In this document: piece by piece, positions 1 to 64,000 of the stretch
Numbering within the stretch: the stretch's first letter is position 1
Layout: the number at the start of each line of letters is the position of its first letter
Assembly (NCBI RefSeq): GCF_019977755.1
Contig: NZ_AP025144.1
Coordinates: forward strand, 2,046,001 to 2,110,000
Reading direction: 5' to 3'
DNA length: 64,000 bases
Source of the DNA: Vibrio penaeicida
GTDB taxonomy: Bacteria > Pseudomonadota > Gammaproteobacteria > Enterobacterales > Vibrionaceae
The notes under the pieces: model-generated
What the model was told of the DNA's origin: nothing
The model's input: the letters and a program-made list of their open reading frames with translations, nothing else
The model's database searches: none
Position numbers and translations under genes: made by a program

Positions 1-583
1 AAAGCAACTAAGAGAGCACGCAGACTCAGAAACGCAATTCGAACACCTATTCAAGCTTGCCTTACAGCAAGGAAAGGTCGCTCACAACGAAAAAGATCAA
101 CTTCGTAATGCGCTCAATGGCGTTATGTATGAACCAGAGCAAGAAGACTCCGTTGAAACACTGCACCTTTTCTTCAAATACGCCTTTAAATTAGATATTC
201 CATCCCAAAAACTGCGTAACCTTAGTAACGAAATGGACAGACTCAACTACATCGTGAATAAAGGACGAGCAAAAGGCGTTTTTCCTGCTGCTCTAACCAG
301 CGATTATTTCTCTCGATTATTGGCAATGGAAAACACAACAAAAGAGGCAGTCCATGGATACGTGCCAGCTCCTTTAAGTATTCAAGGCAAAATTCTTTAC
401 TTACATGCGCAGCCAAGCGTTGAGAACCCTATGGCCTGGTACCCTAACCCACAAACTTGGGTTCCCTATCTAAACAAGATGGAAGTACAACAGCTGAAGG
501 GCGACCACTACTCGATTGTTAGAGAAGATCAGGATATGAAAGATCTCATTCGATGTTTAGCACCTCACATCACCGTTTCCTAA
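1..583 (+). CDS. C-terminal end of a thioesterase domain, probably of a non-ribosomal peptide synthetase (partial)
   Basis: The frame is open from base 2 to the stop at 581-583, so the gene enters from outside the window and only about 193 C-terminal residues are visible. The tail resembles the end of alpha/beta-hydrolase thioesterase domains that release peptides from NRPS lines. It has a helical lid region, a conserved stretch around HGYVPAPLSIQGKILYLHAQ, and a final GDHYSIVRED motif whose His would be the catalytic-triad histidine. The nucleophile motif GxSxG must lie upstream, off-window. Whether this is the last domain of a large synthetase or a stand-alone type II thioesterase cannot be decided here. 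A hairpin with T/A tracts follows at 611-642. The family is fairly sure, the parent enzyme is not. Confidence 0.6.
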   Translation, partial: KQLREHADSETQFEHLFKLALQQGKVAHNEKDQLRNALNGVMYEPEQEDSVETLHLFFKYAFKLDIPSQKLRNLSNEMDRLNYIVNKGRAKGVFPAALTSDYFSRLLAMENTTKEAVHGYVPAPLSIQGKILYLHAQPSVENPMAWYPNPQTWVPYLNKMEVQQLKGDHYSIVREDQDMKDLIRCLAPHITVS

Positions 584-610
584 AAACGTCCTGATAAGAA
601 AAACCATTTA

Positions 611-642
611 AAAAAAGACGATGGTTCAAGCATCGTCTTTTT
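611..642. terminator. Bidirectional intrinsic terminator between convergent genes
   Basis: The 12-bp arms 612-623 and 631-642 (AAAAAGACGATG and CATCGTCTTTTT) flank a 7-nt loop. The A tract on the left and T tract on the right let it serve both the thioesterase gene and the chaperone-like gene ending at 658. Confidence 0.85.
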
Positions 643-657
643 AAATTGAATATAGGG

Positions 658-1614
658 TTACTTAACACTGAAAAATTCTTGTCTAAATTCGGTCACTTGC
701 TGGTGGTAATACGATTCCCACTCGCGGTCATTTAAATGCGATTTCTCTCGTGTTCGTTGGTCGGCTAATCGACTTTTTAACTTACGGAGTTCCAACTGAT
801 AGTCGTTTACTTCTTTTTTCTGCGCGTCAACTTGGTTTTCTCGCGCCTCTAACTCACGAATATCTTCACTTTCTAAGTGATGTAACCGTAACATTTTTCT
901 AATATCGCGCTGATTCTCATGGCTATAGTGGCTTGGGATCAGCGATAGACCATATTCATATTGTTCTGCATTTGTTGATACGTTTAAGCCCTGAACACTG
1001 GTGTTCCACTGTGAAATGAGTGATTGATAAGCCTCAAAGAACATGTCTGGCTCTACGTGCGTTATTTCTTCACTTGCTAAACGAAAATCCAACAGTGTGA
1101 ATTGATCTGAAAGTATGACACTCGCCATATCACCCCATACTTGATGCGCACCCTCTTTAAAAAGTTGTACACGTTCTTTTAAGTTTCCAGCATTCTCCAA
1201 CGGTATATTAGCTTGTTGAAGATTCCACTCATCACTGAGAGAAGGAAAACGGGATAGCAATTGGTACCATCGCTCATCCATATTAAGTAAAGCTTTATCC
1301 AATTGGCTTGTGCAATCTCCAATAGCTCGGCATTTTTCCCAAAAGCTTTCCAGAGCTGAATACAAGAGCGCTCCTTTTAAGTCATCGAAACGATTCTCCT
1401 GTGTCTCTGGCATGCTTTTCGGGTCATCTGCTACGATCTTGGCTTGATCTCTAATCTCTTGAGCCTTTGATTGCTGCTCGGTAGCGTTAGATAAAACCGT
1501 GCTGCTTGGGGCTATGCCTGCCGTTCGTTCGTTAGCCGTATCGGAAGACAAGCTAAGGTAAGTAGCGCCCGCGAGTACAACGGGCACAAGAAAGGAAAAG
1601 ACCTTTGTCATCAT
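658..1614 (-). CDS. Lipase-chaperone-like (LifO-type foldase) membrane-anchored protein
   Basis: This 318-residue protein has an N-terminal hydrophobic segment (about residues 4-22), a Ser/Ala-rich linker and a long, mostly helical region. Its C-terminus (about 225-318) is a charged coiled coil with the pattern RDIRKMLRLHHLESEDIREL followed by alternating Glu/Arg/Lys. That layout (inner-membrane anchor, variable linker, helical clamp) is the one of lipase-specific foldases (LifO/LipB), which fold secreted lipases in the periplasm before type II export. The LifO signature is only loosely recognisable in the segment LLYSALES. The start overlaps the stop of the upstream sphingomyelinase by 4 bp (ATGA, 1611-1614), implying translational coupling and possibly a dedicated chaperone for that enzyme. 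The family call is by architecture and moderately sure; the partner is inferred. Confidence 0.5.
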   Translation of the reverse strand: MMTKVFSFLVPVVLAGATYLSLSSDTANERTAGIAPSSTVLSNATEQQSKAQEIRDQAKIVADDPKSMPETQENRFDDLKGALLYSALESFWEKCRAIGDCTSQLDKALLNMDERWYQLLSRFPSLSDEWNLQQANIPLENAGNLKERVQLFKEGAHQVWGDMASVILSDQFTLLDFRLASEEITHVEPDMFFEAYQSLISQWNTSVQGLNVSTNAEQYEYGLSLIPSHYSHENQRDIRKMLRLHHLESEDIRELEARENQVDAQKKEVNDYQLELRKLKSRLADQRTREKSHLNDREWESYYHQQVTEFRQEFFSVK

Positions 1615-2939
1615 TTGATAACAGCCGAAACTGGGAAGTGATCGGATAAGTTATAATGCTTCCATAATCTCTCATCGGTGCTTCTTGGTACATCAACACG
1701 ATTACTATTTTGGTTTTTCACGGCATATTCAGCGCTTACCATGATGTAATCTAAGTATTCAACATTTTCGCCGCCAGAAAGTGCCTCGCCTGCAAAATTG
1801 TTTATACGCGGATCAAATGTCGATTCCGTGTAACCCGAATAAGTGGGCTCAATTGCATTTAGGTTTGCGATCATCTGTTGATAATCACCAGGAAACTTCC
1901 TTTTATTAACGTTAAAGTCGCCACTGTAAATCACAGTTTCACTTGTTGGGATGTTCAGAGAATGCGCCATCTCGCGCATCTGTCGGAATTGTTTCTGGCG
2001 ATATTCGCGAGCAGTATCCGTGTCAAATGACGCAGTATGAGTAGCAAAGACATGATACGCCTGACCATTTTTTATGACCTCAGCATAATTCACACCCTTA
2101 TCCGCAAAACAATCTGTGCCGCTGCAATCTGGGAAAACATATTGTGCCTGATTAACAATCGGGTATCGGCTAACAATAGTCACACCACCATCGTGTATAT
2201 TAAAACCACTTTTATCTAACATTTTGGTCTGGTATGGGTACTCTTTCGCTAATGCTCTAAGAAAATCATTTCTGCCATTTGAAAAGACTTCCTGAAGTGC
2301 CAACACATCGTAACCTTTCACATACTCTGGGATGATGTCGAGTCGATCGCCAATGTGCGAAGCAATCGCAGGTAATGCCCAAACATTATAAGTCATCACT
2401 TTCAGCGTCGTTGATGTTGAATCCGGCGATTCGCTTTGTTTTTTTGGCGTAATTGTGTAGTAGAGATCATCATAGCGCCCAGTTGCGTCAGATTTGAACG
2501 CCAGTTCGACTTCTCGCTGACCAAAAACTTGAGATTGATAACGGTACACGCTTCGATCTTCTTTCAAATCAAGCTCAACATCAGATGAACTAACGCCATA
2601 TGTCATAGCGGAGTTGTACCAATATCCATTCATTTTTTGGTGTAAGCGAATGCTTTCTCCGTTAGGATTTGAAGCAACGGTTTCAAACTCGTAAGTATGA
2701 CCTGCCTTAACACCTTCCCAACGATTAAAACTCATTACTGATTTCGTTTCCCAAGGCTTAAGCTCTTGAATATGTTGAAACCATTCACTCCCATGCTGCA
2801 GAAGATCTGACCCCGTATGCTTAACTTGTATTGTTAAAGGTTTATCTGAGTTATTAGTAAGGTAAACATCTGTATCCGCGAGTGAACTTGTCGAAGTAAG
2901 TGCTATAGCAACAAGTAGTTTCCACTGTGTATTTCTCAT
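1611..2939 (-). CDS. Secreted neutral sphingomyelinase C (sphingomyelin phosphodiesterase, hemolysin type)
   Basis: The enzyme should hydrolyse sphingomyelin to ceramide and phosphocholine and act as a membrane-damaging exoenzyme. Residues 1-21 form a signal peptide. Residues 22-170 are a beta-rich extra domain seen in Gram-negative members. Residues 178-442 form the Mg-dependent endonuclease/exonuclease/phosphatase fold. Its catalytic landmarks are all visible: Asn185 (MTYNVW), Glu217 (LQEVF), His301 (THTASF), Asp341 and Asn343 (SGDFNVN), Asp397 (LDYIMV) and Asp433-His434 (LSDHFPV). Cys272 and Cys277 could form a disulfide. The start is the ATG at 2937-2939 after an A/T-rich leader. A CRP-like palindrome lies about 140 bp upstream. 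It is the first gene of a two-gene unit with the chaperone-like gene. Confidence 0.9.
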   Translation of the reverse strand: MRNTQWKLLVAIALTSTSSLADTDVYLTNNSDKPLTIQVKHTGSDLLQHGSEWFQHIQELKPWETKSVMSFNRWEGVKAGHTYEFETVASNPNGESIRLHQKMNGYWYNSAMTYGVSSSDVELDLKEDRSVYRYQSQVFGQREVELAFKSDATGRYDDLYYTITPKKQSESPDSTSTTLKVMTYNVWALPAIASHIGDRLDIIPEYVKGYDVLALQEVFSNGRNDFLRALAKEYPYQTKMLDKSGFNIHDGGVTIVSRYPIVNQAQYVFPDCSGTDCFADKGVNYAEVIKNGQAYHVFATHTASFDTDTAREYRQKQFRQMREMAHSLNIPTSETVIYSGDFNVNKRKFPGDYQQMIANLNAIEPTYSGYTESTFDPRINNFAGEALSGGENVEYLDYIMVSAEYAVKNQNSNRVDVPRSTDERLWKHYNLSDHFPVSAVIK

Positions 2940-3079
2940 TTTATTTCCTTATTTTTGGAGAGCAAAATGAAAATTAGAGTAAATACGTTACGTTTGTTTT
3001 ATAAATTAATTATAAATATATTTATTTGTGGGGAAAATCATAATCTATTATCAGTGTCTGCATTATTATCATGTATTTC

Positions 3080-3095
3080 AGTGATATATATCACA
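3080..3095. promoter_or_regulatory. CRP-like binding site upstream of the sphingomyelinase gene
   Basis: AGTGATATATATCACA matches the CRP consensus TGTGA-N6-TCACA at 9 of 10 half-site bases and is almost a perfect palindrome. It lies about 140 bp upstream of the sphingomyelinase start codon, suggesting catabolite control. The distance is long for a class I or II promoter, so direct activation is unproven. Confidence 0.5.
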
Positions 3096-3239
3096 GTAAG
3101 ATCTCATAGCTGTAACTTGATGAAACCCATAAATTTTCGTGAGATCAATATCTAAGATTGGCTAATAATGATTTACAAACAAATGTAATCGATTGCATTA
3201 TTACCTCGACCTCATACCTTTGCTTGCTGCGCTGGGGTT

Positions 3240-3266
3240 AAGGAGCCTTTTTTAAGGCTCCTTTTT
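3240..3266 (+). terminator. Orphan rho-independent terminator, possible end of a small RNA
   Basis: Arms 3240-3247 (AAGGAGCC) and 3256-3263 (GGCTCCTT) enclose a T-rich loop and are followed by more T. It is oriented on the plus strand, but no plus-strand gene precedes it for more than 2.6 kb and the flanking genes are on the minus strand. An unannotated small RNA ending here would explain it. Confidence 0.65.
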
Positions 3267-3352
3267 GCTATTTGTAGGAAAAAGAAATTGTTAGATAGAA
3301 ACTACACCGATGGATAGCCATATGTACTTAGCTGATTTATAGAGGGATTAAC

Positions 3353-3372
3353 ATTTAGTTATAGTGCGTTAG
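3353..3372 (+). repeat. 20-bp dispersed sequence, copy 1
   Basis: ATTTAGTTATAGTGCGTTAG differs at one base from the sequence at 7150-7169. Both copies are intergenic and next to a small minus-strand gene. The function is unknown. Confidence 0.4.
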
Positions 3373-3410
3373 ATTGGTGATTTTGTACTGAAGGAAGAGG
3401 CAAATACATA

Positions 3411-3728
3411 TCACTCTGAAACGTGGATCCTGATCAGTTTTTCCGGAACATGGTATTTGAAACGCATCCCTTTCTTAATTCCACGGCTCCCAACTTTGCA
3501 AATCTTTTTATCTCCTGCATGTCGAACCCTTTTGATGTAGGCGTATTTGCCTTTGTGTTCCATTTCGATCATGTAGTTACAATAACCTTGCAATGGCTTC
3601 TTATGCTTCCGTATTGCCCTTTCTATTTTTGCTTTTATTTTCGCGGCTACTTTATTGGTTTGCGAATCATCCGCATGAGCAGGTGCGACAAGGCAGCCTA
3701 TTAGCAATAACATTCTCAGATTCATCAT
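3411..3728 (-). CDS. Small exported protein resembling the TolA C-terminal domain
   Basis: This 105-residue protein has a clear signal peptide (1-19, ending PAHA) and a basic mature part. The order of elements resembles TolA domain III or TonB-C folds: an amphipathic helix (KIKAKIERAIRK), Cys50, a strand with alternating residues, a turn, Cys77 in GDKKICK, and a C-terminal strand. The two Cys are 27 residues apart, close to the disulfide spacing in TolA domain III. A free-standing TolA-like domain could bind Tol/colicin/phage partners or be an unrelated periplasmic protein. The start has a good Shine-Dalgarno sequence (AAGGAG five bases ahead). No operon partner is visible: the next gene, 174 bp upstream, is DUF3634. 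The family assignment is tentative. Confidence 0.5.
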   Translation of the reverse strand: MMNLRMLLLIGCLVAPAHADDSQTNKVAAKIKAKIERAIRKHKKPLQGYCNYMIEMEHKGKYAYIKRVRHAGDKKICKVGSRGIKKGMRFKYHVPEKLIRIHVSE

Positions 3729-3853
3729 TCTCGCTCCTTTACCATCGGACGAAAACTAACGCTGAATATGGTTATTGACCTAATAATTAGAACGGCTTTT
3801 ACGACCTATATCTAACTGTATTTTATGGTATTGCAGAATTGCGGTGCAGGTTT

Positions 3854-3880
3854 TGAACCAAGCCAAAATGACTTGGTTCA
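3854..3880. repeat. Perfect 9-bp inverted repeat downstream of the DUF3634 gene
   Basis: TGAACCAAG (3854-3862) and CTTGGTTCA (3872-3880) can form a hairpin. Neither strand shows a downstream T tract, so it is more likely an RNA-stabilising hairpin or a protein site than a classical terminator. Confidence 0.4.
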
Positions 3881-3902
3881 TGGGTGATGAGGTTTGCAAA
3901 TC

Positions 3903-4214
3903 TTACGCAGATTTTTTTGACGAGTCGTTTTTAAAGCCCTGATGCGGAAATACGTTTCTGATTCGTTGCTGAACTTTGCTCGGTATGCTTTTGCTAAAAG
4001 TGAGCCTTGCACCATTGCGTGTTGAATATACTTTAACAACACCAGAAAATGGGGTCTTGTGACCAATTTCAAGGCAGTTATGTTTAAAACCAGCGGGGAA
4101 ATGACCTTTAAATGTAGCCAGCTCGCCGTCTCTAAACTCAGCCTTGAGCTTCGGGCGGTCGACGCCAATTAACCAAAATATAGCAATGGCAGCAACCAAT
4201 AAAAGCCACAACAT
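3903..4214 (-). CDS. DUF3634 family membrane-anchored protein
   Basis: This 103-residue protein starts with one transmembrane helix (about residues 2-17, ending at IGVDRPKL). A cytoplasmic or periplasmic domain follows with the family's characteristic tail, QQRIRNVFPHQGF. The family is common in Vibrionaceae and has no known function. The ATG at 4214 is preceded by AAGGAG at ideal spacing. It lies 16 bp downstream of matP on the same strand and may share its transcript. Confidence 0.75.
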   Translation of the reverse strand: MLWLLLVAAIAIFWLIGVDRPKLKAEFRDGELATFKGHFPAGFKHNCLEIGHKTPFSGVVKVYSTRNGARLTFSKSIPSKVQQRIRNVFPHQGFKNDSSKKSA

Positions 4215-4230
4215 GTTTATCTCCTTGGAT

Positions 4231-4680
4231 TTAATCAGACAATAACTTACTTAAGTCTTCTTTTAGGCTATTTACCGTTTTGCTTGCTTTCTCACTGCGA
4301 GATGCTTCACTGAGCAAATATTCAATGGCATCAGATAGCGTACAGCCTAACTCATTAGCACGCCCAGACAGCTTTTCCCAAACACGGTAATCCAGATCGA
4401 TGGACTTCTTTTTGGTATGAACTTGTTCTGCATTGAAGTGGCGCTTTCGCTTTGCTCGTATCGCCTGCTTCATCTTGTTATCAAGCTCAGGAGACATGTG
4501 CCTATCGATCCATTCCAGCACGAATGTTGGTTCATGTTCTATGCGTTTTAATTGCTCAACGGCTTGATCTGCCTCACTGGAATCGAGATGTTTCGTGATC
4601 GTTTCACCATCTTTCCATTTTTTGATGAGATACTGCCACTTCCAACCACATTCAAGGTTATCAAGCTGTTGATATTTCAT
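4231..4680 (-). CDS. matP: Macrodomain Ter protein MatP
   Basis: MatP binds matS sites (GTGACRNYGTCAC) and organises the chromosome terminus, delaying its segregation and linking it to the divisome through ZapB. The 149-residue product matches family length and sequence throughout: an N-terminal MKYQQLDNLECGWKW, the RKRHFNAEQVHTKKKSIDL segment, a ribbon-helix-helix region (about residues 88-125) and a C-terminal coiled coil ending in SLKEDLSKLLSD. The start is preceded by AAGGACAGG. The gene is divergent from the lon-like ycbZ, as in E. coli. A perfect matS site lies within this window at 30107-30119. Confidence 0.97.
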   Translation of the reverse strand: MKYQQLDNLECGWKWQYLIKKWKDGETITKHLDSSEADQAVEQLKRIEHEPTFVLEWIDRHMSPELDNKMKQAIRAKRKRHFNAEQVHTKKKSIDLDYRVWEKLSGRANELGCTLSDAIEYLLSEASRSEKASKTVNSLKEDLSKLLSD

Positions 4681-4845
4681 GAACCTGTCCTTAACTAAAA
4701 CCTGTGTTACAGCGTAACCCAGTTCCTTATAAATTACAATCTTCTAGCGATCACACTTTATTGATTTGAATTGGCAATCTTATGTATCTCAAGATGGGGA
4801 ATTTTTATATACTTTGGCTCTTTTAAAATTTATGAAAAGCAGAAA

Positions 4846-6507
4846 ATGCAGCAAACTTGGCAGAACGTCACCCCTCAATACGAAGATTATAATTCGCTGT
4901 TCGAACAGTTCGAGACATTAAACTCACAATCTTTCTTAACAATGCAGCCTCGCTTCTCTTCTGCTTTAGCCCGCTTCGATAAACTTAGCAACTTAACTCG
5001 CGTCCTTCTAGTTAATGGACCAGACAACGCGATTTATCGCCAAATAATGCTCCACTCGTTTCAAGAATTGCAGCAGTCAGGAGATTTGGATAACAAACCG
5101 GTGGTCAAAACAGAAACGGTTGATCCGAAAGATATTTTTGGTTCGTTCGAGTCTGAAGATGGAGAAGTTACTCGTTTAAACGAAGGTTTACTACACCAAG
5201 CCAATGGCGGTTACCTGTTAGTTTCTGCAAATCTGCTTTTAGCTAATCCTTCTAGTTGGCTCAAGTTGAAATCAGCGCTATTGGGAGAAGCTTTTAGCTT
5301 ACTTTCAACGTCTTCCAAGCAACTACCGAACGAAACCCCACATCGAACTGTTGACGTCAAACTCATTGTGCTAGGCGACAGGTCACAAATGGGCGACTTG
5401 GATTATATGGATGTTGATATGGGAAGCGACTTCTGTATGTTTTCAGAATTAGAACCCGATTACCGTATTAATAACGAATCTATTGAAAAATATCTGGGCT
5501 ATGTAAAATACTTGATATCCCACTACTCTCTACCTTCTTTAAATGTTTCTGGTATACAAGAGCTACTCCGAGCTGGTGCACGCGAGTGTGAAGACCAACA
5601 ATTTTTCCCACTAAGCCCACTGTGGCACAACAGCCTACTCAGCGAAGCTGCCATTGAATCGGGATCCGAGATCATTGAAGGCGTTCATATTAAAGCAGCT
5701 TTGGCATCGAGGTACTTTTCCGAATCTTATCTACCGAAACGCGCACTTGAAGACATTCTGGATGGTCAGGTCGTTATTGAGACCGAAGGCGAGCAAATTG
5801 GGCAAGTCAATGGACTAACTGTGGTTGATGTTGCAGGTCACCCTGTATCTTACGGTGAACCAGCGCGTATTTCATGCGTTATGCACTTCGGCGATGGCGA
5901 CATTTCAGATGTTGAACGCAAAGCTGACTTAGCTGGTAATATTCATGCCAAAGGTATGATGATAATGCAGGCTTTTGTAAGTAGAGCATTGGATCTAGAA
6001 GAACCGTTGCCATATTCAGCGTCCATCGTATTTGAACAGTCCTACTGCGAAACGGACGGAGACAGCGCTTCTTTAGCACAACTGTGCTCCTTCTTGAGTG
6101 CACTTGCGGAAGTACCAATAAATCAGCAAATCGCGGTTACAGGTGCGGTTGACCAATTTGGTCGTGTACAGGCTGTAGGTGGATTGAATGAAAAAATTGA
6201 AGGCTTCTTTGATGTTTGTGCTCATCAAGGTCTGAGTGGCGGTCAAGGCGTTATTTTACCCCTTACAAACCTGAAGCACCTCGTGTTAAAAGACGAGGTT
6301 GTCGAAGCCATTAAAGAGAAGAAATTCCACATTTGGACCGTCGAATCTGTAGATCAAGCCTTACCATTACTGACTGGTAAGGAATTCAGAGGTGACGGTG
6401 AAAACACTATATTGGCGAAAATCATTGAAAGATTAGAAAATTTTGATAAGCCAGAACAAGGTAATCGTTTGATTGATCGAATAAAACAGTGGTTCGACCA
6501 TAACTGA
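4846..6507 (+). CDS. ycbZ: Lon-like protease without a full AAA module (YcbZ/LonB type)
   Basis: This predicted serine protease of family S16 has the Ser-Lys dyad in DGDSAS (Ser407 with this start) and GGLNEKIEGF (Lys450). Upstream is the degenerate ATPase-like domain typical of the YcbZ branch, with the conserved LLHQANGGYLLV segment. Substrates are unknown in the family. A longer frame runs up to 4771, but E. coli YcbZ lacks that extension and the upstream 25 codons are A/T-rich without homology, so the ATG at 4846 is preferred, giving 553 residues. The gene is followed after 64 bp by fabA. The FadR operator of fabA overlaps its stop codon, so the two genes are tightly packed but probably separately controlled. 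Confidence 0.9.
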   Translation: MQQTWQNVTPQYEDYNSLFEQFETLNSQSFLTMQPRFSSALARFDKLSNLTRVLLVNGPDNAIYRQIMLHSFQELQQSGDLDNKPVVKTETVDPKDIFGSFESEDGEVTRLNEGLLHQANGGYLLVSANLLLANPSSWLKLKSALLGEAFSLLSTSSKQLPNETPHRTVDVKLIVLGDRSQMGDLDYMDVDMGSDFCMFSELEPDYRINNESIEKYLGYVKYLISHYSLPSLNVSGIQELLRAGARECEDQQFFPLSPLWHNSLLSEAAIESGSEIIEGVHIKAALASRYFSESYLPKRALEDILDGQVVIETEGEQIGQVNGLTVVDVAGHPVSYGEPARISCVMHFGDGDISDVERKADLAGNIHAKGMMIMQAFVSRALDLEEPLPYSASIVFEQSYCETDGDSASLAQLCSFLSALAEVPINQQIAVTGAVDQFGRVQAVGGLNEKIEGFFDVCAHQGLSGGQGVILPLTNLKHLVLKDEVVEAIKEKKFHIWTVESVDQALPLLTGKEFRGDGENTILAKIIERLENFDKPEQGNRLIDRIKQWFDHN

Positions 6508-6518
6508 TCCGACTTGTT
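6502..6518 (+). promoter_or_regulatory. FadR operator upstream of fabA
   Basis: AACTGATCCGACTTGTT closely matches the FadR consensus and the known E. coli fabA FadR site. FadR activates fabA when long-chain acyl-CoA is absent. The site overlaps the stop codon of the preceding lon-like gene (TGA at 6505-6507). Confidence 0.85.
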
Positions 6519-6519
6519 T

Positions 6520-6537
6520 AGCGTACACCTGTTCACT
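6520..6537 (+). promoter_or_regulatory. FabR operator upstream of fabA
   Basis: AGCGTACACCTGTTCACT is a near-palindrome matching the FabR operator of E. coli fabA and fabB. FabR represses unsaturated fatty acid synthesis genes. It sits one base after the FadR site, the same tandem order as in E. coli, about 35 bp before the fabA start codon. Confidence 0.85.
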
Positions 6538-6571
6538 AAGATGCCCCTACGTATTTTTGGAGTAATAAATA

Positions 6572-7090
6572 ATGCAAAATAAACGTGAATCGTATAATCG
6601 CGAAGAACTTCTAGCTTCCAGCCGCGGCGAGTTGTTTGGTCCTACTGGTCCTCAGCTTCCTGCACCAAACATGCTAATGATGGATCGCATCACAAAGATG
6701 TCTGAAACTGAAGGCGAATATGGGAAAGGACGTATTGAAGCAGAGCTAGATATTACTCCGGATCTCTGGTTCTTTGACTGCCACTTCCCTGGCGACCCTG
6801 TTATGCCTGGTTGCCTTGGTCTAGATGCTATGTGGCAGCTAGTAGGCTTCTACCTAGGTTGGGTTGGCGGCGAAGGTAAAGGCCGTGCTCTTGGGGTTGG
6901 CGAAGTGAAGTTCACAGGTCAAATTCTTCCAACAGCAAAAAAAGTGACTTACCAAATCGACATGAAGCGTGTTGTAAACCGCAGACTGGTTATGGGCTTG
7001 GCAGACGGTCGAGTTCTAGTAGACGGAAAAGAAATCTACGTAGCAAAAGATTTGAAAGTGGGTCTATTCCAAGACACTTCTTCTTTCTAA
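6572..7090 (+). CDS. fabA: 3-hydroxydecanoyl-ACP dehydratase/isomerase FabA
   Basis: FabA dehydrates 3-hydroxyacyl-ACP and isomerises trans-2-decenoyl-ACP to cis-3-decenoyl-ACP, the branch point to unsaturated fatty acids. The 172-residue product has normal length. The catalytic residues are His71 ([15 protein letters not shown]) and Asp85 (LGLDAMWQL) in a hotdog fold, with the downstream GEVKFTGQ motif. GGAG precedes the start (TTTTTGGAGTAATAAATAATG). Expression is probably set by the FadR and FabR operators immediately upstream. A strong terminator follows, so the gene is probably monocistronic. Confidence 0.98.
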
Positions 7091-7110
7091 GATCGAAGTT
7101 GAAAATGATG

Positions 7111-7140
7111 AATACAGTGGCTAACCCACTGTATTTTTTT
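7111..7140 (+). terminator. Rho-independent terminator of fabA
   Basis: Arms AATACAGTGG (7111-7120) and CCACTGTATT (7126-7135) are followed by a run of T to 7140. Confidence 0.9.
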
Positions 7141-7149
7141 GTCCAATAT

Positions 7150-7169
7150 ATTTAGTTATAGTGCATTAG
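7150..7169 (+). repeat. 20-bp dispersed sequence, copy 2
   Basis: ATTTAGTTATAGTGCATTAG is identical at 19 of 20 bases to 3353-3372. It lies between the fabA and rmf terminators. Confidence 0.4.
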
Positions 7170-7178
7170 GAGTTATTT

Positions 7179-7203
7179 AAAAAGACCCCAAGATGTGGGG
7201 TCT
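7179..7203 (-). terminator. Rho-independent terminator of rmf
   Basis: On the minus strand AGACCCC and GGGGTCT form a 7-bp stem (7183-7189 with 7197-7203) followed by TTTTT. Confidence 0.9.
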
Positions 7204-7233
7204 GTAAAGAGTAATGTGTATGGGTGGATAAAT

Positions 7234-7407
7234 TTATTTATAGAGACCAGCTTGCTTGTCATCTCTGGCATCACGCCAACCGCCTAGCCAATACGATTTC
7301 GCGTCCATCTGCTGATAGGGGCAAGCCTCCTGAGATCGACCGTTCAGACCCGCTTTATATCCCTGAGATTGAGCTCTTTCAAGGCGATCACGCTTCTGTC
7401 TCTTCAT
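7234..7407 (-). CDS. rmf: Ribosome modulation factor (hibernation factor)
   Basis: RMF binds 70S ribosomes in stationary phase and drives formation of inactive 100S dimers. The 57-residue product begins MKRQKRDRLERA, has the GYKAGLNGRS and CPYQ motifs and ends in WLGGWRDAR, matching the E. coli protein closely. The frame extends six codons further up, but the conserved N-terminus and family length (55-57 residues) fix the ATG at 7407. It has its own terminator and lies tail-to-tail with fabA. In E. coli transcription depends on ppGpp and CRP; I found no clear operator here. Confidence 0.96.
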   Translation of the reverse strand: MKRQKRDRLERAQSQGYKAGLNGRSQEACPYQQMDAKSYWLGGWRDARDDKQAGLYK

Positions 7408-7518
7408 AGTACAGTCCTCATACAATGTAAATCGTTATCTTACTACTATTACTGTTGCGTGGAGTTTTTATGACTCCGCTATTAAGAATTGTACAATCAG
7501 CCGCGATCCTCAAGGCAC

Positions 7519-7554
7519 AAAAAAGGCACGGATCCATTTTTGTGAACCCATGCC
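7519..7554 (-). terminator. Rho-independent terminator of the DUF3466 gene
   Basis: On the minus strand GGCATGGGTT pairs (with wobbles) to GGATCCGTGCC, followed by TTTTTTG. Confidence 0.7.
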
Positions 7555-7571
7555 CAGTATTAACAATATTT

Positions 7572-9437
7572 CTATTTACGACGGAAACTGATTAGTGATA
7601 GGACACCTAACAAGAGGATCCCTAGCCCAGCACCTTTACGCTCTACAGGATCTTTATCGGCAGTTCGTTGCTGAATATTCGATGCTGTAGCACCATTTAT
7701 GGGTGTAAGTTTAATAGAAACAAGCTTTTCCGTACCGCTGCACGAAGCATTGTGGCTCGTCGTTTTATAGCCACCAGCACACATCATTGCAGAAGCAGAA
7801 ATGATGCCAGCATTGTTAATGTCATTTGCATCGATGATCCTAAACTGGTTGTTATGACCTGAAACCGATCCGTCGTTAGTGAGATCATCAAGCCACCAAG
7901 CTTTGTTTTGGAAAATACTTCCGCGGTTACCCGCTATGCTTCCAACATTGTATGGATAAATGAAAGCACGCTTACGTCTTAGTTTACCATCCACTTCACG
8001 AACGTTTTCAGCGTCAATACGGCCTACAATTTCGTTGAAGTCGTTGACTGCACGCATATCACCACCCGACCCCGCGAAAAAGATCCCGCCAGTCAAATAA
8101 GTGGCCGTTGGATTAGCAGAAGAAGCATTCGCAAGCCATAAACGATTGTTCAATGAGCCCTCTTCTACTGGCACATCAGTACGGCTACGTTTGTAATCGT
8201 AGTTACCACGCTTGGTCGAGCCTATAACCAACATATTTTGGTTAATGTCTGTCGCAATAGAGCTATGGTAAATATACCCGTCTGGGTTTAATGTCGTCCC
8301 GTCAATATCTTTTGTTGACCAGCCAGTAATTTTTTGAGGGTTTAAGCTATCTTCAAATTTTGGCTCAAATATAGCCGCTTCTGGAAGCATATCTGAAGAG
8401 TTCTTACGGTTATAGAAACCAACAAGAACAGGCTTATCTTCTAAAGTAGAACCGGATACTTTATTAATAACAGCGGCGCGAACACTAGCCTGACTTGACT
8501 GAGTGCCGCTGGATGTATCCGTTACTTTCGTTACGCTTACCGACGCAGGATCTGTGACATCCCACATCACCGCTTGATTATTGAAACGTAAGTTTTGGCA
8601 TTGAGAGCGAGTATGAGGGTCGGAAACTGTTTCACAATCCGACTTAGTCCCAAATATTGAAAATGCTGACGATCCCACAACGTACTTTTTCTCACCTGAT
8701 CCGTCCTGATTATCATAAGCAAACGAATCAAACGCGCGAGTCACACCCATTGTATCAAGTGGCTGAGAAGTCACGATAGGTTCAAGTACGGTAGAACCAT
8801 AGAAACCTCGGCTTTTATACTGGCGAGCGTAGTTGCTAGACCCCGAATGAAGGTAGCCGCTGCTTGAATTACCTATCGCCGTTGTCCCATCAAAGTTGTT
8901 CACTACTATTTCATTCGTACCAGAAATATTGCCTGATACTTCAGAAATCAACGAACCACTAGTTAAAAATGCTTTTGTGTTGTTGTTATCTGCTGAGAAC
9001 GGTGTAGACCACGTAAACGAGTTCAAGACACGCTGGGCACCACCAGAACCATTTGTCCCATGGAAAAAGCGGTCAGCCCATGCTTCACATGTGTTATAGC
9101 GCAAGTTGTAATCGCAATATTTACGATATTCGTCGCGATTACTTGTTTGATCAACAAATCGGAAGCGGTTATCAAAAAGAAAATCCATTTCATCGTTGAT
9201 CCACTGGCCTGCCTCACCAATACGACCACGGGAGGCCACAATAGGATTACTACTACTGTTTGCACATGCTTCTGCAAAACAGTTAGTCACACCCGTGGAT
9301 TCGCTTATTGCAGAACCAAAGTTCTCATTCTCTGAACTGCTTACAACTTCAATACTGTATAACGCTGCATGAGCAGACGTTGCACCTATGATTAGTGACG
9401 TTATTGCCGAAAGTTTAAATACTCTATTACGACTCAT
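7572..9437 (-). CDS. DUF3466 family exported protein with C-terminal sorting tail
   Basis: This 621-residue surface or secreted protein is of unknown function. Residues 1-24 form a signal peptide (ending AHA). A long beta-rich region with many Asn/Ser follows, with several Cys in pairs (e.g. CFAEAC and CDYNLRYNTC), typical of the Vibrio DUF3466 family. The C-terminus has a short Gly-containing motif (KGAGLG), a hydrophobic helix and a final FRRK. That is the tripartite pattern of GlyGly-CTERM-like sorting signals cleaved by rhombosortase. The gene lies 9 bp downstream of uup on the same strand, but functional linkage is doubtful. It ends with its own terminator. Confidence 0.75.
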   Translation of the reverse strand: MSRNRVFKLSAITSLIIGATSAHAALYSIEVVSSSENENFGSAISESTGVTNCFAEACANSSSNPIVASRGRIGEAGQWINDEMDFLFDNRFRFVDQTSNRDEYRKYCDYNLRYNTCEAWADRFFHGTNGSGGAQRVLNSFTWSTPFSADNNNTKAFLTSGSLISEVSGNISGTNEIVVNNFDGTTAIGNSSSGYLHSGSSNYARQYKSRGFYGSTVLEPIVTSQPLDTMGVTRAFDSFAYDNQDGSGEKKYVVGSSAFSIFGTKSDCETVSDPHTRSQCQNLRFNNQAVMWDVTDPASVSVTKVTDTSSGTQSSQASVRAAVINKVSGSTLEDKPVLVGFYNRKNSSDMLPEAAIFEPKFEDSLNPQKITGWSTKDIDGTTLNPDGYIYHSSIATDINQNMLVIGSTKRGNYDYKRSRTDVPVEEGSLNNRLWLANASSANPTATYLTGGIFFAGSGGDMRAVNDFNEIVGRIDAENVREVDGKLRRKRAFIYPYNVGSIAGNRGSIFQNKAWWLDDLTNDGSVSGHNNQFRIIDANDINNAGIISASAMMCAGGYKTTSHNASCSGTEKLVSIKLTPINGATASNIQQRTADKDPVERKGAGLGILLLGVLSLISFRRK

Positions 9438-9446
9438 AGTTATTTC

Positions 9447-11378
9447 TTATTCCTGTTGCATTGCTTCAAGCTCTTCCCAGCGCTCAAAGGCAATTTCTAA
9501 TTCCTGTTCCGCAGCGGACAACTTATCCAATACAGATTGTGTAGCATCTACCGGTTTTGAGAAAAACTCCGGATCATTCACCTGTGCTTGAAAATCTTCA
9601 ATCGTTTGCTCTAAGTCCTCTAAGCGTTGCGGTAAGGTCTCTAGCTCTCGCTGTAGCTTATACGATAACTTCTTAGGCTTAGCGCGGGCTGCTGAATTTT
9701 TGGGACTTTCCTCAACCTGTTTTTCATCTTTAACCTGAGCACCAACATCAGCTGGTTTCGCAGCAGCTCTTAAAGAGCGAGATTGAGATCTTTGTTGCTG
9801 CGCATCATGATAGCCGCCAACAAATTCTTCTATCTGACCATTGCCTTCAAAAATCCAGCTGGTCGTGACAGTATTATCCACAAATTCCCTATCGTGACTG
9901 ACTAACAGCAAAGTACCCTGATAGTTGGCAAGTAATTCTTCCAAAAGTTCCAGAGTTTCGATATCCAAATCGTTCGTTGGTTCATCGAGAACTAATAAAT
10001 TGTTGGGACGAAGGAAAATACGCGCTAATAAAAGGCGATTCTTCTCACCACCAGATAAGGCTTTAACAGGAGTACGAGCTCGCTTAGGAGCAAAAAGGAA
10101 ATCTTGAAGATAGCTTAACGCGTGACGCTGACGACCACCTACCATTACCTCTTGCTTACCATCCGCAAGGTTATCAATGACGGATTTTTCTGGATCTAGA
10201 ATCTCGCGATACTGATCAAAGTACGCCACTTCGAGTTTAGTACCACAATGCAGCTTGCCTGAATCCGGTTCAAGCGTTCCTAGAAGCAACTTTAACACGG
10301 TACTTTTACCGCATCCGTTTGGACCGATCAGCGCAATTCGGTCACCTCGCATAATATTAAAGGTGAAGTCATCAACAATTGTATTGCCTTCAAAGCCAAA
10401 GTTAACGCCTTTAGCCTCAAATACGATCTTCCCTGAACGCGATGCCTCATCAATCTGGATATTCGCTTTGCCCTGCACTTCACGACGTTCGCTTCTCTCT
10501 TGACGCAATGCTTTTAACGCACGAACGCGTCCTTCATTACGAGTACGTCTGGCTTTTATGCCTTGACGGATCCAAACTTCTTCCTGAGCAAGCTTTTTAT
10601 CGAATTCTGCGTTTTGCATCTCTTCAACGCGAAGCATTTCTTCTTTTTCAACCAAGTAATTTTCATAATCACCAGGGAAACTGGCTAACTGACCACGATC
10701 CAAATCCACAATTCGCGTTGCCATAGATTTTATGAACGCGCGGTCGTGCGAAATGAAAATGATGGACCCACGAAAGTCCTTCAGGAAACCTTCTAACCAT
10801 TCAATCGTTGTAACGTCTAGGTGGTTGGTCGGCTCATCTAGTAACAATACATCTGGCTCACAGACAAGTGCTCTCGCTAGCGCGGCTTTTCGTTGCCAGC
10901 CACCAGATAAATCAGAAAGCAGTGTATGTCCATCAAGACTCAGCGCACCCAAAACATTCTTTATTCTATCTTCAAAACGCCAAGCACCAGAATGCTCGAG
11001 TTGCTCTTGTACGGTAGCGAGCTTATTTATGTTCTTTTCGCTTGGGTCGACAGCAACGAGATCGAGCAGATCTTGATAGATCTTAAGTTGCTCACCTGCT
11101 CCAGCCAGACCTTCTGAAACATAATCGAAAACAGTACCTGACTCATTGCGCGGCGGATCTTGTTCTAAACGGGATACAACAACGTCTTGCGTTACTTGCA
11201 TCTTGCCGTCGTCCATAATAATTTCGCCCGCCAACACTTTCATCAGTGTTGATTTGCCCGCACCATTACGCCCTACTAAACAAACACGTTCATTTTCCTG
11301 AAGTGCGAAATCTGCGTGATCAAGTAATGGGTGATCGCCGAACGCAAGTTGTCCATTATGAATGGTAATTAATGCCAT
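9447..11378 (-). CDS. uup: ABC-F ATPase Uup
   Basis: Uup is a cytoplasmic ABC-F protein with two ATPase cassettes and no membrane domain. The family acts on ribosomes, and Uup affects precise transposon excision. The first cassette has Walker A GRNGAGKST (36-44), signature LSGGWQRKAALARAL and Walker B LLLDEPTNHLD. The second has GPNGCGKST, LSGGEKNRLLLARIF and LVLDEPTNDLD. The C-terminal extension (about 555-643) is a Lys- and Glu-rich coiled coil with DNA/RNA-binding character, typical of Uup rather than EttA. The 643-residue length is normal. Its start overlaps the end of the glutaredoxin-like gene by 23 bp, and it is part of the rlmKL-grx-uup unit seen in related bacteria. Confidence 0.95.
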   Translation of the reverse strand: MALITIHNGQLAFGDHPLLDHADFALQENERVCLVGRNGAGKSTLMKVLAGEIIMDDGKMQVTQDVVVSRLEQDPPRNESGTVFDYVSEGLAGAGEQLKIYQDLLDLVAVDPSEKNINKLATVQEQLEHSGAWRFEDRIKNVLGALSLDGHTLLSDLSGGWQRKAALARALVCEPDVLLLDEPTNHLDVTTIEWLEGFLKDFRGSIIFISHDRAFIKSMATRIVDLDRGQLASFPGDYENYLVEKEEMLRVEEMQNAEFDKKLAQEEVWIRQGIKARRTRNEGRVRALKALRQERSERREVQGKANIQIDEASRSGKIVFEAKGVNFGFEGNTIVDDFTFNIMRGDRIALIGPNGCGKSTVLKLLLGTLEPDSGKLHCGTKLEVAYFDQYREILDPEKSVIDNLADGKQEVMVGGRQRHALSYLQDFLFAPKRARTPVKALSGGEKNRLLLARIFLRPNNLLVLDEPTNDLDIETLELLEELLANYQGTLLLVSHDREFVDNTVTTSWIFEGNGQIEEFVGGYHDAQQQRSQSRSLRAAAKPADVGAQVKDEKQVEESPKNSAARAKPKKLSYKLQRELETLPQRLEDLEQTIEDFQAQVNDPEFFSKPVDATQSVLDKLSAAEQELEIAFERWEELEAMQQE

Positions 11379-11607
11379 GTTTTTCTAACCATTGTTGTAA
11401 TTCTTGTAAATCGAAAGGCCACCCCAATTCTGAAGGCTCTGAACCTACTATTGAAACAACCGGAATGGTGACCCCGTAACGTTGAAATAGGTTGTCGTCA
11501 AAAGCGATATCAACGACTTTGACGTGTTCAATCACGCCAGCCTGCCCTAATAAGCCATATGCCATCTCACATAGATGGCATCCTTCAGTACTGTAGAGTG
11601 TTAACAC
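11356..11607 (-). CDS. Glutaredoxin-family thioredoxin-fold protein
   Basis: This 83-residue thioredoxin-fold protein has a redox motif CHLC at positions 10-13 (TEGCHLCEMA), the cis-Pro segment TIPVV and the following GWPF loop. It belongs to the DUF836/glutaredoxin-like group and is probably a small cytoplasmic oxidoreductase. The substrate is unknown. It lies 3 bp after rlmKL and overlaps uup by 23 bp, so all three are probably co-translated. Confidence 0.85.
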   Translation of the reverse strand: MLTLYSTEGCHLCEMAYGLLGQAGVIEHVKVVDIAFDDNLFQRYGVTIPVVSIVGSEPSELGWPFDLQELQQWLEKHGINYHS

Positions 11608-11610
11608 ACC

Positions 11611-13743
11611 TTATCCTTGATGAGTGACGATCCAGCAATTGTGGATTTGCTTATTACGCGAGAAATCTTGAGGTAACGTCTGTGATGAAATGTTTTCAGC
11701 TTTCAACCCAAGCTCCGCGAGCGCATCCAAATCCATTTTGAAATGACGTTTGTTGTTCGAAAAAACAATTGTACCGTTACCGCGTAACAGCCTCTTTAAG
11801 TTTTTCATTAACTGAATGTGATCACGTTGTATATCGAACGACTGCTCCATGCGTTTAGAGTTTGAAAACGTCGGGGGATCAATAAAAATAAGATCGAACT
11901 CACCATCTGCTTGCTCTAACCATTGAAGGCAATCGGCTTGAACAAACTGATGCTCGCTCCCAGAAATGCCGTTTATGGCTAAGTTTTCTTGAGCCCACTC
12001 TAGGTAAGTTTTGGACATATCTACTGTGGTTGTAGATTTGGCGCCACCACAAGCTGCATGTACCGTCGCAGAACCTGTGTAAGCAAATAGGTTTAGGAAG
12101 TCTTTACCACCAGCTAATTGACCCAGCTTACGACGTGTTAACTTGTGATCAAGGAATAAGCCGGTATCAAGGTAATCGTGGAGGTTAACTAAAAGATCCA
12201 CTCCATATTCCGTTACCTGTATAAACTCAGAGTTTTGGCTGAGTTTTTGATACTGGCTGCTTCCCTTCTTCTTCTCTCTTACTTTAAGCACGACATTGTT
12301 TGCTTCTACACCTGTTACTTGAATAGTTGCTCGAATAATGTCGGTTAATCTGCGTTTGGTTTTTTCTTCAGGTATATTTTTGGGCGCCGCGTATTCTTGA
12401 ATTACGATATGGTCTTGGTAAATATCAATCGCCGCGTTGTATTCAGGTAAATCCGCATCGTATACACGATAGCAATCTAATTTTTCTTTTCTCGCCCACT
12501 TACTCAGTTTTGTTAAGTTTTTCTTTAGGCGATTAGCAAAATCAGGGGCAACCAAGGTTTCTTGCTTTGTTTCTTGGTTGGATTCAGGTGAAGTAGCGCT
12601 TCTTTCACTGATACTATAATTCTTTTGGTGACATTGTAACGCACCATTCGCCAGTTTGAACTGTTTCTCGGCACGCATACGCAAGCAGGCAAGCAATTCA
12701 TCAGATGAAGAGAAAATAGAAGCTTGGCAACCGCCAAATTCTGTTTTTAATTGTGCTCCAAAAGCAGTGTATAAGGCAATGAGACCTGGCTGTGTGCCCA
12801 AACGCTCACCATAAGGCGGGTTTGATACGATAACTCCATCATCAAACTCTTTAGGGCGTTTAACCTGCGCGGCATCCTCTTTCGCAAACTGAATCAGTGA
12901 CTCAACACCTGCTCTTTTAGCATTTTCACGCGCCGTCTTTAGAACACGTGCGTCGTTATCAAACCCAAAGAACTTCGATTCAACCTTTTTAACACCCCTA
13001 CGCGCTTGCACATTGGCTTCCGATTTTATCTCAGCCCACTTTTCAGGCTCGAAATCAGAAAGTGATTCAAAACACCAATACTTGCGATTTACGCCCGGTG
13101 CCATGTTAGCCGCCATCATTGCTGCTTCAATCAACAATGTACCGGAACCACACATGGGATCTAACAAGTTATTCCCTTGCTGCCAGCCACTACGCGAAAT
13201 AATGGCTGCAGCCAGTGTTTCGCGAAGTGGTGCTCTACCAGCCTCAGTTCGATAACCGCGATGATGCAACCCAGAACCAACCATATCAAAGCCAACCAAT
13301 GCATTGTCTTTAAATAGACGAACATGCACACGTAGATCTGGATGATCTTTTTGGATCGACGGTCTTGATAGGTTCTTTTTGTTAAACGAGTCAACGATGC
13401 CATCTTTTACCTTTAAAGCACCGTATTGGCTATTGCGAATTTCTCGGTTTGTACCGTTGAAGTCCACCACAAATGTTTTGTTGCTATCAAAGTGCGATGA
13501 CCAGTTAATCGCTGCAACCGACAAGTACAAGTCCATATCATCCTGACATTTGAATTCAGAAAGAATACGAACGAAACGTGATGCCAACCTACTCCACAAA
13601 CATACTCTGTAGATTTGCGCGTTGGTCGCTTTAAATTTTACCCCTGCTTGAACTGGTTTTGGGTCTTCAATCCCTAAATTTTTCAATTCATCTGCAAGTA
13701 GGTTTTCAAGCCCGTTGGAAGTGACGGCTAAATACTGATTCAT
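11611..13743 (-). CDS. rlmL: Bifunctional 23S rRNA methyltransferase RlmKL
   Basis: This fusion enzyme makes m2G2445 (RlmL half) and m7G2069 (RlmK half) in 23S rRNA. The 710-residue product starts [20 protein letters not shown]. An N-terminal ferredoxin-like/THUMP region comes first, then the first Rossmann methyltransferase with [14 protein letters not shown] and the catalytic SNPPYGER. The second methyltransferase carries [12 protein letters not shown] and [11 protein letters not shown]. The frame extends 45 codons upstream to 13878, but that stretch is basic/hydrophobic and absent from E. coli RlmL (702 residues), so the ATG at 13743 is chosen. It is the first gene of the rlmL-grx-uup unit. 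Confidence 0.96.
12628..12640. promoter_or_regulatory. Near-match to the MatP site matS, inside rlmL
   Basis: GTGACATTGTAAC differs from the matS consensus GTGACRNYGTCAC at one position. A site this good is expected by chance about once in two windows of this size, so it may not be functional. Confidence 0.2.
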
Positions 13744-13943
13744 ACTGGTCTTTTGGTAACAAAAATGAGCTCGATTATACCTGAGCAAGAAGCACAAACC
13801 GAACTCAATCTTTCCAAAAATTAGTCTTAGCAATCTAAGTGCACGTTTTTCAAACAATTCACGCACGCCTTTCAGCAAATTACTTCTATTTTGGTCAGTA
13901 AGTACTTAGTGACAGTAAAACTGACGCTTTTAAAGGGGAAATA

Positions 13944-14000
13944 ATGATAGTGCATACTTATTCGCTGCAATTTTGGTATATACCAGACATCGGATGGTGA
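13944..14000 (+). CDS. Candidate small protein or leader peptide, 18 codons
   Basis: The ATG at 13944 is preceded by AAAGGGGAAATA, an excellent Shine-Dalgarno sequence at good spacing. It opens an 18-codon frame encoding MIVHTYSLQFWYIPDIGW, unusually rich in aromatic residues. It overlaps the palindrome TGGTATATACCA. There is no plus-strand gene downstream that it could lead into before 28320, so a regulatory leader role is unlikely. It may be a free small protein or a chance frame. Confidence 0.2.
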   Translation: MIVHTYSLQFWYIPDIGW

Positions 14001-14195
14001 TGTAATTTAGGTACATATGGGGCTAAAACAGGAATTTTTGCACCTTATAAACGGGAATTTAGGTATAAACGGAAGCTAAAATTGGGAAAACTTTTATTTG
14101 ATGGTGTTCAAATTTCTCACAACTGATATCAGCTAGGACCGGATTCGGTGTATTAGAGGCTGGCTGAGACGAGAGAAATTGCGCGAAATAAAGAC

Positions 14196-14227
14196 AAAAA
14201 AAGAGCCATTGGCAATGCCAATAGCTC
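14196..14227 (-). terminator. Rho-independent terminator of zapC
   Basis: On the minus strand GAGCTATTGGC and GCCAATGGCTC form an 11-bp stem (one wobble) followed by TTTTTTT. Confidence 0.92.
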
Positions 14228-14263
14228 GAAGGAACGATTTCATTAGGGATGTAAAAACGCGTA

Positions 14264-14806
14264 CTAGCCTACCAGAGCTATCGGCGCATAGTTGTCAAAT
14301 GCTTCTGCCCTTGCTATGCGATCATGCATAACTTTGACAGACTGACAAAAACTGAGAGATTTCGATGCAGTCAGTTGAAAACCATCTAATTCTACTGAAG
14401 CGCATACGCTGGCGTTGTCGCAAACTTCTACAACTACAAAAAGACCGCTATTTAATTCATTTTTTAAATAAACTAATTCGCCTTGCGAAGGGTTATGCCC
14501 TTCTCCTTGATAGTCAAAAAACCAGCTTTTAGGTTGCACAGGCTTATGATAGCGGTGCGTTGCGACACAATTCAGAACCAACTGAGCCTGCCTAGGCTCT
14601 GTTAGAGGAAGAGTTTGTACGGATTCCTTAAATTGCTGGAATACTGAAGCGTCATCAACAGAAAATTCACTGTCTCTGAATGCGCAGTCCACTAAAAACT
14701 TTTGAGGAATCTCTACTTTAAAAGCCATGCCGTCATCAAGCCCTAATACCAGGGCGCTTACTTTTTTATCAAAGTACCACTTCCAGTTGTCGCTTGGTTT
14801 CAACAT
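14264..14806 (-). CDS. zapC: Cell division protein ZapC
   Basis: ZapC binds FtsZ and promotes bundling of its polymers at the division septum in the cytoplasm. The 180-residue product matches E. coli ZapC in its opening (MLKPSDNWKWYFD), in the LVLNCVATHRYHKPVQPKSW segment and in the C-terminal VKVMHDR. The frame continues five codons upstream to a TTG, but the ATG at 14806 reproduces the conserved N-terminus. It lies next to pyrD as in E. coli, separated by the pyrD terminator. Confidence 0.93.
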   Translation of the reverse strand: MLKPSDNWKWYFDKKVSALVLGLDDGMAFKVEIPQKFLVDCAFRDSEFSVDDASVFQQFKESVQTLPLTEPRQAQLVLNCVATHRYHKPVQPKSWFFDYQGEGHNPSQGELVYLKNELNSGLFVVVEVCDNASVCASVELDGFQLTASKSLSFCQSVKVMHDRIARAEAFDNYAPIALVG

Positions 14807-14901
14807 GTTCCGTCTCTTCAATCTTCGTAGTGATCAGTAATTTAGAATTCAAGTCACTGAACTAAAATCCATTTACTCATTTATTCTACAAAGCGATCGA
14901 C

Positions 14902-14928
14902 AAAAAAAAAGGGGAAAAATCCCCTTTT
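14902..14928 (-). terminator. Rho-independent terminator of pyrD
   Basis: A GGGG/CCCC-centred stem sits between long A and T tracts. On the minus strand GGGGA-TTTT-TCCCC is followed by nine T. Confidence 0.85.
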
Positions 14929-14964
14929 GTTTTTGTGAATATGATGTGATTTTCAGAAGAAAAT

Positions 14965-15975
14965 TTATAGGTTTTTCACAATATCTCTGACTAAACCAGG
15001 ACCTTTGTAGATAAAACCTGAATAGACTTGAACCAACTTAGCGCCTGCAATCATTTTTTCTTTTGCAGCAACATAGGAATCAACACCACCCACTCCAATG
15101 ATAGGAAGTTTGTCGCCTAGCTCTTCGTGAAGTTTGCGAACGACTTCAGTACTTCTCGATTGTACTGGTCGCCCACTTAGCCCACCCGCTTCGTTTGCGT
15201 TTTTCATTCCTTCAACAATCGAACGGTCTAACGTTGTGTTAGTCGCGATTACGCCATCAATTTTATTCTTGATGAGTGATTCACAAATCTGAACGATTTC
15301 ATCGTCACTGAGGTCAGGAGCAATTTTCAATGCAAGTGGAACGTATTTTCCGTGTTCAGTTTCAAGTTCTGCTTGTTTGGCTTTCAAGTCAGACAATAAT
15401 TCATCAAGCGCTTCGCCATACTGAAGAGAGCGAAGTCCCGGTGTGTTAGGAGAAGAAATGTTTACCGCAATGTAACCGGCATACTGATACACTTTTTCCA
15501 TACAGATCAGGTAGTCTTCACTTCCCTTTTCAATTGGGGTGTCTTTGTTCTTGCCAATGTTAATTCCAAGGACGCCATCATAAGTTGATTTTTTTACGTT
15601 TTCGACAAGATGATCCACACCTAGATTGTTAAAGCCCATACGGTTGATAATGCCCTCGGCTTCAACCAAACGGAACAAGCGAGGTTTGTCATTACCTGGT
15701 TGAGGTTTGGGTGTAACAGTCCCTACTTCTACAAAACCAAAACCCATCGCACCAAACGCATCGATACATTCCCCGTTCTTATCTAAGCCAGCCGCTAAGC
15801 CAACTGGATTTTTAAACGTAAGACCCATGCATTCTACTGGTCGGTGAGGAAGTTGCTGACGATAGAAGAGATCAAGAGGAGTGCCGTTGAAGCGTTTGAA
15901 GTTATCTATTGCGAGCTCGTGTGCCTTTTCGGCATCGAGTTGAAAAAAGCCAGTTCTGGCTAGACGGTAAAGCAT
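14965..15975 (-). CDS. pyrD: Dihydroorotate dehydrogenase (quinone), class 2
   Basis: PyrD oxidises dihydroorotate to orotate with ubiquinone, the fourth step of UMP synthesis, at the inner-membrane face. The 336-residue product carries the class 2 N-terminal helical membrane-binding segment ([21 protein letters not shown]). It also has FMN-site motifs ([13 protein letters not shown]) and the catalytic-serine loop [14 protein letters not shown], in which Ser (not Cys) marks class 2, plus the C-terminal GVGGVDS and [16 protein letters not shown] lies four bases before the ATG. A terminator hairpin sits directly upstream, so transcription must start nearby or read through (see findings). Confidence 0.98.
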
Positions 15976-15989
15976 TGTGCCTCCGAAAG

Positions 15990-16013
15990 AAAAAAGCCCC
16001 GTTAAACGGGGCT
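15990..16013 (-). terminator. Terminator of the glutamate dehydrogenase gene, immediately upstream of pyrD
   Basis: On the minus strand AGCCCCGTT and AACGGGGCT (15995-16013) form a perfect stem followed by six T. It begins 7 nt after the glutamate dehydrogenase stop codon and ends 14 nt before the pyrD start codon. Confidence 0.92.
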
Positions 16014-16020
16014 GTATTAT

Positions 16021-19000
16021 TTACTCATTTGAAGCACAATTCAAATTTAATAACGTTAATTCTCTCAGAGCGACGGAAAATTTAGCAAATTCATGGACTG
16101 AACCCACTTTAAACTCGTTAAGGATGTTTTCCCAACGAACCAAAGACGACCCATTATTCTCAATCCACTCGTCCAGAGCTTTATCCACATTAACCTTACC
16201 TTCACTGCAGTCACAATGAAGAACTTGCGCAGTCAACAATCTCTGCTGCCAATCAAGATCCTCTCTGAATGACGCTCTAGCAAGGGCTTGCCAGTTGTTT
16301 TCAACCGCTTGATTATTGATTTGTTTGAGGAACCAATGCAAAGACAGGCGATCACCTAATGTGAAGTACATCTTAGCCGCTTCTTTGACAGATTTACCTT
16401 CATCACGGGCTACTGAGGATATATCCAGTGCAGAGTACAGACTCGACAATCGAGAGACATAGTTTGCTACAGGACGCTCAATACCCTGCTCGATCCAAAG
16501 ATCGGCAAGATCGTTGTGCTCTTGAACTTCATCTTTAACCAATAAGTTATCAAGATCTTTCATTACCGCTTGAACATCATCGTGGTAAAGAGCCACAAGC
16601 TCATTAACTGTTGACTTGTTTGAACGATTCCTTAATAACCAGCGGCTAAGTCGACGTAAAATACGACGAATTGAGTACATAAGATCATACTGAGCGATAG
16701 TGGTTGCTGTATTGTCGAAGCTTCTCACTTGCTTCATTATTCCGCCAAGCTCGAAGATTTCGCGGGCAGCAGAGTAAGCATTTGCGATATCAACAACGGT
16801 TGCACCCGTTTCCTCTTGCATTCGAGTAACGAAATTACAACCCATCTCGTTAACCATCTGGTTTGCAAGACATGTCGCAATAATTTCTGCTCTTAGGGGA
16901 TGGGTATCCATTTGTGATAAATAGTTACGGCGTAACTCTGATGGGAAGTAATTGACTAATTGCTGTGCGTGAAACTCATCATTCGAAATTTCATCACTGA
17001 CCAACTGTTCTTTCAGAACCATTTTACCGTATGCTACCAGTACCGAAAGCTCAGGACGGGTCAGCGCCTGCCCCATTTTTTCACGCTCTAGTAGAGTTTC
17101 GTCATCTGGAATGTATTCTAAAGCTCGATCCAAATGTCCTGATCGTTCCATTGTGTGAATAAAGCGGATTTGCTCTTTCACCAAAGAAGAACCTTGCTGT
17201 TCACTGACTGAAATGGATTCAGATTGCCAATAGGCATCTTTCAGTACGATTTCGCCAACTTCGTCTTCCATCTTATCTAGGATAAGGTTTCTTTGTTTTA
17301 CAGTAAGGTCGCCGTTAGCGACTAAGCTGTTCAGGAAGATCTTAATGTTGACTTCATTATCTGAACAATCAACACCGCCAACGTTATCAACAAAATCGGT
17401 ATTCACTCGACCGCCACGCAAAGCGTATTCGATACGACCAAGTTGGGTCATACCCAAGTTACCACCCTCACCGACAACTTTGGCTCTCATGTCTTTACCG
17501 TCGATACGCAACGCATCATTTGCACGGTCACCAACATCAGTGTGTGTTTCAGTTGAAGCCTTAACGTAGGTACCGATACCACCATTCCAGAACAAATCGA
17601 CTTCCATATGCAAGATCGCTTTGATCAAGTCATTGGGAGCCATCGAACTTTTGCGTGTACCCAGCATTTTTTGGATCTCTGGCGTCAAGTCGATCGACTT
17701 AGCACGACGGGAGAAAATGCCCCCACCTTTCGAGATCAGCTTCTTGTCATAATCTTCCCAACTTGAGCGTGGCAATTTAAACAAGCGATCACGCTCTTTC
17801 CAGCTTTTCGCTGAATCTGGTGTTGGATCAATAAATATGTGTAAATGGTTAAACGCTGCTTGCAATCGAATATGCTTAGAAAGAAGCATACCGTTACCAA
17901 ATACATCGCCCGCCATATCTCCAACAGCAATACAGGTAAAGTCTGTGGTTTGACAGTTTACCCCCATTTCACGGAAGTGACGTTTTACCGATTCCCAACC
18001 ACCTTTCGCAGTAATACCCATTGCTTTGTGGTCGTAACCATTAGAACCACCAGAAGCAAATGCGTCACCAAGCCAGAAGTTGTACTCATCAGCAACTGAG
18101 TTTGCAAGATCCGAGAATGTCGCTGTGCCTTTATCCGCCGCAACGACTAAATACGCATCGTCTTCGTCATGTCGAACTACGTTCTCAGGATGGGAAACAT
18201 TGCCTTCAACAATATTGTCGGATACATCGAGCAATGCGCGAATGAATTGTTTGTAACAACGCTGACCTTCCGCAAAGATCTCGTCACGCGTGGTCAAATT
18301 TGGTTGACGCTTACAAACAAAGCCGCCTTTCGCACCAACTGGAACAATTACGGTGTTCTTGACCTGCTGTGCTTTCACCAAGCCCAAAATTTCTGTACGG
18401 AAATCTTCTTGTCGGTCTGACCAACGAAGACCACCACGAGCCACTTTACCACCACGTAAATGGACACCCTCTATGTCAGGGGCATAAACGAAAATCTCAA
18501 ACGCGGGTACAGGCTGAGGAATTTCTGGAATATCGGTGGGTTTTAGCTTCAACGCTAACCAAGGTTTCGGCTGGCCATCTTGAGCAAGCTGGTAATAGTT
18601 CGTACGGAGCGTAGCAAGAATCATATCCGTGTAGCGACGAATGATACGATCATCATCGAGGCTTTCAACTTCATCCAGTTGCTCATTGATCTTGTTGATC
18701 AGCTCTGTTTGATTCTTTTTGGCACCTTTAAATTTAGGATCAAAACGTTTCCCAAATAAATCAACTAGCCCTTTGGCAATATCAGGGTGATGCGACAGCG
18801 TTTCTTCAATGTAACTTTGACTGAATGGGAACCCGACTTGACGCATGTATCTCGCATAGCTTCGAAGTATCGTGATTTCACGCCCCGATAGACCTGCGCC
18901 AAGAACCAATCTGTTGAACCCGTCACTCTCCAGCTTACCTGACCAAATATCGGCGAAAGCTTGTTGGAAACGATCTCGCGCTTCACGTAAGTCAACTGAT

Positions 19001-20862
19001 ACGCTCGCACTCAATAACATTGAGAAATCAAGAATCCAATACGTTACTCCATTGGATTTTCGAACTTCGTACGGCGCTTCACCGATAACACGCAGTCCCA
19101 AGTTTTCCAACATAGGGAGTACATCAGAAAGATGAATTGGTTGCTCACGATGGTACAGTTTTAAGTGTACGGCTTTGGAATCATGGCTCTCTTCTTGAGG
19201 GCGATAGAAAAGCATACCCAGATCTTCAGCATCTTTAAGTGCTTCTAATCGTTCTATGTCCGCAACTGCAGAACCTGGCAACATCGCCTCTTTGTATGAA
19301 CGAGGGAAAGCACGAAGGTATTCTTTTGATAAAGGCAAACCCGTACTTTCACCGTTGTTAGCAATGATCGCTTCTTGTAGTCGGTCATCCCAAGACGAAG
19401 ATACTTCCATAAGGTTTTGCTCTATTTCTTTAACATCGACATCAATGTTGTTGTTTTTCACATGGACAATGTAGTGAGTTCTCGCCAATGGACTTTCCGA
19501 GAAGAACGTTGTGAATTCTACTTCTTGATCAGAGTTGAGGTAATCCCCAAGTATGCGCTGAGTTTGACGACGCAGCTGGGTGTTGTAACGCTCTTTGGTT
19601 ACATAAACCATGCAACTGAAGAAACGACCAAACGGGTCTTTACGAATGAACAATCGAAGCATGTCTCGGTCTTGCATTTGAACAACACCAGAACCGACTT
19701 GAAGTAGCTCTTGCTCTGTCGCTTGAAGCAACTCATCACGAGGGAAGTTTTCTAAAATATTGTGTAGTGCTTTGAAAGAGTATGCCCCTTTCATGTAACC
19801 ACTAGACTCAAGGATTCGATTCGCTTTATCGCGAATTAGCGGAATACTCGATACGCTCTGGTTATAAACAGCCGAAGTGTAAAGACCGGTGAAACGGTGT
19901 TCTCCAATTACTTTGCCGTTCTTACCAATTTTCTTAATACCGATATAGTCGGTATAAGCTGGGCGGTGAATATGTGAAGCAGTATTGCCTTTAGTCACAA
20001 TCAACAAGTAAGGTTTTTTGGCTTCCAAGCGTGCAGAATCTGCAAGGTCAGAAAGTTTTACACTACGTACGCGACTATCTACTGAAAGAATACCTAAACC
20101 GGTCTCTTCCGTCGGACGAAGCTCGTGATCCCCTTCTACGGCAACTAAGTCGTACTCTTTGTAGCCCATGAAGGTAAAATTGTGATTGCCTAACCACTTA
20201 AGGAACGCAATGGTTTCATCAACACGCTCTTTTTCTACAGGAAGAGATACGCGTTGATCTTCAATTTCTTTAATCACTTGTTTTAGCTTGGCTGCCATTG
20301 GCTTCCAATCAGAAACAACCAACCCCGTATCCGTCAAAATGGATACAAGTTCGCTTTTCAAATCAGACATTTTGGTTTTGTCTGCCAACATGTCGACTTC
20401 TATATGGAAAAGCGACAGGTCATCGCCGGATTTTTCGTTTACGCCTGTGATTTTATTATTTTTGTCGCGAGCGATTCGCGTCGGACCGTGGAGCATTAAG
20501 TGGCTAGAAAGATCTAGACGCGCAAGCGCCATCTTTACCGAGTCCACAAGGAATGGGCTATCAGGTACCACGATTTCGACGATCGTGTGGGTAGACTTCC
20601 ATCCATGTCGGCTTACCGTAGGGTTAAATACTCTTACCGAAATTTCTTTAGGTTGCTTCTCGCTGATGTGATGCCACAAGCTGACAACAGCACCATAGAG
20701 ATCTGACTCATTTCTCTGTACTAGGTCTTCCTGACCAATCGTACTAAAGAGGTGCTTAGCAAGTTTTGTTACTAAAGGTTGGTGGGCAAGCTCGAGTTTG
20801 TCTTGAATCAGTTTGTACACTTTTTCAAGAAGAACCGGCACAACGTTTTCTCGCGCGGCCAT
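16021..20862 (-). CDS. gdhB: NAD-specific glutamate dehydrogenase, large (about 180 kDa) type
   Basis: This enzyme oxidatively deaminates glutamate to 2-oxoglutarate, feeding amino-acid carbon into the TCA cycle. The 1613-residue length is that of the bacterial L-GDH180 family. N-terminal ACT-like regulatory regions (roughly 1-450) precede a helical segment. The catalytic domain (about 800-1250) has GGKVARGGLRWSDRQEDFRTE with downstream VPVGAKGGFV and the dinucleotide-binding VAVGDMAGDVFGNGML-like stretch. A long helical C-terminal domain follows. No frameshift is visible over 4.8 kb. The 200 bp upstream are non-coding and should hold its promoter. The 3' end abuts a terminator hairpin in front of pyrD. 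Confidence 0.96.
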   Translation of the reverse strand: MAARENVVPVLLEKVYKLIQDKLELAHQPLVTKLAKHLFSTIGQEDLVQRNESDLYGAVVSLWHHISEKQPKEISVRVFNPTVSRHGWKSTHTIVEIVVPDSPFLVDSVKMALARLDLSSHLMLHGPTRIARDKNNKITGVNEKSGDDLSLFHIEVDMLADKTKMSDLKSELVSILTDTGLVVSDWKPMAAKLKQVIKEIEDQRVSLPVEKERVDETIAFLKWLGNHNFTFMGYKEYDLVAVEGDHELRPTEETGLGILSVDSRVRSVKLSDLADSARLEAKKPYLLIVTKGNTASHIHRPAYTDYIGIKKIGKNGKVIGEHRFTGLYTSAVYNQSVSSIPLIRDKANRILESSGYMKGAYSFKALHNILENFPRDELLQATEQELLQVGSGVVQMQDRDMLRLFIRKDPFGRFFSCMVYVTKERYNTQLRRQTQRILGDYLNSDQEVEFTTFFSESPLARTHYIVHVKNNNIDVDVKEIEQNLMEVSSSWDDRLQEAIIANNGESTGLPLSKEYLRAFPRSYKEAMLPGSAVADIERLEALKDAEDLGMLFYRPQEESHDSKAVHLKLYHREQPIHLSDVLPMLENLGLRVIGEAPYEVRKSNGVTYWILDFSMLLSASVSVDLREARDRFQQAFADIWSGKLESDGFNRLVLGAGLSGREITILRSYARYMRQVGFPFSQSYIEETLSHHPDIAKGLVDLFGKRFDPKFKGAKKNQTELINKINEQLDEVESLDDDRIIRRYTDMILATLRTNYYQLAQDGQPKPWLALKLKPTDIPEIPQPVPAFEIFVYAPDIEGVHLRGGKVARGGLRWSDRQEDFRTEILGLVKAQQVKNTVIVPVGAKGGFVCKRQPNLTTRDEIFAEGQRCYKQFIRALLDVSDNIVEGNVSHPENVVRHDEDDAYLVVAADKGTATFSDLANSVADEYNFWLGDAFASGGSNGYDHKAMGITAKGGWESVKRHFREMGVNCQTTDFTCIAVGDMAGDVFGNGMLLSKHIRLQAAFNHLHIFIDPTPDSAKSWKERDRLFKLPRSSWEDYDKKLISKGGGIFSRRAKSIDLTPEIQKMLGTRKSSMAPNDLIKAILHMEVDLFWNGGIGTYVKASTETHTDVGDRANDALRIDGKDMRAKVVGEGGNLGMTQLGRIEYALRGGRVNTDFVDNVGGVDCSDNEVNIKIFLNSLVANGDLTVKQRNLILDKMEDEVGEIVLKDAYWQSESISVSEQQGSSLVKEQIRFIHTMERSGHLDRALEYIPDDETLLEREKMGQALTRPELSVLVAYGKMVLKEQLVSDEISNDEFHAQQLVNYFPSELRRNYLSQMDTHPLRAEIIATCLANQMVNEMGCNFVTRMQEETGATVVDIANAYSAAREIFELGGIMKQVRSFDNTATTIAQYDLMYSIRRILRRLSRWLLRNRSNKSTVNELVALYHDDVQAVMKDLDNLLVKDEVQEHNDLADLWIEQGIERPVANYVSRLSSLYSALDISSVARDEGKSVKEAAKMYFTLGDRLSLHWFLKQINNQAVENNWQALARASFREDLDWQQRLLTAQVLHCDCSEGKVNVDKALDEWIENNGSSLVRWENILNEFKVGSVHEFAKFSVALRELTLLNLNCASNE

Positions 20863-21061
20863 ATTAACGCTCCAATCTTAGAATTTTTTGTAGGGTGTTG
20901 CTTAATGCAACTTGGTAATGCCTTAGCCTGACTAGAACAACAGGCTATCTATATTGTAAAAGCAATATTGATAAAAGGTTAAATGAATTGCGGGTAGGAT
21001 TATGAAAAAAGTTTGAATCTGTGATTAAGGTACCTATTTAAACATCTGAAAACTCACAGAT

Positions 21062-21280
21062 TCACAGAACTTCCAACTTTAGAAGTTTATTATTCTGGTC
21101 AGTTGTTAGCCTAAAGCGCCCTTTTACACCAATTTGACTAAGAAAGGGTCTGAAACGAGATGCAGGTAATTGAATTTTTAAACCTTGGTCAGTGAAGACA
21201 ATTACTGAACTTGCCGCTCCTGAGTAGTGGCTGAGAAATTCTTGATAGGTGATATTAAGAGAGAAGTAATATTGATTCAT
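21062..21280 (-). CDS. DUF2835 family small protein
   Basis: This 72-residue protein has the family pattern YYFSLNITYQEFLSHYSGAA, PASRFRPF and a G-x-F-x-L ending with NNKLLKLEVL. It is probably a small cytoplasmic beta-rich protein; function is unknown. The frame reaches a TTG at 21289, but the ATG at 21280 fits the family start. Neither start has a visible Shine-Dalgarno sequence, and the pepN terminator lies directly upstream, so expression may be low or start within the hairpin region. Confidence 0.75.
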   Translation of the reverse strand: MNQYYFSLNITYQEFLSHYSGAASSVIVFTDQGLKIQLPASRFRPFLSQIGVKGRFRLTTDQNNKLLKLEVL

Positions 21281-21286
21281 GGATAA

Positions 21287-21312
21287 CAAAAGTGGCAGTA
21301 AAAACTGCCACT
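21287..21312 (-). terminator. Terminator of pepN, directly upstream of the DUF2835 gene
   Basis: AGTGGCAGT and ACTGCCACT (21291-21299 with 21304-21312) form a perfect 9-bp stem with a 4-nt loop, followed on the minus strand by TTTTG. Confidence 0.85.
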
Positions 21313-21338
21313 TATATTCATTCGCTAGTCAGTCTTAC

Positions 21339-23945
21339 TTAAGATTCTAACGCTTTTGTTACTTTTTCATAGAGATCTTTGGCCAGATTGTCGAGATTGG
21401 ACAGTTTTTCCAACTCTTTACGCATCATCGCTTGACGATCTTCATCGTAATTTCTGTATTTAAGAAGAGGATCTATTAGGCGCGAAGCAACTTGCGGGTT
21501 GCTTTCATTCATTTGGATCAAAATCTCACCGGCAAATTCATAACCACTGCCATCTTTATTGTGGAAGTTAACTGGGTTTCCACCAAAGAAAGTGCCAATT
21601 AAGTTACGAGTACGGTTTGGATTCTTAAGATCAAATGCAGCGTGAGACATCGTTGCACGAATGGTATCGAGCACATTACTCGCTGGGTTAGTGCCTTGAA
21701 GTGCAAACCACTTATCCATAACTAAACCATCATGGCTCCACTTGTCGCTAAAGCTTGCCATCAACTCTGAACGACACGGTAGTTGTGCTGCATTTGCTGC
21801 AGTCAGTGCCGCCATAGTATCAGTCATGTTGTTCGCTTCTCGATACACAACTTTTACAATATCATCGCCTAGGTCAGTCAATGCCAAATAAGACAAGCAC
21901 ACATTTCTTAGAGATCGTTTACCAATGGCATCGTGCTCTACAACGTACTCAGCTTGCTTGTTACTGTGGAACGTAGCGCTTAATTCATCCACTAGCCCAA
22001 AAGCAAATGCTTTACGGATCGACTCTCTTACAAATCGGATAGCATCTACATCTGCTGGCTTAAACCAACCCGCTATTTCCACTTCACTTGGAATTTTTAA
22101 AGCTTCGGCAATAAATGCTGGTTCTAAGCTAGCATCAAGCAACACGCCTCTGAATGCATCAATCACATCTTCAGGAAGCTCGAAACTTTCTCCATTTTGC
22201 TGACGTGTAATGTTTAACTTAATGTATTTGGCAAGAAGCAATTGCCCTGCATCCCACCGCGCAAAATCATTTCTAGCGTTAACCATCAAAAACTTCAAAT
22301 CTTCATCTGAATATTCATAGTTCAATTTAACGGGCGCCGAAAACTCACGCAGCATTGAAATGACTGGACGTTCAGTTACATTTTCGAAAACAAAGGTTTG
22401 CTCATCTTGAGTGAAATCAAGAACATTGTTGACTTCTTTAGAGTTACAGCGTAACTCAATAACACTTCCGTCCTGCGCATATAACTCAATATCAAACGGA
22501 ATGTGCAATGCCTGCTTTTCTGATTGCTCCAATGTTGGTGCAGTTTGCTGTTTCAATGTTAGCGAGAACGTATTTTCGGCTTGATTGAATTCAGTGGTTG
22601 CTTCAACCGTTGGTGTACCAGACTGGCTGTACCACAAACGGAAATGCTTCAAGTCGACACCAGAAGCGTCTTCCATTGCAGAGACAAAGTCTTCACAAGT
22701 TGCTGCCGTACCGTCATGGCGTTCAAAATAAAGCTTCACACCTTGTTGGAATTTTTCTTCACCAAGAAGTGTGTGCATCATTCGAATAACTTCACTCCCC
22801 TTTTCGTATACCGTTAAGGTGTAGAAGTTATTCATTTCTATCACTTTTTCCGGACGAATAGGGTGAGACATTGGGCTCGCATCTTCAGCAAATTGCGGAC
22901 CACGGATAATTCTCACGTTGTTAATTCGATTCACGGCACGAGAACCTAGATCCGATGAGAACTCTTGATCGCGGAAAACCGTTAGGCCCTCTTTCAAGCT
23001 AAGTTGGAACCAATCACGACAAGTAACTCGGTTACCCGTCCAGTTGTGGAAGTATTCGTGTCCGATAACCGCTTCGATACCTAAGTAATCATCATCAGTT
23101 GCAGTTTCATTGTTTGCTAGCACGTATTTTGAGTTGAATACGTTAAGCCCTTTGTTTTCCATCGCACCCATATTGAAGAAATCAACGGCAACAATCATGT
23201 AAATGTCGAGGTCATATTCAAGACCAAATCTTTCTTCGTCCCACTTCATTGAATTAATCAATGACGTCATCGCGAATGGTGCGCGGTCTAGGTTTCCTCT
23301 ATCGACATAAATTTCTAGATCGACCTCACGACCTGAGACCGTTACGTATTTGTCTCGAAGAACATCAAAATCACCAGCAACGATGGCAAACAGGTAAGCT
23401 GGCTTCGGGTGTGGGTCATTCCATTTAGCCCAATGTCTGCCGTTTTCGAGCTTTCCTTCATCAACACGGTTACCGTTACTTAGAAGGAATGTATTCTTAG
23501 ATTCTTCCGCGATAACAGTCGTTGTAAAAATCGCCAACACATCTGGGCGATCCATGTAGTAGGTAATTCGGCGGAAACCTTCTGCTTCACATTGGGTGCA
23601 AAATCCATCTCCCGATTTGTACAGTCCTTCCAAAGCCGTGTTAGTTGAAGGGTTAACCTCTGTTTTAATGGTCAACTCAAAATCTTTAGTCAGACCATTA
23701 ATTTCAAGACCACCTTCCACTTCTTGGTAGTCAGTCCAATCTTCTCCATCAACTTTTACAGAAAGCAAAGTTAACTCATCACCATCAAGAAACAGCTTTG
23801 TATTCTCTTTTAGTTTTTTCACTGTCGATACAGCCGTTATAACACTCGCTGTGTCGTGCAAATCGAAAGTCAGGTCTACGTGAGTGATAGTAAAGTCAGG
23901 AGACTGATAGTCTTTACGATATTTTGCTTGAGGGCTTTGAGCCAT
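21339..23945 (-). CDS. pepN: Aminopeptidase N (M1 zinc metallopeptidase)
   Basis: PepN removes N-terminal residues from peptides in the cytoplasm, a late step of protein turnover. The 868-residue product has the substrate-binding GAMEN motif (MGAMENKGLN) and, about 30 residues later, the zinc site HEYFHNW. The third ligand Glu is in LKEGLTVFRDQEF. The MAQSPQAKYRKDYQSPDF start matches the proteobacterial family, and the length equals that of E. coli PepN within a few residues. It is followed by a perfect terminator. Confidence 0.98.
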   Translation of the reverse strand: MAQSPQAKYRKDYQSPDFTITHVDLTFDLHDTASVITAVSTVKKLKENTKLFLDGDELTLLSVKVDGEDWTDYQEVEGGLEINGLTKDFELTIKTEVNPSTNTALEGLYKSGDGFCTQCEAEGFRRITYYMDRPDVLAIFTTTVIAEESKNTFLLSNGNRVDEGKLENGRHWAKWNDPHPKPAYLFAIVAGDFDVLRDKYVTVSGREVDLEIYVDRGNLDRAPFAMTSLINSMKWDEERFGLEYDLDIYMIVAVDFFNMGAMENKGLNVFNSKYVLANNETATDDDYLGIEAVIGHEYFHNWTGNRVTCRDWFQLSLKEGLTVFRDQEFSSDLGSRAVNRINNVRIIRGPQFAEDASPMSHPIRPEKVIEMNNFYTLTVYEKGSEVIRMMHTLLGEEKFQQGVKLYFERHDGTAATCEDFVSAMEDASGVDLKHFRLWYSQSGTPTVEATTEFNQAENTFSLTLKQQTAPTLEQSEKQALHIPFDIELYAQDGSVIELRCNSKEVNNVLDFTQDEQTFVFENVTERPVISMLREFSAPVKLNYEYSDEDLKFLMVNARNDFARWDAGQLLLAKYIKLNITRQQNGESFELPEDVIDAFRGVLLDASLEPAFIAEALKIPSEVEIAGWFKPADVDAIRFVRESIRKAFAFGLVDELSATFHSNKQAEYVVEHDAIGKRSLRNVCLSYLALTDLGDDIVKVVYREANNMTDTMAALTAANAAQLPCRSELMASFSDKWSHDGLVMDKWFALQGTNPASNVLDTIRATMSHAAFDLKNPNRTRNLIGTFFGGNPVNFHNKDGSGYEFAGEILIQMNESNPQVASRLIDPLLKYRNYDEDRQAMMRKELEKLSNLDNLAKDLYEKVTKALES

Positions 23946-24163
23946 ATTGAAATTTCCTTTTATATATCTGCCAGTTGCGTTTACCTAATATAGCCATTTG
24001 CTTACGAGCGGAAAATGAGATTTTCTGCTGAATATGAGAAATGAGCTAGCAGGGAAAGATTTCAGATTATTTGACTGAAAATATAGCGCACAATAGCTTG
24101 TACTTCGTCAAAAGTATCATACGGCAATGTGAATTGGTGGTATAACAAAAAATAATGAGTCTC

Positions 24164-24202
24164 AAAAAATGAGACCGGAACAGCGTACGATGCTATTCCG
24201 GT
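24164..24202 (-). terminator. Terminator of the 24239-24901 gene
   Basis: On the minus strand ACCGGAATAGC pairs with GCTGTTCCGGT, followed after a few bases (CTCA) by TTTTTT. Confidence 0.75.
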
Positions 24203-24238
24203 TTAGTTCTCTGATGTTCGGGTCTGTCGACTTAATCG

Positions 24239-24901
24239 CTACTCTACACGATTAAGTACCGCGTACATATCAGATGTCTGGCTATCAAGAGTGAGCTGAT
24301 TATCGATCAAAGTGTAACGTGAATCCTGCTCTCCATCACTGTACATAAGCACAAGATGATCCCCTTCTATAATGTAGATGCCTTCATGCGTTGCTTCGTT
24401 GCCGTTGCCGGAAACGACTCGAAAAGAAAACACAAAGTCGGCTTGAAGTACTAAATCCATCTGGCTGACATCGCTTGCCAGTATATCGTCGCCAGCCAGT
24501 GACTCACTGGTCCAACTGCCGACTAAAGCTGTAGGTAAGGCTTTTTGAAAGATCACACCGTTCAAATTGAGCTGGTTGTGATTATTGTTATAGTAATAAA
24601 CCTGAGGTGTTTCCGTATCCATTCCAAGCACTAATGTTGTCTCATCAGCTTCATAGTTTCCTTGCCAATAATCCACGGAATGATCTTTCTTTTGAATTTC
24701 GATAGTGAACACATAGTCAGACTCTAATGTGAGCCTTATCGCGAGGAAGTCTTCAGAAGTGCTATCCGGATCCGGATTAAACAGGTACCAGTCCCCTAGT
24801 AGGAACGGGTGGTTAAATTGCGTTAACTCAGCTTTTTGCTTAACCTCGGCATGGGTCGAACCAAACAAAAAACAGGTAAAAATTAGTAGGAATAATCTCA
24901 T
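24239..24901 (-). CDS. Unrecognised exported protein, possibly two lipocalin-like halves
   Basis: I do not recognise the family. The 220-residue product has a signal peptide (about 1-18, ending THA) and a mature part with two similar halves. Each opens with a short helix-breaking segment and G-x-W (LLGDWYLFNPD near 35; LVGSWTSESLAGDD near 128). Alternating strands follow with the order S/D-YVFTIEI...GNYEADETTLVL and D-FVFSFRV...GIYIIEGDHLVL. This fits a duplicated small beta-barrel of the lipocalin-like or META type, probably periplasmic. The ATG at 24901 has GAGGTGG ahead; a GTG three codons earlier is an alternative. It has its own terminator and lies between prc and pepN without sharing an operon. 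Confidence 0.6.
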   Translation of the reverse strand: MRLFLLIFTCFLFGSTHAEVKQKAELTQFNHPFLLGDWYLFNPDPDSTSEDFLAIRLTLESDYVFTIEIQKKDHSVDYWQGNYEADETTLVLGMDTETPQVYYYNNNHNQLNLNGVIFQKALPTALVGSWTSESLAGDDILASDVSQMDLVLQADFVFSFRVVSGNGNEATHEGIYIIEGDHLVLMYSDGEQDSRYTLIDNQLTLDSQTSDMYAVLNRVE

Positions 24902-24958
24902 CACTTCCACCTCGCTTTTCTTTAAGCTTAGGAGTGAATTGACTATACACCCAATATT

Positions 24959-24974
24959 TTAGATCTATATCACA
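24959..24974. promoter_or_regulatory. Possible CRP site upstream of the exported-protein gene
   Basis: On the minus strand TGTGA-TATAGA-TCTAA has one perfect CRP half-site and one weak half, in A/T-rich flanks, about 60 bp before the start codon at 24901. Confidence 0.3.
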
Positions 24975-24989
24975 TTAATTTTTGTCATT

Positions 24990-25012
24990 AAAAAAGCGAG
25001 CACTAGGCTCGC
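24990..25012 (-). terminator. Rho-independent terminator of prc
   Basis: GCGAGC and GCTCGC (24996-25001 with 25007-25012) form a stem with a 5-nt loop, followed on the minus strand by TTTTTT. Confidence 0.88.
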
Positions 25013-25019
25013 TTTTATT

Positions 25020-27023
25020 TTAAGAGGTTGATTTTTTTACAATATCAACCGTTATTGCAACGGCTTCATCTAGATAAGCATCGGGGGCTTCGTAGTCCTT
25101 TGGAACATCTTCCAAAGTTTTGAAAACAGGTTCTCCCAGAGCTTTTTGACGTTGATTGATACGACTCAATCGCTTGTCTTCAGACTTATCCTGATCGCTA
25201 TTACGTACTGATTCTTTCAAAGAAATAGAGTTGTCTTCTTTTTCTGCTGTGTATTCAGCAATATCCTCAATGATAAATGAAAACTCTAAATCTTTAGCGA
25301 TTCGTTTATCATGAAGGGAGGACAAGTCCGTAATGAGCTTAGATTTGTCATCCAGTTCGCTGTATTCCGCTTTTTTAATTTGATCCCAAGGTAGCGCGTT
25401 ATCTTCAACACTCTCACCTGTCTCGTCTGGGTCAATAGCAGTCGGGAATGGAATATCTGGAACTACACCTTTGTTTTGAGTACTTCCACCATTGATTCGA
25501 TAGAACTTTTGAATCGTATATTGCACGTATCCAAGTTCTTTTTCGAACAAATCGTATATGTGGTTCAAACTTCTGTGTTGCTGAACCGTACCCTTACCGA
25601 ACGAGTTTTCACCTAAGATAACTGCACGACCATAATCTTGGAGTGCTGCGGCAAAAATTTCTGAGGCTGATGCGCTGTAGCGGTTTACCAAAACAGTCAC
25701 TGGACCTTCATAACTGATCTGGTTGCCTGTGTCGCTATTTTGCTCGATTCGACCATAGCTGTCACGAACCTGAACAATTGGACCGCTCTTGATGAACAAC
25801 CCTGAAAGCGCTGTCGCTTCTGTTAAAGCACCACCACCGTTGTTACGAAGATCGACAACAATTCCATCAACTTCTTTCTCTTTCAATTCTGCGATAAGTT
25901 TATCGGTATCTTTCGAAAGACCAACATAGAAACTTGGGACTTCAAGTACACCAATTTTCTTTCCATCTTTCTCATGAATCTCAGACTTAACTGCTCGGTC
26001 TTCCAAGCGAATCTTATCTCGCACAATCGTTACGTCGTAACTTTTTGCACCTTTCGCTTCTGGAAGAATGTGCAACCTAACTTTAGTACCTTTAGGACCC
26101 TTGATAAGCTGAACAACGTCGTCTAATCGCCATCCGATCACATCAACCATGTCATCTTTATCTTGAGCAACACCAATAATTCGGTCGCCTTCAGACAATT
26201 GCTTACTATTCGACGCTGGACCACCAGCAACCAAAGAGCGGATCACGGTATAGTCTTCTGTCATTTGCAGAACTGCACCTATCCCTTCTAGAGACAAGTT
26301 CATTTCAGACTGAAACTGTTCCGCATTTCTCGGGGAAAGATAACTGGTGTGTGGATCCACTTCTCGAGCAAAAGCATTCATGTAAAGCTGGAAAACATCT
26401 TCACTTTTGGTCTGAGAAATACGTTTCATTGCGTTGTTATAACGCTTTTCAAGCATTTCCTTAATTTCAGGCCAATCTTTGCCAGTGAGTTTTAGGTTTA
26501 GAGCGTCATATTTAACTCGCTTACGCCATAACTCGTTCACTTCGCTTTGGGTTTGAGGCCATTCTGCATCAGAACGGTCAACCATCATTGACTCATCTAC
26601 GTCGAATTTTATTTCTTCGTCTAACAAGGTCAGAGCATAAGAAAAGCGCTCGAAGCGTTTTTCATTTGCGAGGTTATAGAGTTTGAAGGCAATTTTGTTG
26701 CTGCCAGACTTCAGCTGATCATCAAGCTGAACTGACCATTCAACAAACGAATTGATATCACTCTGGGTGAAGATATTCTTGTTGTAGTCCAGCATTTCCA
26801 CATAACGATTAAACATCGCTTGGGAGAATTCATCATTGAGATTGAAGTGCTTATAATGCGAACGAGTCAATCGGGAAGTCACTCGTTTGCTCGCTGTGGT
26901 ATGTTGAACTTCAGGAGCTAGAAGTGGCAAGTCGGCTTTGGAAAGTTTGGCTTCGAGAGCCTGAGCTGATGCTGCCAGCATCAAGCTGGCAGCGATCACA
27001 GTCAATTTAGAACGACATTTCAT
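25020..27023 (-). CDS. prc: Carboxy-terminal processing protease Prc (Tsp)
   Basis: Prc is a periplasmic PDZ serine protease that degrades proteins by their nonpolar C-termini, processes penicillin-binding protein 3 and trims murein hydrolases. The 667-residue product has a signal peptide (1-22, ending AQA), an N-terminal helical domain and a PDZ domain around 235-330. The Ser-Lys dyad is Ser452 (YSASASE) and Lys477 (SFGKGTVQQ), the positions known from the E. coli precursor. It lies 17 bp downstream of proQ on the same strand, as in E. coli, so the two are probably co-transcribed. Confidence 0.97.
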   Translation of the reverse strand: MKCRSKLTVIAASLMLAASAQALEAKLSKADLPLLAPEVQHTTASKRVTSRLTRSHYKHFNLNDEFSQAMFNRYVEMLDYNKNIFTQSDINSFVEWSVQLDDQLKSGSNKIAFKLYNLANEKRFERFSYALTLLDEEIKFDVDESMMVDRSDAEWPQTQSEVNELWRKRVKYDALNLKLTGKDWPEIKEMLEKRYNNAMKRISQTKSEDVFQLYMNAFAREVDPHTSYLSPRNAEQFQSEMNLSLEGIGAVLQMTEDYTVIRSLVAGGPASNSKQLSEGDRIIGVAQDKDDMVDVIGWRLDDVVQLIKGPKGTKVRLHILPEAKGAKSYDVTIVRDKIRLEDRAVKSEIHEKDGKKIGVLEVPSFYVGLSKDTDKLIAELKEKEVDGIVVDLRNNGGGALTEATALSGLFIKSGPIVQVRDSYGRIEQNSDTGNQISYEGPVTVLVNRYSASASEIFAAALQDYGRAVILGENSFGKGTVQQHRSLNHIYDLFEKELGYVQYTIQKFYRINGGSTQNKGVVPDIPFPTAIDPDETGESVEDNALPWDQIKKAEYSELDDKSKLITDLSSLHDKRIAKDLEFSFIIEDIAEYTAEKEDNSISLKESVRNSDQDKSEDKRLSRINQRQKALGEPVFKTLEDVPKDYEAPDAYLDEAVAITVDIVKKSTS

Positions 27024-27040
27024 GCGTAGGAGTTTCTCCT

Positions 27041-27670
27041 TTAAGCGCGTAAGTGCTCCGCTTTTACGACCATTTGCAGACCGTTATTAAGCTGCACCCG
27101 CACATCATCCTTGTTAATTTCTACAATTGTAGCAGCCATATTCCCTTTACCCATGTTTACGTTCACTGCATTACCAATGATCATATCATCGTCATTTAGC
27201 GGACGCGTAGGCACTGCTGCTTTATTGTTCTGAGGTTTTTGTGCTTTAGGTTTCGATTTACGAGCTTGAGGCTTATTCGCCTTAGCTTTTGCTTTACCTT
27301 CTTCACGTGCTTTTTCAGCTTTTTCTTTGCGACGAGCCTGAACTCGTGCCTTGCTTTCCGCTAGTGCAGTTTTGGCATGCTCTATGTGCTCTTCTTCAAG
27401 TGCACCCGCTTCATTACCATCTAAATCCACACGAATTGCGCCAGGTTTTGCGCCATGCAGGTAACGCCAAGAAGACGTATATTGTCTTAATGCAGCACGT
27501 AACTGAGTTTTACTTACTTTTGGATCATCACTCAGACGATCTGCCAAATCTTGAAAGATACCAATTTTTAATGGCTTAGCTTCACCTTCTAAAGTAAAGC
27601 ACTTAGGGAAACATTCAGCAATATATGCAATGACTTCTTTGCTGTTTTTTAACTTTTCAGTGTTTTCCAT
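27041..27670 (-). CDS. proQ: RNA chaperone ProQ
   Basis: ProQ is a FinO-family RNA chaperone that binds structured small RNAs and mRNA 3' ends. The 209-residue product has the FinO-like N-terminal domain (about 5-120, with [20 protein letters not shown] and [26 protein letters not shown] core). A Lys/Ala-rich disordered linker (about 120-158) follows. The C-terminal Tudor-like domain contains [20 protein letters not shown]. It is followed directly by prc. Confidence 0.97.
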
Positions 27671-27771
27671 GAGGATTCCTGGTTGTTGCGGCCTTTACCC
27701 GCAAAGCGTTCATATAAATATTTTCGCTATTATAGTGACATGCTTAGGAAAAACCACAACCAAGTTGTAAA

Positions 27772-28245
27772 TTAATCGTTGTTCGCGTGGGAATTGAGCA
27801 GCTTTTCAACTTCCTTCATCAGGAAGGTCAAACCATTCTCATCATTTTGGTCAAATCGACCGATTTCAGGGCTATCAATATCAAGTACCCCTGCAATCTC
27901 TCCGTTTATACGAAACGGAATGACAATTTCTGAGTTACTCTCAGCATCACAAGCAATGTGCCCTTCGAAATCATGTACGTTTTCGATTCGTTGAACAGTA
28001 TCGGTTGCCACTGCTGTTCCACACACCCCGCGCCCCACTGGAATCCTGATACAAGCGGGCTTACCTTGAAAAGGACCGAGAACTAACTCATTATCTTTCA
28101 TTAAGTAAAAACCTACCCAATTCAGCTTATTCAGCTCCATATTCAAAAGCGCACTTAGGTTAGATAAGTTAGCAATTAAATCCGGCTCATCTCCAATGAT
28201 TGCTTGTGCTTGTTTCGTTAATGTCTGGTACTGCTTTTCAATCAT
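27772..28245 (-). CDS. msrC: Free methionine-(R)-sulfoxide reductase MsrC
   Basis: This cytoplasmic GAF-domain enzyme reduces free Met-R-sulfoxide, repairing oxidised methionine. The 157-residue product has the three family cysteines at 65 (KPACIRI), 75 (GRGVCGTA) and 99 (HIACDAES). Their spacing is the same as Cys84/94/118 of the E. coli protein. The NWVGFYL and GVLDIDSP motifs are also present. A longer frame reaches 28290, but the extension MLMWHCTYISRKKKK is absent from the family, so the ATG at 28245 is taken. It is divergent from the ABC exporter, with 74 bp between the starts. Confidence 0.94.
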   Translation of the reverse strand: MIEKQYQTLTKQAQAIIGDEPDLIANLSNLSALLNMELNKLNWVGFYLMKDNELVLGPFQGKPACIRIPVGRGVCGTAVATDTVQRIENVHDFEGHIACDAESNSEIVIPFRINGEIAGVLDIDSPEIGRFDQNDENGLTFLMKEVEKLLNSHANND

Positions 28246-28319
28246 TTTCTTCTTTTTCCGAGAGATGTACGTACAATGCCACATCAACAAGAAAACTTGG
28301 CATTTGTAAAAAATTCGTT

Positions 28320-30110
28320 ATGAGTGAACACACTATTAGCCGTTCGTGGTTATTAACACAAGCAAAAAAACACAAAAAGCGCTTAATGGTCGCTAACTTA
28401 ATCGCGATAGGCGCAACTTTAATCAGTGTACCCATTCCATTACTTATGCCATTAATGGTTGATGAAGTGCTGATGAACCAACCCGCAAGTGGTCTGGATG
28501 CCATGAATCAGCTATTACCTTCAGCCTGGCAGACCCCCATTGGATATATTGGGCTAACACTTGTACTGGTTATTCTCATGCGCTGTATGTCACAGGCACT
28601 TAATATCCTTCAGAGCCGACAATTCACTCTAGTGTCCAAAACCATTACCTGCAAAATGCGTGAAATCATGATCGACAAGTTAGGTCGAATCAGTATTGCT
28701 CAGTATGAAACATGTGGTAGTGGTGGTATCAATGCACACCTTATTACTGACATAGAGACTATTGACCAATTTATTGGTTCCACTCTAAGTAAGTTTGTAG
28801 TGAGCTTGCTTACGGTTATTGGTACAGCGGGAATATTGCTTTGGTTAGATTGGCGTTTAGGGTTGTTTATTTTATTAGTCAATCCGATCGTTATTTATTT
28901 TTCAAGAAAGCTTGGCAGCAAAGTTAAACACCTTAAAAAACGTGAAAACCAATCCTTTGAAAAATTCCAAAATAGACTTATCGAAACATTGGACGGCATC
29001 TATCAGTTACGAGCAGCTAATAAAGAAAGTGTGTTTCTTAAACAACTTAAAGAACAAGCAAATGACATCCGCGTAGATGCAGACAAATACGCATGGCAAT
29101 CAGAAGCTGCCGGTCGTGTCTCCTTTTTACTCTTTCTGCTTGGGTTTGAGCTCTTTAGAGCTGTTGCTATGCTGATGGTACTATTCAGTGACCTTACCAT
29201 TGGGCAGATCTTCGCGGTATTTGGTTACCTGTGGTTCATGCTCACCCCCGTACAAGAATTGTTAGGCATTCAATTTTCTTGGTACAGCGCAAAAGCGGCA
29301 CTCAAGCGAATTAATTCTTTACTTAACTTAGAAGAAGAGGCGAGAACAGGCGGAAAAGTTGATCCGTTTGCCTTAAATGAAAGTGTTGATGTCGGCATTC
29401 AAAACGTCACGTTTTCATATAATGATGAAAAAACCGTGCTCAGTAACCTTTCATTGCATATCCCTAATGGCAAAAAAGTGGCACTTGTTGGTGCAAGTGG
29501 TGGCGGAAAGTCGACCCTAATACAACTTCTCATTGGTGTTTATGGGGCAAAATCGGGACAAATCACCTTTAATGGGCATACAACTGAAGACATTGGCTTC
29601 GAGCTAATACGTAAACATATTGCTGTTGTATTACAACAACCTATACTTTTTAATGACAGCTTAAGGCATAATCTCACGTTAGGAACGGAATATAGCGATG
29701 CCCAGCTTTGGAAAGCGCTCGAAGTAGCTCAACTGCAAGATGTTACTGAGCAGCTTACCGAGGGGCTAGACACGCAAATAGGTAGACAAGGTGTTCGGTT
29801 GTCTGGTGGACAAAGGCAGCGTTTGGCCATCGCACGAATGGTACTAAGCAACCCGAAATTTGTTATCTTGGACGAAGCAACATCGGCACTCGATACTGCA
29901 ACGGAGTCGGCTCTACATACAGCGCTGAATCAATTTCTTGCCGGTCGAACAACCTTAATTGTCGCGCACAGACTTTCTGCCGTAAAACAGGCCGATCTGA
30001 TCTATGTTTTAGAAGATGGGCAAGTCACACAAGCGGGGACACATGTTGAACTGGTTCAACAAGATGGGCTTTATCAAACACTTTATGGTAGCGTTCAAAC
30101 TGGATCGTGA
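28320..30110 (+). CDS. ABC exporter half-transporter (fused membrane and ATPase domains)
   Basis: This 596-residue inner-membrane exporter of the MsbA/multidrug type probably acts as a homodimer. It has six transmembrane segments within about residues 20-310, then an ATPase domain with Walker A GASGGGKST, the Q-loop VVLQQPILFND, signature LSGGQRQRLAIARM, Walker B FVILDEATSALD and the H-loop IVAHRLS. The substrate is unknown. The frame runs back to 28200 over the msrC start, so the ATG at 28320 is preferred, although it lacks a clear Shine-Dalgarno sequence. It is followed after 46 bp by letA. Its stop codon overlaps the perfect matS site. Confidence 0.88.
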   Translation: MSEHTISRSWLLTQAKKHKKRLMVANLIAIGATLISVPIPLLMPLMVDEVLMNQPASGLDAMNQLLPSAWQTPIGYIGLTLVLVILMRCMSQALNILQSRQFTLVSKTITCKMREIMIDKLGRISIAQYETCGSGGINAHLITDIETIDQFIGSTLSKFVVSLLTVIGTAGILLWLDWRLGLFILLVNPIVIYFSRKLGSKVKHLKKRENQSFEKFQNRLIETLDGIYQLRAANKESVFLKQLKEQANDIRVDADKYAWQSEAAGRVSFLLFLLGFELFRAVAMLMVLFSDLTIGQIFAVFGYLWFMLTPVQELLGIQFSWYSAKAALKRINSLLNLEEEARTGGKVDPFALNESVDVGIQNVTFSYNDEKTVLSNLSLHIPNGKKVALVGASGGGKSTLIQLLIGVYGAKSGQITFNGHTTEDIGFELIRKHIAVVLQQPILFNDSLRHNLTLGTEYSDAQLWKALEVAQLQDVTEQLTEGLDTQIGRQGVRLSGGQRQRLAIARMVLSNPKFVILDEATSALDTATESALHTALNQFLAGRTTLIVAHRLSAVKQADLIYVLEDGQVTQAGTHVELVQQDGLYQTLYGSVQTGS

Positions 30111-30119
30111 CATTGTCAC
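30107..30119. promoter_or_regulatory. matS site, binding sequence of MatP
   Basis: GTGACATTGTCAC fits the matS consensus GTGACRNYGTCAC at every position. It overlaps the stop codon of the ABC exporter gene (TGA at 30108-30110). The chance expectation of a perfect site in 64 kb at uniform base composition is about 0.015, and matP itself lies 25 kb away. Confidence 0.85.
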
Positions 30120-30156
30120 CTTTATACCCAGTAGAATGCGATTCGTTGGTGATTGA

Positions 30157-31398
30157 ATGACGACTGAACACAGCCAAAGTGTGAGCCAAGTTCGTCTTTG
30201 TCAACACTGCGAATTGCCTGTTGATAAGCTCACTATCCCCAAAGGTCAAAGTGCGCACTGCCCTCGCTGCAATACTCAGCTTTATCGGGGCGGCGAACGG
30301 TCAATCAATGGCGATCTGGCTTTAGCAGTCGCCTGCCTCCTACTTTTTATTCCGTCGCATTTTTTTCCATTTATCAGTATTCGCCTCTTCGGAGTAATGA
30401 TTCCAGCCACATTAACGGATGGAACCTTTACGTTAATGCAAGAAGGGTTTATTGGCTTAGGGTTACTGGTTTTATTCTGCGCATCCATTGCTCCGTTTAT
30501 TGTTTGTATGTCGGTGGTGATGGCACACCTTTCACTCAAAATGCGTTGGCTAAAACCACTGCAGTATTCGTTACTGAACATTCAACACCTTAAGCATTGG
30601 ATGATGCTAGACGTGTTCTTAATCAGCATCGGCATCTCCTGTTTTAAGTTACAAGACTACGCTGACATTTTTGTAGGATGGGGGCTATTAGGGCTGATTC
30701 TCCTTCAGCTTTTTTCACTCATGCTCATTTCACGAGTTAGCGTTAGGCGCTACTGGGAAACATGGGAGCCTGAAACAAGCTTCAACTATTCCATAAAAGA
30801 AATTCATTGCCACAGCTGTCATTTATCACAACCCGATTCCATTCGCTGCGATCGCTGCGACAACCCGTTACACCATAGGCGACCATTCTCAATTCAAAAA
30901 ACGTGGGCGTATCTGATCGCTGCTTCCATCGCTATTGTGCCAGCGAATGTCATCCCGATCTCTATATTGCTGACTAACGGAAAGCGATTGGAAGACACCA
31001 TTTTCTCTGGCGTGGCATCATTAGTAAAAACGGGTATGCCTGGCATCGCACTCATTATTTTTGTGGCATCGATTATAGTGCCTGCCATTAAAATTCTTGG
31101 GCTCAGTTACATACTGCTGAGTATCCAGTTCAAACAAAAAATGTATAAGAGACAACGAATGAATATCTACTTCGCTGTCAAGTGGATTGGAAAGTGGTCG
31201 ATGATGGATTTATTCGTTATTTCGATCATGATGACTTTGGTCGATAGGGGCCAAATTCTCGATTTTACACCAGGATACGGAGCCGTTGCGTTTGCAATCG
31301 TCGTGATACTCACGATGCTGGCAACGGAGAGCTTGGATCCTAGGCTAATTTGGGACAATGAAGATGTCCCTGAACGGAAAGCGACTGTAAATGAGTAA
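30157..31398 (+). CDS. letA: LetA (YebS/PqiA family) integral membrane protein
   Basis: LetA is the inner-membrane partner of the MCE protein LetB in intermembrane lipid transport. The 413-residue product has two PqiA repeats. Each starts with a zinc-ribbon-like cysteine set (CQHC...CPRC near residues 12-35; CHSC...CDRC near 208-230) and continues with four hydrophobic helices. The LMxxGxxxL and PAxIKxLGLSY-type motifs are typical. Its 3' end overlaps letB by 8 bp, indicating coupled translation. The order msrC-letA-letB-rsmF matches E. coli yebR-yebS-yebT-yebU, which favours LetA over PqiA. Confidence 0.93.
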   Translation: MTTEHSQSVSQVRLCQHCELPVDKLTIPKGQSAHCPRCNTQLYRGGERSINGDLALAVACLLLFIPSHFFPFISIRLFGVMIPATLTDGTFTLMQEGFIGLGLLVLFCASIAPFIVCMSVVMAHLSLKMRWLKPLQYSLLNIQHLKHWMMLDVFLISIGISCFKLQDYADIFVGWGLLGLILLQLFSLMLISRVSVRRYWETWEPETSFNYSIKEIHCHSCHLSQPDSIRCDRCDNPLHHRRPFSIQKTWAYLIAASIAIVPANVIPISILLTNGKRLEDTIFSGVASLVKTGMPGIALIIFVASIIVPAIKILGLSYILLSIQFKQKMYKRQRMNIYFAVKWIGKWSMMDLFVISIMMTLVDRGQILDFTPGYGAVAFAIVVILTMLATESLDPRLIWDNEDVPERKATVNE

Positions 31399-34030
31399 TT
31401 TAGACAATAATCAAAATGCCCATTCACCGAGAGTTAAACGAGACATCGGTATCTCTCCTCTTTGGCTCTTACCCATTATTACAATCTGCTTGGCTGGGTG
31501 GCTTGTCGTAAAGGCAGTCAATGAAGCTGGGCAAAGAATTCAAATTTACTTTTCTGACGCACAAGGCTTAATTGCGGGTAGAACAACGATTCGTTATCAA
31601 GGTTTGGAAGTGGGTATGGTACGCGATATCAAACTATCTCCGGAACTAGACAACATCTTTGTAGAAGCCGATATATACCCAGAAGCCACTAAGCTATTAA
31701 GCGGGCAGACTCGTTTTTGGCTCATCAAGCCCACAGCAAGTCTTTCTGGTATCTCAGGGTTAGATGCCCTTGTTTCTGGTAACTACATTGCGATACACCC
31801 TGGAACCGGCGACATTGAAGATGATGATTTCGAACCAGTCTTTACCGCTCTTGAAAATAGCCCAACCGACCTTCTCGCAAATCAAGGATTAAACATTGTT
31901 TTGCACTCATCGGATTTAGGCGCTATTTCCGTCGGCTCTCAGATTGTCTACAAGAAAATTCCAATTGGGGAAGTATACGGTTATCAGTTAGATGAAGATG
32001 GCAACTCCGTCAGTATTCGCGCTTTCATTGAAGACGAATACACTCACCTAGTAACCAGCGAAAGTCGTTTTTGGAATGTCAGTGGAATTGGCGCTAATGT
32101 TGGGTTTGGTGGTGTCGATGTCAAGGTGGAAAGCTTAAGTGCAATGCTTGGCGGTGCAATAGCGGTAGACTCCCCCGACGAAGGTCAGCCCGTTATTGAA
32201 GGCGCAGAGTTCAAACTCTATCCCGATCTAAAAACCGCTGGGCGCGGGATTCCTATTCAGATTGAGCTGCCTTACGACAATAAAGTTAGTACCAATGGTG
32301 CACCGATAGTGTATCGAGGCATCGAGATTGGTCAGATTACCGATGTTCAGCTTTCGCTGGATCGCACGAGAATCATCGCATACGCTTCTATCCAACCTAG
32401 CTTTGCCGATACGTTAAAAACGGAAACGCGCTTCTTACTTGAAGAAGCAGAAGTGTCACTCACTGGCGTAGAAAACATCGGCAACCTTGTTACGGGTAAT
32501 TTCTTAACATTGGTACCAGGTGACGGTGAAAAATCCCGTGAGTTTGTCGCGATAAGAAAATCAGAATTAGCACTTGAAAGCCCAGGTTCCATAGAGATCA
32601 CGTTCATTTCAGACGATTCATTTGGGTTGGAGTTTGGTACCCACCTACTCTATCGAGGAATTCAAGTCGGTAGTATTACCAAAATTAGCCTTTTGGACGA
32701 TCAAGTTCAGATGACGGCTCTTATCGACGGTCAATACGCGCACCTGATTAAAAGTAGGAACCGTTTCTTTGTTGATGGAAGCGCTAAAGCAGAACTGACT
32801 GATTCTGGTTTGAGTGTTTCCGTCCCACCAGCAAAGCGTTTATTAACGGGCTCGATTAGCTTTACTAGTCAAGGAAGTAAGAAAGCTAGGTCACAATACA
32901 CATTGTTTGCGAGCCAGTCACTTGCCCAGCTCGCTGAGTTCAATCAGAGCGGCTCTCAAAGCATAACGCTATTCAGCCAAACATTGCCTTCCCTTTCCAA
33001 AGGAGCACCGCTTCTTTATCGCAATCTTCAAGTTGGTAAAGTTTCCGATTTCAAGCTTACAAATGGTGGAGTCTTGCTTCACTTAAAGGTCGAAAACCAA
33101 TACAAACATTTGATGAATAAGAGTACTGTTTTTTGGAATCGCTCAGGTATTGAGGTCAATGCGGACCTGAATGGTATAAATATTACGGCAGCGCCTGTTA
33201 AAACCTTGATTCAGGGCGGCATAGCCTTTGATTCACTACCGGGAGTGGAAAACAAACTGAATCAACATTGGAAGTTATACGGCAACTATGAAGATGCGAG
33301 AAAATTTGGACGCCTAATTACATTAACCAGCGCGAGCGCAAATGGCGTAGCAAAGGGAATGAAGCTTAAATACCAAGGTGTGCCTGTTGGTGAAGTCACG
33401 CTTGTTACGCCGGATTTCAAAAACGAAAAAGTTGAGATCAAAGCTCGAATCTTGCCAGAGTATGTTAAAAACATCGCTCTGAATGGGACACATTTTTGGT
33501 TGGTTCAACCCGAACTGGGTTTGAAAGGTGTCAAGAACATCGAAACATTACTCAGTAAGTACATTAATGTAGAGCCATCAGGAAACAAAAGAGCGTTTGC
33601 ATTTAAATTACACATGCAAAGCGGTCAGTTGCAAGGTAAAGCATTTCAATTACAAAGTGAGCGCAGAAATTCTATTTCAGTAGGAACTCCACTTTTGTAT
33701 CGTGATATGGAAGTCGGCAGAGTAACTGACGTTGCATTGGGTGCATTTGCTGACAGAATCATTACAACCATCCAAATCGACAATCAGTTTGAACACCTAG
33801 TGAGAAAAAACACCGTATTCTGGAATGTATCAGGGGTGGATGTTTCTATCGGGATTACAGGAGCGAAAATAAAAGCCGGAACCGTAGACAGTATCGTTAG
33901 AGGCGGCATCGCTTTCGCAACGCCAGAAAGTAGCCCTTTAGAGGGGTTAGCAAAGGAAAAATCAGCGTTTTTCTTATATGAAATTGCCCAGCCAGAATGG
34001 CTAGAATGGCGTACTCCAATTCCGAAATAG
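31391..34030 (+). CDS. letB: LetB, seven-MCE-domain intermembrane lipid transport protein
   Basis: LetB forms a hexameric tunnel of stacked MCE rings across the periplasm and moves lipids between membranes. The 879-residue product has one N-terminal transmembrane helix (about 22-42) and seven MCE domains. These are counted from the repeated G-x-x-I/L-x-Y-x-x-x-x-V/I-G motif near residues 63, 181, 303, 415, 537, 655 and 764. Seven repeats and this length identify LetB rather than the three-domain PqiB. It overlaps letA by 8 bp and ends at a strong terminator. Confidence 0.96.
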   Translation: MSNLDNNQNAHSPRVKRDIGISPLWLLPIITICLAGWLVVKAVNEAGQRIQIYFSDAQGLIAGRTTIRYQGLEVGMVRDIKLSPELDNIFVEADIYPEATKLLSGQTRFWLIKPTASLSGISGLDALVSGNYIAIHPGTGDIEDDDFEPVFTALENSPTDLLANQGLNIVLHSSDLGAISVGSQIVYKKIPIGEVYGYQLDEDGNSVSIRAFIEDEYTHLVTSESRFWNVSGIGANVGFGGVDVKVESLSAMLGGAIAVDSPDEGQPVIEGAEFKLYPDLKTAGRGIPIQIELPYDNKVSTNGAPIVYRGIEIGQITDVQLSLDRTRIIAYASIQPSFADTLKTETRFLLEEAEVSLTGVENIGNLVTGNFLTLVPGDGEKSREFVAIRKSELALESPGSIEITFISDDSFGLEFGTHLLYRGIQVGSITKISLLDDQVQMTALIDGQYAHLIKSRNRFFVDGSAKAELTDSGLSVSVPPAKRLLTGSISFTSQGSKKARSQYTLFASQSLAQLAEFNQSGSQSITLFSQTLPSLSKGAPLLYRNLQVGKVSDFKLTNGGVLLHLKVENQYKHLMNKSTVFWNRSGIEVNADLNGINITAAPVKTLIQGGIAFDSLPGVENKLNQHWKLYGNYEDARKFGRLITLTSASANGVAKGMKLKYQGVPVGEVTLVTPDFKNEKVEIKARILPEYVKNIALNGTHFWLVQPELGLKGVKNIETLLSKYINVEPSGNKRAFAFKLHMQSGQLQGKAFQLQSERRNSISVGTPLLYRDMEVGRVTDVALGAFADRIITTIQIDNQFEHLVRKNTVFWNVSGVDVSIGITGAKIKAGTVDSIVRGGIAFATPESSPLEGLAKEKSAFFLYEIAQPEWLEWRTPIPK

Positions 34031-34049
34031 AAATACTATTAATCTCCAA

Positions 34050-34081
34050 AATGCAGCTTCAGTTTAAGCTGCATTTTTTTT
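34050..34081 (+). terminator. Rho-independent terminator of letAB
   Basis: AATGCAGCTT (34050-34059) and AAGCTGCATT (34066-34075) form a 10-bp stem followed by a run of T through 34081. Confidence 0.93.
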
Positions 34082-34127
34082 GATTTGCGATAGAATTGGC
34101 AACAAAATTTTCTTCAGAGATACTAAT

Positions 34128-35558
34128 TTGCACTCCAATATCAAACTCCCTGACGCATTCGTCGATCAGATCCAAGAAATTATGCCTTCTCACTTGGACA
34201 TGGATGAATTCATAGCAGCATGCAAACGCCCGTTGCGTCGAAGTATTCGTGTAAATACTCTGAAAATTACTGTTGAAGCGTTTTTAAACAGAGCTAAGTC
34301 TAAAGGATGGACGCTCACACCTGTCCCTTGGTGTGATACGGGGTTTTGGATAGAACGTGACGAATCCGACGCAGTACCACTTGGAAATACGTCGGAGCAT
34401 ATGGCTGGGCTATTTTACATACAAGAAGCGAGCTCCATGATGCCGGTTACCGCATTACTCATCGACAAAGATGTGGACGAATTGAATACGGTTCTCGATG
34501 TGGCCTCTGCGCCTGGGTCTAAAACGACTCAAATAGCAGCCGCACTTAAAAACAGAGGCACGCTTGTCGCCAACGAGTTTTCGGCCAGTCGAGTCAAAGT
34601 ACTCCATTCCAATATTCAACGTTGTGGTGTACGAAATGTTGCGTTGACGAATTTTGACGGTCGTGTTTTTGGTGGGTGGCTACCAGAGAAATTTGATGCG
34701 ATTCTACTTGATGCACCTTGCTCTGGTGAAGGGGCGGTGCGCAAAGATCCAGACGCAATGAGTAACTGGAGCAAAGAATCTGTATTGGATATTGCCCTTA
34801 CTCAAAAAGACCTAATAGAGAGCGCTTTTCATGCATTAAAACCCGGTGGTGTGCTGGTTTACTCCACTTGTACCCTTAACTTGGAAGAAAACCAACAAGT
34901 CTGTCATCACCTTAAAGATAAATTTGGTGATGCTGTTGATTTTGAACCATTAGGACACTTGTTTGAAAATGCAGATGCAGCCATTACTGAAGAAGGCTTC
35001 TTACATGTTTACCCGCAAATTTTTGACAGCGAAGGTTTCTTTGTTGCGAGGCTTCGTAAGCATCATTCGGTGGAAGCACCTCAAGTTAAGAAACGCTTAG
35101 GAAAATTCCCGTTCGAAAAAGTCTCGACCAAAATAACCAAAGACATCGAGAAACACTTAGTGGAAACCTTAGGCATATCACTGCCAGAGCAAACGCAGCT
35201 TTGGGTAAGAGACAAAGAGGTGTGGCTATTCCCTGTGGCATTAGAATCTTTGATAGGTGAAATTCGTTTTAGTCGAATGGGAGTAAAACTGGCAGAGACG
35301 CACAAGAAAGGATATCGCTGGCAACATGAAGCCGTTATGGCACTTTCTACGGGAGAAGAAACTCAGAGTGTGTCTTTAAGTATTGAAGACGCACGTCAGT
35401 GGTATATGGGAAGAGACGTAAGACCTGAAAACTTATCTGGCAAAGGTGAAGTTATCGTCAAACTTGATAACGATGTCATAGGAATTGGAAAATGGGTAGG
35501 CAATAGAATAAAAAATGGTCTTCCAAGAGAACTAGTTAGAGACGTAAACCTGTTCTAA
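34128..35558 (+). CDS. rsmF: 16S rRNA m5C1407 methyltransferase RsmF
   Basis: RsmF methylates C1407 of 16S rRNA. The product has the SAM-binding [11 protein letters not shown] and [14 protein letters not shown] segments and the two RNA m5C cysteines in DAPCSGEG and YSTCTLN. The C-terminal YebU-type RNA-binding region ends in LPRELVRD. The frame extends up to a TTG at 34080, but that codon lies in the T tract of the letB terminator. The TTG at 34128 ([10 protein letters not shown] follows) is preceded by CAGAGA and fits the E. coli N-terminus, giving 476 residues. No ATG is suitable. It is downstream of letAB as in E. coli. Confidence 0.93.
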
Positions 35559-35579
35559 CCACTATATATGGTGGTAATT

Positions 35580-35680
35580 GAGCCTGCGTGTACTATGATT
35601 AAGTAAAAGCAATTAGCGCAGGCTCTTTCTACAAGAGCCATTCCCCTAGCCCAGAACAGGAATCGTTCTGGGCTCTTTTT
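35580..35680 (+). ncRNA. Multi-hairpin element after rsmF: 3' untranslated region or candidate small RNA
   Basis: Three stems can form on the plus strand: GAGCCTGCG (35580-35588) with CGCAGGCTC (35617-35625); GGCTCTT (35621-35627) with AAGAGCC (35633-35639); and AGCCCAGAAC (35648-35657) with GTTCTGGGCT (35665-35674) plus CTTTTTC, a terminator. The first two share bases 35621-35625 and are mutually exclusive. No plus-strand gene follows until 36825. It may be the rsmF 3' end or an independent short RNA; a -10-like TATGAT lies at 35594-35599. Confidence 0.35.
35648..35680 (+). terminator. Rho-independent terminator downstream of rsmF
   Basis: A perfect 10-bp stem (AGCCCAGAAC/GTTCTGGGCT, 7-nt loop) is followed by CTTTTT. 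Confidence 0.88.
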
Positions 35681-35796
35681 CGGCAGTAAACCAATAAGCT
35701 AAATTTACCCTAAAAGTTTAATATCTAACAAATCATAAAGTTAACAATCAAATAACCCACTATTCCCCTATCTAAAACGCTAAAATCTTGAGCGAT

Positions 35797-36630
35797 TTAG
35801 TTAAGTCGAATGCCTTCTTTATCGATCGTAATTTTGCCCAATTTATACAAGCCACCGATCGTTTTCTTAAATGTGCCCTTGCTGGTACGGAAAACGGCAA
35901 AAATAGCTTCAGGTGTGGACTTGTCATTTAGAGGCAAAAATCCGCCTTTTTTCTCTAAAACATCAAGGACTTTACTACTCAAATCATCCATCTTGGCTGT
36001 ACCGACCTTCTGAAGTGACAGATCGATTTTTCCATCTTCTCGAACGGATTTGATATAACCTTTCAAACGTTTACCGATAAACAGCTTACCAAATACATCA
36101 GAGCTAAATATCATGCCCCAATGCTCACCGTTAACGATGGCTTTGTAACCTAACTCGCTTCGTTCAGCAATAATCAGGTCAACTTGCTGATTCTTTGTGT
36201 AATTTGCAGGCGTGTTATCAAGCCATTTATTAAACTTGGTTGTTCCTACAATACGACCTGATGCTTTATCGGTATAAACAAAAACCAGCACATCTTGACC
36301 AACACGAAACCTTGCACGTTGCTCACTAAAAGGAATAAGCAAATCTTTCTTATCAATTCCCCAGCTTGCAAATGCACCAGTACTGTTTACGCCTTCAATT
36401 TTCATCAACCCCCACTCACCAACTTGTGCAATAGGTGTTTCAGTTGTCGCACATAATTGATTATCAGAATCAAAATACAGAAAGACATCTACTTTACTGC
36501 CTAGGTCTGTACCCTGTGGTACATACTTGTTAGGTAAAAGTACGCTTCCGTAATCGGACGCATCAAGAAATAGTCCAAATTCTGCTTTGCGAACAACTTC
36601 TAATGTGTTGGTTTGACCAATTTTAATCAT
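35797..36630 (-). CDS. CvfB-family S1-domain RNA-binding protein
   Basis: This 277-residue cytoplasmic protein resembles the CvfB/YitL family: tandem S1-like OB folds followed by a C-terminal winged helix. An S1-type motif is visible near 180-210 (GKRLKGYIKSVREDGKIDLSLQKV). The last 60 residues (LDVLEKKGGFLPLNDKSTPEAI, then GLYKLGKITI) fit the winged helix. CvfB in Staphylococcus binds RNA and affects virulence gene expression; the role in vibrios is not established. It appears to be a single gene, convergent with rsmF and divergent from the 36825 gene. Confidence 0.85.
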   Translation of the reverse strand: MIKIGQTNTLEVVRKAEFGLFLDASDYGSVLLPNKYVPQGTDLGSKVDVFLYFDSDNQLCATTETPIAQVGEWGLMKIEGVNSTGAFASWGIDKKDLLIPFSEQRARFRVGQDVLVFVYTDKASGRIVGTTKFNKWLDNTPANYTKNQQVDLIIAERSELGYKAIVNGEHWGMIFSSDVFGKLFIGKRLKGYIKSVREDGKIDLSLQKVGTAKMDDLSSKVLDVLEKKGGFLPLNDKSTPEAIFAVFRTSKGTFKKTIGGLYKLGKITIDKEGIRLN

Positions 36631-36824
36631 GTTAGGGTGTTACTCATCTTAAATTTGGCAGAGATTATACGTTAACTCTGCTATGATTGCTGTTGTAAAT
36701 CACTCTTCATTTTCAATACGATGCAAGCCGCACGGGTTGCTTATTGATATCTGACTTTATATTTTATACCAACCTCTTTGAAAACGCTTTCACGCTATAA
36801 CAATAAAAATGAAAGGATCTTTTA

Positions 36825-38174
36825 GTGATTACTGTTGAGAAACAAGATGCGCTAACTCTTAAAGTGACACACGTAATGCCCACTTCTAAGAAGCTGGATT
36901 TGGATGTGTACCTTTTCGCTCCCGGAGAATTGGGGCTGAGCTCGGATGTGGTGTCAGAAAATGACTTTTACTACGGGGCTCTCAGTGAAAAACGCGCTTA
37001 TTACAGTGATCAGACCCACCTGCCTTTGGTCCACAGCCGATTAGCAAAACGGGGACAATTGTCGAACAACCAATATCGTGTCAGTTTGAGCTTGTATGCC
37101 TACCAATATGTTATCGCGCTAGATAAAGCTGTTGACGAATTAAATCATCAGAGTCGTGACAGCGTAACTGAAGATGAAGTGGATGAAGTTATTAGCCTTG
37201 CTCTCGATATCCTTAAGCGCTTACGCCGTTCGATACCCTACGACGAAACTCAAAAACGCTATTACGCCAATATCGACAACTACCTTTCGTGGTACACCGA
37301 GCAACACTTTCTCTCTTTAGTTGCACACATGCCAAGGGGCAAAGAGTATGCAGCCATTAAAGAACGTCTGATCACACTATGTGAAAAGGAAGTCGCGCAC
37401 CGAGAGCTTAACCGATACAACTCTAAAAAAGCCCGTACCGACATTACCCGCATGTCGAACAAAATGCGCTTGCTCAGACGCTTAATTGAATACCCAATTG
37501 TACTTAAAAAGAAAAACCGCTCGATGGGTAAAAATGTTATGAGAGCGGTAAAAGGCATCGCTACGGGCATTGTAATGATTTTCGTAACAACCATCGCGAT
37601 TTTAATGCGCGATCAATTAGGTGAAATTACGGCATCGTTTATCATCATTATGTCGTTTATCTACGCGTTGCGTGAAATCTTCAAAGATGATCTCAGGGAT
37701 ATCCTTTGGCGCTGGATACGCAAAGGCAAGCCTAAATGGCGAGGTCGCTACTACGACCCTAGTACCAACAAAATGGTGGGTCACAAAATTGAATGGATGG
37801 ATTACACAAGCTATTCGAAGCTGCCCGATCGAGTGCAAAAAATTCGAAAACGTCGCGTTGCTCAGCGAGAAGAAAAAGTTCTGCATTACAGAAGCCAAAC
37901 AGAAATGACGACAACATTATTTATGAGTGGCTATGAACAAACACGTGAAACGTTAAACATCAGCTTAAGCCAAATCGCTAGGCTAATGGACAAAGGCTCC
38001 AGCAAGATCTATCAACTCAACGATGGTCAGGTTAGTAAGGAATCAGTTGAGAAACGCCACTTGTTGAATCTAATCGTTCGAGAAAATAACCATGATGGTG
38101 AATCAAATTACTATCGCTGGAAAATTGTTTTAAATCGCTCAAAGATTGTAGATATAGAGCAAATTTCTCTTTAG
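36825..38174 (+). CDS. Unrecognised 449-residue protein with two central membrane helices
   Basis: I do not recognise a family. The protein has a soluble N-terminal half (1-235) rich in charged helices, with DLDVYLFAPGELGLSS near the start. Two adjacent hydrophobic helices follow (about 246-263 and 272-288, short loop between), then a basic C-terminal half (about 295-449) with many Arg/Lys and Trp (ILWRWIRKGKPKWRGRYYDP). The topology suggests a hairpin-anchored protein with both large domains in the cytoplasm. The start is GTG at 36825, preceded by AAGGA at good spacing. It stands alone, divergent from the CvfB gene. Confidence 0.7.
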   Translation: MITVEKQDALTLKVTHVMPTSKKLDLDVYLFAPGELGLSSDVVSENDFYYGALSEKRAYYSDQTHLPLVHSRLAKRGQLSNNQYRVSLSLYAYQYVIALDKAVDELNHQSRDSVTEDEVDEVISLALDILKRLRRSIPYDETQKRYYANIDNYLSWYTEQHFLSLVAHMPRGKEYAAIKERLITLCEKEVAHRELNRYNSKKARTDITRMSNKMRLLRRLIEYPIVLKKKNRSMGKNVMRAVKGIATGIVMIFVTTIAILMRDQLGEITASFIIIMSFIYALREIFKDDLRDILWRWIRKGKPKWRGRYYDPSTNKMVGHKIEWMDYTSYSKLPDRVQKIRKRRVAQREEKVLHYRSQTEMTTTLFMSGYEQTRETLNISLSQIARLMDKGSSKIYQLNDGQVSKESVEKRHLLNLIVRENNHDGESNYYRWKIVLNRSKIVDIEQISL

Positions 38175-38180
38175 TGATAT

Positions 38181-38232
38181 GGGCTCAGATCGTTATCGGC
38201 GCAAGTTGCTATCAAAACGAACACTGAGCCTT
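38181..38232. repeat. Imperfect inverted repeat between convergent genes
   Basis: GGCTCAG near 38187 and CTGAGCC near 38225 are complementary and are extended by partly complementary TCGTT/AACGA segments. It lies between two convergent genes and lacks a clear T tract, so a role in termination is possible but weak. Confidence 0.35.
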
Positions 38233-38244
38233 AAAATACCGCCA

Positions 38245-38721
38245 TTAGCTAACCGCTTTTACCGATAGCACTAATTCAAATACAGCCATAGGCTCCTCCG
38301 CATGTAAAGTTGGGCAAATGGCTGTAATTGTCACCGCCTTATTTACACGCTGACCCGTTTGAAAGGTTTCATCCAACATTTCATCAATTACATGTCCATC
38401 ATGACATAAGAAATGCACATCGCCTTCTGGTCGCTTTAGAAATTCCCCTTTCACACCTTTAAATGCTAACGACACTTTACCTCCTCGCTCTTGTGCTTTC
38501 CCCATCGCCATAAATCCACCAGCAACGTCAGCCCCTATCGCCAACGCTCCAAAATACATGCTGTTGAGGTGATTTTTTGTTCTTTTCTTGAGCGGAATTC
38601 TAACTTCAACGGTTTTCTCATTTAGTACAAGAATTTTAGGCCTGCATAGCCAAATAAGTGGAACCTTAAAGAATCCAAACGTGTTCAAGTAAAAATTTGC
38701 TTTTTGTATCGCAGAAAACAT
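38245..38721 (-). CDS. DUF4442 hotdog-fold thioesterase-like protein
   Basis: This 158-residue protein has the hotdog-fold pattern of DUF4442/PaaI relatives. It has an N-terminal helix pair, a strand VEVRIPLKKRTKNHLNSMYFGAL with the conserved N-H-L-N-S-M-Y, a central helix ADVAGGFMAM and three C-terminal strands. The N-H-x-x-S-M-Y/H segment is where related acyl-CoA thioesterases carry active-site residues. The substrate is unknown. It is a single gene, convergent with the 36825 gene. Confidence 0.75.
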   Translation of the reverse strand: MFSAIQKANFYLNTFGFFKVPLIWLCRPKILVLNEKTVEVRIPLKKRTKNHLNSMYFGALAIGADVAGGFMAMGKAQERGGKVSLAFKGVKGEFLKRPEGDVHFLCHDGHVIDEMLDETFQTGQRVNKAVTITAICPTLHAEEPMAVFELVLSVKAVS

Positions 38722-39048
38722 TGGCTAGACCTATCGAACAAACTAGTCAGACCAGTTAAAAATACAATAGCCAAATTGTCAATGAATTGTAATGAATGTT
38801 AATAGTACGATCGCAAGAAAACTGCTTTATATCTATAAACGTGACACTGTTACGCTTACGATGAGATCTAGTCTTACCAACCATCACGTCAAAATAATCA
38901 AACACAATGTCAAGAACGATGTACAGTTGAGGGCGATTTTCAGAGGTATTTAGGATTGAAAGGTAAGTTTTTGTTCATATGAATAAATGCGTGTTTATTC
39001 CCTATGTATTTTCCGCTATCTTAACCGTTTTGCAGTATAACTACAGGC
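38722..39048. other. 327-bp intergenic region upstream of the DAHP synthase gene
   Basis: No gene is seen. It holds a one-mismatch matS-like sequence (38841-38853) and must contain the promoters of the two divergent flanking genes. No TrpR or TyrR operator could be recognised. Confidence 0.5.
38841..38853. promoter_or_regulatory. Near-match to matS in an intergenic region
   Basis: GTGACACTGTTAC differs from GTGACRNYGTCAC at one position. It is intergenic, which is mildly in favour, but one such site is close to chance expectation. Confidence 0.25.
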
Positions 39049-40116
39049 GTGCACATGCCCTTAAAGACAGACGAATTAAGAACTCAGCCTCTGGGCCCAA
39101 TGCCCACTCCTGCAGAGCTGGTTCAAGCTCACCCTCTCACGGATGACGTTGCCGAGCGAATCGAACAGTCTCGTCGACAAATTGAAGCCATTTTAGCAGG
39201 TCAGGATAACCGGCTACTGGCAATTGTTGGCCCTTGCTCAGTTCACGATACCGAGGCAGCGCTAGATTACGCGAGACGCCTAAGCGCCATTCAAGATAAG
39301 TATAAAGATGAACTATTCATTGTAATGCGCACCTATTTTGAAAAACCTCGTACAGTTGTAGGTTGGAAGGGGTTGATAACCGATCCAAACCTAGATGGCT
39401 CTTATGCATTAGAAACGGGTTTAAATAAAGCAAGAAAGTTGCTGCTAGACATTAACAAGCTAGGCTTGGCTACAGCAACAGAATTTCTTGACATGATTAC
39501 GGGTCAATACATCGCTGACCTTATTACATGGGGTGCCATTGGCGCTCGCACCACAGAATCACAAATTCACCGCGAAATGGCTTCTGCACTTTCTTGCCCT
39601 GTCGGATTTAAAAACGGCACAAACGGAAACGTTAAGATTGCAATTGATGCCATTCGCGCATCCAAAGCTTCTCATTATTTTTACTCTCCAGACAAAAATG
39701 GTCGAATGACGGTGTATCGCACTTCCGGTAACCCTTACGGGCACGTTATTCTTAGAGGTGGAGACAAAGGACCGAATTTCGACTCCGATTCCGTCGCTGA
39801 TGCGTGCGCGCAACTTAGCAGTTTCGATTTACCGCAAAAACTTGTTGTCGATTTTAGCCACGCTAACTGCCAAAAGCAGCATCGTAAACAGCTGGAGGTG
39901 GCTGAAGACATTTGTCAGCAAATTCGTTCTGGTTCTGATGCCGTTGCTGGAATTATGGCTGAGAGCTTCATTCTTGAAGGTAACCAGCCAATGAACGACA
40001 TAACTTCACTTACCTATGGTCAGTCGATCACCGACCCATGCTTAAGCTGGGAGCATACAGTCGAGATGCTAGATATGCTCGCTGAAGCCATAAAAACACG
40101 ATCAGACAAAGGATAA
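39049..40116 (+). CDS. aroH: 3-deoxy-7-phosphoheptulonate (DAHP) synthase, AroH-like
   Basis: This enzyme condenses phosphoenolpyruvate and erythrose 4-phosphate, the first step of the shikimate pathway. The 355-residue class I enzyme has the metal/substrate motifs [40 protein letters not shown] and [11 protein letters not shown]. Its N-terminus (TDELRT), [16 protein letters not shown] and [20 protein letters not shown] follow E. coli AroH (Trp-sensitive) more closely than AroF. That is sequence resemblance, and feedback specificity is not proven. The start is GTG 39049 or ATG 39055; neither has a strong Shine-Dalgarno sequence. yajQ follows after 5 bp, so the two may be co-transcribed. Confidence 0.9.
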
Positions 40117-40121
40117 TTCTT

Positions 40122-40604
40122 ATGCCTTCTTTTGACATTATTTCTGAAGTCGACACAGTTGAACTTCGTAACGCTGTCGATAATGCCAATCGCGAGCTTT
40201 CTACTCGCTTCGATTTTCGAGGTGTTGAAGCCAACTTTGAATTTAAAGATGAAACCGTAAAGCTTCATGCTGAAGCCGAATTTCAGTTGAAACAAATGAG
40301 GGATATCCTGCGTGGTAATCTGACTAAGCGTGGTGTGGATGTCAATTCCATGGACTCCCAAAAAGCGGATGCCTCAGGAAAAAGCTGGAACCAGGTCGTC
40401 CTGTTCAAGCAAGGTATTGATAAGGAAATGGCTAAGAAAGTTGTGAAAACAATTAAGGATGCCAAGCTCAAAGTTCAAGCCGCAGTGCAAGGCGAAAAAG
40501 TACGCGTTACTGGTAAAAAACGAGACGACTTACAATCTGTCATAGCTTTACTAAAGCAGTCAGAATTGGGTCAACCTTTTCAGTATGAGAACTTCCGCGA
40601 TTAA
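40122..40604 (+). CDS. yajQ: YajQ family nucleotide-binding protein
   Basis: This 160-residue protein has two ferredoxin-like halves. It begins [22 protein letters not shown], contains STRFDFRG and [28 protein letters not shown] signature regions and ends in [10 protein letters not shown]. Family members bind nucleotides, and some bind cyclic di-GMP as effectors. It lies 5 bp after the DAHP synthase gene. A palindromic segment (AACCTATCGA...CGATAGGTT, 40612-40648) and then a terminator follow. Confidence 0.95.
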
Positions 40605-40684
40605 TCCTCATTAACCTATCGAGGTGTATTTCGTAATTTCGATAGGTTAGCTAGGGTTTGATTGCTTTAAAAGATGCATATTAT

Positions 40685-40712
40685 AAAAGGCTTCAATTAC
40701 GAAGCCTTTTTT
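40685..40712. terminator. Terminator between convergent yajQ and the siroheme synthase gene
   Basis: AAAAGGCTTC (40685-40694) and GAAGCCTTTT (40701-40710) form a stem followed by more T. The A tract on the left may also serve the minus-strand gene. Confidence 0.88.
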
Positions 40713-40760
40713 GTTTACTCACTTTTACCGAGTTGGACAATTTGTTGTCCCAAGCTCAGT

Positions 40761-41705
40761 TTAGTTAATACCTGCAATTTCAATAATTCGGTGGTTTTGA
40801 GCAAGTAATTTAAGCTCTGGATTATGCTGCTCACCCTTGGGGAAAAATACAACCACTCTCTGAGGAGATACGTTAGGGTCGGACAACCTTGCCGACAACT
40901 CCGCATAGTTTTTATAGCTCTCTCTCTCAGCGTCTCTTCGGCAAAGATCAACAAATTCAAATGGACAATCTTTGTGGGCAAATACGAGTTCAGCTTCTTG
41001 CATGAACCTTAAGCCTTTGATTGACATAAGCTCAATGTCATCACCAAACTCTAGCCATGTAAGTGAGCCACTTTCAAAGTCAGTATCTTTCAAACGCGCT
41101 TCATATAGATTTTCAAGATAAGCCCTATCCTGTACCGATTCGATATTTGGGTCAGAAAAAAACGCTTCCCAAAATTTTCTTCTTTCATCCACTGACGGGA
41201 GAATCTCTTTTATGCTGTTTCTTTTTGAAGAAGCAAACTCGGCGAGAAGACCAATATTTTGCGAAAGAATCGATTCAAGCTTCTCTCGAATATTTCTAAC
41301 CAACACCGGAGATGCACCACCGCTCGAAATCGCAATTTGAATACGACCGCGGTTTACCATTGAAGGCGTGATGAAATCACAATATGGCTGGTCATCGACA
41401 ACATTAACCATAATGCCTTTACTCTTGGCATCCGCGTGGACTTTGTGGTTCAGCTCAGGGTTATCTGTTGTCGCCCATACTTGGACATAATCCTGCATCA
41501 TATCTGGGCTATAAAAAGCTTTAACCCAATGGCATTTTTTTTCTTCTACTAGCTTTCTTAGAAACGGGTCAATTTTAGGGGAAACAATCGTAACGTCTGC
41601 TCCTGCCCGAAGCAGCGAGTCAACCTTTCTAGATGCAACCTCTCCCCCTCCGATTACCAATACTGGCTTGTGATTTAAGTCAAAAAATAACGGGAAATAT
41701 CGCAT
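40761..41705 (-). CDS. Precorrin-2 dehydrogenase/sirohydrochlorin ferrochelatase with decayed C-terminal methyltransferase domain
   Basis: The first 200 residues match the N-terminal half of CysG (Met8p type), which oxidises precorrin-2 and inserts iron to give siroheme. It has the NAD motif VLVIGGGEVASRK (15-27), Asp104 in NVVDDQ (the key acid of CysG) and Ser128 in AISSGGASPVL. The rest (about 200-314) aligns loosely to the start of the uroporphyrinogen III methyltransferase domain. However, the GxGPGDPxLLTxKA loop has become EFGDDIELMSIKG, and the domain stops after about 110 residues instead of 240. It should therefore need a separate methyltransferase. The start is ATG 41705 (MRYFPLFFDL); a frame six codons longer lacks support. 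Confidence 0.9.
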   Translation of the reverse strand: MRYFPLFFDLNHKPVLVIGGGEVASRKVDSLLRAGADVTIVSPKIDPFLRKLVEEKKCHWVKAFYSPDMMQDYVQVWATTDNPELNHKVHADAKSKGIMVNVVDDQPYCDFITPSMVNRGRIQIAISSGGASPVLVRNIREKLESILSQNIGLLAEFASSKRNSIKEILPSVDERRKFWEAFFSDPNIESVQDRAYLENLYEARLKDTDFESGSLTWLEFGDDIELMSIKGLRFMQEAELVFAHKDCPFEFVDLCRRDAERESYKNYAELSARLSDPNVSPQRVVVFFPKGEQHNPELKLLAQNHRIIEIAGIN

Positions 41706-42151
41706 CCTAATCCTTTGTTGCAATTCTATTGTTTCCGTAATACTAACAAAAAGGGGGCACTAGGGACATCTGGTTAAGAATCCTCCAGAGATCATCATTC
41801 AAATTTTCTTCTATTGTGAGACATATCATCTAGAAATCATTTTGATAGCAATATCAATGGCTAAATTATAACCTTTAGCAGAACTTAAAACTCTGCCTCA
41901 CTATTTTGTAGCGTCGTTGCACTATTTACATTCGTATTACATTTCGTCATTCTAATTACGTTCGGTTCTGTGATTGCACTCAAAAATTCTTTTAAATTAA
42001 CAATTTGAGAAATCCCAGATCCTTTCCTACGCTTATAAATAGCTGTATGAATAGAGTGCCGTACTTCTTTCATAACAGCACAAAATACTAACACAACTAA
42101 ACGTAAACCAATTTCGATTGGTATTGCATGGATGATACAGGAAGGATTCAA
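41706..42151. other. 446-bp intergenic region upstream of aapJ
   Basis: No convincing gene is present; an 88-codon minus-strand frame here resembles no family. The region carries divergent promoters and, near the aapJ start, a UUCG-loop hairpin. Confidence 0.5.
42107..42122 (+). promoter_or_regulatory. UUCG-tetraloop hairpin in the aapJ leader
   Basis: ACCAAT-TTCG-ATTGGT is a perfect 6-bp stem closed by the very stable UUCG loop, ending 29 nt before the aapJ start codon. It may stabilise the mRNA 5' end. Confidence 0.4.
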
Positions 42152-43180
42152 ATGGCGAAGAAACTCACTATTCTTGCTTCAGTAGTCGCTGCTTCAACCG
42201 CTATGATGGCAACTTCTGCTTTCGCAGCAGATGGTACGTTGGATAAAGTGAAGTCGAAAGGCTTCCTTCAGTGCGGGGTAAGTACTGGTCTACCAGGTTT
42301 CTCTAACCCTAACTCAAAAGGTGAATGGGAAGGCATTGACGTAGAGTACTGTCAAGCACTTGCCGCTGCTGTTTTAGGCGATAAATCAAAAGTTAAATAT
42401 GTTCCTCTAACTGCAAAAGAGCGTTTCACCGCACTTCAGTCTGGTGAAATCGACGTTCTGTCTCGTAACACGACTTGGACTCTGCATCGTGACACTGCAC
42501 TTGGTCTGAACTTTGTCGGCGTAAACTACTACGATGGTCAAGGTTTCATGGTCAAGAAAGACCTTGGTCTAAGTAGCGCAAAAGAGCTAGACGGAGCTTC
42601 CGTTTGTGTTCAATCAGGTACTACTACCGAGTTAAACCTTGCAGACTACTTCCGTAACCAAGGCATGTCTTACAAGCCAGTTGTATTTGATACAGCAGCT
42701 CAAACATCCAAAGGTTTCGATTCAGGTCGCTGTGACGTACTGACTACAGACCAATCTGGTTTGTATGCCCTTCGCCTAAATTTGAAAGATCCGGCGTCTG
42801 CAGTCGTACTTCCTGAAATCATTTCTAAAGAACCACTAGGTCCTGTAGTACGTCAAGGGGACGATGTTTGGTTTAACATCGCGAAGTGGACGCTTAACAC
42901 GATGATTAATGCCGAAGAATACGGTGTTTCCTCTAAAAACGCAGACCAAATGCTGAAATCTAAAGATCCGAACATCAAGCGTATTCTTGGCGTTGACGGT
43001 CCTAAAGGTAAAGGTCTAGGTTTGGCTGATGATTGGGGCTACCAAGTTGTCAAACAAGTCGGTAACTACGGTGAAAGCTTTGAAAGAACTGTAGGTGCAG
43101 GTTCTCCGCTACAAATTTCTCGCGGCGTGAATGCACTATGGAATGCTGGCGGTTTCATGTACGCGCCACCAATCCGATAA
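42152..43180 (+). CDS. aapJ: General L-amino-acid ABC transporter, periplasmic binding protein AapJ
   Basis: AapJ captures L-amino acids in the periplasm and delivers them to AapQM. The 342-residue product has a signal peptide (1-25, ending SAFA) and the family 3 solute-binding fold. Motifs include GFLQCGVSTGLPGFSNPN, the ligand-site NTTWTLHRDTALG and a C-terminal YGESFERTVGAGSPL. AGGAAGG precedes the ATG at 42152; a frame eight codons longer would swallow that Shine-Dalgarno sequence. It is the first gene of aapJQMP, separated from aapQ by a hairpin that probably lets aapJ be made in excess. Confidence 0.96.
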   Translation: MAKKLTILASVVAASTAMMATSAFAADGTLDKVKSKGFLQCGVSTGLPGFSNPNSKGEWEGIDVEYCQALAAAVLGDKSKVKYVPLTAKERFTALQSGEIDVLSRNTTWTLHRDTALGLNFVGVNYYDGQGFMVKKDLGLSSAKELDGASVCVQSGTTTELNLADYFRNQGMSYKPVVFDTAAQTSKGFDSGRCDVLTTDQSGLYALRLNLKDPASAVVLPEIISKEPLGPVVRQGDDVWFNIAKWTLNTMINAEEYGVSSKNADQMLKSKDPNIKRILGVDGPKGKGLGLADDWGYQVVKQVGNYGESFERTVGAGSPLQISRGVNALWNAGGFMYAPPIR

Positions 43181-43206
43181 GCTATTGATTAGTATAATCA
43201 AATAAA

Positions 43207-43228
43207 AAGGGCGGTGTATGCCGCCCTT
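43207..43228 (+). repeat. Intercistronic hairpin between aapJ and aapQ
   Basis: AAGGGCGG (43207-43214) and CCGCCCTT (43221-43228) form a GC-rich stem without a T tract. This is typical of a hairpin that protects the upstream binding-protein mRNA or causes partial termination. Confidence 0.7.
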
Positions 43229-43271
43229 CGCTTACCTAGATTTAGCTACATGGATTTGAGGTTATAGCTGT

Positions 43272-44474
43272 ATGCAACCTACTGATAAAAAAGTGTCTGG
43301 CTCGGGTAAACCGGCACAGAGCACAAATCTTCTATATAATCCTACGTTTCGTTCAATTGTGTTTCAGATTATCGCTGTTGCAGCATTGGCGAGTTTTTTC
43401 TACACCATTGTCAACAACGCTTTAAGCAACCTTGACGCTCGTGGCATTGCCACTGGATTTGATTTTCTTTCTCAAGAAGCAGGCTTTGGGATTGGCCTAA
43501 CTCTGATTGAGTATGATGAAACCTTTTCCTATGGTAGAACCTTTGTAATCGGGTTACTCAATACTGCTCTGGTTTCCGTTTTAGGGATAATCGTAGCAAC
43601 ATTTCTTGGGTTCTTTGTTGGTATTGCTAGGCTATCTAGCAACTGGCTGGTTAGCCGTATAGCTGCCGTCTATATCGAAGTTTTCCGTAATGTTCCCCTA
43701 CTCCTGCAAATTTTCTTTTGGTACTTTGCGGTTTTACAAGCTTTGCCTTCTCCAAGACAAAGCCTCAGCTTAGGCGAATCCGTTTTCCTTAATGTACGTG
43801 GTTTATATTTGCCAAGCCCCGTTTTTGAGGAAGGCAGTGGAATTATATTTGTTGCGCTTATTGCTGCCGTCATTGCTTCGGTTGTGATCAGTATCTGGGC
43901 AGGCAACAAACAAAAACTTACCGGTCAACAAACACCTGTTGCGCTAATTAGTATTGGGTTGATTGTTGGTTTACCTTTTATCGCGTACCTTCTTGCCGGA
44001 ATGCCTATCAGCACAGACTACCCTGTGCTTAAAGGATTTAATTTCCGTGGAGGTATCTCCATTCTTCCTGAGTTAGCCGCACTATTGATTGCATTAAGTG
44101 TTTATACCGCATCCTTTATTGCAGAGATTGTTCGTTCTGGTATTAATGCTGTAAACCACGGGCAAACGGAAGCAGCAATGGCCCTGGGCTTACCTCGTGC
44201 GAAGACATTAAAATTAGTTGTGATTCCGCAAGCTTTGCGAATCATCATCCCTCCACTCACTAGCCAATATCTTAACTTAACTAAGAACTCATCACTTGCG
44301 ATGGCGATAGGTTATCCAGATCTTGTATCTGTGTTTGCCGGAACGACATTGAACCAAACGGGTCAAGCAATCGAAATTATCGCAATGACAATGGGTGTTT
44401 ACCTCACTTTGAGTTTGGTGACATCTGCTCTGATGAACATATATAACCGCAAAGTGGCATTGGTGGAGAGATAG
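43272..44474 (+). CDS. aapQ: General L-amino-acid ABC transporter permease AapQ
   Basis: This 400-residue inner-membrane permease has about eight hydrophobic segments and a conserved EAA loop (EAAMALGLPRAKTLKLVVIPQALRI, split across residues about 298-322) that docks the ATPase. The IARLSSNWLVSRIAAVYIEVFRNVPLL stretch is typical of polar amino-acid permeases. It pairs with AapM to form the channel. It ends one base before aapM. Confidence 0.95.
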   Translation: MQPTDKKVSGSGKPAQSTNLLYNPTFRSIVFQIIAVAALASFFYTIVNNALSNLDARGIATGFDFLSQEAGFGIGLTLIEYDETFSYGRTFVIGLLNTALVSVLGIIVATFLGFFVGIARLSSNWLVSRIAAVYIEVFRNVPLLLQIFFWYFAVLQALPSPRQSLSLGESVFLNVRGLYLPSPVFEEGSGIIFVALIAAVIASVVISIWAGNKQKLTGQQTPVALISIGLIVGLPFIAYLLAGMPISTDYPVLKGFNFRGGISILPELAALLIALSVYTASFIAEIVRSGINAVNHGQTEAAMALGLPRAKTLKLVVIPQALRIIIPPLTSQYLNLTKNSSLAMAIGYPDLVSVFAGTTLNQTGQAIEIIAMTMGVYLTLSLVTSALMNIYNRKVALVER

Positions 44475-44475
44475 T

Positions 44476-45573
44476 ATGACACAACATCAATTTCAACCAG
44501 ATCTCCCGCCTCCTGCTAATACTGTAGGTATTGTTGGCTGGATGAGAAAAAATCTATTCAATGGTCCTGTAAACTCTGTTGTTACTTTGATTCTTGGTTA
44601 CATTGCATTGATGGCAACTTGGAACATTATTGACTGGGGTTTTCTATCTGCAGATTGGGTAGGCACAACACGAGAAGATTGTTCAAGAGAAGGAGCATGC
44701 TGGGTATTCATCAGTGTACGATGGGATCAGTTCATGTTCGGGTTCTATCCTGCTGAAGAGTTATGGCGACCGCAACTGTTCTTCGCAACGCTTGCCATTT
44801 TTGTTGGTTTACTTGCCTATGAAGGCACACCGAAAAGAACGTGGATTTGGCTATTCTTTGTCAATATTTACCCATTTTTAGCCGCAGGGCTTCTGTACGG
44901 TGGTGTTTTTGGCTTAGAAGTTGTCGACACGCATAAATGGGGTGGTCTACTTGTAACTCTAATCATCGCACTCGTCGGTATTATTGTCTCTCTACCTATT
45001 GGGGTTGCGCTCGCGCTGGGTCGACGCTCCGAGATGCCAATAATACGCAGCCTGTGTACCGTCTATATCGAAGTTTGGCGTGGCGTGCCATTGATTACCG
45101 TCCTATTCATGGCATCGGTTATGTTGCCTTTGTTCCTTTCTGAAGGCTCAGAGACAGATAAACTGCTTCGCGCTCTTATCGGTGTAGTCATGTTTAGTGC
45201 GGCTTACATGGCAGAGGTGATTCGTGGTGGTTTACAAGCTATTCCAAAAGGACAGTATGAAGCAGCAGATGCTTTAGGCTTGTCATACTGGAAAAAAATG
45301 GGCTTAATCATTTTACCGCAAGCCTTAAAAATTACGATTCCATCGATTGTTAATACTTTCATAGGGCTATTTAAAGATACCAGTTTGGTACTAATTATTG
45401 GTATGTTTGACGTACTCGGTATTGGTCAAGCTGCAAACACAGACCCCGAGTGGTTGGGCTTTGCAACTGAAAGTTATGTATTTGTCGCGTTAGTGTTCTG
45501 GGTGTTCTGCTTTGGTATGTCGAGGTATTCGATATGGCTTGAGAACAAACTTCATACCGGTCACAAACGATAA
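44476..45573 (+). CDS. aapM: General L-amino-acid ABC transporter permease AapM
   Basis: This 365-residue inner-membrane partner of AapQ has the permease motif YIEVWRGVPLITVLFMAS. Its EAA loop EAADALGLSYWKKMGLIILP (about 258-277) is followed by the conserved NTFIGLFKDTSLV. A soluble insertion with two Cys (EDCSREGACW, about 70-80) is probably periplasmic. It follows aapQ by one base and precedes aapP by 22 bp. Confidence 0.95.
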   Translation: MTQHQFQPDLPPPANTVGIVGWMRKNLFNGPVNSVVTLILGYIALMATWNIIDWGFLSADWVGTTREDCSREGACWVFISVRWDQFMFGFYPAEELWRPQLFFATLAIFVGLLAYEGTPKRTWIWLFFVNIYPFLAAGLLYGGVFGLEVVDTHKWGGLLVTLIIALVGIIVSLPIGVALALGRRSEMPIIRSLCTVYIEVWRGVPLITVLFMASVMLPLFLSEGSETDKLLRALIGVVMFSAAYMAEVIRGGLQAIPKGQYEAADALGLSYWKKMGLIILPQALKITIPSIVNTFIGLFKDTSLVLIIGMFDVLGIGQAANTDPEWLGFATESYVFVALVFWVFCFGMSRYSIWLENKLHTGHKR

Positions 45574-45595
45574 TTAACAGGTTCAAGGACGTATT

Positions 45596-46345
45596 ATGAC
45601 GCAACAAGAAGATTACATGATCCAGTTAACGGACATGAACAAGTGGTACGGTGAATTTCACGTACTAAAGAACATCAATTTGAACGTGAAGAAAGGCGAA
45701 AAAATCGTCATATGTGGCCCTTCAGGTTCTGGTAAATCAACGATGATCCGTTGTATTAACCGTTTAGAAGAGCATCAAAAAGGTCAAATCGTTGTTTCAG
45801 GCACTGAACTCACAGAAGATTTGAAAAACATCGAAGCGGTTCGTCGTGAAGTTGGTATGTGCTTCCAGCACTTCAATCTATTCCCTCACCTAACGGTTTT
45901 GGAAAATTGTACGCTTGCTCCTATCTGGGTAAAGAAAATGCCTAAAGAGGAAGCAGAAGCCATCGCAATGAAATACTTAGAGCGCGTTAAGATCCCTGAT
46001 CAAGCCGACAAGTTTCCAGGCCAGCTTTCTGGTGGGCAGCAGCAACGTGTAGCGATTGCACGCTCACTTTGCATGAGCCCTCAAGTTATGTTGTTCGATG
46101 AACCAACATCCGCTCTCGACCCTGAAATGGTACGTGAAGTGTTAGATGTAATGGTTGAACTGGCAGGCGAAGGAATGACTATGTTGTGTGTTACGCACGA
46201 GATGGGATTTGCTAAAGAAGTCGCCGATCGCGTTATCTTTATGGATGCGGGTGAAATCATTGAAGAAAATAACCCGGTCGATTTCTTTGAAAACCCACAA
46301 TCAGACAGAACTCAGAATTTCTTGAGTCAAATACTGCACCACTGA
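45596..46345 (+). CDS. aapP: General L-amino-acid ABC transporter ATPase AapP
   Basis: This 249-residue cytoplasmic ATPase powers the AapJQM importer. It has Walker [10 protein letters not shown], the Q-loop [17 protein letters not shown], signature [15 protein letters not shown], Walker [16 protein letters not shown] and the H-loop [15 protein letters not shown] precedes the start. It is the last gene of the operon and is followed by a terminator. Confidence 0.97.
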
Positions 46346-46378
46346 TTTGCATTAACCTTGAAATCTAAGGTGAATTTG

Positions 46379-46407
46379 AAAGGTGGCTTTGCCACCTTTC
46401 TCTTTTT
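46379..46407 (+). terminator. Rho-independent terminator of aapJQMP
   Basis: AAAGGTGGC (46379-46387) and GCCACCTTT (46391-46399) form a 9-bp stem with a 3-nt loop, followed by CTCTTTTT. Confidence 0.9.
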
Positions 46408-46529
46408 AGAGAATTCCAAACAATGAAATACCAAGTATCTAACTGCACAGTAACAATATGTTACAAACGGTTTAATACATATCTCTTTATTTTTCGTACC
46501 ATTTTTTAGACATACATTGCTTACAGCCC

Positions 46530-46558
46530 TTGATTTTTGGAACTTTAAGCGCCATAAA
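46530..46558 (+). promoter_or_regulatory. Possible sigma-70 promoter of yccA
   Basis: TTGATT and CATAAA are separated by 17 bp, each matching four of six consensus bases, about 40 bp before the start codon. Confidence 0.3.
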
Positions 46559-46595
46559 TGTCTTATAAATAACTAGTCATACGACGAGGAACATT

Positions 46596-47258
46596 ATGAA
46601 CGGTCCAATAGTATCAAATTCTCGCCATACCGAGAGTCTGATCCAAACCAACAAGGTATTGAGAAATACCTACTTCCTACTTTCACTTACTCTACTTTGG
46701 TCTGCTGGCGTTGCTGGCGTGTCAATGGCAATGAACCTTCCACATCCAGGAATCATCATTACCCTAGTAGGTTTTTACGGTCTTCTGTTCTTAACTGAAA
46801 AGAACAAAAATAACTCGATGGGCTTGGTGTTTACTTTCCTATTCACAGGCTTTATGGGCTATACACTTGGACCAATCTTAAATGCCTACATCGGTGCAGG
46901 CATGGGTGAAGCGATCGTTACTGCCCTTGGTGGTACAGCGTTGGCCTTTATTGGTGCATCTGCGTATGCAATGACAACTAAACGCGACCTTTCGATGCTA
47001 GGCGGCTTGATGCTGTCACTATTCGTTGTCCTTATTGGTGGCATGATTGCAAGTTTCTTCTTCCAATCACCAATCTTAAGCCTCGCACTTAGCAGCTTGT
47101 TTATTGTTTTTTCCACAATGGCGATACTAATGACAACTCAAGGCATCATTCGTGGTGGTGAGACAAACTACATTTCAGCAACCGTGACATTGTATGTGTC
47201 TATCTACAATATCTTCATCAGCTTGCTAAGCATCCTAGGTATTATGAATGACGATTAA
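46596..47258 (+). CDS. yccA: Bax inhibitor-1/YccA family inner-membrane protein
   Basis: E. coli YccA is a substrate and modulator of the FtsH protease. The 220-residue product has about seven hydrophobic helices starting near residue 25, including the conserved [20 protein letters not shown] and a final [13 protein letters not shown] with acidic C-terminus (MNDD). GAGGAAC precedes the start. It has its own terminator and lies upstream of tusE as in E. coli. Confidence 0.94.
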
Positions 47259-47278
47259 GTTCGTATTGCACTAATCGA

Positions 47279-47304
47279 AAACCCGGTTTCTACCGGGTTT
47301 TTTT
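47279..47304 (+). terminator. Rho-independent terminator of yccA
   Basis: AAACCCGG (47279-47286) and CCGGGTTT (47293-47300) are followed by TTTT. Confidence 0.93.
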
Positions 47305-47361
47305 GTGCTTTAAAGTTTGTGTTAACTAAGATAATCTACGCCACCGTAATTTCTTCAGAGA

Positions 47362-47700
47362 ATGATGACGATGATTGAACACCAAGGCAAAACAATTGAG
47401 ACCGACGCTCAAGGGTATTTATGTAATCACACAGATTGGGATGAAGATCTAGTACCTATGCTGGCTGAAGCTGAAGGAATTGAGCTGACAGAGGCTCACT
47501 GGGAAGTCATTCGTTTCGTCCGTAAATTCTATGAAGAATTCAATACGTCTCCTGCTGTACGTATGTTGGTAAAAGCGATAGAAAAAGAACATGGACCAGA
47601 AAAAGGGAATAGTAAGTACCTTTTTAAGCTTTTCCGCCAAGGTCCAGCCAAGCAGGCGACAAAGCTTGCGGGCCTACCTAAACCTGCAAAGTGCTTATAA
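47362..47700 (+). CDS. tusE: Sulfur-relay protein TusE (DsrC family)
   Basis: TusE accepts sulfur from TusBCD and passes it to MnmA for 2-thiolation of tRNA wobble uridines. The 112-residue product carries [26 protein letters not shown] and [27 protein letters not shown] and ends KCL. The penultimate Cys is the sulfur-carrying residue. The start could be any of the Met codons in [10 protein letters not shown]; the family starts at about the third. Only 7 bp separate its stop from that of yccX on the opposite strand. Confidence 0.95.
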
Positions 47701-47707
47701 TTATTTC

Positions 47708-47980
47708 TTACAATATTTCAAAGCCCGTGTGATCCTCAAAGTCTATCTCTTTGGCTGCTACTGATTTTACGTTGGAGGTTTTAGGACCACTTTCTAACCA
47801 CAACGCTAATTCATTGATTCTGCTCATCTCTCCACTCGCTACGACTTCAACATCGCCATTAGTTAGGTTTTTTGCGTAGCCTGACAAACCTAACTTTAAC
47901 CCTTGATGAGCGGTGTGAAATCGAAATCCCACACCTTGAACTAATCCTTTCACACAAAACTTAACTGACTTTTGAGACAT
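47708..47980 (-). CDS. yccX: Acylphosphatase
   Basis: This 90-residue cytoplasmic enzyme hydrolyses acyl phosphates. It has the catalytic Arg in [12 protein letters not shown] and the catalytic Asn in [13 protein letters not shown], with the family's VKSV and FEI(L) ending. It is convergent with tusE and lies in the conserved yccA-tusE-yccX-rlmI neighbourhood. Confidence 0.96.
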
Positions 47981-48066
47981 GCGTATATTCCTTTAAATTG
48001 CTCGATGTTATAGTGTATTCTGTCAATAATATCTGTTATTTGTTGTTAATAGGGACTATTTAAATC

Positions 48067-49470
48067 ATGAAAGAAATACCATTTAGATGGATTGATAAAT
48101 ACCTTATCCATCTGAAATTGCAGGAAAAGTTTTACCTTCTATTTCTTCTTCCTACTCTAGCCATCATCATTATTTCCTCCATCTTAAACTACGCAGCCAA
48201 TGAACTCACAACGCAAACGATTGCGCAAGAACTCAGAACGGTCGCAACACTTATTGAAAAATCTGAGCTAGAAAGTAAAGAAATTCACACCCTTATTTCC
48301 CAGTCCCCTAACATACAGTTCGGATCAGGCTTTAACTCTGTCACGACTTCAGATGGGCAATACTCGCTCACGGCATCACCTTCAGCTAACTTGCTTTCCT
48401 CATTGTCAGTTGCTCAAGTTTCATCCATTGCGGCTTGTCTTATTCTTGTTGGCTTAAGCGTCTACTATATTATGACCTTTATTGGTGGAGCAATGTTCTC
48501 GGCAAACAAAGCGCTGACGACTCTATCCAACGGGGATTTAACTAATCGATTAAATTATTTCCCTGTTAGAGATGAATTTAGCGTAATCGCAATTAATATC
48601 GATAAGGTGTCGGAGCGAGAGCAAAAACTGGTGCTATCTATGCAGGAATCCGTCGCCTTAATGCAGCAAATTAGCTCCGAGTTAAATCAGTCATCAACGT
48701 CAAGCTACAATATCTCATCTAAGCAACAGGAAAATTTGGACTCGCTTGCCAGCGCCTCTGAAGAAATGGCAACGACCATTAGAGAAGTCGCAAAACTCGC
48801 GCAAGGCTCTAGCAGCCAAACAGAAGAAGCTAAAGCAGTAGCCCAAGGCGGGCAACGTAAAGTGGCGGATACATTAACGTCTATTTCCAGTTTGAGCACT
48901 GAAATCCAATCTGCAGCCCAAGCTGTCGCAGAGTTAGATGCGAATGCTGCTCAAATTGATGAAGTGGTTGCAACCATTGGCTCTATTTCTGAACAAACTA
49001 ACCTATTGGCACTCAACGCAGCGATAGAAGCAGCCCGAGCTGGCGAACAAGGACGAGGTTTTGCCGTTGTTGCAGACGAAGTTCGTACCCTTGCAGGGCG
49101 AGCACAACAAGCTACCATTGAAATCCAATCTATGATTGAGTCACTGCAAAACAATAGCTCGTCACTCACTAAGCTAATGGAAGTAACTGTCGATAACGCC
49201 TCACAAGGTCAAGGTCTCATGAGTGAAGTAGACGTTGAAATTGGCAACTTATCTGCTAAAAATGAACAGCTTTCGGAATGCAGCATTCAAATAGCTACGG
49301 CAGCGGAAGAGCAAGGCGTGGTTGCCGATAACATAGCATTAAGTGTTGAAGACATCCGTAGCCAATCTGTTGAGGTGAATCATTTGATTCAGTCCGCTAA
49401 CGGCAATATCGAAAGTCTTAAAAATCAAAGTAATCAAATGGAAGCTTTGCTAACCGGACTAAAAGCTTAA
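48067..49470 (+). CDS. Methyl-accepting chemotaxis protein
   Basis: This 467-residue chemoreceptor has a first transmembrane helix (about 23-43), a short periplasmic part of about 75 residues and a second helix (about 118-140). A HAMP segment ([25 protein letters not shown]) follows, then a long cytoplasmic coiled coil with the kinase-control tip [20 protein letters not shown]. The small sensory part is too short for a full four-helix or Cache domain, so it may detect signals in or near the membrane or through a partner. There is no C-terminal CheR-docking pentapeptide (it ends TGLKA). The ligand is unknown. It appears monocistronic. Confidence 0.94.
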
Positions 49471-49494
49471 ACTTACTTTCAAATAAAGGGTCGC

Positions 49495-49511
49495 TACTGT
49501 GGCCCTTTCTA
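49495..49511 (+). terminator. Weak terminator-like hairpin after the chemoreceptor gene
   Basis: AAAGGG and CCCTTT flank a 2-part loop. Only a short pyrimidine tract follows, so termination may be inefficient. Confidence 0.4.
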
Positions 49512-49670
49512 CCAATTTTTATACTACTCTAACGGCATTTCACATTTCCTTCGCCCTCTCGAAAAGTAAAAAGTCAATTAACTGAAACAACATCGTGATA
49601 TCCATTTGCAATTGTCCTCATGCTGACAGAAAATACCGCCCCTACCCAACTTCGAACATCAGGCTGGTAT

Positions 49671-50867
49671 ATGACTCCTGCTATACATTTGACTAAAGGT
49701 CGTGAAAAATCACTTCGTCGCAAACACCCTTGGATATTTTCACGAGGCATTGAAAAGGTAACAGGTGAGCCTGAAATGGGCGAAACAGTTGACGTATTTG
49801 CGCATTCAGGTCAATGGCTAGCAAAAGCCGCATTTTCTCCGAAATCGCAAATCAGAGCGCGTGTTTGGTCTTTCGATAAATCCGATAAAATAGACCAATC
49901 TTTTTTTGAGAAACGTATTCGCGATGCCCAGCTTCTTAGAGAAGACATCATTGCGAGAGATGGGCTGACTGGATATCGCTTAATCGCCGCTGAATCAGAT
50001 GGGCTGCCGGGCATCACTATAGACAAGTATGATAACTTTCTCGTGTGTCAGCTTTTAAGCGCTGGAGCGGAACATAACAAAGCCACGATCGTTAACGCGC
50101 TTATTGCGTGCTTCCCGAATCACAATATTTACGAGCGTTCAGATGTATCTGTAAGAAAGAAAGAAGGGTTAGAGGAAATCGTAGGCGTTTTGCACGGTGA
50201 TTTACCACCGAAATTCGTTACCATCGAAGAGAATGGTGTAAAAATTAATGTCGATATCGTAAATGGTCATAAGACTGGTTTTTATCTTGACCAACGAGAC
50301 AGTCGTTTACAAGCGATGAAATACGTAAAGGACAAAGAAGTTCTTAACTGTTTCTCCTATACGGGCGGGTTTGGTTTATACGCCTTAAAAGGCGGCGCTA
50401 AGCGTGTCATCAATGCTGATGTTTCTCAACCAGCGTTAGATACTGCCAAGTTCAATGCAGAAGCCAATGGCTTTGATATATCGAAAAAGCGTGCTGTCTT
50501 CCTTAATGCCGATGTATTCAAGCTGCTTCGCGAATACCGCGATCAAGGTACAAAATTTGATGTCGTCATTATGGACCCACCAAAGTTTGCGGAATCTAAG
50601 TCTCAACTTAATGGTGCATGCAGAGGCTATAAAGACATCAACATGCTTGCAATGCAAATCCTAAACCCAGGCGGAACCTTACTCACTTACTCTTGTTCCG
50701 GTTTGATGGAAAGTGATTTGTTCCAAAAAATCATCGCTGATGCCGCTGTGGACGCAGGACGAAACGTAAAGTTTGTGGAGCGATTCGAGCAAGCCGCCGA
50801 TCACCCTGTCGACACCGCTTACCCTGAAGGTTTTTATCTAAAAGGCTTCGCTTGTAAAGTGCTGTAA
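49671..50867 (+). CDS. rlmI: 23S rRNA m5C1962 methyltransferase RlmI
   Basis: RlmI methylates C1962 in 23S rRNA. The product has an N-terminal PUA domain ([24 protein letters not shown]), an EEHEH-type middle region and a Rossmann methyltransferase. The latter shows [26 protein letters not shown] and the catalytic Cys in LTYSCSG. The frame extends 17 codons upstream, but the ATG at 49671 ([10 protein letters not shown]) gives 397 residues, one more than E. coli. It closes the conserved yccA-tusE-yccX-rlmI cluster. Confidence 0.95.
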
Positions 50868-51007
50868 ACAAATTTGTATATTTGTTAGGTCTAACATTTC
50901 CAATGAAGTGTTGGACCTATTCAAGTAACCCAACATTGAAGCGGTATTGTCTTTTATGACGGCTGATTCAACAATTCTTATCTTGTTCGTGGCCAATCAG
51001 TAATCTT

Positions 51008-51346
51008 CTAGATATACAATAGCAAAGCCGACGTCCTACTCATATCATCTCTTAACCTTTGCCTTTCGTCATGGTCAATCATTCGATCACATTGCTCTAG
51101 ATTAATCTGCTCCAACAAATTCAGAGTATCCTCTTTAATATCATCTCTTAGAAAACCGTGCTCCACTCCCTCTTTACACAAAACCATGAAGATAATTAGT
51201 TTTTCTAAATCACTACTTTGAATTGCTTTAGCATATTCAACCTGCACACGCGAAGTTGCTTGCCTGATATTTAACCCATCGTTCAAAAACTCTTCAATAT
51301 CTTCACGAATAAATTCTTGAAGCTCTTCATACGTCCATTTATCCAC
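51008..51346 (-). CDS. Putative immunity protein of a lost Rhs toxin (Imm3-like)
   Basis: This 112-residue acidic, all-helical cytoplasmic protein begins DKWTYEELQEFIREDI and has a central LEKLIIFMVLCKEGVEHGF, reminiscent of the Imm3 family. The match is by eye and tentative. The start is a GTG at 51346, 2 bp after the TAA (51349-51351) that ends a toxin-like stub in the adjacent frame. This is the usual toxin-immunity spacing. The toxin itself is gone apart from that stub. Retention of an intact immunity gene protects against siblings that still carry the toxin. Confidence 0.6.
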   Translation of the reverse strand: MDKWTYEELQEFIREDIEEFLNDGLNIRQATSRVQVEYAKAIQSSDLEKLIIFMVLCKEGVEHGFLRDDIKEDTLNLLEQINLEQCDRMIDHDERQRLRDDMSRTSALLLYI

Positions 51347-51348
51347 AA

Positions 51349-51877
51349 TTACTCTCCAGCAAACACATTTAGCTTAATTTTGGGGTATCGATCTTTGAAG
51401 TCGAGATTGGAAACAACAGCGGCACGTGGCTATTGGGTTGATAGATATACCAACGGTAGCTGCTCTGGGTGACTTCACCAATCAGTTTGCTGCCTTGCCA
51501 GATAAACTGGGTGACGCCTGTTTCTGTCGTCTTTTTGCTTCGGCGACCTAGCGCATCGTATTCGTAGTGGGCAAGCTTCCCATTGTGGTTGACGGTCACC
51601 AGTTGATTCAGCGCGTTAAACTCACGCCTTTGCAAGTGGTCGCCACCTGCGACTTTTATTTGATTTCCTTGGTCGTCGTAGTGATAACGCAGACCTTCGA
51701 ATTCCAGTATGCGGTCTTTCTCCACAACAATGTCATCACCCACGGGATTGCCAAAACTATCGAATCAATACTTATAAACATCGTCGGGTGTTTTAACACG
51801 GGTCAGTTGAGTCAGCTTGTCGTAATGAAAATGGGTATGCCCTAGTTCATTGTCGACATAGCTAGCGAGATTATGAG
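51349..51877 (-). pseudogene. Truncated Rhs core copy with nonsense mutation, joined to a toxin stub
   Basis: Bases 51418-51877 align without gaps to 54316-54775 of the intact Rhs gene (460 bp each; about 25 differences counted by eye, roughly 95 percent identity). The copy has no start, and an in-frame stop arises from CGA to TGA (51765-51767, YKYRFD becomes YKY-stop). Downstream of 51418 the sequence leaves the Rhs core. The Rhs frame runs to a stop at 51369, but another frame is open to the TAA at 51349-51351 and encodes a stub ending KDRYPKIKLNVFAGE directly before the immunity gene. It is a deletion scar of an older effector tip. Confidence 0.85.
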
Positions 51878-51882
51878 GTGCT

Positions 51883-52023
51883 CTAAGGTGATGCTGGGCT
51901 AAAGATTCGAGAGTTGATAAGGCAAACATGAACTGCTACTTCTTCGTAGGCTGACCTTGCAATATCTTTTGACACATTTCCTTGGGACATTGCTGTTAGG
52001 TATCCAATTGATAAGTCAAAATA
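51883..52023 (-). pseudogene. Relic of an Rhs tip linker
   Basis: A 47-codon open stretch without start reads DLSIGYLTAMSQGN, then ARSAYEEVA. It resembles the linker after the Rhs core in the intact gene (DLTFGIVYGGNSS, then ADMRAYEEVA). It probably descends from another replaced effector tip. The similarity is short, so the call is tentative. Confidence 0.35.
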
Positions 52024-52052
52024 TTATTCTTCATGGACAAAGTTTACTTCTA

Positions 52053-52316
52053 TTAACTCAAATCATCCAATAGCTCTTCTAACCATTCATTCAGGTTTTC
52101 TCTCGAATCAAAATCTTCCTCAGTTAGTTGCTCATACTCAGAGGGACTAATCAGATTTTGATCTATTGCGTCTCTTAGCTGCTCCTTGAATAACTCAAAG
52201 TCATAAGGAAAACCTTTCCCTGAGACTACAGCTCTTTTAATCAATTCAGGATCATAGCATTCAATGTGGCAATATTTCTTTAACACAGTTTTCAGAGGTT
52301 CTTTGAAATTATTCAT
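52053..52316 (-). CDS. Putative small acidic immunity protein (CdiI/MafI-like)
   Basis: This 87-residue, strongly acidic protein has the pattern DPELIKRAVVSGKGFPYDFELFKEQLRDAI, LISPSEYEQLTEEDF and a C-terminal WLEELLDDL. The arrangement resembles short immunity proteins of contact-dependent and Maf/Rhs toxin systems. The exact family is not certain. It sits in a tandem series of orphan immunity genes and Rhs fragments on the same strand. No toxin gene precedes it, only degenerate sequence. Confidence 0.55.
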   Translation of the reverse strand: MNNFKEPLKTVLKKYCHIECYDPELIKRAVVSGKGFPYDFELFKEQLRDAIDQNLISPSEYEQLTEEDFDSRENLNEWLEELLDDLS

Positions 52317-52689
52317 GTGTTCTAGACTTCACCGAGCCGATATATTTGTGTTAAAAATAAACGTGACAAGAGTTCCATGTAATATTGTAAATCAAAACGA
52401 TAGGTTTGATTTCACGCGCTTCAAAAAGCTGGAGTTACAACGTACTGCATAACCATAGGAATACGGATAAGTCGTGAAACATACGCTGGCGAATTAACAG
52501 GCAGTTATCGTTATTCACCATCACAGGTTATAAAAACATCATTACTAATTTACAGAATACTTATACGCTCAGTAAAGCGAGAGATGAACGTCCCCTCAAA
52601 AAGCTAGAATCTTACGCAATATTATCTGAGCATTCATTTGGGGGTAAACTCACGCTCTAAATATGGTGCTATGAGTTCACTGGTCTTAT
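52317..52689. other. 373-bp gap between immunity genes, degenerate sequence
   Basis: No intact gene is present. On the minus strand short frames with similarity to the Rhs core (about 52440-52520) are interrupted by stops and small deletions. The rest is unrecognised and probably holds remains of a lost toxin tip. Confidence 0.5.
52440..52520 (-). pseudogene. Diverged relic of the Rhs core
   Basis: On the minus strand the sequence encodes LLIRQRMFHD, matching QLIRQRTFHA of the intact Rhs protein (gene position about 55590-55625). It is followed after an apparent deletion by bases similar to the next core segment (CGTATTCCTATGGTTATGCAG against CGTATTCTTACGACGATGCAG in overall pattern). It is an old, decayed copy. 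Confidence 0.4.
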
Positions 52690-53097
52690 TCACAGATCTA
52701 TAACGACTTCAGAATCAAATTTCTCAGGTAACTTGAGAAAACTTTCCCATGCTTTGATTACAGTTTTAAATTCCGAAAATGAAAACCTGCCTTCTTTTTG
52801 ACCAACCCAGTCATCATTGATGATTATATCAACTTGAATATAAGCTTTTGATAGGGTAATTTCTACGTCGTTTCCTTCAATTTCTAGTTCGTTATCTTGC
52901 CCTGTTTCAATTTTTTTAATTTGCGCTAATATCCGATCACAGTCATCAATAGACTGAGCAACACAGGTTAAAATATTAGCTAGGTATCTTTGATATCTAG
53001 CTGTGCTGCTACCACCTGAAAACTCTTGACATTTATGGTAAATCTGACCAAGGACGGGATGGTTCCCACCATTAGCATAATATAATCTTAACTTCAT
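52690..53097 (-). CDS. Presumed immunity protein for the Rhs EndoU toxin
   Basis: This 135-residue cytoplasmic protein lies directly downstream of the Rhs effector on the same strand. Its conserved-looking core is LGQIYHKCQEFSGGSSTARY, followed by a strand-rich region and a C-terminal FSEFKTVIKAWESFLKLPEKF segment. I do not recognise a named family with certainty. The position after an EndoU-tipped Rhs makes it the expected cognate immunity protein. The frame reaches a TTG at 53109, but GAGG six bases before the ATG at 53097 favours the shorter start, 17 bp after the Rhs stop codon. Confidence 0.7.
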   Translation of the reverse strand: MKLRLYYANGGNHPVLGQIYHKCQEFSGGSSTARYQRYLANILTCVAQSIDDCDRILAQIKKIETGQDNELEIEGNDVEITLSKAYIQVDIIINDDWVGQKEGRFSFSEFKTVIKAWESFLKLPEKFDSEVVIDL

Positions 53098-53114
53098 TCT
53101 ATACCTCAAAGAAT

Positions 53115-56100
53115 TTATGGTGTTTGATATACAGGATAAACCGTAGCTCTTGGCTTAATCCAACCTTCAACCTTGACGCCAGAAGGTGTAACAGAAATCC
53201 ATTTATCGCCCTGGACAATCTTATTAGGATCACTCCATGCAGCATCAATCTCTCTTTTTATACGTATTTCATCCCAATCTTTTGGAAACATAGTATTTGT
53301 CGAGTTGTTACTAGTCTTGGTGATCCACTTCCCTGAGTCTGTTGGATCAGGAACTTGTATAGTTGCCTTATAAACACCTGCTATGTCAGGAACTGACTCC
53401 GTACCGCTCACAATACGAACATCACCATAAAGCAAACTATGACCTCCTGTAGGCTTACCTCGTTTAGTGTAATCAGCCCTTAAAACATGATCAAACTCTA
53501 TCGGTGATTGCTGCGTGTACTTACTTGAAGCATTTCCAGTCAATCTAGCAAGGTTATCTGAGTCAGGCACCACATTCAACGCACTATCAGAAGATTTGGC
53601 TAATGAAGACAATGCCTTCTCATCTACTGCTGCATCTACTACCTCAAAAACATCATCAGCATGCTTAGTCGCAGAACGAGCCAACCCCGAAGGGGTTACC
53701 ATTGTCGCATAACGCTCAAGGCCAGCGACTTCTTCGTACGCTCGCATATCCGCTAAGTCATCTGGGGTTGGGTGTAATGCAGGTATAGAAGAGTTACCCC
53801 CGTATACAATTCCAAAAGTCAGATCGCTTACCATTGTTTTCAGGAACCCAAGCGAAGCGTAACCTTTAATAGGAGTGATACTTCCAAAAACATGAGGCGT
53901 AACTAAATTGGAAACCACTTGGGTTTCTACAACACCACTATTCGCTACTTTGGGAGCAACGACTGAGTTTGGCTCTTCGCAACACAAACCTGATGGGTCT
54001 ATCCACATGACTGGGTTGGGAGCGTATTGGTAGTGATTGATTCCGCCAAGTAAGCCGATTGGGTCGGGTTGGATAAAGCGACCTGTGAATGGGTCGTAGT
54101 ATCTAGCTAGGTTGTAATGCAGCCCAGATTCTTGGTCGAAGTATTGTCCTTGGAAGCGGATTGGGTTCGCGACCTCTTCTACCTCAATGGATGCCTGTCC
54201 TTGTGGATTGTAGTTGGCTTGCCATACCACTTTGCCATTTAAATCGACCATTCGGATTGGGGTGCCTAGGTGGTCGTTTTGGTAAAAGTAGCATACTTCA
54301 TCTATCACCAGCATTAGCGGCGCGTAGCTATTGGGTTGATAGAGATACCAACGGTAGCTGCCCTGATTGACTTCTCCAATCAGTTTTCTGCCTTGCCAGA
54401 TAAACTGGGTGACACCCGTTTCTGTCGCCTTTTTACTTCGGCGACCTAGCGCATCGTATTCGTAGTGGGCAAGCTTCCCATTGTGGTTGACGGTCACCAG
54501 TTGATTCAGCGCGTTAAACTCACGCCTTTGCAAGTGGTCGCCACCAGCGACTTTTATTTGATTTCCTTGGTCGTCGTAGTGATAACGCAGACCTTCGAAT
54601 TCCAATATGCGGTCTTGCTCCACTACGATGTCATCGCCCACAGGGTTGCCAAAACTATCAAATCGATACTTATAGACATCGTCGGGTGTTTTAACACGGG
54701 TCAGTTGAGTCAGCTTGTCGTAATGAAAATGGGTATGCCCTAGTTCATTGTCAACATAGCTAGCAAGATTATGAGCGACATCGTAGCGGTATTGTCGACT
54801 ACGAGTGCCCCACTCCTGAGATTTCAGCCGCCCGATGCCATCGTACGCTCTGGTCTCGTTGAGATTATCGCCATAATGGAGAGAAGCCAACCGCCCCATC
54901 TGGTCATATTGAATTTCGATGTTCGGTGATAACGCGTTACCTAGGCTTTGAGCGCTGCGAGCAATTGTGGTTAGGCGACCAAATTCATCGTAGCCAAAGT
55001 TAAGAAACTCGCCGCTCGGCAACTCGAGCGCTTCACAAAGCCCTTTGTCATTGTATTGATACCTGACACAGACAGTCGATTGCCATTCAGCGGTAGGGAG
55101 ACCTCGCTCATTGTATTCAAAGGCTAGGCTCGTCGATTCATTTGATGCATGAAGAAGTTTACCTCCATGGCTATGCTGAAAATGACACTCATTGAAAGTA
55201 TGCCCTGTTTTCCCTTTGAGCGAAGCAATATCACCGTGGGCATTGTAGATAATTTTTACAGCTCGACTGCCGGATTGTAATTCACTGATGCGACCAGAAA
55301 CATCGTACTGGTAGTGTTGCTTTATCCCATCAAACCCTTGTGTTTGAGTTAACAATCCATCCGGTGACAACTCTAAGCGATAGTCTAGGCTATCACTTCG
55401 ATGAATGGATTTTAGGTTGCGCTCCCCATCGTATTGAAAGTACAGCCCACTGCCATCACTGCGGTTTAGTCCTTCTGGTTGAGAAAGCTCTCCCCATTCA
55501 AACCCTGTTAAACCACTTGGCGTTTGAATGGATGTAATACGTCCTGCATCGTCGTAAGAATACGAATGTTCACGACATACGCTTTTATCAAAAGCGTGAA
55601 AGGTGCGCTGACGAATTAACTGACCTCTGTCATTCTGTTCTAAAGTGACAAACATCCCGTCAGGGTATGCCATCCCATTGATTTGATTAGATTGGTTGTG
55701 GCTGTAACGAATTAATGTGCCGTTCGTTTGTAAGCCCTGAAGTTGGTTCTGTTCATTCCACCACCAGCGCTCATGGTTGCCATTTGATTGTGTTCGCTCT
55801 ATCAAGCGACCTTTTTTGTCATAGTGATATTGGCTGGAGATTTGGCTTTCATCAACACTAGAAACGAGCTGGCCAAGGCTATTGAACTTGCGACGGCTTG
55901 TTTGCCCGTCTGGCGTAACTATCGCTTCTGGTCTGCCTGATTCATCGTAACGATACTGCGTAACAGCACCACTGCTACGTCGCTTCACTGCTAGCTGACC
56001 AAACTTGTTATAAAAATGCTCAGTGAAGGTACTATCAGCTTGAATTTCTTTGGCGAGCCGCCCTAACTCATCGTATTGCCATTCTTGAATACGCCCTTCT

Positions 56101-57407
56101 GGGCTAGTTTTCTTTAACAGCTTACCATTATTATCGTGATTGAAAAGCCAGCGATTGCCTAAAGTATCAGTGTAACTGGATTCGCCATCACCAAACAAAA
56201 AACGATAGTCATAGGTATTATTGTCCCCGTAGTTTCGAATGCACTTGGCATTTTTCCCATCACCTTGCCATTCAAAGTAATGAGTGAAACCACTTGGACG
56301 CTTTCTCGTGAGAAGTAATGCATCATTGCGGTAAGTATACGTTTCAACTAGCCCAGACTGATTGCTAGCGGACGTTAGCTCCCCTTCTTCGACAGTATAT
56401 TCTACAACGAGAGCTTCGGTATTCGGACATCTTAGACCAATAAGCTGCCCTTCTTTATCGTATTGACAATACAGAGCGAGAACACTGTTTGAATGCAATT
56501 CAATCAGCCTTCCATTAGAAGAATATTTTAGGTCTATTTGCTTAAGCGCAATATCCCGTATTTGAATCAGTTTCCATATGTCATTCAATAGAAAGAACTT
56601 GTATTGCGTTCCATCTGACAGCGTGACAATTCTGTAACCATTCGCATGATGTAAGCAAGAAGCACCTGCTCTTATCTGGTAACTGATAGCCCCTTTGCCT
56701 ACAGGTAAGAACTCAATGGTATCGCCAAGATCATCGACAAAGCGCCAGCTTTCTACATTCTCTTCTTCATCCTTATTTTCTAAGAAGTCAAAACAATAAC
56801 TATGCCTCCAACCAAGCCCCATTCCCTGGTCTTGCTGACAAAGTGAAGAGCGGTAATGGCGAACCCATTTCAAACCTTCTAGGTTTGTATAGTCCTCAAG
56901 AGATAAGAGCTCTTCACCTGTCACCATTGAAACTGGGTCACCACCCGTTTCGTGTTCTTTAGCACTCACAGGTGTATGACTGTCGGATGAAGCACTTTCA
57001 TTTTCTTGTGCCTCTTCCGATTTTCCATCTGAAGGCGCTTTTTCTTCTTTTGCTGCCTCTTCATACACGACTTCTTCAAGCTCTGGGCTAGAAATGGAAG
57101 GAGTCGACGCTTCGACAAAGCAAAACAGCTTGCCGTTAGCCAATGAGTTGGCTAACGCTTGAATTTGGGCATTTTGGCGCTCAAACACCTTAAGTGGTGC
57201 TGAAGCGTTCGTCGCACTAAAGGTAGATAATTGACTAAGCAAAGCCAAAGACTGTGAATCTGATTTTGCAAACAAGAAATGTGCAAAATTTAACGCTTCA
57301 CGTTCATCTTGGAACGACTTTAATTTCCCTTTTCCTTGCTTGTAGTTGGAAAAAGTATAAAGCTCAGATCCGCGTCGAATCGATTTACTGAAGTTATCCT
57401 TAATCAT
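53115..57407 (-). CDS. T6SS Rhs effector with C-terminal EndoU RNase toxin domain
   Basis: The protein has 1430 residues. The first 100 are helical without PAAR or membrane segments. An acidic low-complexity linker follows (about 105-150), then the DUF6531 segment DPVSMVTGEELLSLEDYTNL. The YD-repeat shell (about 240-1100) ends in the Rhs-associated core YYDPFTGRFIQPDPIGLLGG (near 1100-1120) and DPSGL. Rhs shells autocleave near this motif and enclose the toxin. The variable tip (about 1300-1430) matches bacterial EndoU: His in FDHVL and GGHSLLYG, Lys in KWITKT, and the STNTMFPKDW motif. It probably cleaves RNA, possibly tRNA. It follows the 303-residue gene by 14 bp. Confidence 0.9.
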   Translation of the reverse strand: MIKDNFSKSIRRGSELYTFSNYKQGKGKLKSFQDEREALNFAHFLFAKSDSQSLALLSQLSTFSATNASAPLKVFERQNAQIQALANSLANGKLFCFVEASTPSISSPELEEVVYEEAAKEEKAPSDGKSEEAQENESASSDSHTPVSAKEHETGGDPVSMVTGEELLSLEDYTNLEGLKWVRHYRSSLCQQDQGMGLGWRHSYCFDFLENKDEEENVESWRFVDDLGDTIEFLPVGKGAISYQIRAGASCLHHANGYRIVTLSDGTQYKFFLLNDIWKLIQIRDIALKQIDLKYSSNGRLIELHSNSVLALYCQYDKEGQLIGLRCPNTEALVVEYTVEEGELTSASNQSGLVETYTYRNDALLLTRKRPSGFTHYFEWQGDGKNAKCIRNYGDNNTYDYRFLFGDGESSYTDTLGNRWLFNHDNNGKLLKKTSPEGRIQEWQYDELGRLAKEIQADSTFTEHFYNKFGQLAVKRRSSGAVTQYRYDESGRPEAIVTPDGQTSRRKFNSLGQLVSSVDESQISSQYHYDKKGRLIERTQSNGNHERWWWNEQNQLQGLQTNGTLIRYSHNQSNQINGMAYPDGMFVTLEQNDRGQLIRQRTFHAFDKSVCREHSYSYDDAGRITSIQTPSGLTGFEWGELSQPEGLNRSDGSGLYFQYDGERNLKSIHRSDSLDYRLELSPDGLLTQTQGFDGIKQHYQYDVSGRISELQSGSRAVKIIYNAHGDIASLKGKTGHTFNECHFQHSHGGKLLHASNESTSLAFEYNERGLPTAEWQSTVCVRYQYNDKGLCEALELPSGEFLNFGYDEFGRLTTIARSAQSLGNALSPNIEIQYDQMGRLASLHYGDNLNETRAYDGIGRLKSQEWGTRSRQYRYDVAHNLASYVDNELGHTHFHYDKLTQLTRVKTPDDVYKYRFDSFGNPVGDDIVVEQDRILEFEGLRYHYDDQGNQIKVAGGDHLQRREFNALNQLVTVNHNGKLAHYEYDALGRRSKKATETGVTQFIWQGRKLIGEVNQGSYRWYLYQPNSYAPLMLVIDEVCYFYQNDHLGTPIRMVDLNGKVVWQANYNPQGQASIEVEEVANPIRFQGQYFDQESGLHYNLARYYDPFTGRFIQPDPIGLLGGINHYQYAPNPVMWIDPSGLCCEEPNSVVAPKVANSGVVETQVVSNLVTPHVFGSITPIKGYASLGFLKTMVSDLTFGIVYGGNSSIPALHPTPDDLADMRAYEEVAGLERYATMVTPSGLARSATKHADDVFEVVDAAVDEKALSSLAKSSDSALNVVPDSDNLARLTGNASSKYTQQSPIEFDHVLRADYTKRGKPTGGHSLLYGDVRIVSGTESVPDIAGVYKATIQVPDPTDSGKWITKTSNNSTNTMFPKDWDEIRIKREIDAAWSDPNKIVQGDKWISVTPSGVKVEGWIKPRATVYPVYQTP
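54316..54775 (-). repeat. Segment of the intact Rhs core duplicated at 51418-51877
   Basis: This 460-bp part of the Rhs core is the intact partner of the pseudogene copy, same orientation, about 2.4 kb apart. Recombination between the two would delete the EndoU tip, its immunity gene and the 52053 immunity gene. Confidence 0.9.
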
Positions 57408-57421
57408 TAATTGCTAGCTCT

Positions 57422-58333
57422 TTATACACGCCATGTAAGTGCTGCTGCCGCCCTAAACTTGTTGTTAGACACATCAAGTTGAAAACAGTGAAAGCCATCC
57501 ACCGGATTTGTTCTTTGCTCACGCTCTAGTTGGAGAATTTTCCAAAGACCGCTGTTAGCCCCTAAATCACCGACTTCTGTTTCAGTGAAAGAATACTCGC
57601 TCTGTTCGTTCACATATTTGTGAATATGATGAATTTCGTTACTCCATTCTTCGACGACATTCAGTGGTGCACCAAACGGGAGGCAGATCTTTGTAAACGA
57701 AGTGCGAGCCGACTTTGCTCCAGCTCTCATGAGAAAACGAATACTGTCGCCACATTGTTTATCTAACGTCGATGCATCAATTTGTCCCCATTCAAAAACA
57801 AGACCGTCTTTTGAGCTAACGGCTTTGACGAGGAAAAAACTATCATTAATCGAGATTTCCGGCTCTGCGACTTCATCTTGAGTACAAAACGCCGAGGATG
57901 AATCTATGCCTAACAACCAAACCCCTGAATCAGAGTACTGCTGAATTAACTTATCGAGTTTGGCTAATGACATCAGAAACGAAGCTCGTCCATACGTATA
58001 AATCAACTTAGGCATAGAACTTCTTAATGGGTAGAAGTACCTTTTCAGTTCCTGATACAAAGGAGTGAAATCATCTGACGTTTGTTTTTCTGGCAAAAAA
58101 ATAAGACAAGGAGCAGGTTCAGACACCTTCTCCAAGTCTGTACGACACCTATTAACAATACCGCAAAGCCGAGAAACTAAGCTTTCTGATTGACTTGATA
58201 TCATTCGGTTCGCAGGACCCGAAACATACTGCGAACTCTCCATATTCATTTCGTACTTCGATGTTTTCATCAAAACACTGTTTAAATTTTGGTGACCAGC
58301 TCTCAGTGATGCCGGTCTAAGCGTAAAAGGCAT
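57422..58333 (-). CDS. Unrecognised T6SS-associated protein between VgrG and Rhs, possibly a thiolase-fold adaptor
   Basis: I cannot name the family with confidence. The 303-residue cytoplasmic protein lies 41 bp after vgrG and 14 bp before rhs, the position of effector adaptors or chaperones. The succession GVWLLGIDSSSAF, INDSFFLVKA, and EVGDLGANSGLWKILQLE recalls the fold order of ketosynthase/thiolase proteins. The catalytic Cys-His-His set is not recognisable, so if related it is probably a non-enzymatic derivative. Since the Rhs protein lacks a PAAR domain, a loader between VgrG and Rhs is expected, and this is the best candidate. It is not a DUF4123, DUF1795 or DUF2169 adaptor as far as I can see. 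Confidence 0.6.
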   Translation of the reverse strand: MPFTLRPASLRAGHQNLNSVLMKTSKYEMNMESSQYVSGPANRMISSQSESLVSRLCGIVNRCRTDLEKVSEPAPCLIFLPEKQTSDDFTPLYQELKRYFYPLRSSMPKLIYTYGRASFLMSLAKLDKLIQQYSDSGVWLLGIDSSSAFCTQDEVAEPEISINDSFFLVKAVSSKDGLVFEWGQIDASTLDKQCGDSIRFLMRAGAKSARTSFTKICLPFGAPLNVVEEWSNEIHHIHKYVNEQSEYSFTETEVGDLGANSGLWKILQLEREQRTNPVDGFHCFQLDVSNNKFRAAAALTWRV

Positions 58334-58374
58334 TCGTATTCCAATTAAAATGAAGCCTTCACTCTCTTGCTAAA

Positions 58375-60186
58375 CTAGTTGAGAGCGATCTTCCCTGCTT
58401 TTAAATCAATAGCCGACCCATTTATTGCAATTTGATTGCCTTTAATATTGATTTCGCCAGAGCTAGACATCGTTATCGATGCACCTCCAACTTTAATCTC
58501 AATATTCTTACCTGCGCTCAGGGATAATACCTCTCCTACATCAATACTGAGGTTTTTCCCTACGTTATGCGCTTCATTATTATTCACCGTTTCAACTTTG
58601 TCTTTTTCCACCAAGATATCGGCACTGTCTTCAACAACAGACTGAAAGTCTTTTTGTGAATGTAGGTAAACCAACTCTTTTCCTGGCTTATCATCAAATC
58701 TCAGTTCATTGAAATCACTCGCACCACCTTTCACACTTCGGCTCTTAATGCCACTTTGCGTTTTTTTATCTGGAAGCGCATATGGGGTTGCATTGGCACC
58801 GTTATATAGCGCCCCCATAACAATAGGTTGGTCAGGATCTCCGTTAATAAATTCAACGATTACCTCCTGCCCTACACGAGGAATAAATGTACTGCCCCAA
58901 CCGTTTCCGGCACTTTGCTGGGCAACACGGATCCAACAAGAGCTTTGTGCATCTCGCTTTCCTTCACGATCCCAATGAAACTGAACCTTGATTCGACCAT
59001 GTTTATCTACATGAATATCGCCCTCAGAAGGTCCTGTAACAATGGCCGTCTGGATACCTTGAACTCTCGGCTTTCCAAGAGGAATGGATGGTCTAAAGAG
59101 CTTTTTGACATCCATACAATAGAATTGAATTTCAACGCCCTGTGCCGAGTTACCATGGCTGCCAGTCTGATTAAAAACAGAAGCATTTATGGATACATGA
59201 GAAAGAACAAACTCTTTACCAACAAAGGCTTTGTCTTCGTGATCTTCAAATTTGAATGTTTGCCCTGTTGTAAATGTGCGACAACTTGAATTACCAGAAA
59301 AGACTTGGCTTTCTCTTTGCAACGACTCAAGGATATGTTGATTGCGAAACGCATACTTATCGGCAGTTTCTTCTTCACCCATGTACTCGTAATATTCACT
59401 CATGGGCGGAGTGTAAGACACAGGTTTCATTAATACATTGTGGCTCGGTAAACTATTTGGTTTGAGCATATCGAAGCCAGATAAACAACTTGCTTTAGTC
59501 GTAATAGTCTGCGTTTCTTGCCAAGAAGAGATGTGAGCTTGTTCTGAGCTCCCTGTGGTATGAATAACTTCAGCTTCGGCACTCGGTTGGTAAAAGCTCA
59601 AATCATCAAATAGCTCTAACTTGTGACCTGATTCCTCATGAAGAAAGCTAAAACCAATCCCCTCTTCAGCCAAAAGCCTTAATACAAAATCGAGGTCTGT
59701 TTCATTATATTGAACTTTAAATGTGTACTTCGAATAAGACTTATTGAGCTTTAAATTAAACTCAACAGCATGTTCCCCCAATAATAAAGATACAATTTCT
59801 TTAACATCTTTATTTTGGAAGATTCGATTATTTTTCCGATAAGAACAAAGTGCCAACCTAGGCTGAATAGTTAGCTCAATGTCTTTATAATTTTCACCGT
59901 CATTACTCGAAGATACTCGGCTACCTAAAATACGGGCGCTAGTAACAACACCGTGGAAATATCTAGGCGTGTCTGTTACTGCTATAGAGTTGTCCATAAG
60001 AATGACAGCTGGCTTACCAATTATTTGGCTAAGTTCACCTTGAGTGCCGTTAAAATAGGCTAAAGCTTGTAGTGAGAAAAGTTCTGAAAGCCCTTCATAA
60101 TATTGAAAGCTATTCAGAATTATTGTGTCATACCCAAATGCGGTGGATATTTTTATAAAATTATTACTTTGTGTCGCTTTTTTCAT
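58375..60186 (-). CDS. tssI: T6SS spike protein VgrG (TssI)
   Basis: VgrG trimers form the puncturing tip on the Hcp tube. The 603-residue product has the gp27-like N-terminal region (FSLQALAYFNGTQGELSQIIGKPA, DLDFVLRLLAEEGIGFSF). The gp5 OB fold carries GRIKVQFHWDREG, SCWIRVAQQSAGNGWGSTFIPRVGQEVIVEF and GDPDQPIVMGALYN. A beta-helix C-terminus has V-G repeats (EAHNVGKNLSIDVGEVLSLSAG). It ends without an enzymatic extension, so effectors must dock on it. It lies between hcp and the adaptor/Rhs genes, 56 bp after hcp. Confidence 0.97.
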   Translation of the reverse strand: MKKATQSNNFIKISTAFGYDTIILNSFQYYEGLSELFSLQALAYFNGTQGELSQIIGKPAVILMDNSIAVTDTPRYFHGVVTSARILGSRVSSSNDGENYKDIELTIQPRLALCSYRKNNRIFQNKDVKEIVSLLLGEHAVEFNLKLNKSYSKYTFKVQYNETDLDFVLRLLAEEGIGFSFLHEESGHKLELFDDLSFYQPSAEAEVIHTTGSSEQAHISSWQETQTITTKASCLSGFDMLKPNSLPSHNVLMKPVSYTPPMSEYYEYMGEEETADKYAFRNQHILESLQRESQVFSGNSSCRTFTTGQTFKFEDHEDKAFVGKEFVLSHVSINASVFNQTGSHGNSAQGVEIQFYCMDVKKLFRPSIPLGKPRVQGIQTAIVTGPSEGDIHVDKHGRIKVQFHWDREGKRDAQSSCWIRVAQQSAGNGWGSTFIPRVGQEVIVEFINGDPDQPIVMGALYNGANATPYALPDKKTQSGIKSRSVKGGASDFNELRFDDKPGKELVYLHSQKDFQSVVEDSADILVEKDKVETVNNNEAHNVGKNLSIDVGEVLSLSAGKNIEIKVGGASITMSSSGEINIKGNQIAINGSAIDLKAGKIALN

Positions 60187-60208
60187 TACAAACTTCTTAC
60201 TAAGTTAA

Positions 60209-60237
60209 ACAAGTGCGGGACAATAATGCCCCGCAAC
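60209..60237 (-). repeat. Hairpin between hcp and vgrG
   Basis: GCGGGG and CCCGC segments on the minus strand can form a stem 6 to 30 bp after the hcp stop codon. It has no long T tract, so it may reduce read-through or stabilise the abundant hcp mRNA. Confidence 0.45.
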
Positions 60238-60242
60238 ATGAA

Positions 60243-60722
60243 TTACATTTGCTGACCTTTAACGCCGCTGTAACCGTAAACAAGAGGAGCAACAACGTTG
60301 TTCTTGTCATCAGTTGGAGTAACAGTCATCATCATTTCTGTGTAAGAAATAGTGATTGTCTCAACTGGACGGTCGTCTTGGATAGAAACAGCGTAGTTTG
60401 AAATCATTGCATCAGTAAGTTCGATCTTCATGATTTCTTCCACTTTTTCACCTTGCTTAGTGATGTGGAATACAGCTGGTTTACCTTTACCGATTGTCGC
60501 TTCTTTGAATAGATCTGGAGAAGCGCGGTCTTGCAGTTTAGTGATAGTCAAGTCGTACAAACGAGTAGAACTTGCTTCACGGTCTTGAGCAGTACCTGTG
60601 TAAGAAGTAATTTCACGACCTACGCTCCAATCAACAGAAAGTAGAGTGATCAGATCCTTGTACTGCTCAGCAGTAGCTTCACCTTTAATATCCGCGTATT
60701 TAAGGTATGTATTTGCCTGCAT
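60243..60722 (-). CDS. tssD: T6SS tube protein Hcp (TssD)
   Basis: Hcp hexamers stack into the secreted inner tube. The 159-residue product has the compact beta-barrel pattern of Hcp: YLKYADIKGEATAEQYKDLI, VGREITSY, then TITKLQDRASPDLFKEA and the conserved NYAVSIQDDRPVETITISYTEM. Codon use is regular and the start has TAGGAGATTAGC before the ATG, a strong ribosome-binding site fitting high expression. The 222-bp A/T-rich region upstream separates it from clpV and probably contains its own promoter. Confidence 0.97.
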   Translation of the reverse strand: MQANTYLKYADIKGEATAEQYKDLITLLSVDWSVGREITSYTGTAQDREASSTRLYDLTITKLQDRASPDLFKEATIGKGKPAVFHITKQGEKVEEIMKIELTDAMISNYAVSIQDDRPVETITISYTEMMMTVTPTDDKNNVVAPLVYGYSGVKGQQM

Positions 60723-60944
60723 GCTAATCTCCTATAGCATTGATAAATTCAACTCATATTTATGAGCAAGTAATTGCCCTTAACCAAATAAATTGGTGAA
60801 GGGTTGTTAATTATAAATTAGTCATTTGCGACTGATTAAATACGCGTTTTTATAACTTATATTCAATCAATTTAATAGCTTAAATTAATAAAAAAGCACT
60901 TAATTTGAATTGCACCGCAATTAAATTTGCTATTGATAATTCGC
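60723..60944 (-). promoter_or_regulatory. A/T-rich leader region of hcp
   Basis: Between clpV and hcp there are 222 bp without coding potential. A stem (CCTTCACCAA pairing with TTGGTTAAGG, about 60778-60802) lies in the presumed leader. No sigma-54 element (TGGCAC-N5-TTGCA) was found by eye. Such A/T-rich stretches in T6SS loci are often bound by H-NS. Confidence 0.4.
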
Positions 60945-63512
60945 TTATTCGACATTTATAGAAATAGTATTTACATCACCTAAAACCGCTACTTTATTAA
61001 TAGCTTTATCGTTAGAAATTGCTTTTAAAACTTCATCAGATATTTTTGGCAATAGGCTATTTTGAATAATGGTTTGGATTGCCCTAGCACCGCTACCTTC
61101 TTCATTACAATTATCAATTAAGCTAGAAATTAACTCATCAGAGTAATCAAATTCTGCGTTGTAATTTGATGAAATACGCTTTCCAATTTTATTCAATTGA
61201 ATTCCAGCAATACCTTGCAATACTTCTCGGTTAAGTGGGATATATGGAATCACATTAACTCGACCTAAGAAGGCTGGTTTAAAGCTTTCTAATAAATCGT
61301 CTCGTAGTGCCGTTTTTAAACCATCAATGTCGGGGGCTAGTTCAGGGTCTTGGAAAAGCTCCATTGTTGTATCTGTTCCAGCATTGGAGGTCATGATGAT
61401 AATGGTATTTCTAAAATCAATATCACGCCCCTCTCCGTCTTTGATGGTTCCTTTATCAAACACTTGATAAAACACATCTTGGACGCCTGGGTGAGCTTTT
61501 TCCATTTCATCTAGAAGAATAACGCTATATGGTTTTCTTCTTACAGCTTCCGTGAGTACTCCACCTTCACCATAGCCAACATACCCTGGAGGTGACCCCA
61601 GTAGTAATGAGACTTTGTGCTCTTCTTTAAACTCAGACATGTTGATGACAGTGACATTTTCCTCACTACCATAAACCTGTTCAGCAATTGCTAGCGCGGA
61701 TTCGGTTTTACCTACGCCACTTGGTCCCGTAAGAAAAAATATACCATTAGGCTTAGTTTCTTCGTTAAGCTGGGCGCGTGCAGTTTTGATAACTTCAGAC
61801 ATCGTATGTAATGCATGATCTTGACCAACCACACGTTCACACAACTTGTCTTTTAATGATAAAAGGCTAGTAATCTCATCGTTTTGAAGCTTTCCTAGCG
61901 GGATTCCCGTCCAATCAGATACTATCTCAGAGACCAGCGCTTCGTTAACGTGTGAAAAGACCATTGGCGTCTTGTTTTCTGCCAGAGTTGCTTCGACTTC
62001 GACTAATCTTTCTAAAGCACCGTCTTTTTTCTCTTCAAGAACTTCAAGTTTCAACTGCTTGGATTCGTCTACCAAGTTGGATTCTGTTTCCCAGACCGTT
62101 TTCAGTTCAGCGATTTCGTTCGTTAAAGCGTCGCTTTCTTCGTTTAGCTCAGCCAAAACTTCGGTGTGTGCATGACCAAGCGCCTGTTCTTTTTCGAGCT
62201 GGGCGATTTGTGCCGTTTTTTGCTCTAATGTCTTCTCAAGAGACTCAAGCTGCCCCGGTGTCGCAGACTGGCTTAGTGCCACTCTTGAACACGCTGTATC
62301 GAGAACTGAAACGGCTTTGTCCGGTAGTTGACGTCCATTAATATAGCGATTAGATAAATACACTGCCGCTTTTAAGGCTTCATTTGTAATATGTACGCCG
62401 TGGTGTTCTTCCATAACAGGTACGAGTCCGCGCAACATTTCTACTGCGAGTTCCGGAGCGGGCTCATCCACTTGAACAACTTGGAATCGTCGGGTTAACG
62501 CGGCGTCTTTCTCTACATATTTTTTGTATTCAGCCCACGTCGTCGCGGCGATGGTTCTCAATTCTCCTCGAGCCAAAGCTGGCTTAAGAATGTTTGCGGC
62601 ATCGCTTTGACCAGCTTGCCCACCACTTCCTATTAACCCATGAGCTTCATCGATGAACATGATAATTGGCGTCGGTGATTCATTGACCTCTTTAACAACC
62701 GATTTCAGGCGATTCTCAAATTCACCCTTCATTCCAGCACCAGCTTGGAGTAATGCTAGGTCAAGTGACTTAATCGATACACCTTGAAGCGCTGGAGGAA
62801 CATCTCCTTGCACAACTTTGAGCGCAAGACCCTCAACTACCGCAGTTTTACCAACACCGGCTTCACCCGTTAAGATTGGGTTGTTTTGACGGCGTCTGAG
62901 TAAAATATCTATCATCAGTCGGATTTCGTTATCTCGACCTACGACAGGATCAATGTCTCCCTTCTTTGCCTGCTCCGTTAAATCAATGGTAAATTGGTCC
63001 AAAGATTTTGTAGATGCTTTCTGCGCTGGCGCTTTTTCTGCAACACTTCGCTCTTCGCTTTTCCAAAACTGCAGTAACGTTTCTGGAGTAACTTTATCTA
63101 ACTCATTGCCAAAGGCGGATGAAACCGCAAATAATGTATCGTCATTCAACAATGCATAAACTAGGTGTACAATATCGATCTGTTCATCTGAGAAGTCGAT
63201 ACTTGAAGCCATCCACGCACTTTTTAAGATAGTCACCGTGTGTGCAGATAAGCCAGGTACGGTTTGGCAGCCTGTTTTGAGTTTTTCCAAACTTTTTTGG
63301 ATATCATCTTCTAACTTGAATACATTTAGGTCGAAATGATCAGATAGAGTCTGAATTGTTGAGCCTTGTTGTTGAAGTATAGAAACCAGCCAGTGTGTCA
63401 TTTCAATACTATGGTGAGTTCGGCTGCTCGCTAGCGCTGCCGCTTGTTCTAATGAAGATTTCGCATCACTAGAAAGCCTCTCTACTAACGCGGTTAGAGA
63501 TAAAGATGTCAT
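60945..63512 (-). CDS. tssH: T6SS sheath-recycling ATPase ClpV (TssH)
   Basis: ClpV disassembles contracted TssBC sheaths. The 855-residue product has the Clp N-domain (about 1-150) and a first AAA module with Walker [10 protein letters not shown] (near 214) and [11 protein letters not shown] coiled-coil middle domain (about 410-530) follows. The second AAA module has GPSGVGKTE (near 597), the [26 protein letters not shown] loop and [10 protein letters not shown]. The N-domain and TssH-type loop distinguish it from ClpB. It lies 35 bp after tssG and upstream of hcp on the same strand. Confidence 0.97.
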
Positions 63513-63547
63513 TGATATTTCCTTATATATCGCCTAACTGATATTGC

Positions 63548-64000
63548 TTAAATTCGAATTGTGATGGTGCCGCTTTCTGAACGTTTGTGAGGTGCCAGTA
63601 CGCTTCCCAATGCTAGCCTTCCCCCCCCTTTTTTGAGTTGTACTTTAGGAAGGTGTCTGTATTGGGCGGTTAGGCTCCATTCAACAGAAGCGGTATTCCC
63701 AAGTAAGTCTTTGCACAACGCCTTAATTTCACGAATTCGTTCGCCATTGGGCATCATGCCGTGTACCTGTTCTTGCCCTTTAGCAACAAACTCAACCATG
63801 AAACCTGCATTGACATTCCATGCTTTTCTTCCGAGGCTCGCCCCACGCCCAAGTTCTGAATACTGCCCCTCAGGTAGGCGCTTAGAACACAAACGTGTTT
63901 GCTCACATTCCGTTAGATGCATCCACTTACCTTTAAAGTCGCGAATGATCACATCACAACCGGAAAGAGATTCCATACATGCTTGGATAGATCCTCGGCT
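63548..64000 (-). CDS. tssG: T6SS baseplate protein TssG, C-terminal part (cut by window edge)
   Basis: The frame is open from the window end to the stop at 63548, so about 151 C-terminal residues are seen. The segment LGRGASLGRKAWNVNAGFMV is followed by GNTASVEWSLTAQYRHLPKVQLKKGGGRLALGS. This matches the end of TssG, with its L-G-x-x-A/S-x-L-G-x-x-x-W and W-x-L-x-L-x-x-x-P-x-x-x-L-x... pattern. TssG joins TssK, TssF and TssE in the baseplate wedge. It precedes clpV, a common order in vibrio T6SS clusters. Confidence 0.85.
   Translation of the reverse strand, partial: SRGSIQACMESLSGCDVIIRDFKGKWMHLTECEQTRLCSKRLPEGQYSELGRGASLGRKAWNVNAGFMVEFVAKGQEQVHGMMPNGERIREIKALCKDLLGNTASVEWSLTAQYRHLPKVQLKKGGGRLALGSVLAPHKRSESGTITIRI

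Follow-up and report, generated by a model that had tools for sequence, protein, structure and literature searches.

How does an rhs effector gene come to be followed by small intact genes and by short copies of its own core, and can the order of these pieces be read as a history? The question arises at a locus within a stretch of 64,000 nucleotides (hereafter the window), which corresponds to C1:2046001-2110000; the genome comprises 6.78 Mb in 3 contigs. A first-pass annotation of the window suggested that Rhs effector tips had been replaced at this locus while their immunity genes survived, and this view is supported by our analysis since both small proteins concerned follow toxin tips elsewhere.

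The intact rhs gene (53115-57407, minus strand) encodes a protein of 1430 aa that combines DUF6531, RHS repeats and the RHS core with an EndoU tip (EndoU_bacteria, 51.1 bits versus a cut-off of 25.3). The genes upstream of it presumably encode components of a type VI secretion system (T6SS), namely the adaptor, VgrG, Hcp and ClpV. Three small open frames follow on the same minus strand (52690-53109, 52053-52316 and 51008-51346), and downstream of them lies a convergent gene (49620-50867) which we take to encode an rRNA methyltransferase. Based on its position the frame at 52690-53109 (139 aa) is presumed to encode the cognate immunity protein of the EndoU tip. The frames at 52053-52316 (87 aa) and 51008-51346 (112 aa) are both open, in agreement with the earlier description of two intact putative immunity genes on one strand. 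The G+C content amounts to 35-37% in the three small genes, 45% in the rhs core and 48% in a displaced core fragment between them. A scan of 50800-53200 against Rfam gave no match.

Two side observations concern this setting. The product of 52690-53109 shows a weak likeness to UPF0231 (19.7 bits, below the cut-off of 25), which is a possible lead to the role of UPF0231. Furthermore, frames with RHS repeats of 2324, 2571, 1319 and 4044 aa were noted on C2 of the same genome (~119-129 kb, 425-427 kb and 1918-1920 kb).

With a probability of roughly 0.88 we regard the array as the tail of a T6SS Rhs effector locus whose tip has been exchanged more than once, with immunity genes surviving the exchanges. 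An incoming module of tip and immunity gene would join the rhs gene via the conserved core and displace downstream what had stood there before, namely core end, tip and immunity gene; the displaced toxin parts would then be deleted or decay, and the immunity genes would stay open. The current tip is EndoU. One former tip would have been a BURPS668_1122-type deaminase, its remains being 460 bp of core, 17 codons from the end of the toxin and an Imm3 gene. A further former tip probably belonged to an unnamed toxin family that is possibly RNase A-like; what is left of it would be the immunity gene at 52053-52316 (hereafter the 52053 gene) and at most a 30-nt core relic.

Relatives of the locus were searched for with the gene before rhs in 227 genomes. 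Of the 25 matches four reached at least 85%, namely the window itself, G171 (99%), G136 (96%; by inference Vibrio penaeicida TUMSAT-NU1) and G175 (85%).

Rhs core pieces and the remnant before Imm3

The core copy at 51418-51877 (minus strand) aligns without gaps to rhs positions 54316-54775 over 460 bp with 94.6% identity. It contains a single in-frame stop (51765-51767), just as the first reading of the sequence had it, and no frameshift. Over the 460 nt the fragment differs at 13 and 16 positions from the two cores of G171 (97.2% and 96.5% identity), at 21 from the core of G136 and at 25 from the window's own core, the nearest relative of which is the core of G136 (15 differences). Four changes are private to the fragment and all of them, the stop included, affect codon positions 1 or 2. 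This would fit decay after separation from the intact gene, though four changes are few.

An older core relic had also been proposed, and it is recovered as 30 nt at 52469-52498 (minus strand) with 90% identity to the rhs core of G171 and 87% to that of G136. The 277-nt segment to which it belongs attained a best DNA score of 45, while 300 dinucleotide shuffles peaked at 34 and none of them reached 45. At the protein level the respective score was reached by 0 of 400 shuffles for 52413-52560 and by 1 of 400 for 52413-52689. Thus, the intact rhs gene is followed on the same strand by two core pieces of the same clade, and since both the fragment and the relic lie above chance they argue for displacement.

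The claim of at least three Rhs fragments holds for these two, which align to the Rhs core. The third one, a "linker relic" with AYEEVA at 51935-51952 (16/18 nt, E 0.45), is within chance: among the DNA shuffles 20 of 300 attained the best score of its segment, and at the protein level, where the best alignment was not AYEEVA, 80 of 400 did so. A candidate Rhs relic beyond Imm3 (50880-51007) was rejected as well, its score being reached by 14 of 300 shuffles.

The protein encoded by the full-length open frame 51008-51346 belongs to the Imm3 family (PF14425, 36.4 bits versus the Pfam cut-off of 25). Apart from the window's own genome, a search of 196 genomes belonging to the genus gave one genome with a homologue (G156, 26% identical), and a search of 315 belonging to the order likewise gave one (G732, probably Gallaecimonas xiamenensis, 71% identical). 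The PF14425 profile, run over 329 genomes of the family, matched the window only and missed G156, though the single-protein query had found it; no Imm3 gene was found on plasmids. Both homologues sit behind BURPS668_1122-type deaminase toxins with PF14424 scores of 129.8 bits (G156) and 117 bits (G732).

In G732 a complete Rhs protein of 1393 aa with the C-terminal sequence DFKDRYPNIQLNVFAGE ends two bases upstream of the GTG start of Imm3. The corresponding sequence of the window reads DFKDRYPKIKLNVFAGE, followed by a stop, the identical two-base gap and the GTG of the window's Imm3 gene. Up to the Imm3 start 48 of 58 nt are identical to the Rhs-deaminase end of G732. Compared with the more distant deaminase of G156 the stretch 51349-51404 (minus strand) scored 62, a value reached by none of 2000 shuffles and by none of 6378 other pieces of the window. 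Judging from its score, its identity and the two-base gap, this stretch, which the first-pass annotation had overlooked, represents the final 17 codons and the stop of a deaminase tip, kept directly before Imm3.

Between the core fragment and the remnant there are 13 nt; the two are in different frames, and what has been lost comprises the end of the core and most of the deaminase tip. At the Imm3 end of the array remains of a displaced tip are hence found behind a core copy, whereas none were found before the 52053 gene. A search of the window's own genome with the PF14424 profile (E 0.001) gave no match. The displacement of a former deaminase tip is suggested because the remnant shows the same two-base gap as a complete Rhs-deaminase/Imm3 pair and because both Imm3 homologues elsewhere follow PF14424 toxins.

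The 52053 gene family and its probable partner toxin

The protein encoded by 52053-52316 (minus strand) represents a small family, of which 10 proteins were found, with no Pfam assignment. At 5 of 11 other loci an unnamed toxin domain, truncated in one case, ends 7-11 bp before the start of the homologue. This arrangement likewise argues for displacement. A remnant of the partner toxin was looked for before the window's gene and none was found; we can only infer the former tip at this position because no toxin trace is left there. This absence, and the 6 of 11 other loci at which the toxin domain was not shown, count against the displacement of Rhs tips as the origin of the array.

If the small genes had nothing to do with old Rhs tips, the fragments would be a simple local duplication of the rhs core accompanied by chance matches. 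The AYEEVA match does fall within chance, but the core fragment is not closest to the window's own core, Imm3 scores above the Pfam cut-off and a deaminase end is kept before it. Moreover, the occurrence of both families behind toxin tips elsewhere (Imm3 in G156 and G732, the 52053 family at the 5 loci) already contradicts such a reading, which we therefore consider highly improbable.

The unnamed partner toxin is possibly RNase A-like. However, membership in PF18431 (RNAse_A_bac) was not detected, as no Pfam match up to E 1 was obtained for any of the five members scanned, and a PF18431 search of 118 genomes of the genus yielded a single locus, which is too few for a good profile. A Foldseek search with a model of the 52053 protein gave no match at E 0.001. 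No relative of the 52053 gene was found on viral contigs, and two were found on plasmids, both of Pseudoalteromonas. The class-wide search for the partner toxin gave 0 hits in 369 sampled genomes, a sampling that carries no weight as absence.

Taken together, it seems fairly probable that the 52053 family and its partner constitute a new polymorphic toxin-immunity pair, although we do not claim its first description. The toxin would be a domain of ~150 aa with an invariant GxDPASGT and no Pfam match, maybe a divergent RNase A-like nuclease, carried on Rhs and other effectors of marine bacteria. Its partner would be a small all-helical immunity protein, of which the window would hold an orphan kept under purifying selection after loss of the toxin.

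Some further loci of the family were recorded. In Pseudoalteromonas sp. NC201 (L055 4805-5262) a 62-codon remnant of the unnamed toxin precedes an open 52053-type gene, and P. piscicida (L056) has a 319-codon frame at the position of this remnant; the NC201 locus represents a parallel toxin loss with the immunity gene kept. A 52053 homologue adjoins an ADP-ribosylglycohydrolase-like gene in L017 5241-8642 (G157; PF03747, 121.4 bits), where it lies behind a PAAR-fused protein, and, judged by eye, in L049 7001-8178. The Imm3 and the 52053 protein are each listed with 2 member sequences on 7 contigs. As the longest of these contigs (4,300,323 bases) exceeds that of the window (4,134,604 bases), at least one other assembly carries both genes.

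In comparison to its orthologue in G136 the 52053 gene has a dN/dS of 0.054 at a dS of 0.357 and is under purifying selection, a further argument for displacement with a surviving immunity gene. The orphan genes would presumably be retained as protection against neighbours that still deliver the old toxins. Both their expression and their protective effect are putative, and the promoter scan counts against them with 3 promoter-like sites versus 7.2 expected, that is, no excess (terminator-like sites: 2 versus 1.7 expected). The orphan genes might instead be functionless relics whose decay is still to come. The decaying core fragment next to them, with its four private changes, would be in line with this, as would the orphan immunity genes with nonsense mutations reported by Steele et al. 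(PMC5727410). However, Imm3 is open over its whole length and the 52053 gene has kept its low dN/dS over a dS of 0.36, although part of that time was possibly spent beside the toxin, so that we regard functionless relics as unlikely.

Related loci and the order of the array

The relatives carry different tips at the same locus, and the homology of the core stops sharply at 53970 in both G136 and G171 but continues to 53707 in G175, where the linker is shared. In G136 another tip without a Pfam toxin match above the cut-off is followed by an adjacent 140-aa gene, the 52053 orthologue and genes for Syd (SUKH-2) and DUF6911, the last two in the place that the core fragment and Imm3 occupy in the window. 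A different EndoU tip occurs in G171. The toxin- or immunity-like genes after it include an RNAse_A_bac fragment, which precedes a CdiI_2 gene, and a gene for an Endonuclea_NS_2 protein, which precedes a YezG-like gene. Further on in G171, a displaced core of 1.94 kb lies inside a 1006-aa ORF with its own tip, followed by an HD-domain gene. G175 has yet another tip. In the stretches of G175 and G171 tblastn (E 1e-4) detected no 52053 or Imm3 gene, though the method also missed the 26% identical Imm3 of G156, and distant copies are possible. The exchange of tips is supported because these relatives bear other tips at the same core junction and because G171 contains a displaced core.

The tip of the displaced core in G171 (L043 11733-15471) has no Pfam toxin match itself, and the next HD-domain protein matches the N-terminal spoT_relA part (49.9 bits). 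Judged by eye, the two are perhaps a nucleotide-alarmone toxin and a hydrolase immunity protein. Marinobacter salarius (L052 5328-6937) has a similar-looking tip with an HD gene next to its 52053 homologue.

The array had furthermore been proposed to be an ordered record of earlier toxins, for which we found no support. If it had grown only at the rhs end and had been inherited, everything downstream of the 52053 gene should be common to G136 unless lost. This is not the case, as G136 possesses the 52053 gene with different genes downstream, and the order of the pieces does not correspond to an order of events. In addition, the core fragment groups with G171, and the dS in relation to G136 is 0.357 for the 52053 gene versus 0.133 for the flanking gene (Fisher p 0.007, the sole comparison tested), 0.15 for the rhs core and 0.217 for the adaptor gene. 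To account for these comparisons, lineages must have recombined or parts of the array must have been lost and replaced.

Since the part downstream of the 52053 gene differs from G136, parts of the array may have been imported. The array or parts of it might have been built in another lineage and introduced ready-made by homologous recombination between the rhs core and the flanking gene; the order would then be a mosaic instead of a local time series, which is compatible with displacement elsewhere. The distances of the core fragment to G171 and to its own core, the silent divergence of the 52053 gene and the different genes in G136 speak for such an import, and both import and local routes have been described by Kirchberger et al. 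(PMC5361080). However, the 30-nt core relic before the 52053 gene was not found in the matching part of G136, and no relative with the same core fragment and Imm3 turned up in the genomes searched, which leaves the array without a known donor. We consider the import a serious possibility with chances slightly below even.

For the exchange of Rhs tips as such the locus provides a clear fossil, in that the exact end of an old toxin gene is preserved before the surviving immunity gene. The probable toxin partner of an unassigned small immunity family makes both testable. Caution is required as the order of such arrays should not be taken as time order.

Comparison with known displacement systems

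The mechanism, Rhs C-terminal displacement followed by toxin loss with immunity genes retained, is already published for Enterobacteriaceae, Snodgrassella and V. cholerae. Rhs C-terminal displacement was reported for Enterobacteriaceae by Jackson et al. (2009, PMC2935791), whose loci resemble the present one: behind an intact rhs gene stand partial copies of the core and dissociated tips, some of them carrying stops or frameshifts, and the region is poor in G+C. In contrast to these loci, the toxin tips are nearly gone here and the immunity genes remain; core and tips differ as well.

In Snodgrassella alvi (Steele et al. 2017, PMC5727410) a complete Rhs likewise comes first, and the Rhs genes behind it are truncated and accompanied by immunity genes. 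As here, a few strains have immunity genes whose toxin is gone. Many orphan tips are still whole and active there, whereas both tips are lost here.

The pairing of Imm3 with the BURPS668_1122 deaminase family given by Zhang et al. (2012, PMC3482391), who also note Imm3 in heterogeneous polyimmunity loci, is the same as the one found here. However, the table of that paper lists Imm3 for Firmicutes, while the gene occurs here in gammaproteobacterial Rhs and CdiA-type loci.

The T6SS orphan immunity arrays of V. cholerae (Kirchberger et al. 2017, PMC5361080) also arose as one effector after another was replaced while the old immunity genes stayed downstream; in one case the 3' end of an old effector was kept, as here. 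The main example there is the VgrG-3 effector of V. cholerae, whereas the present array concerns an Rhs effector of another Vibrio with pieces of the rhs core as markers. To these systems it adds a well-resolved instance in another Vibrio clade. It further contributes the deaminase end, preserved as a fossil, and links the 52053 family to a probable toxin partner.
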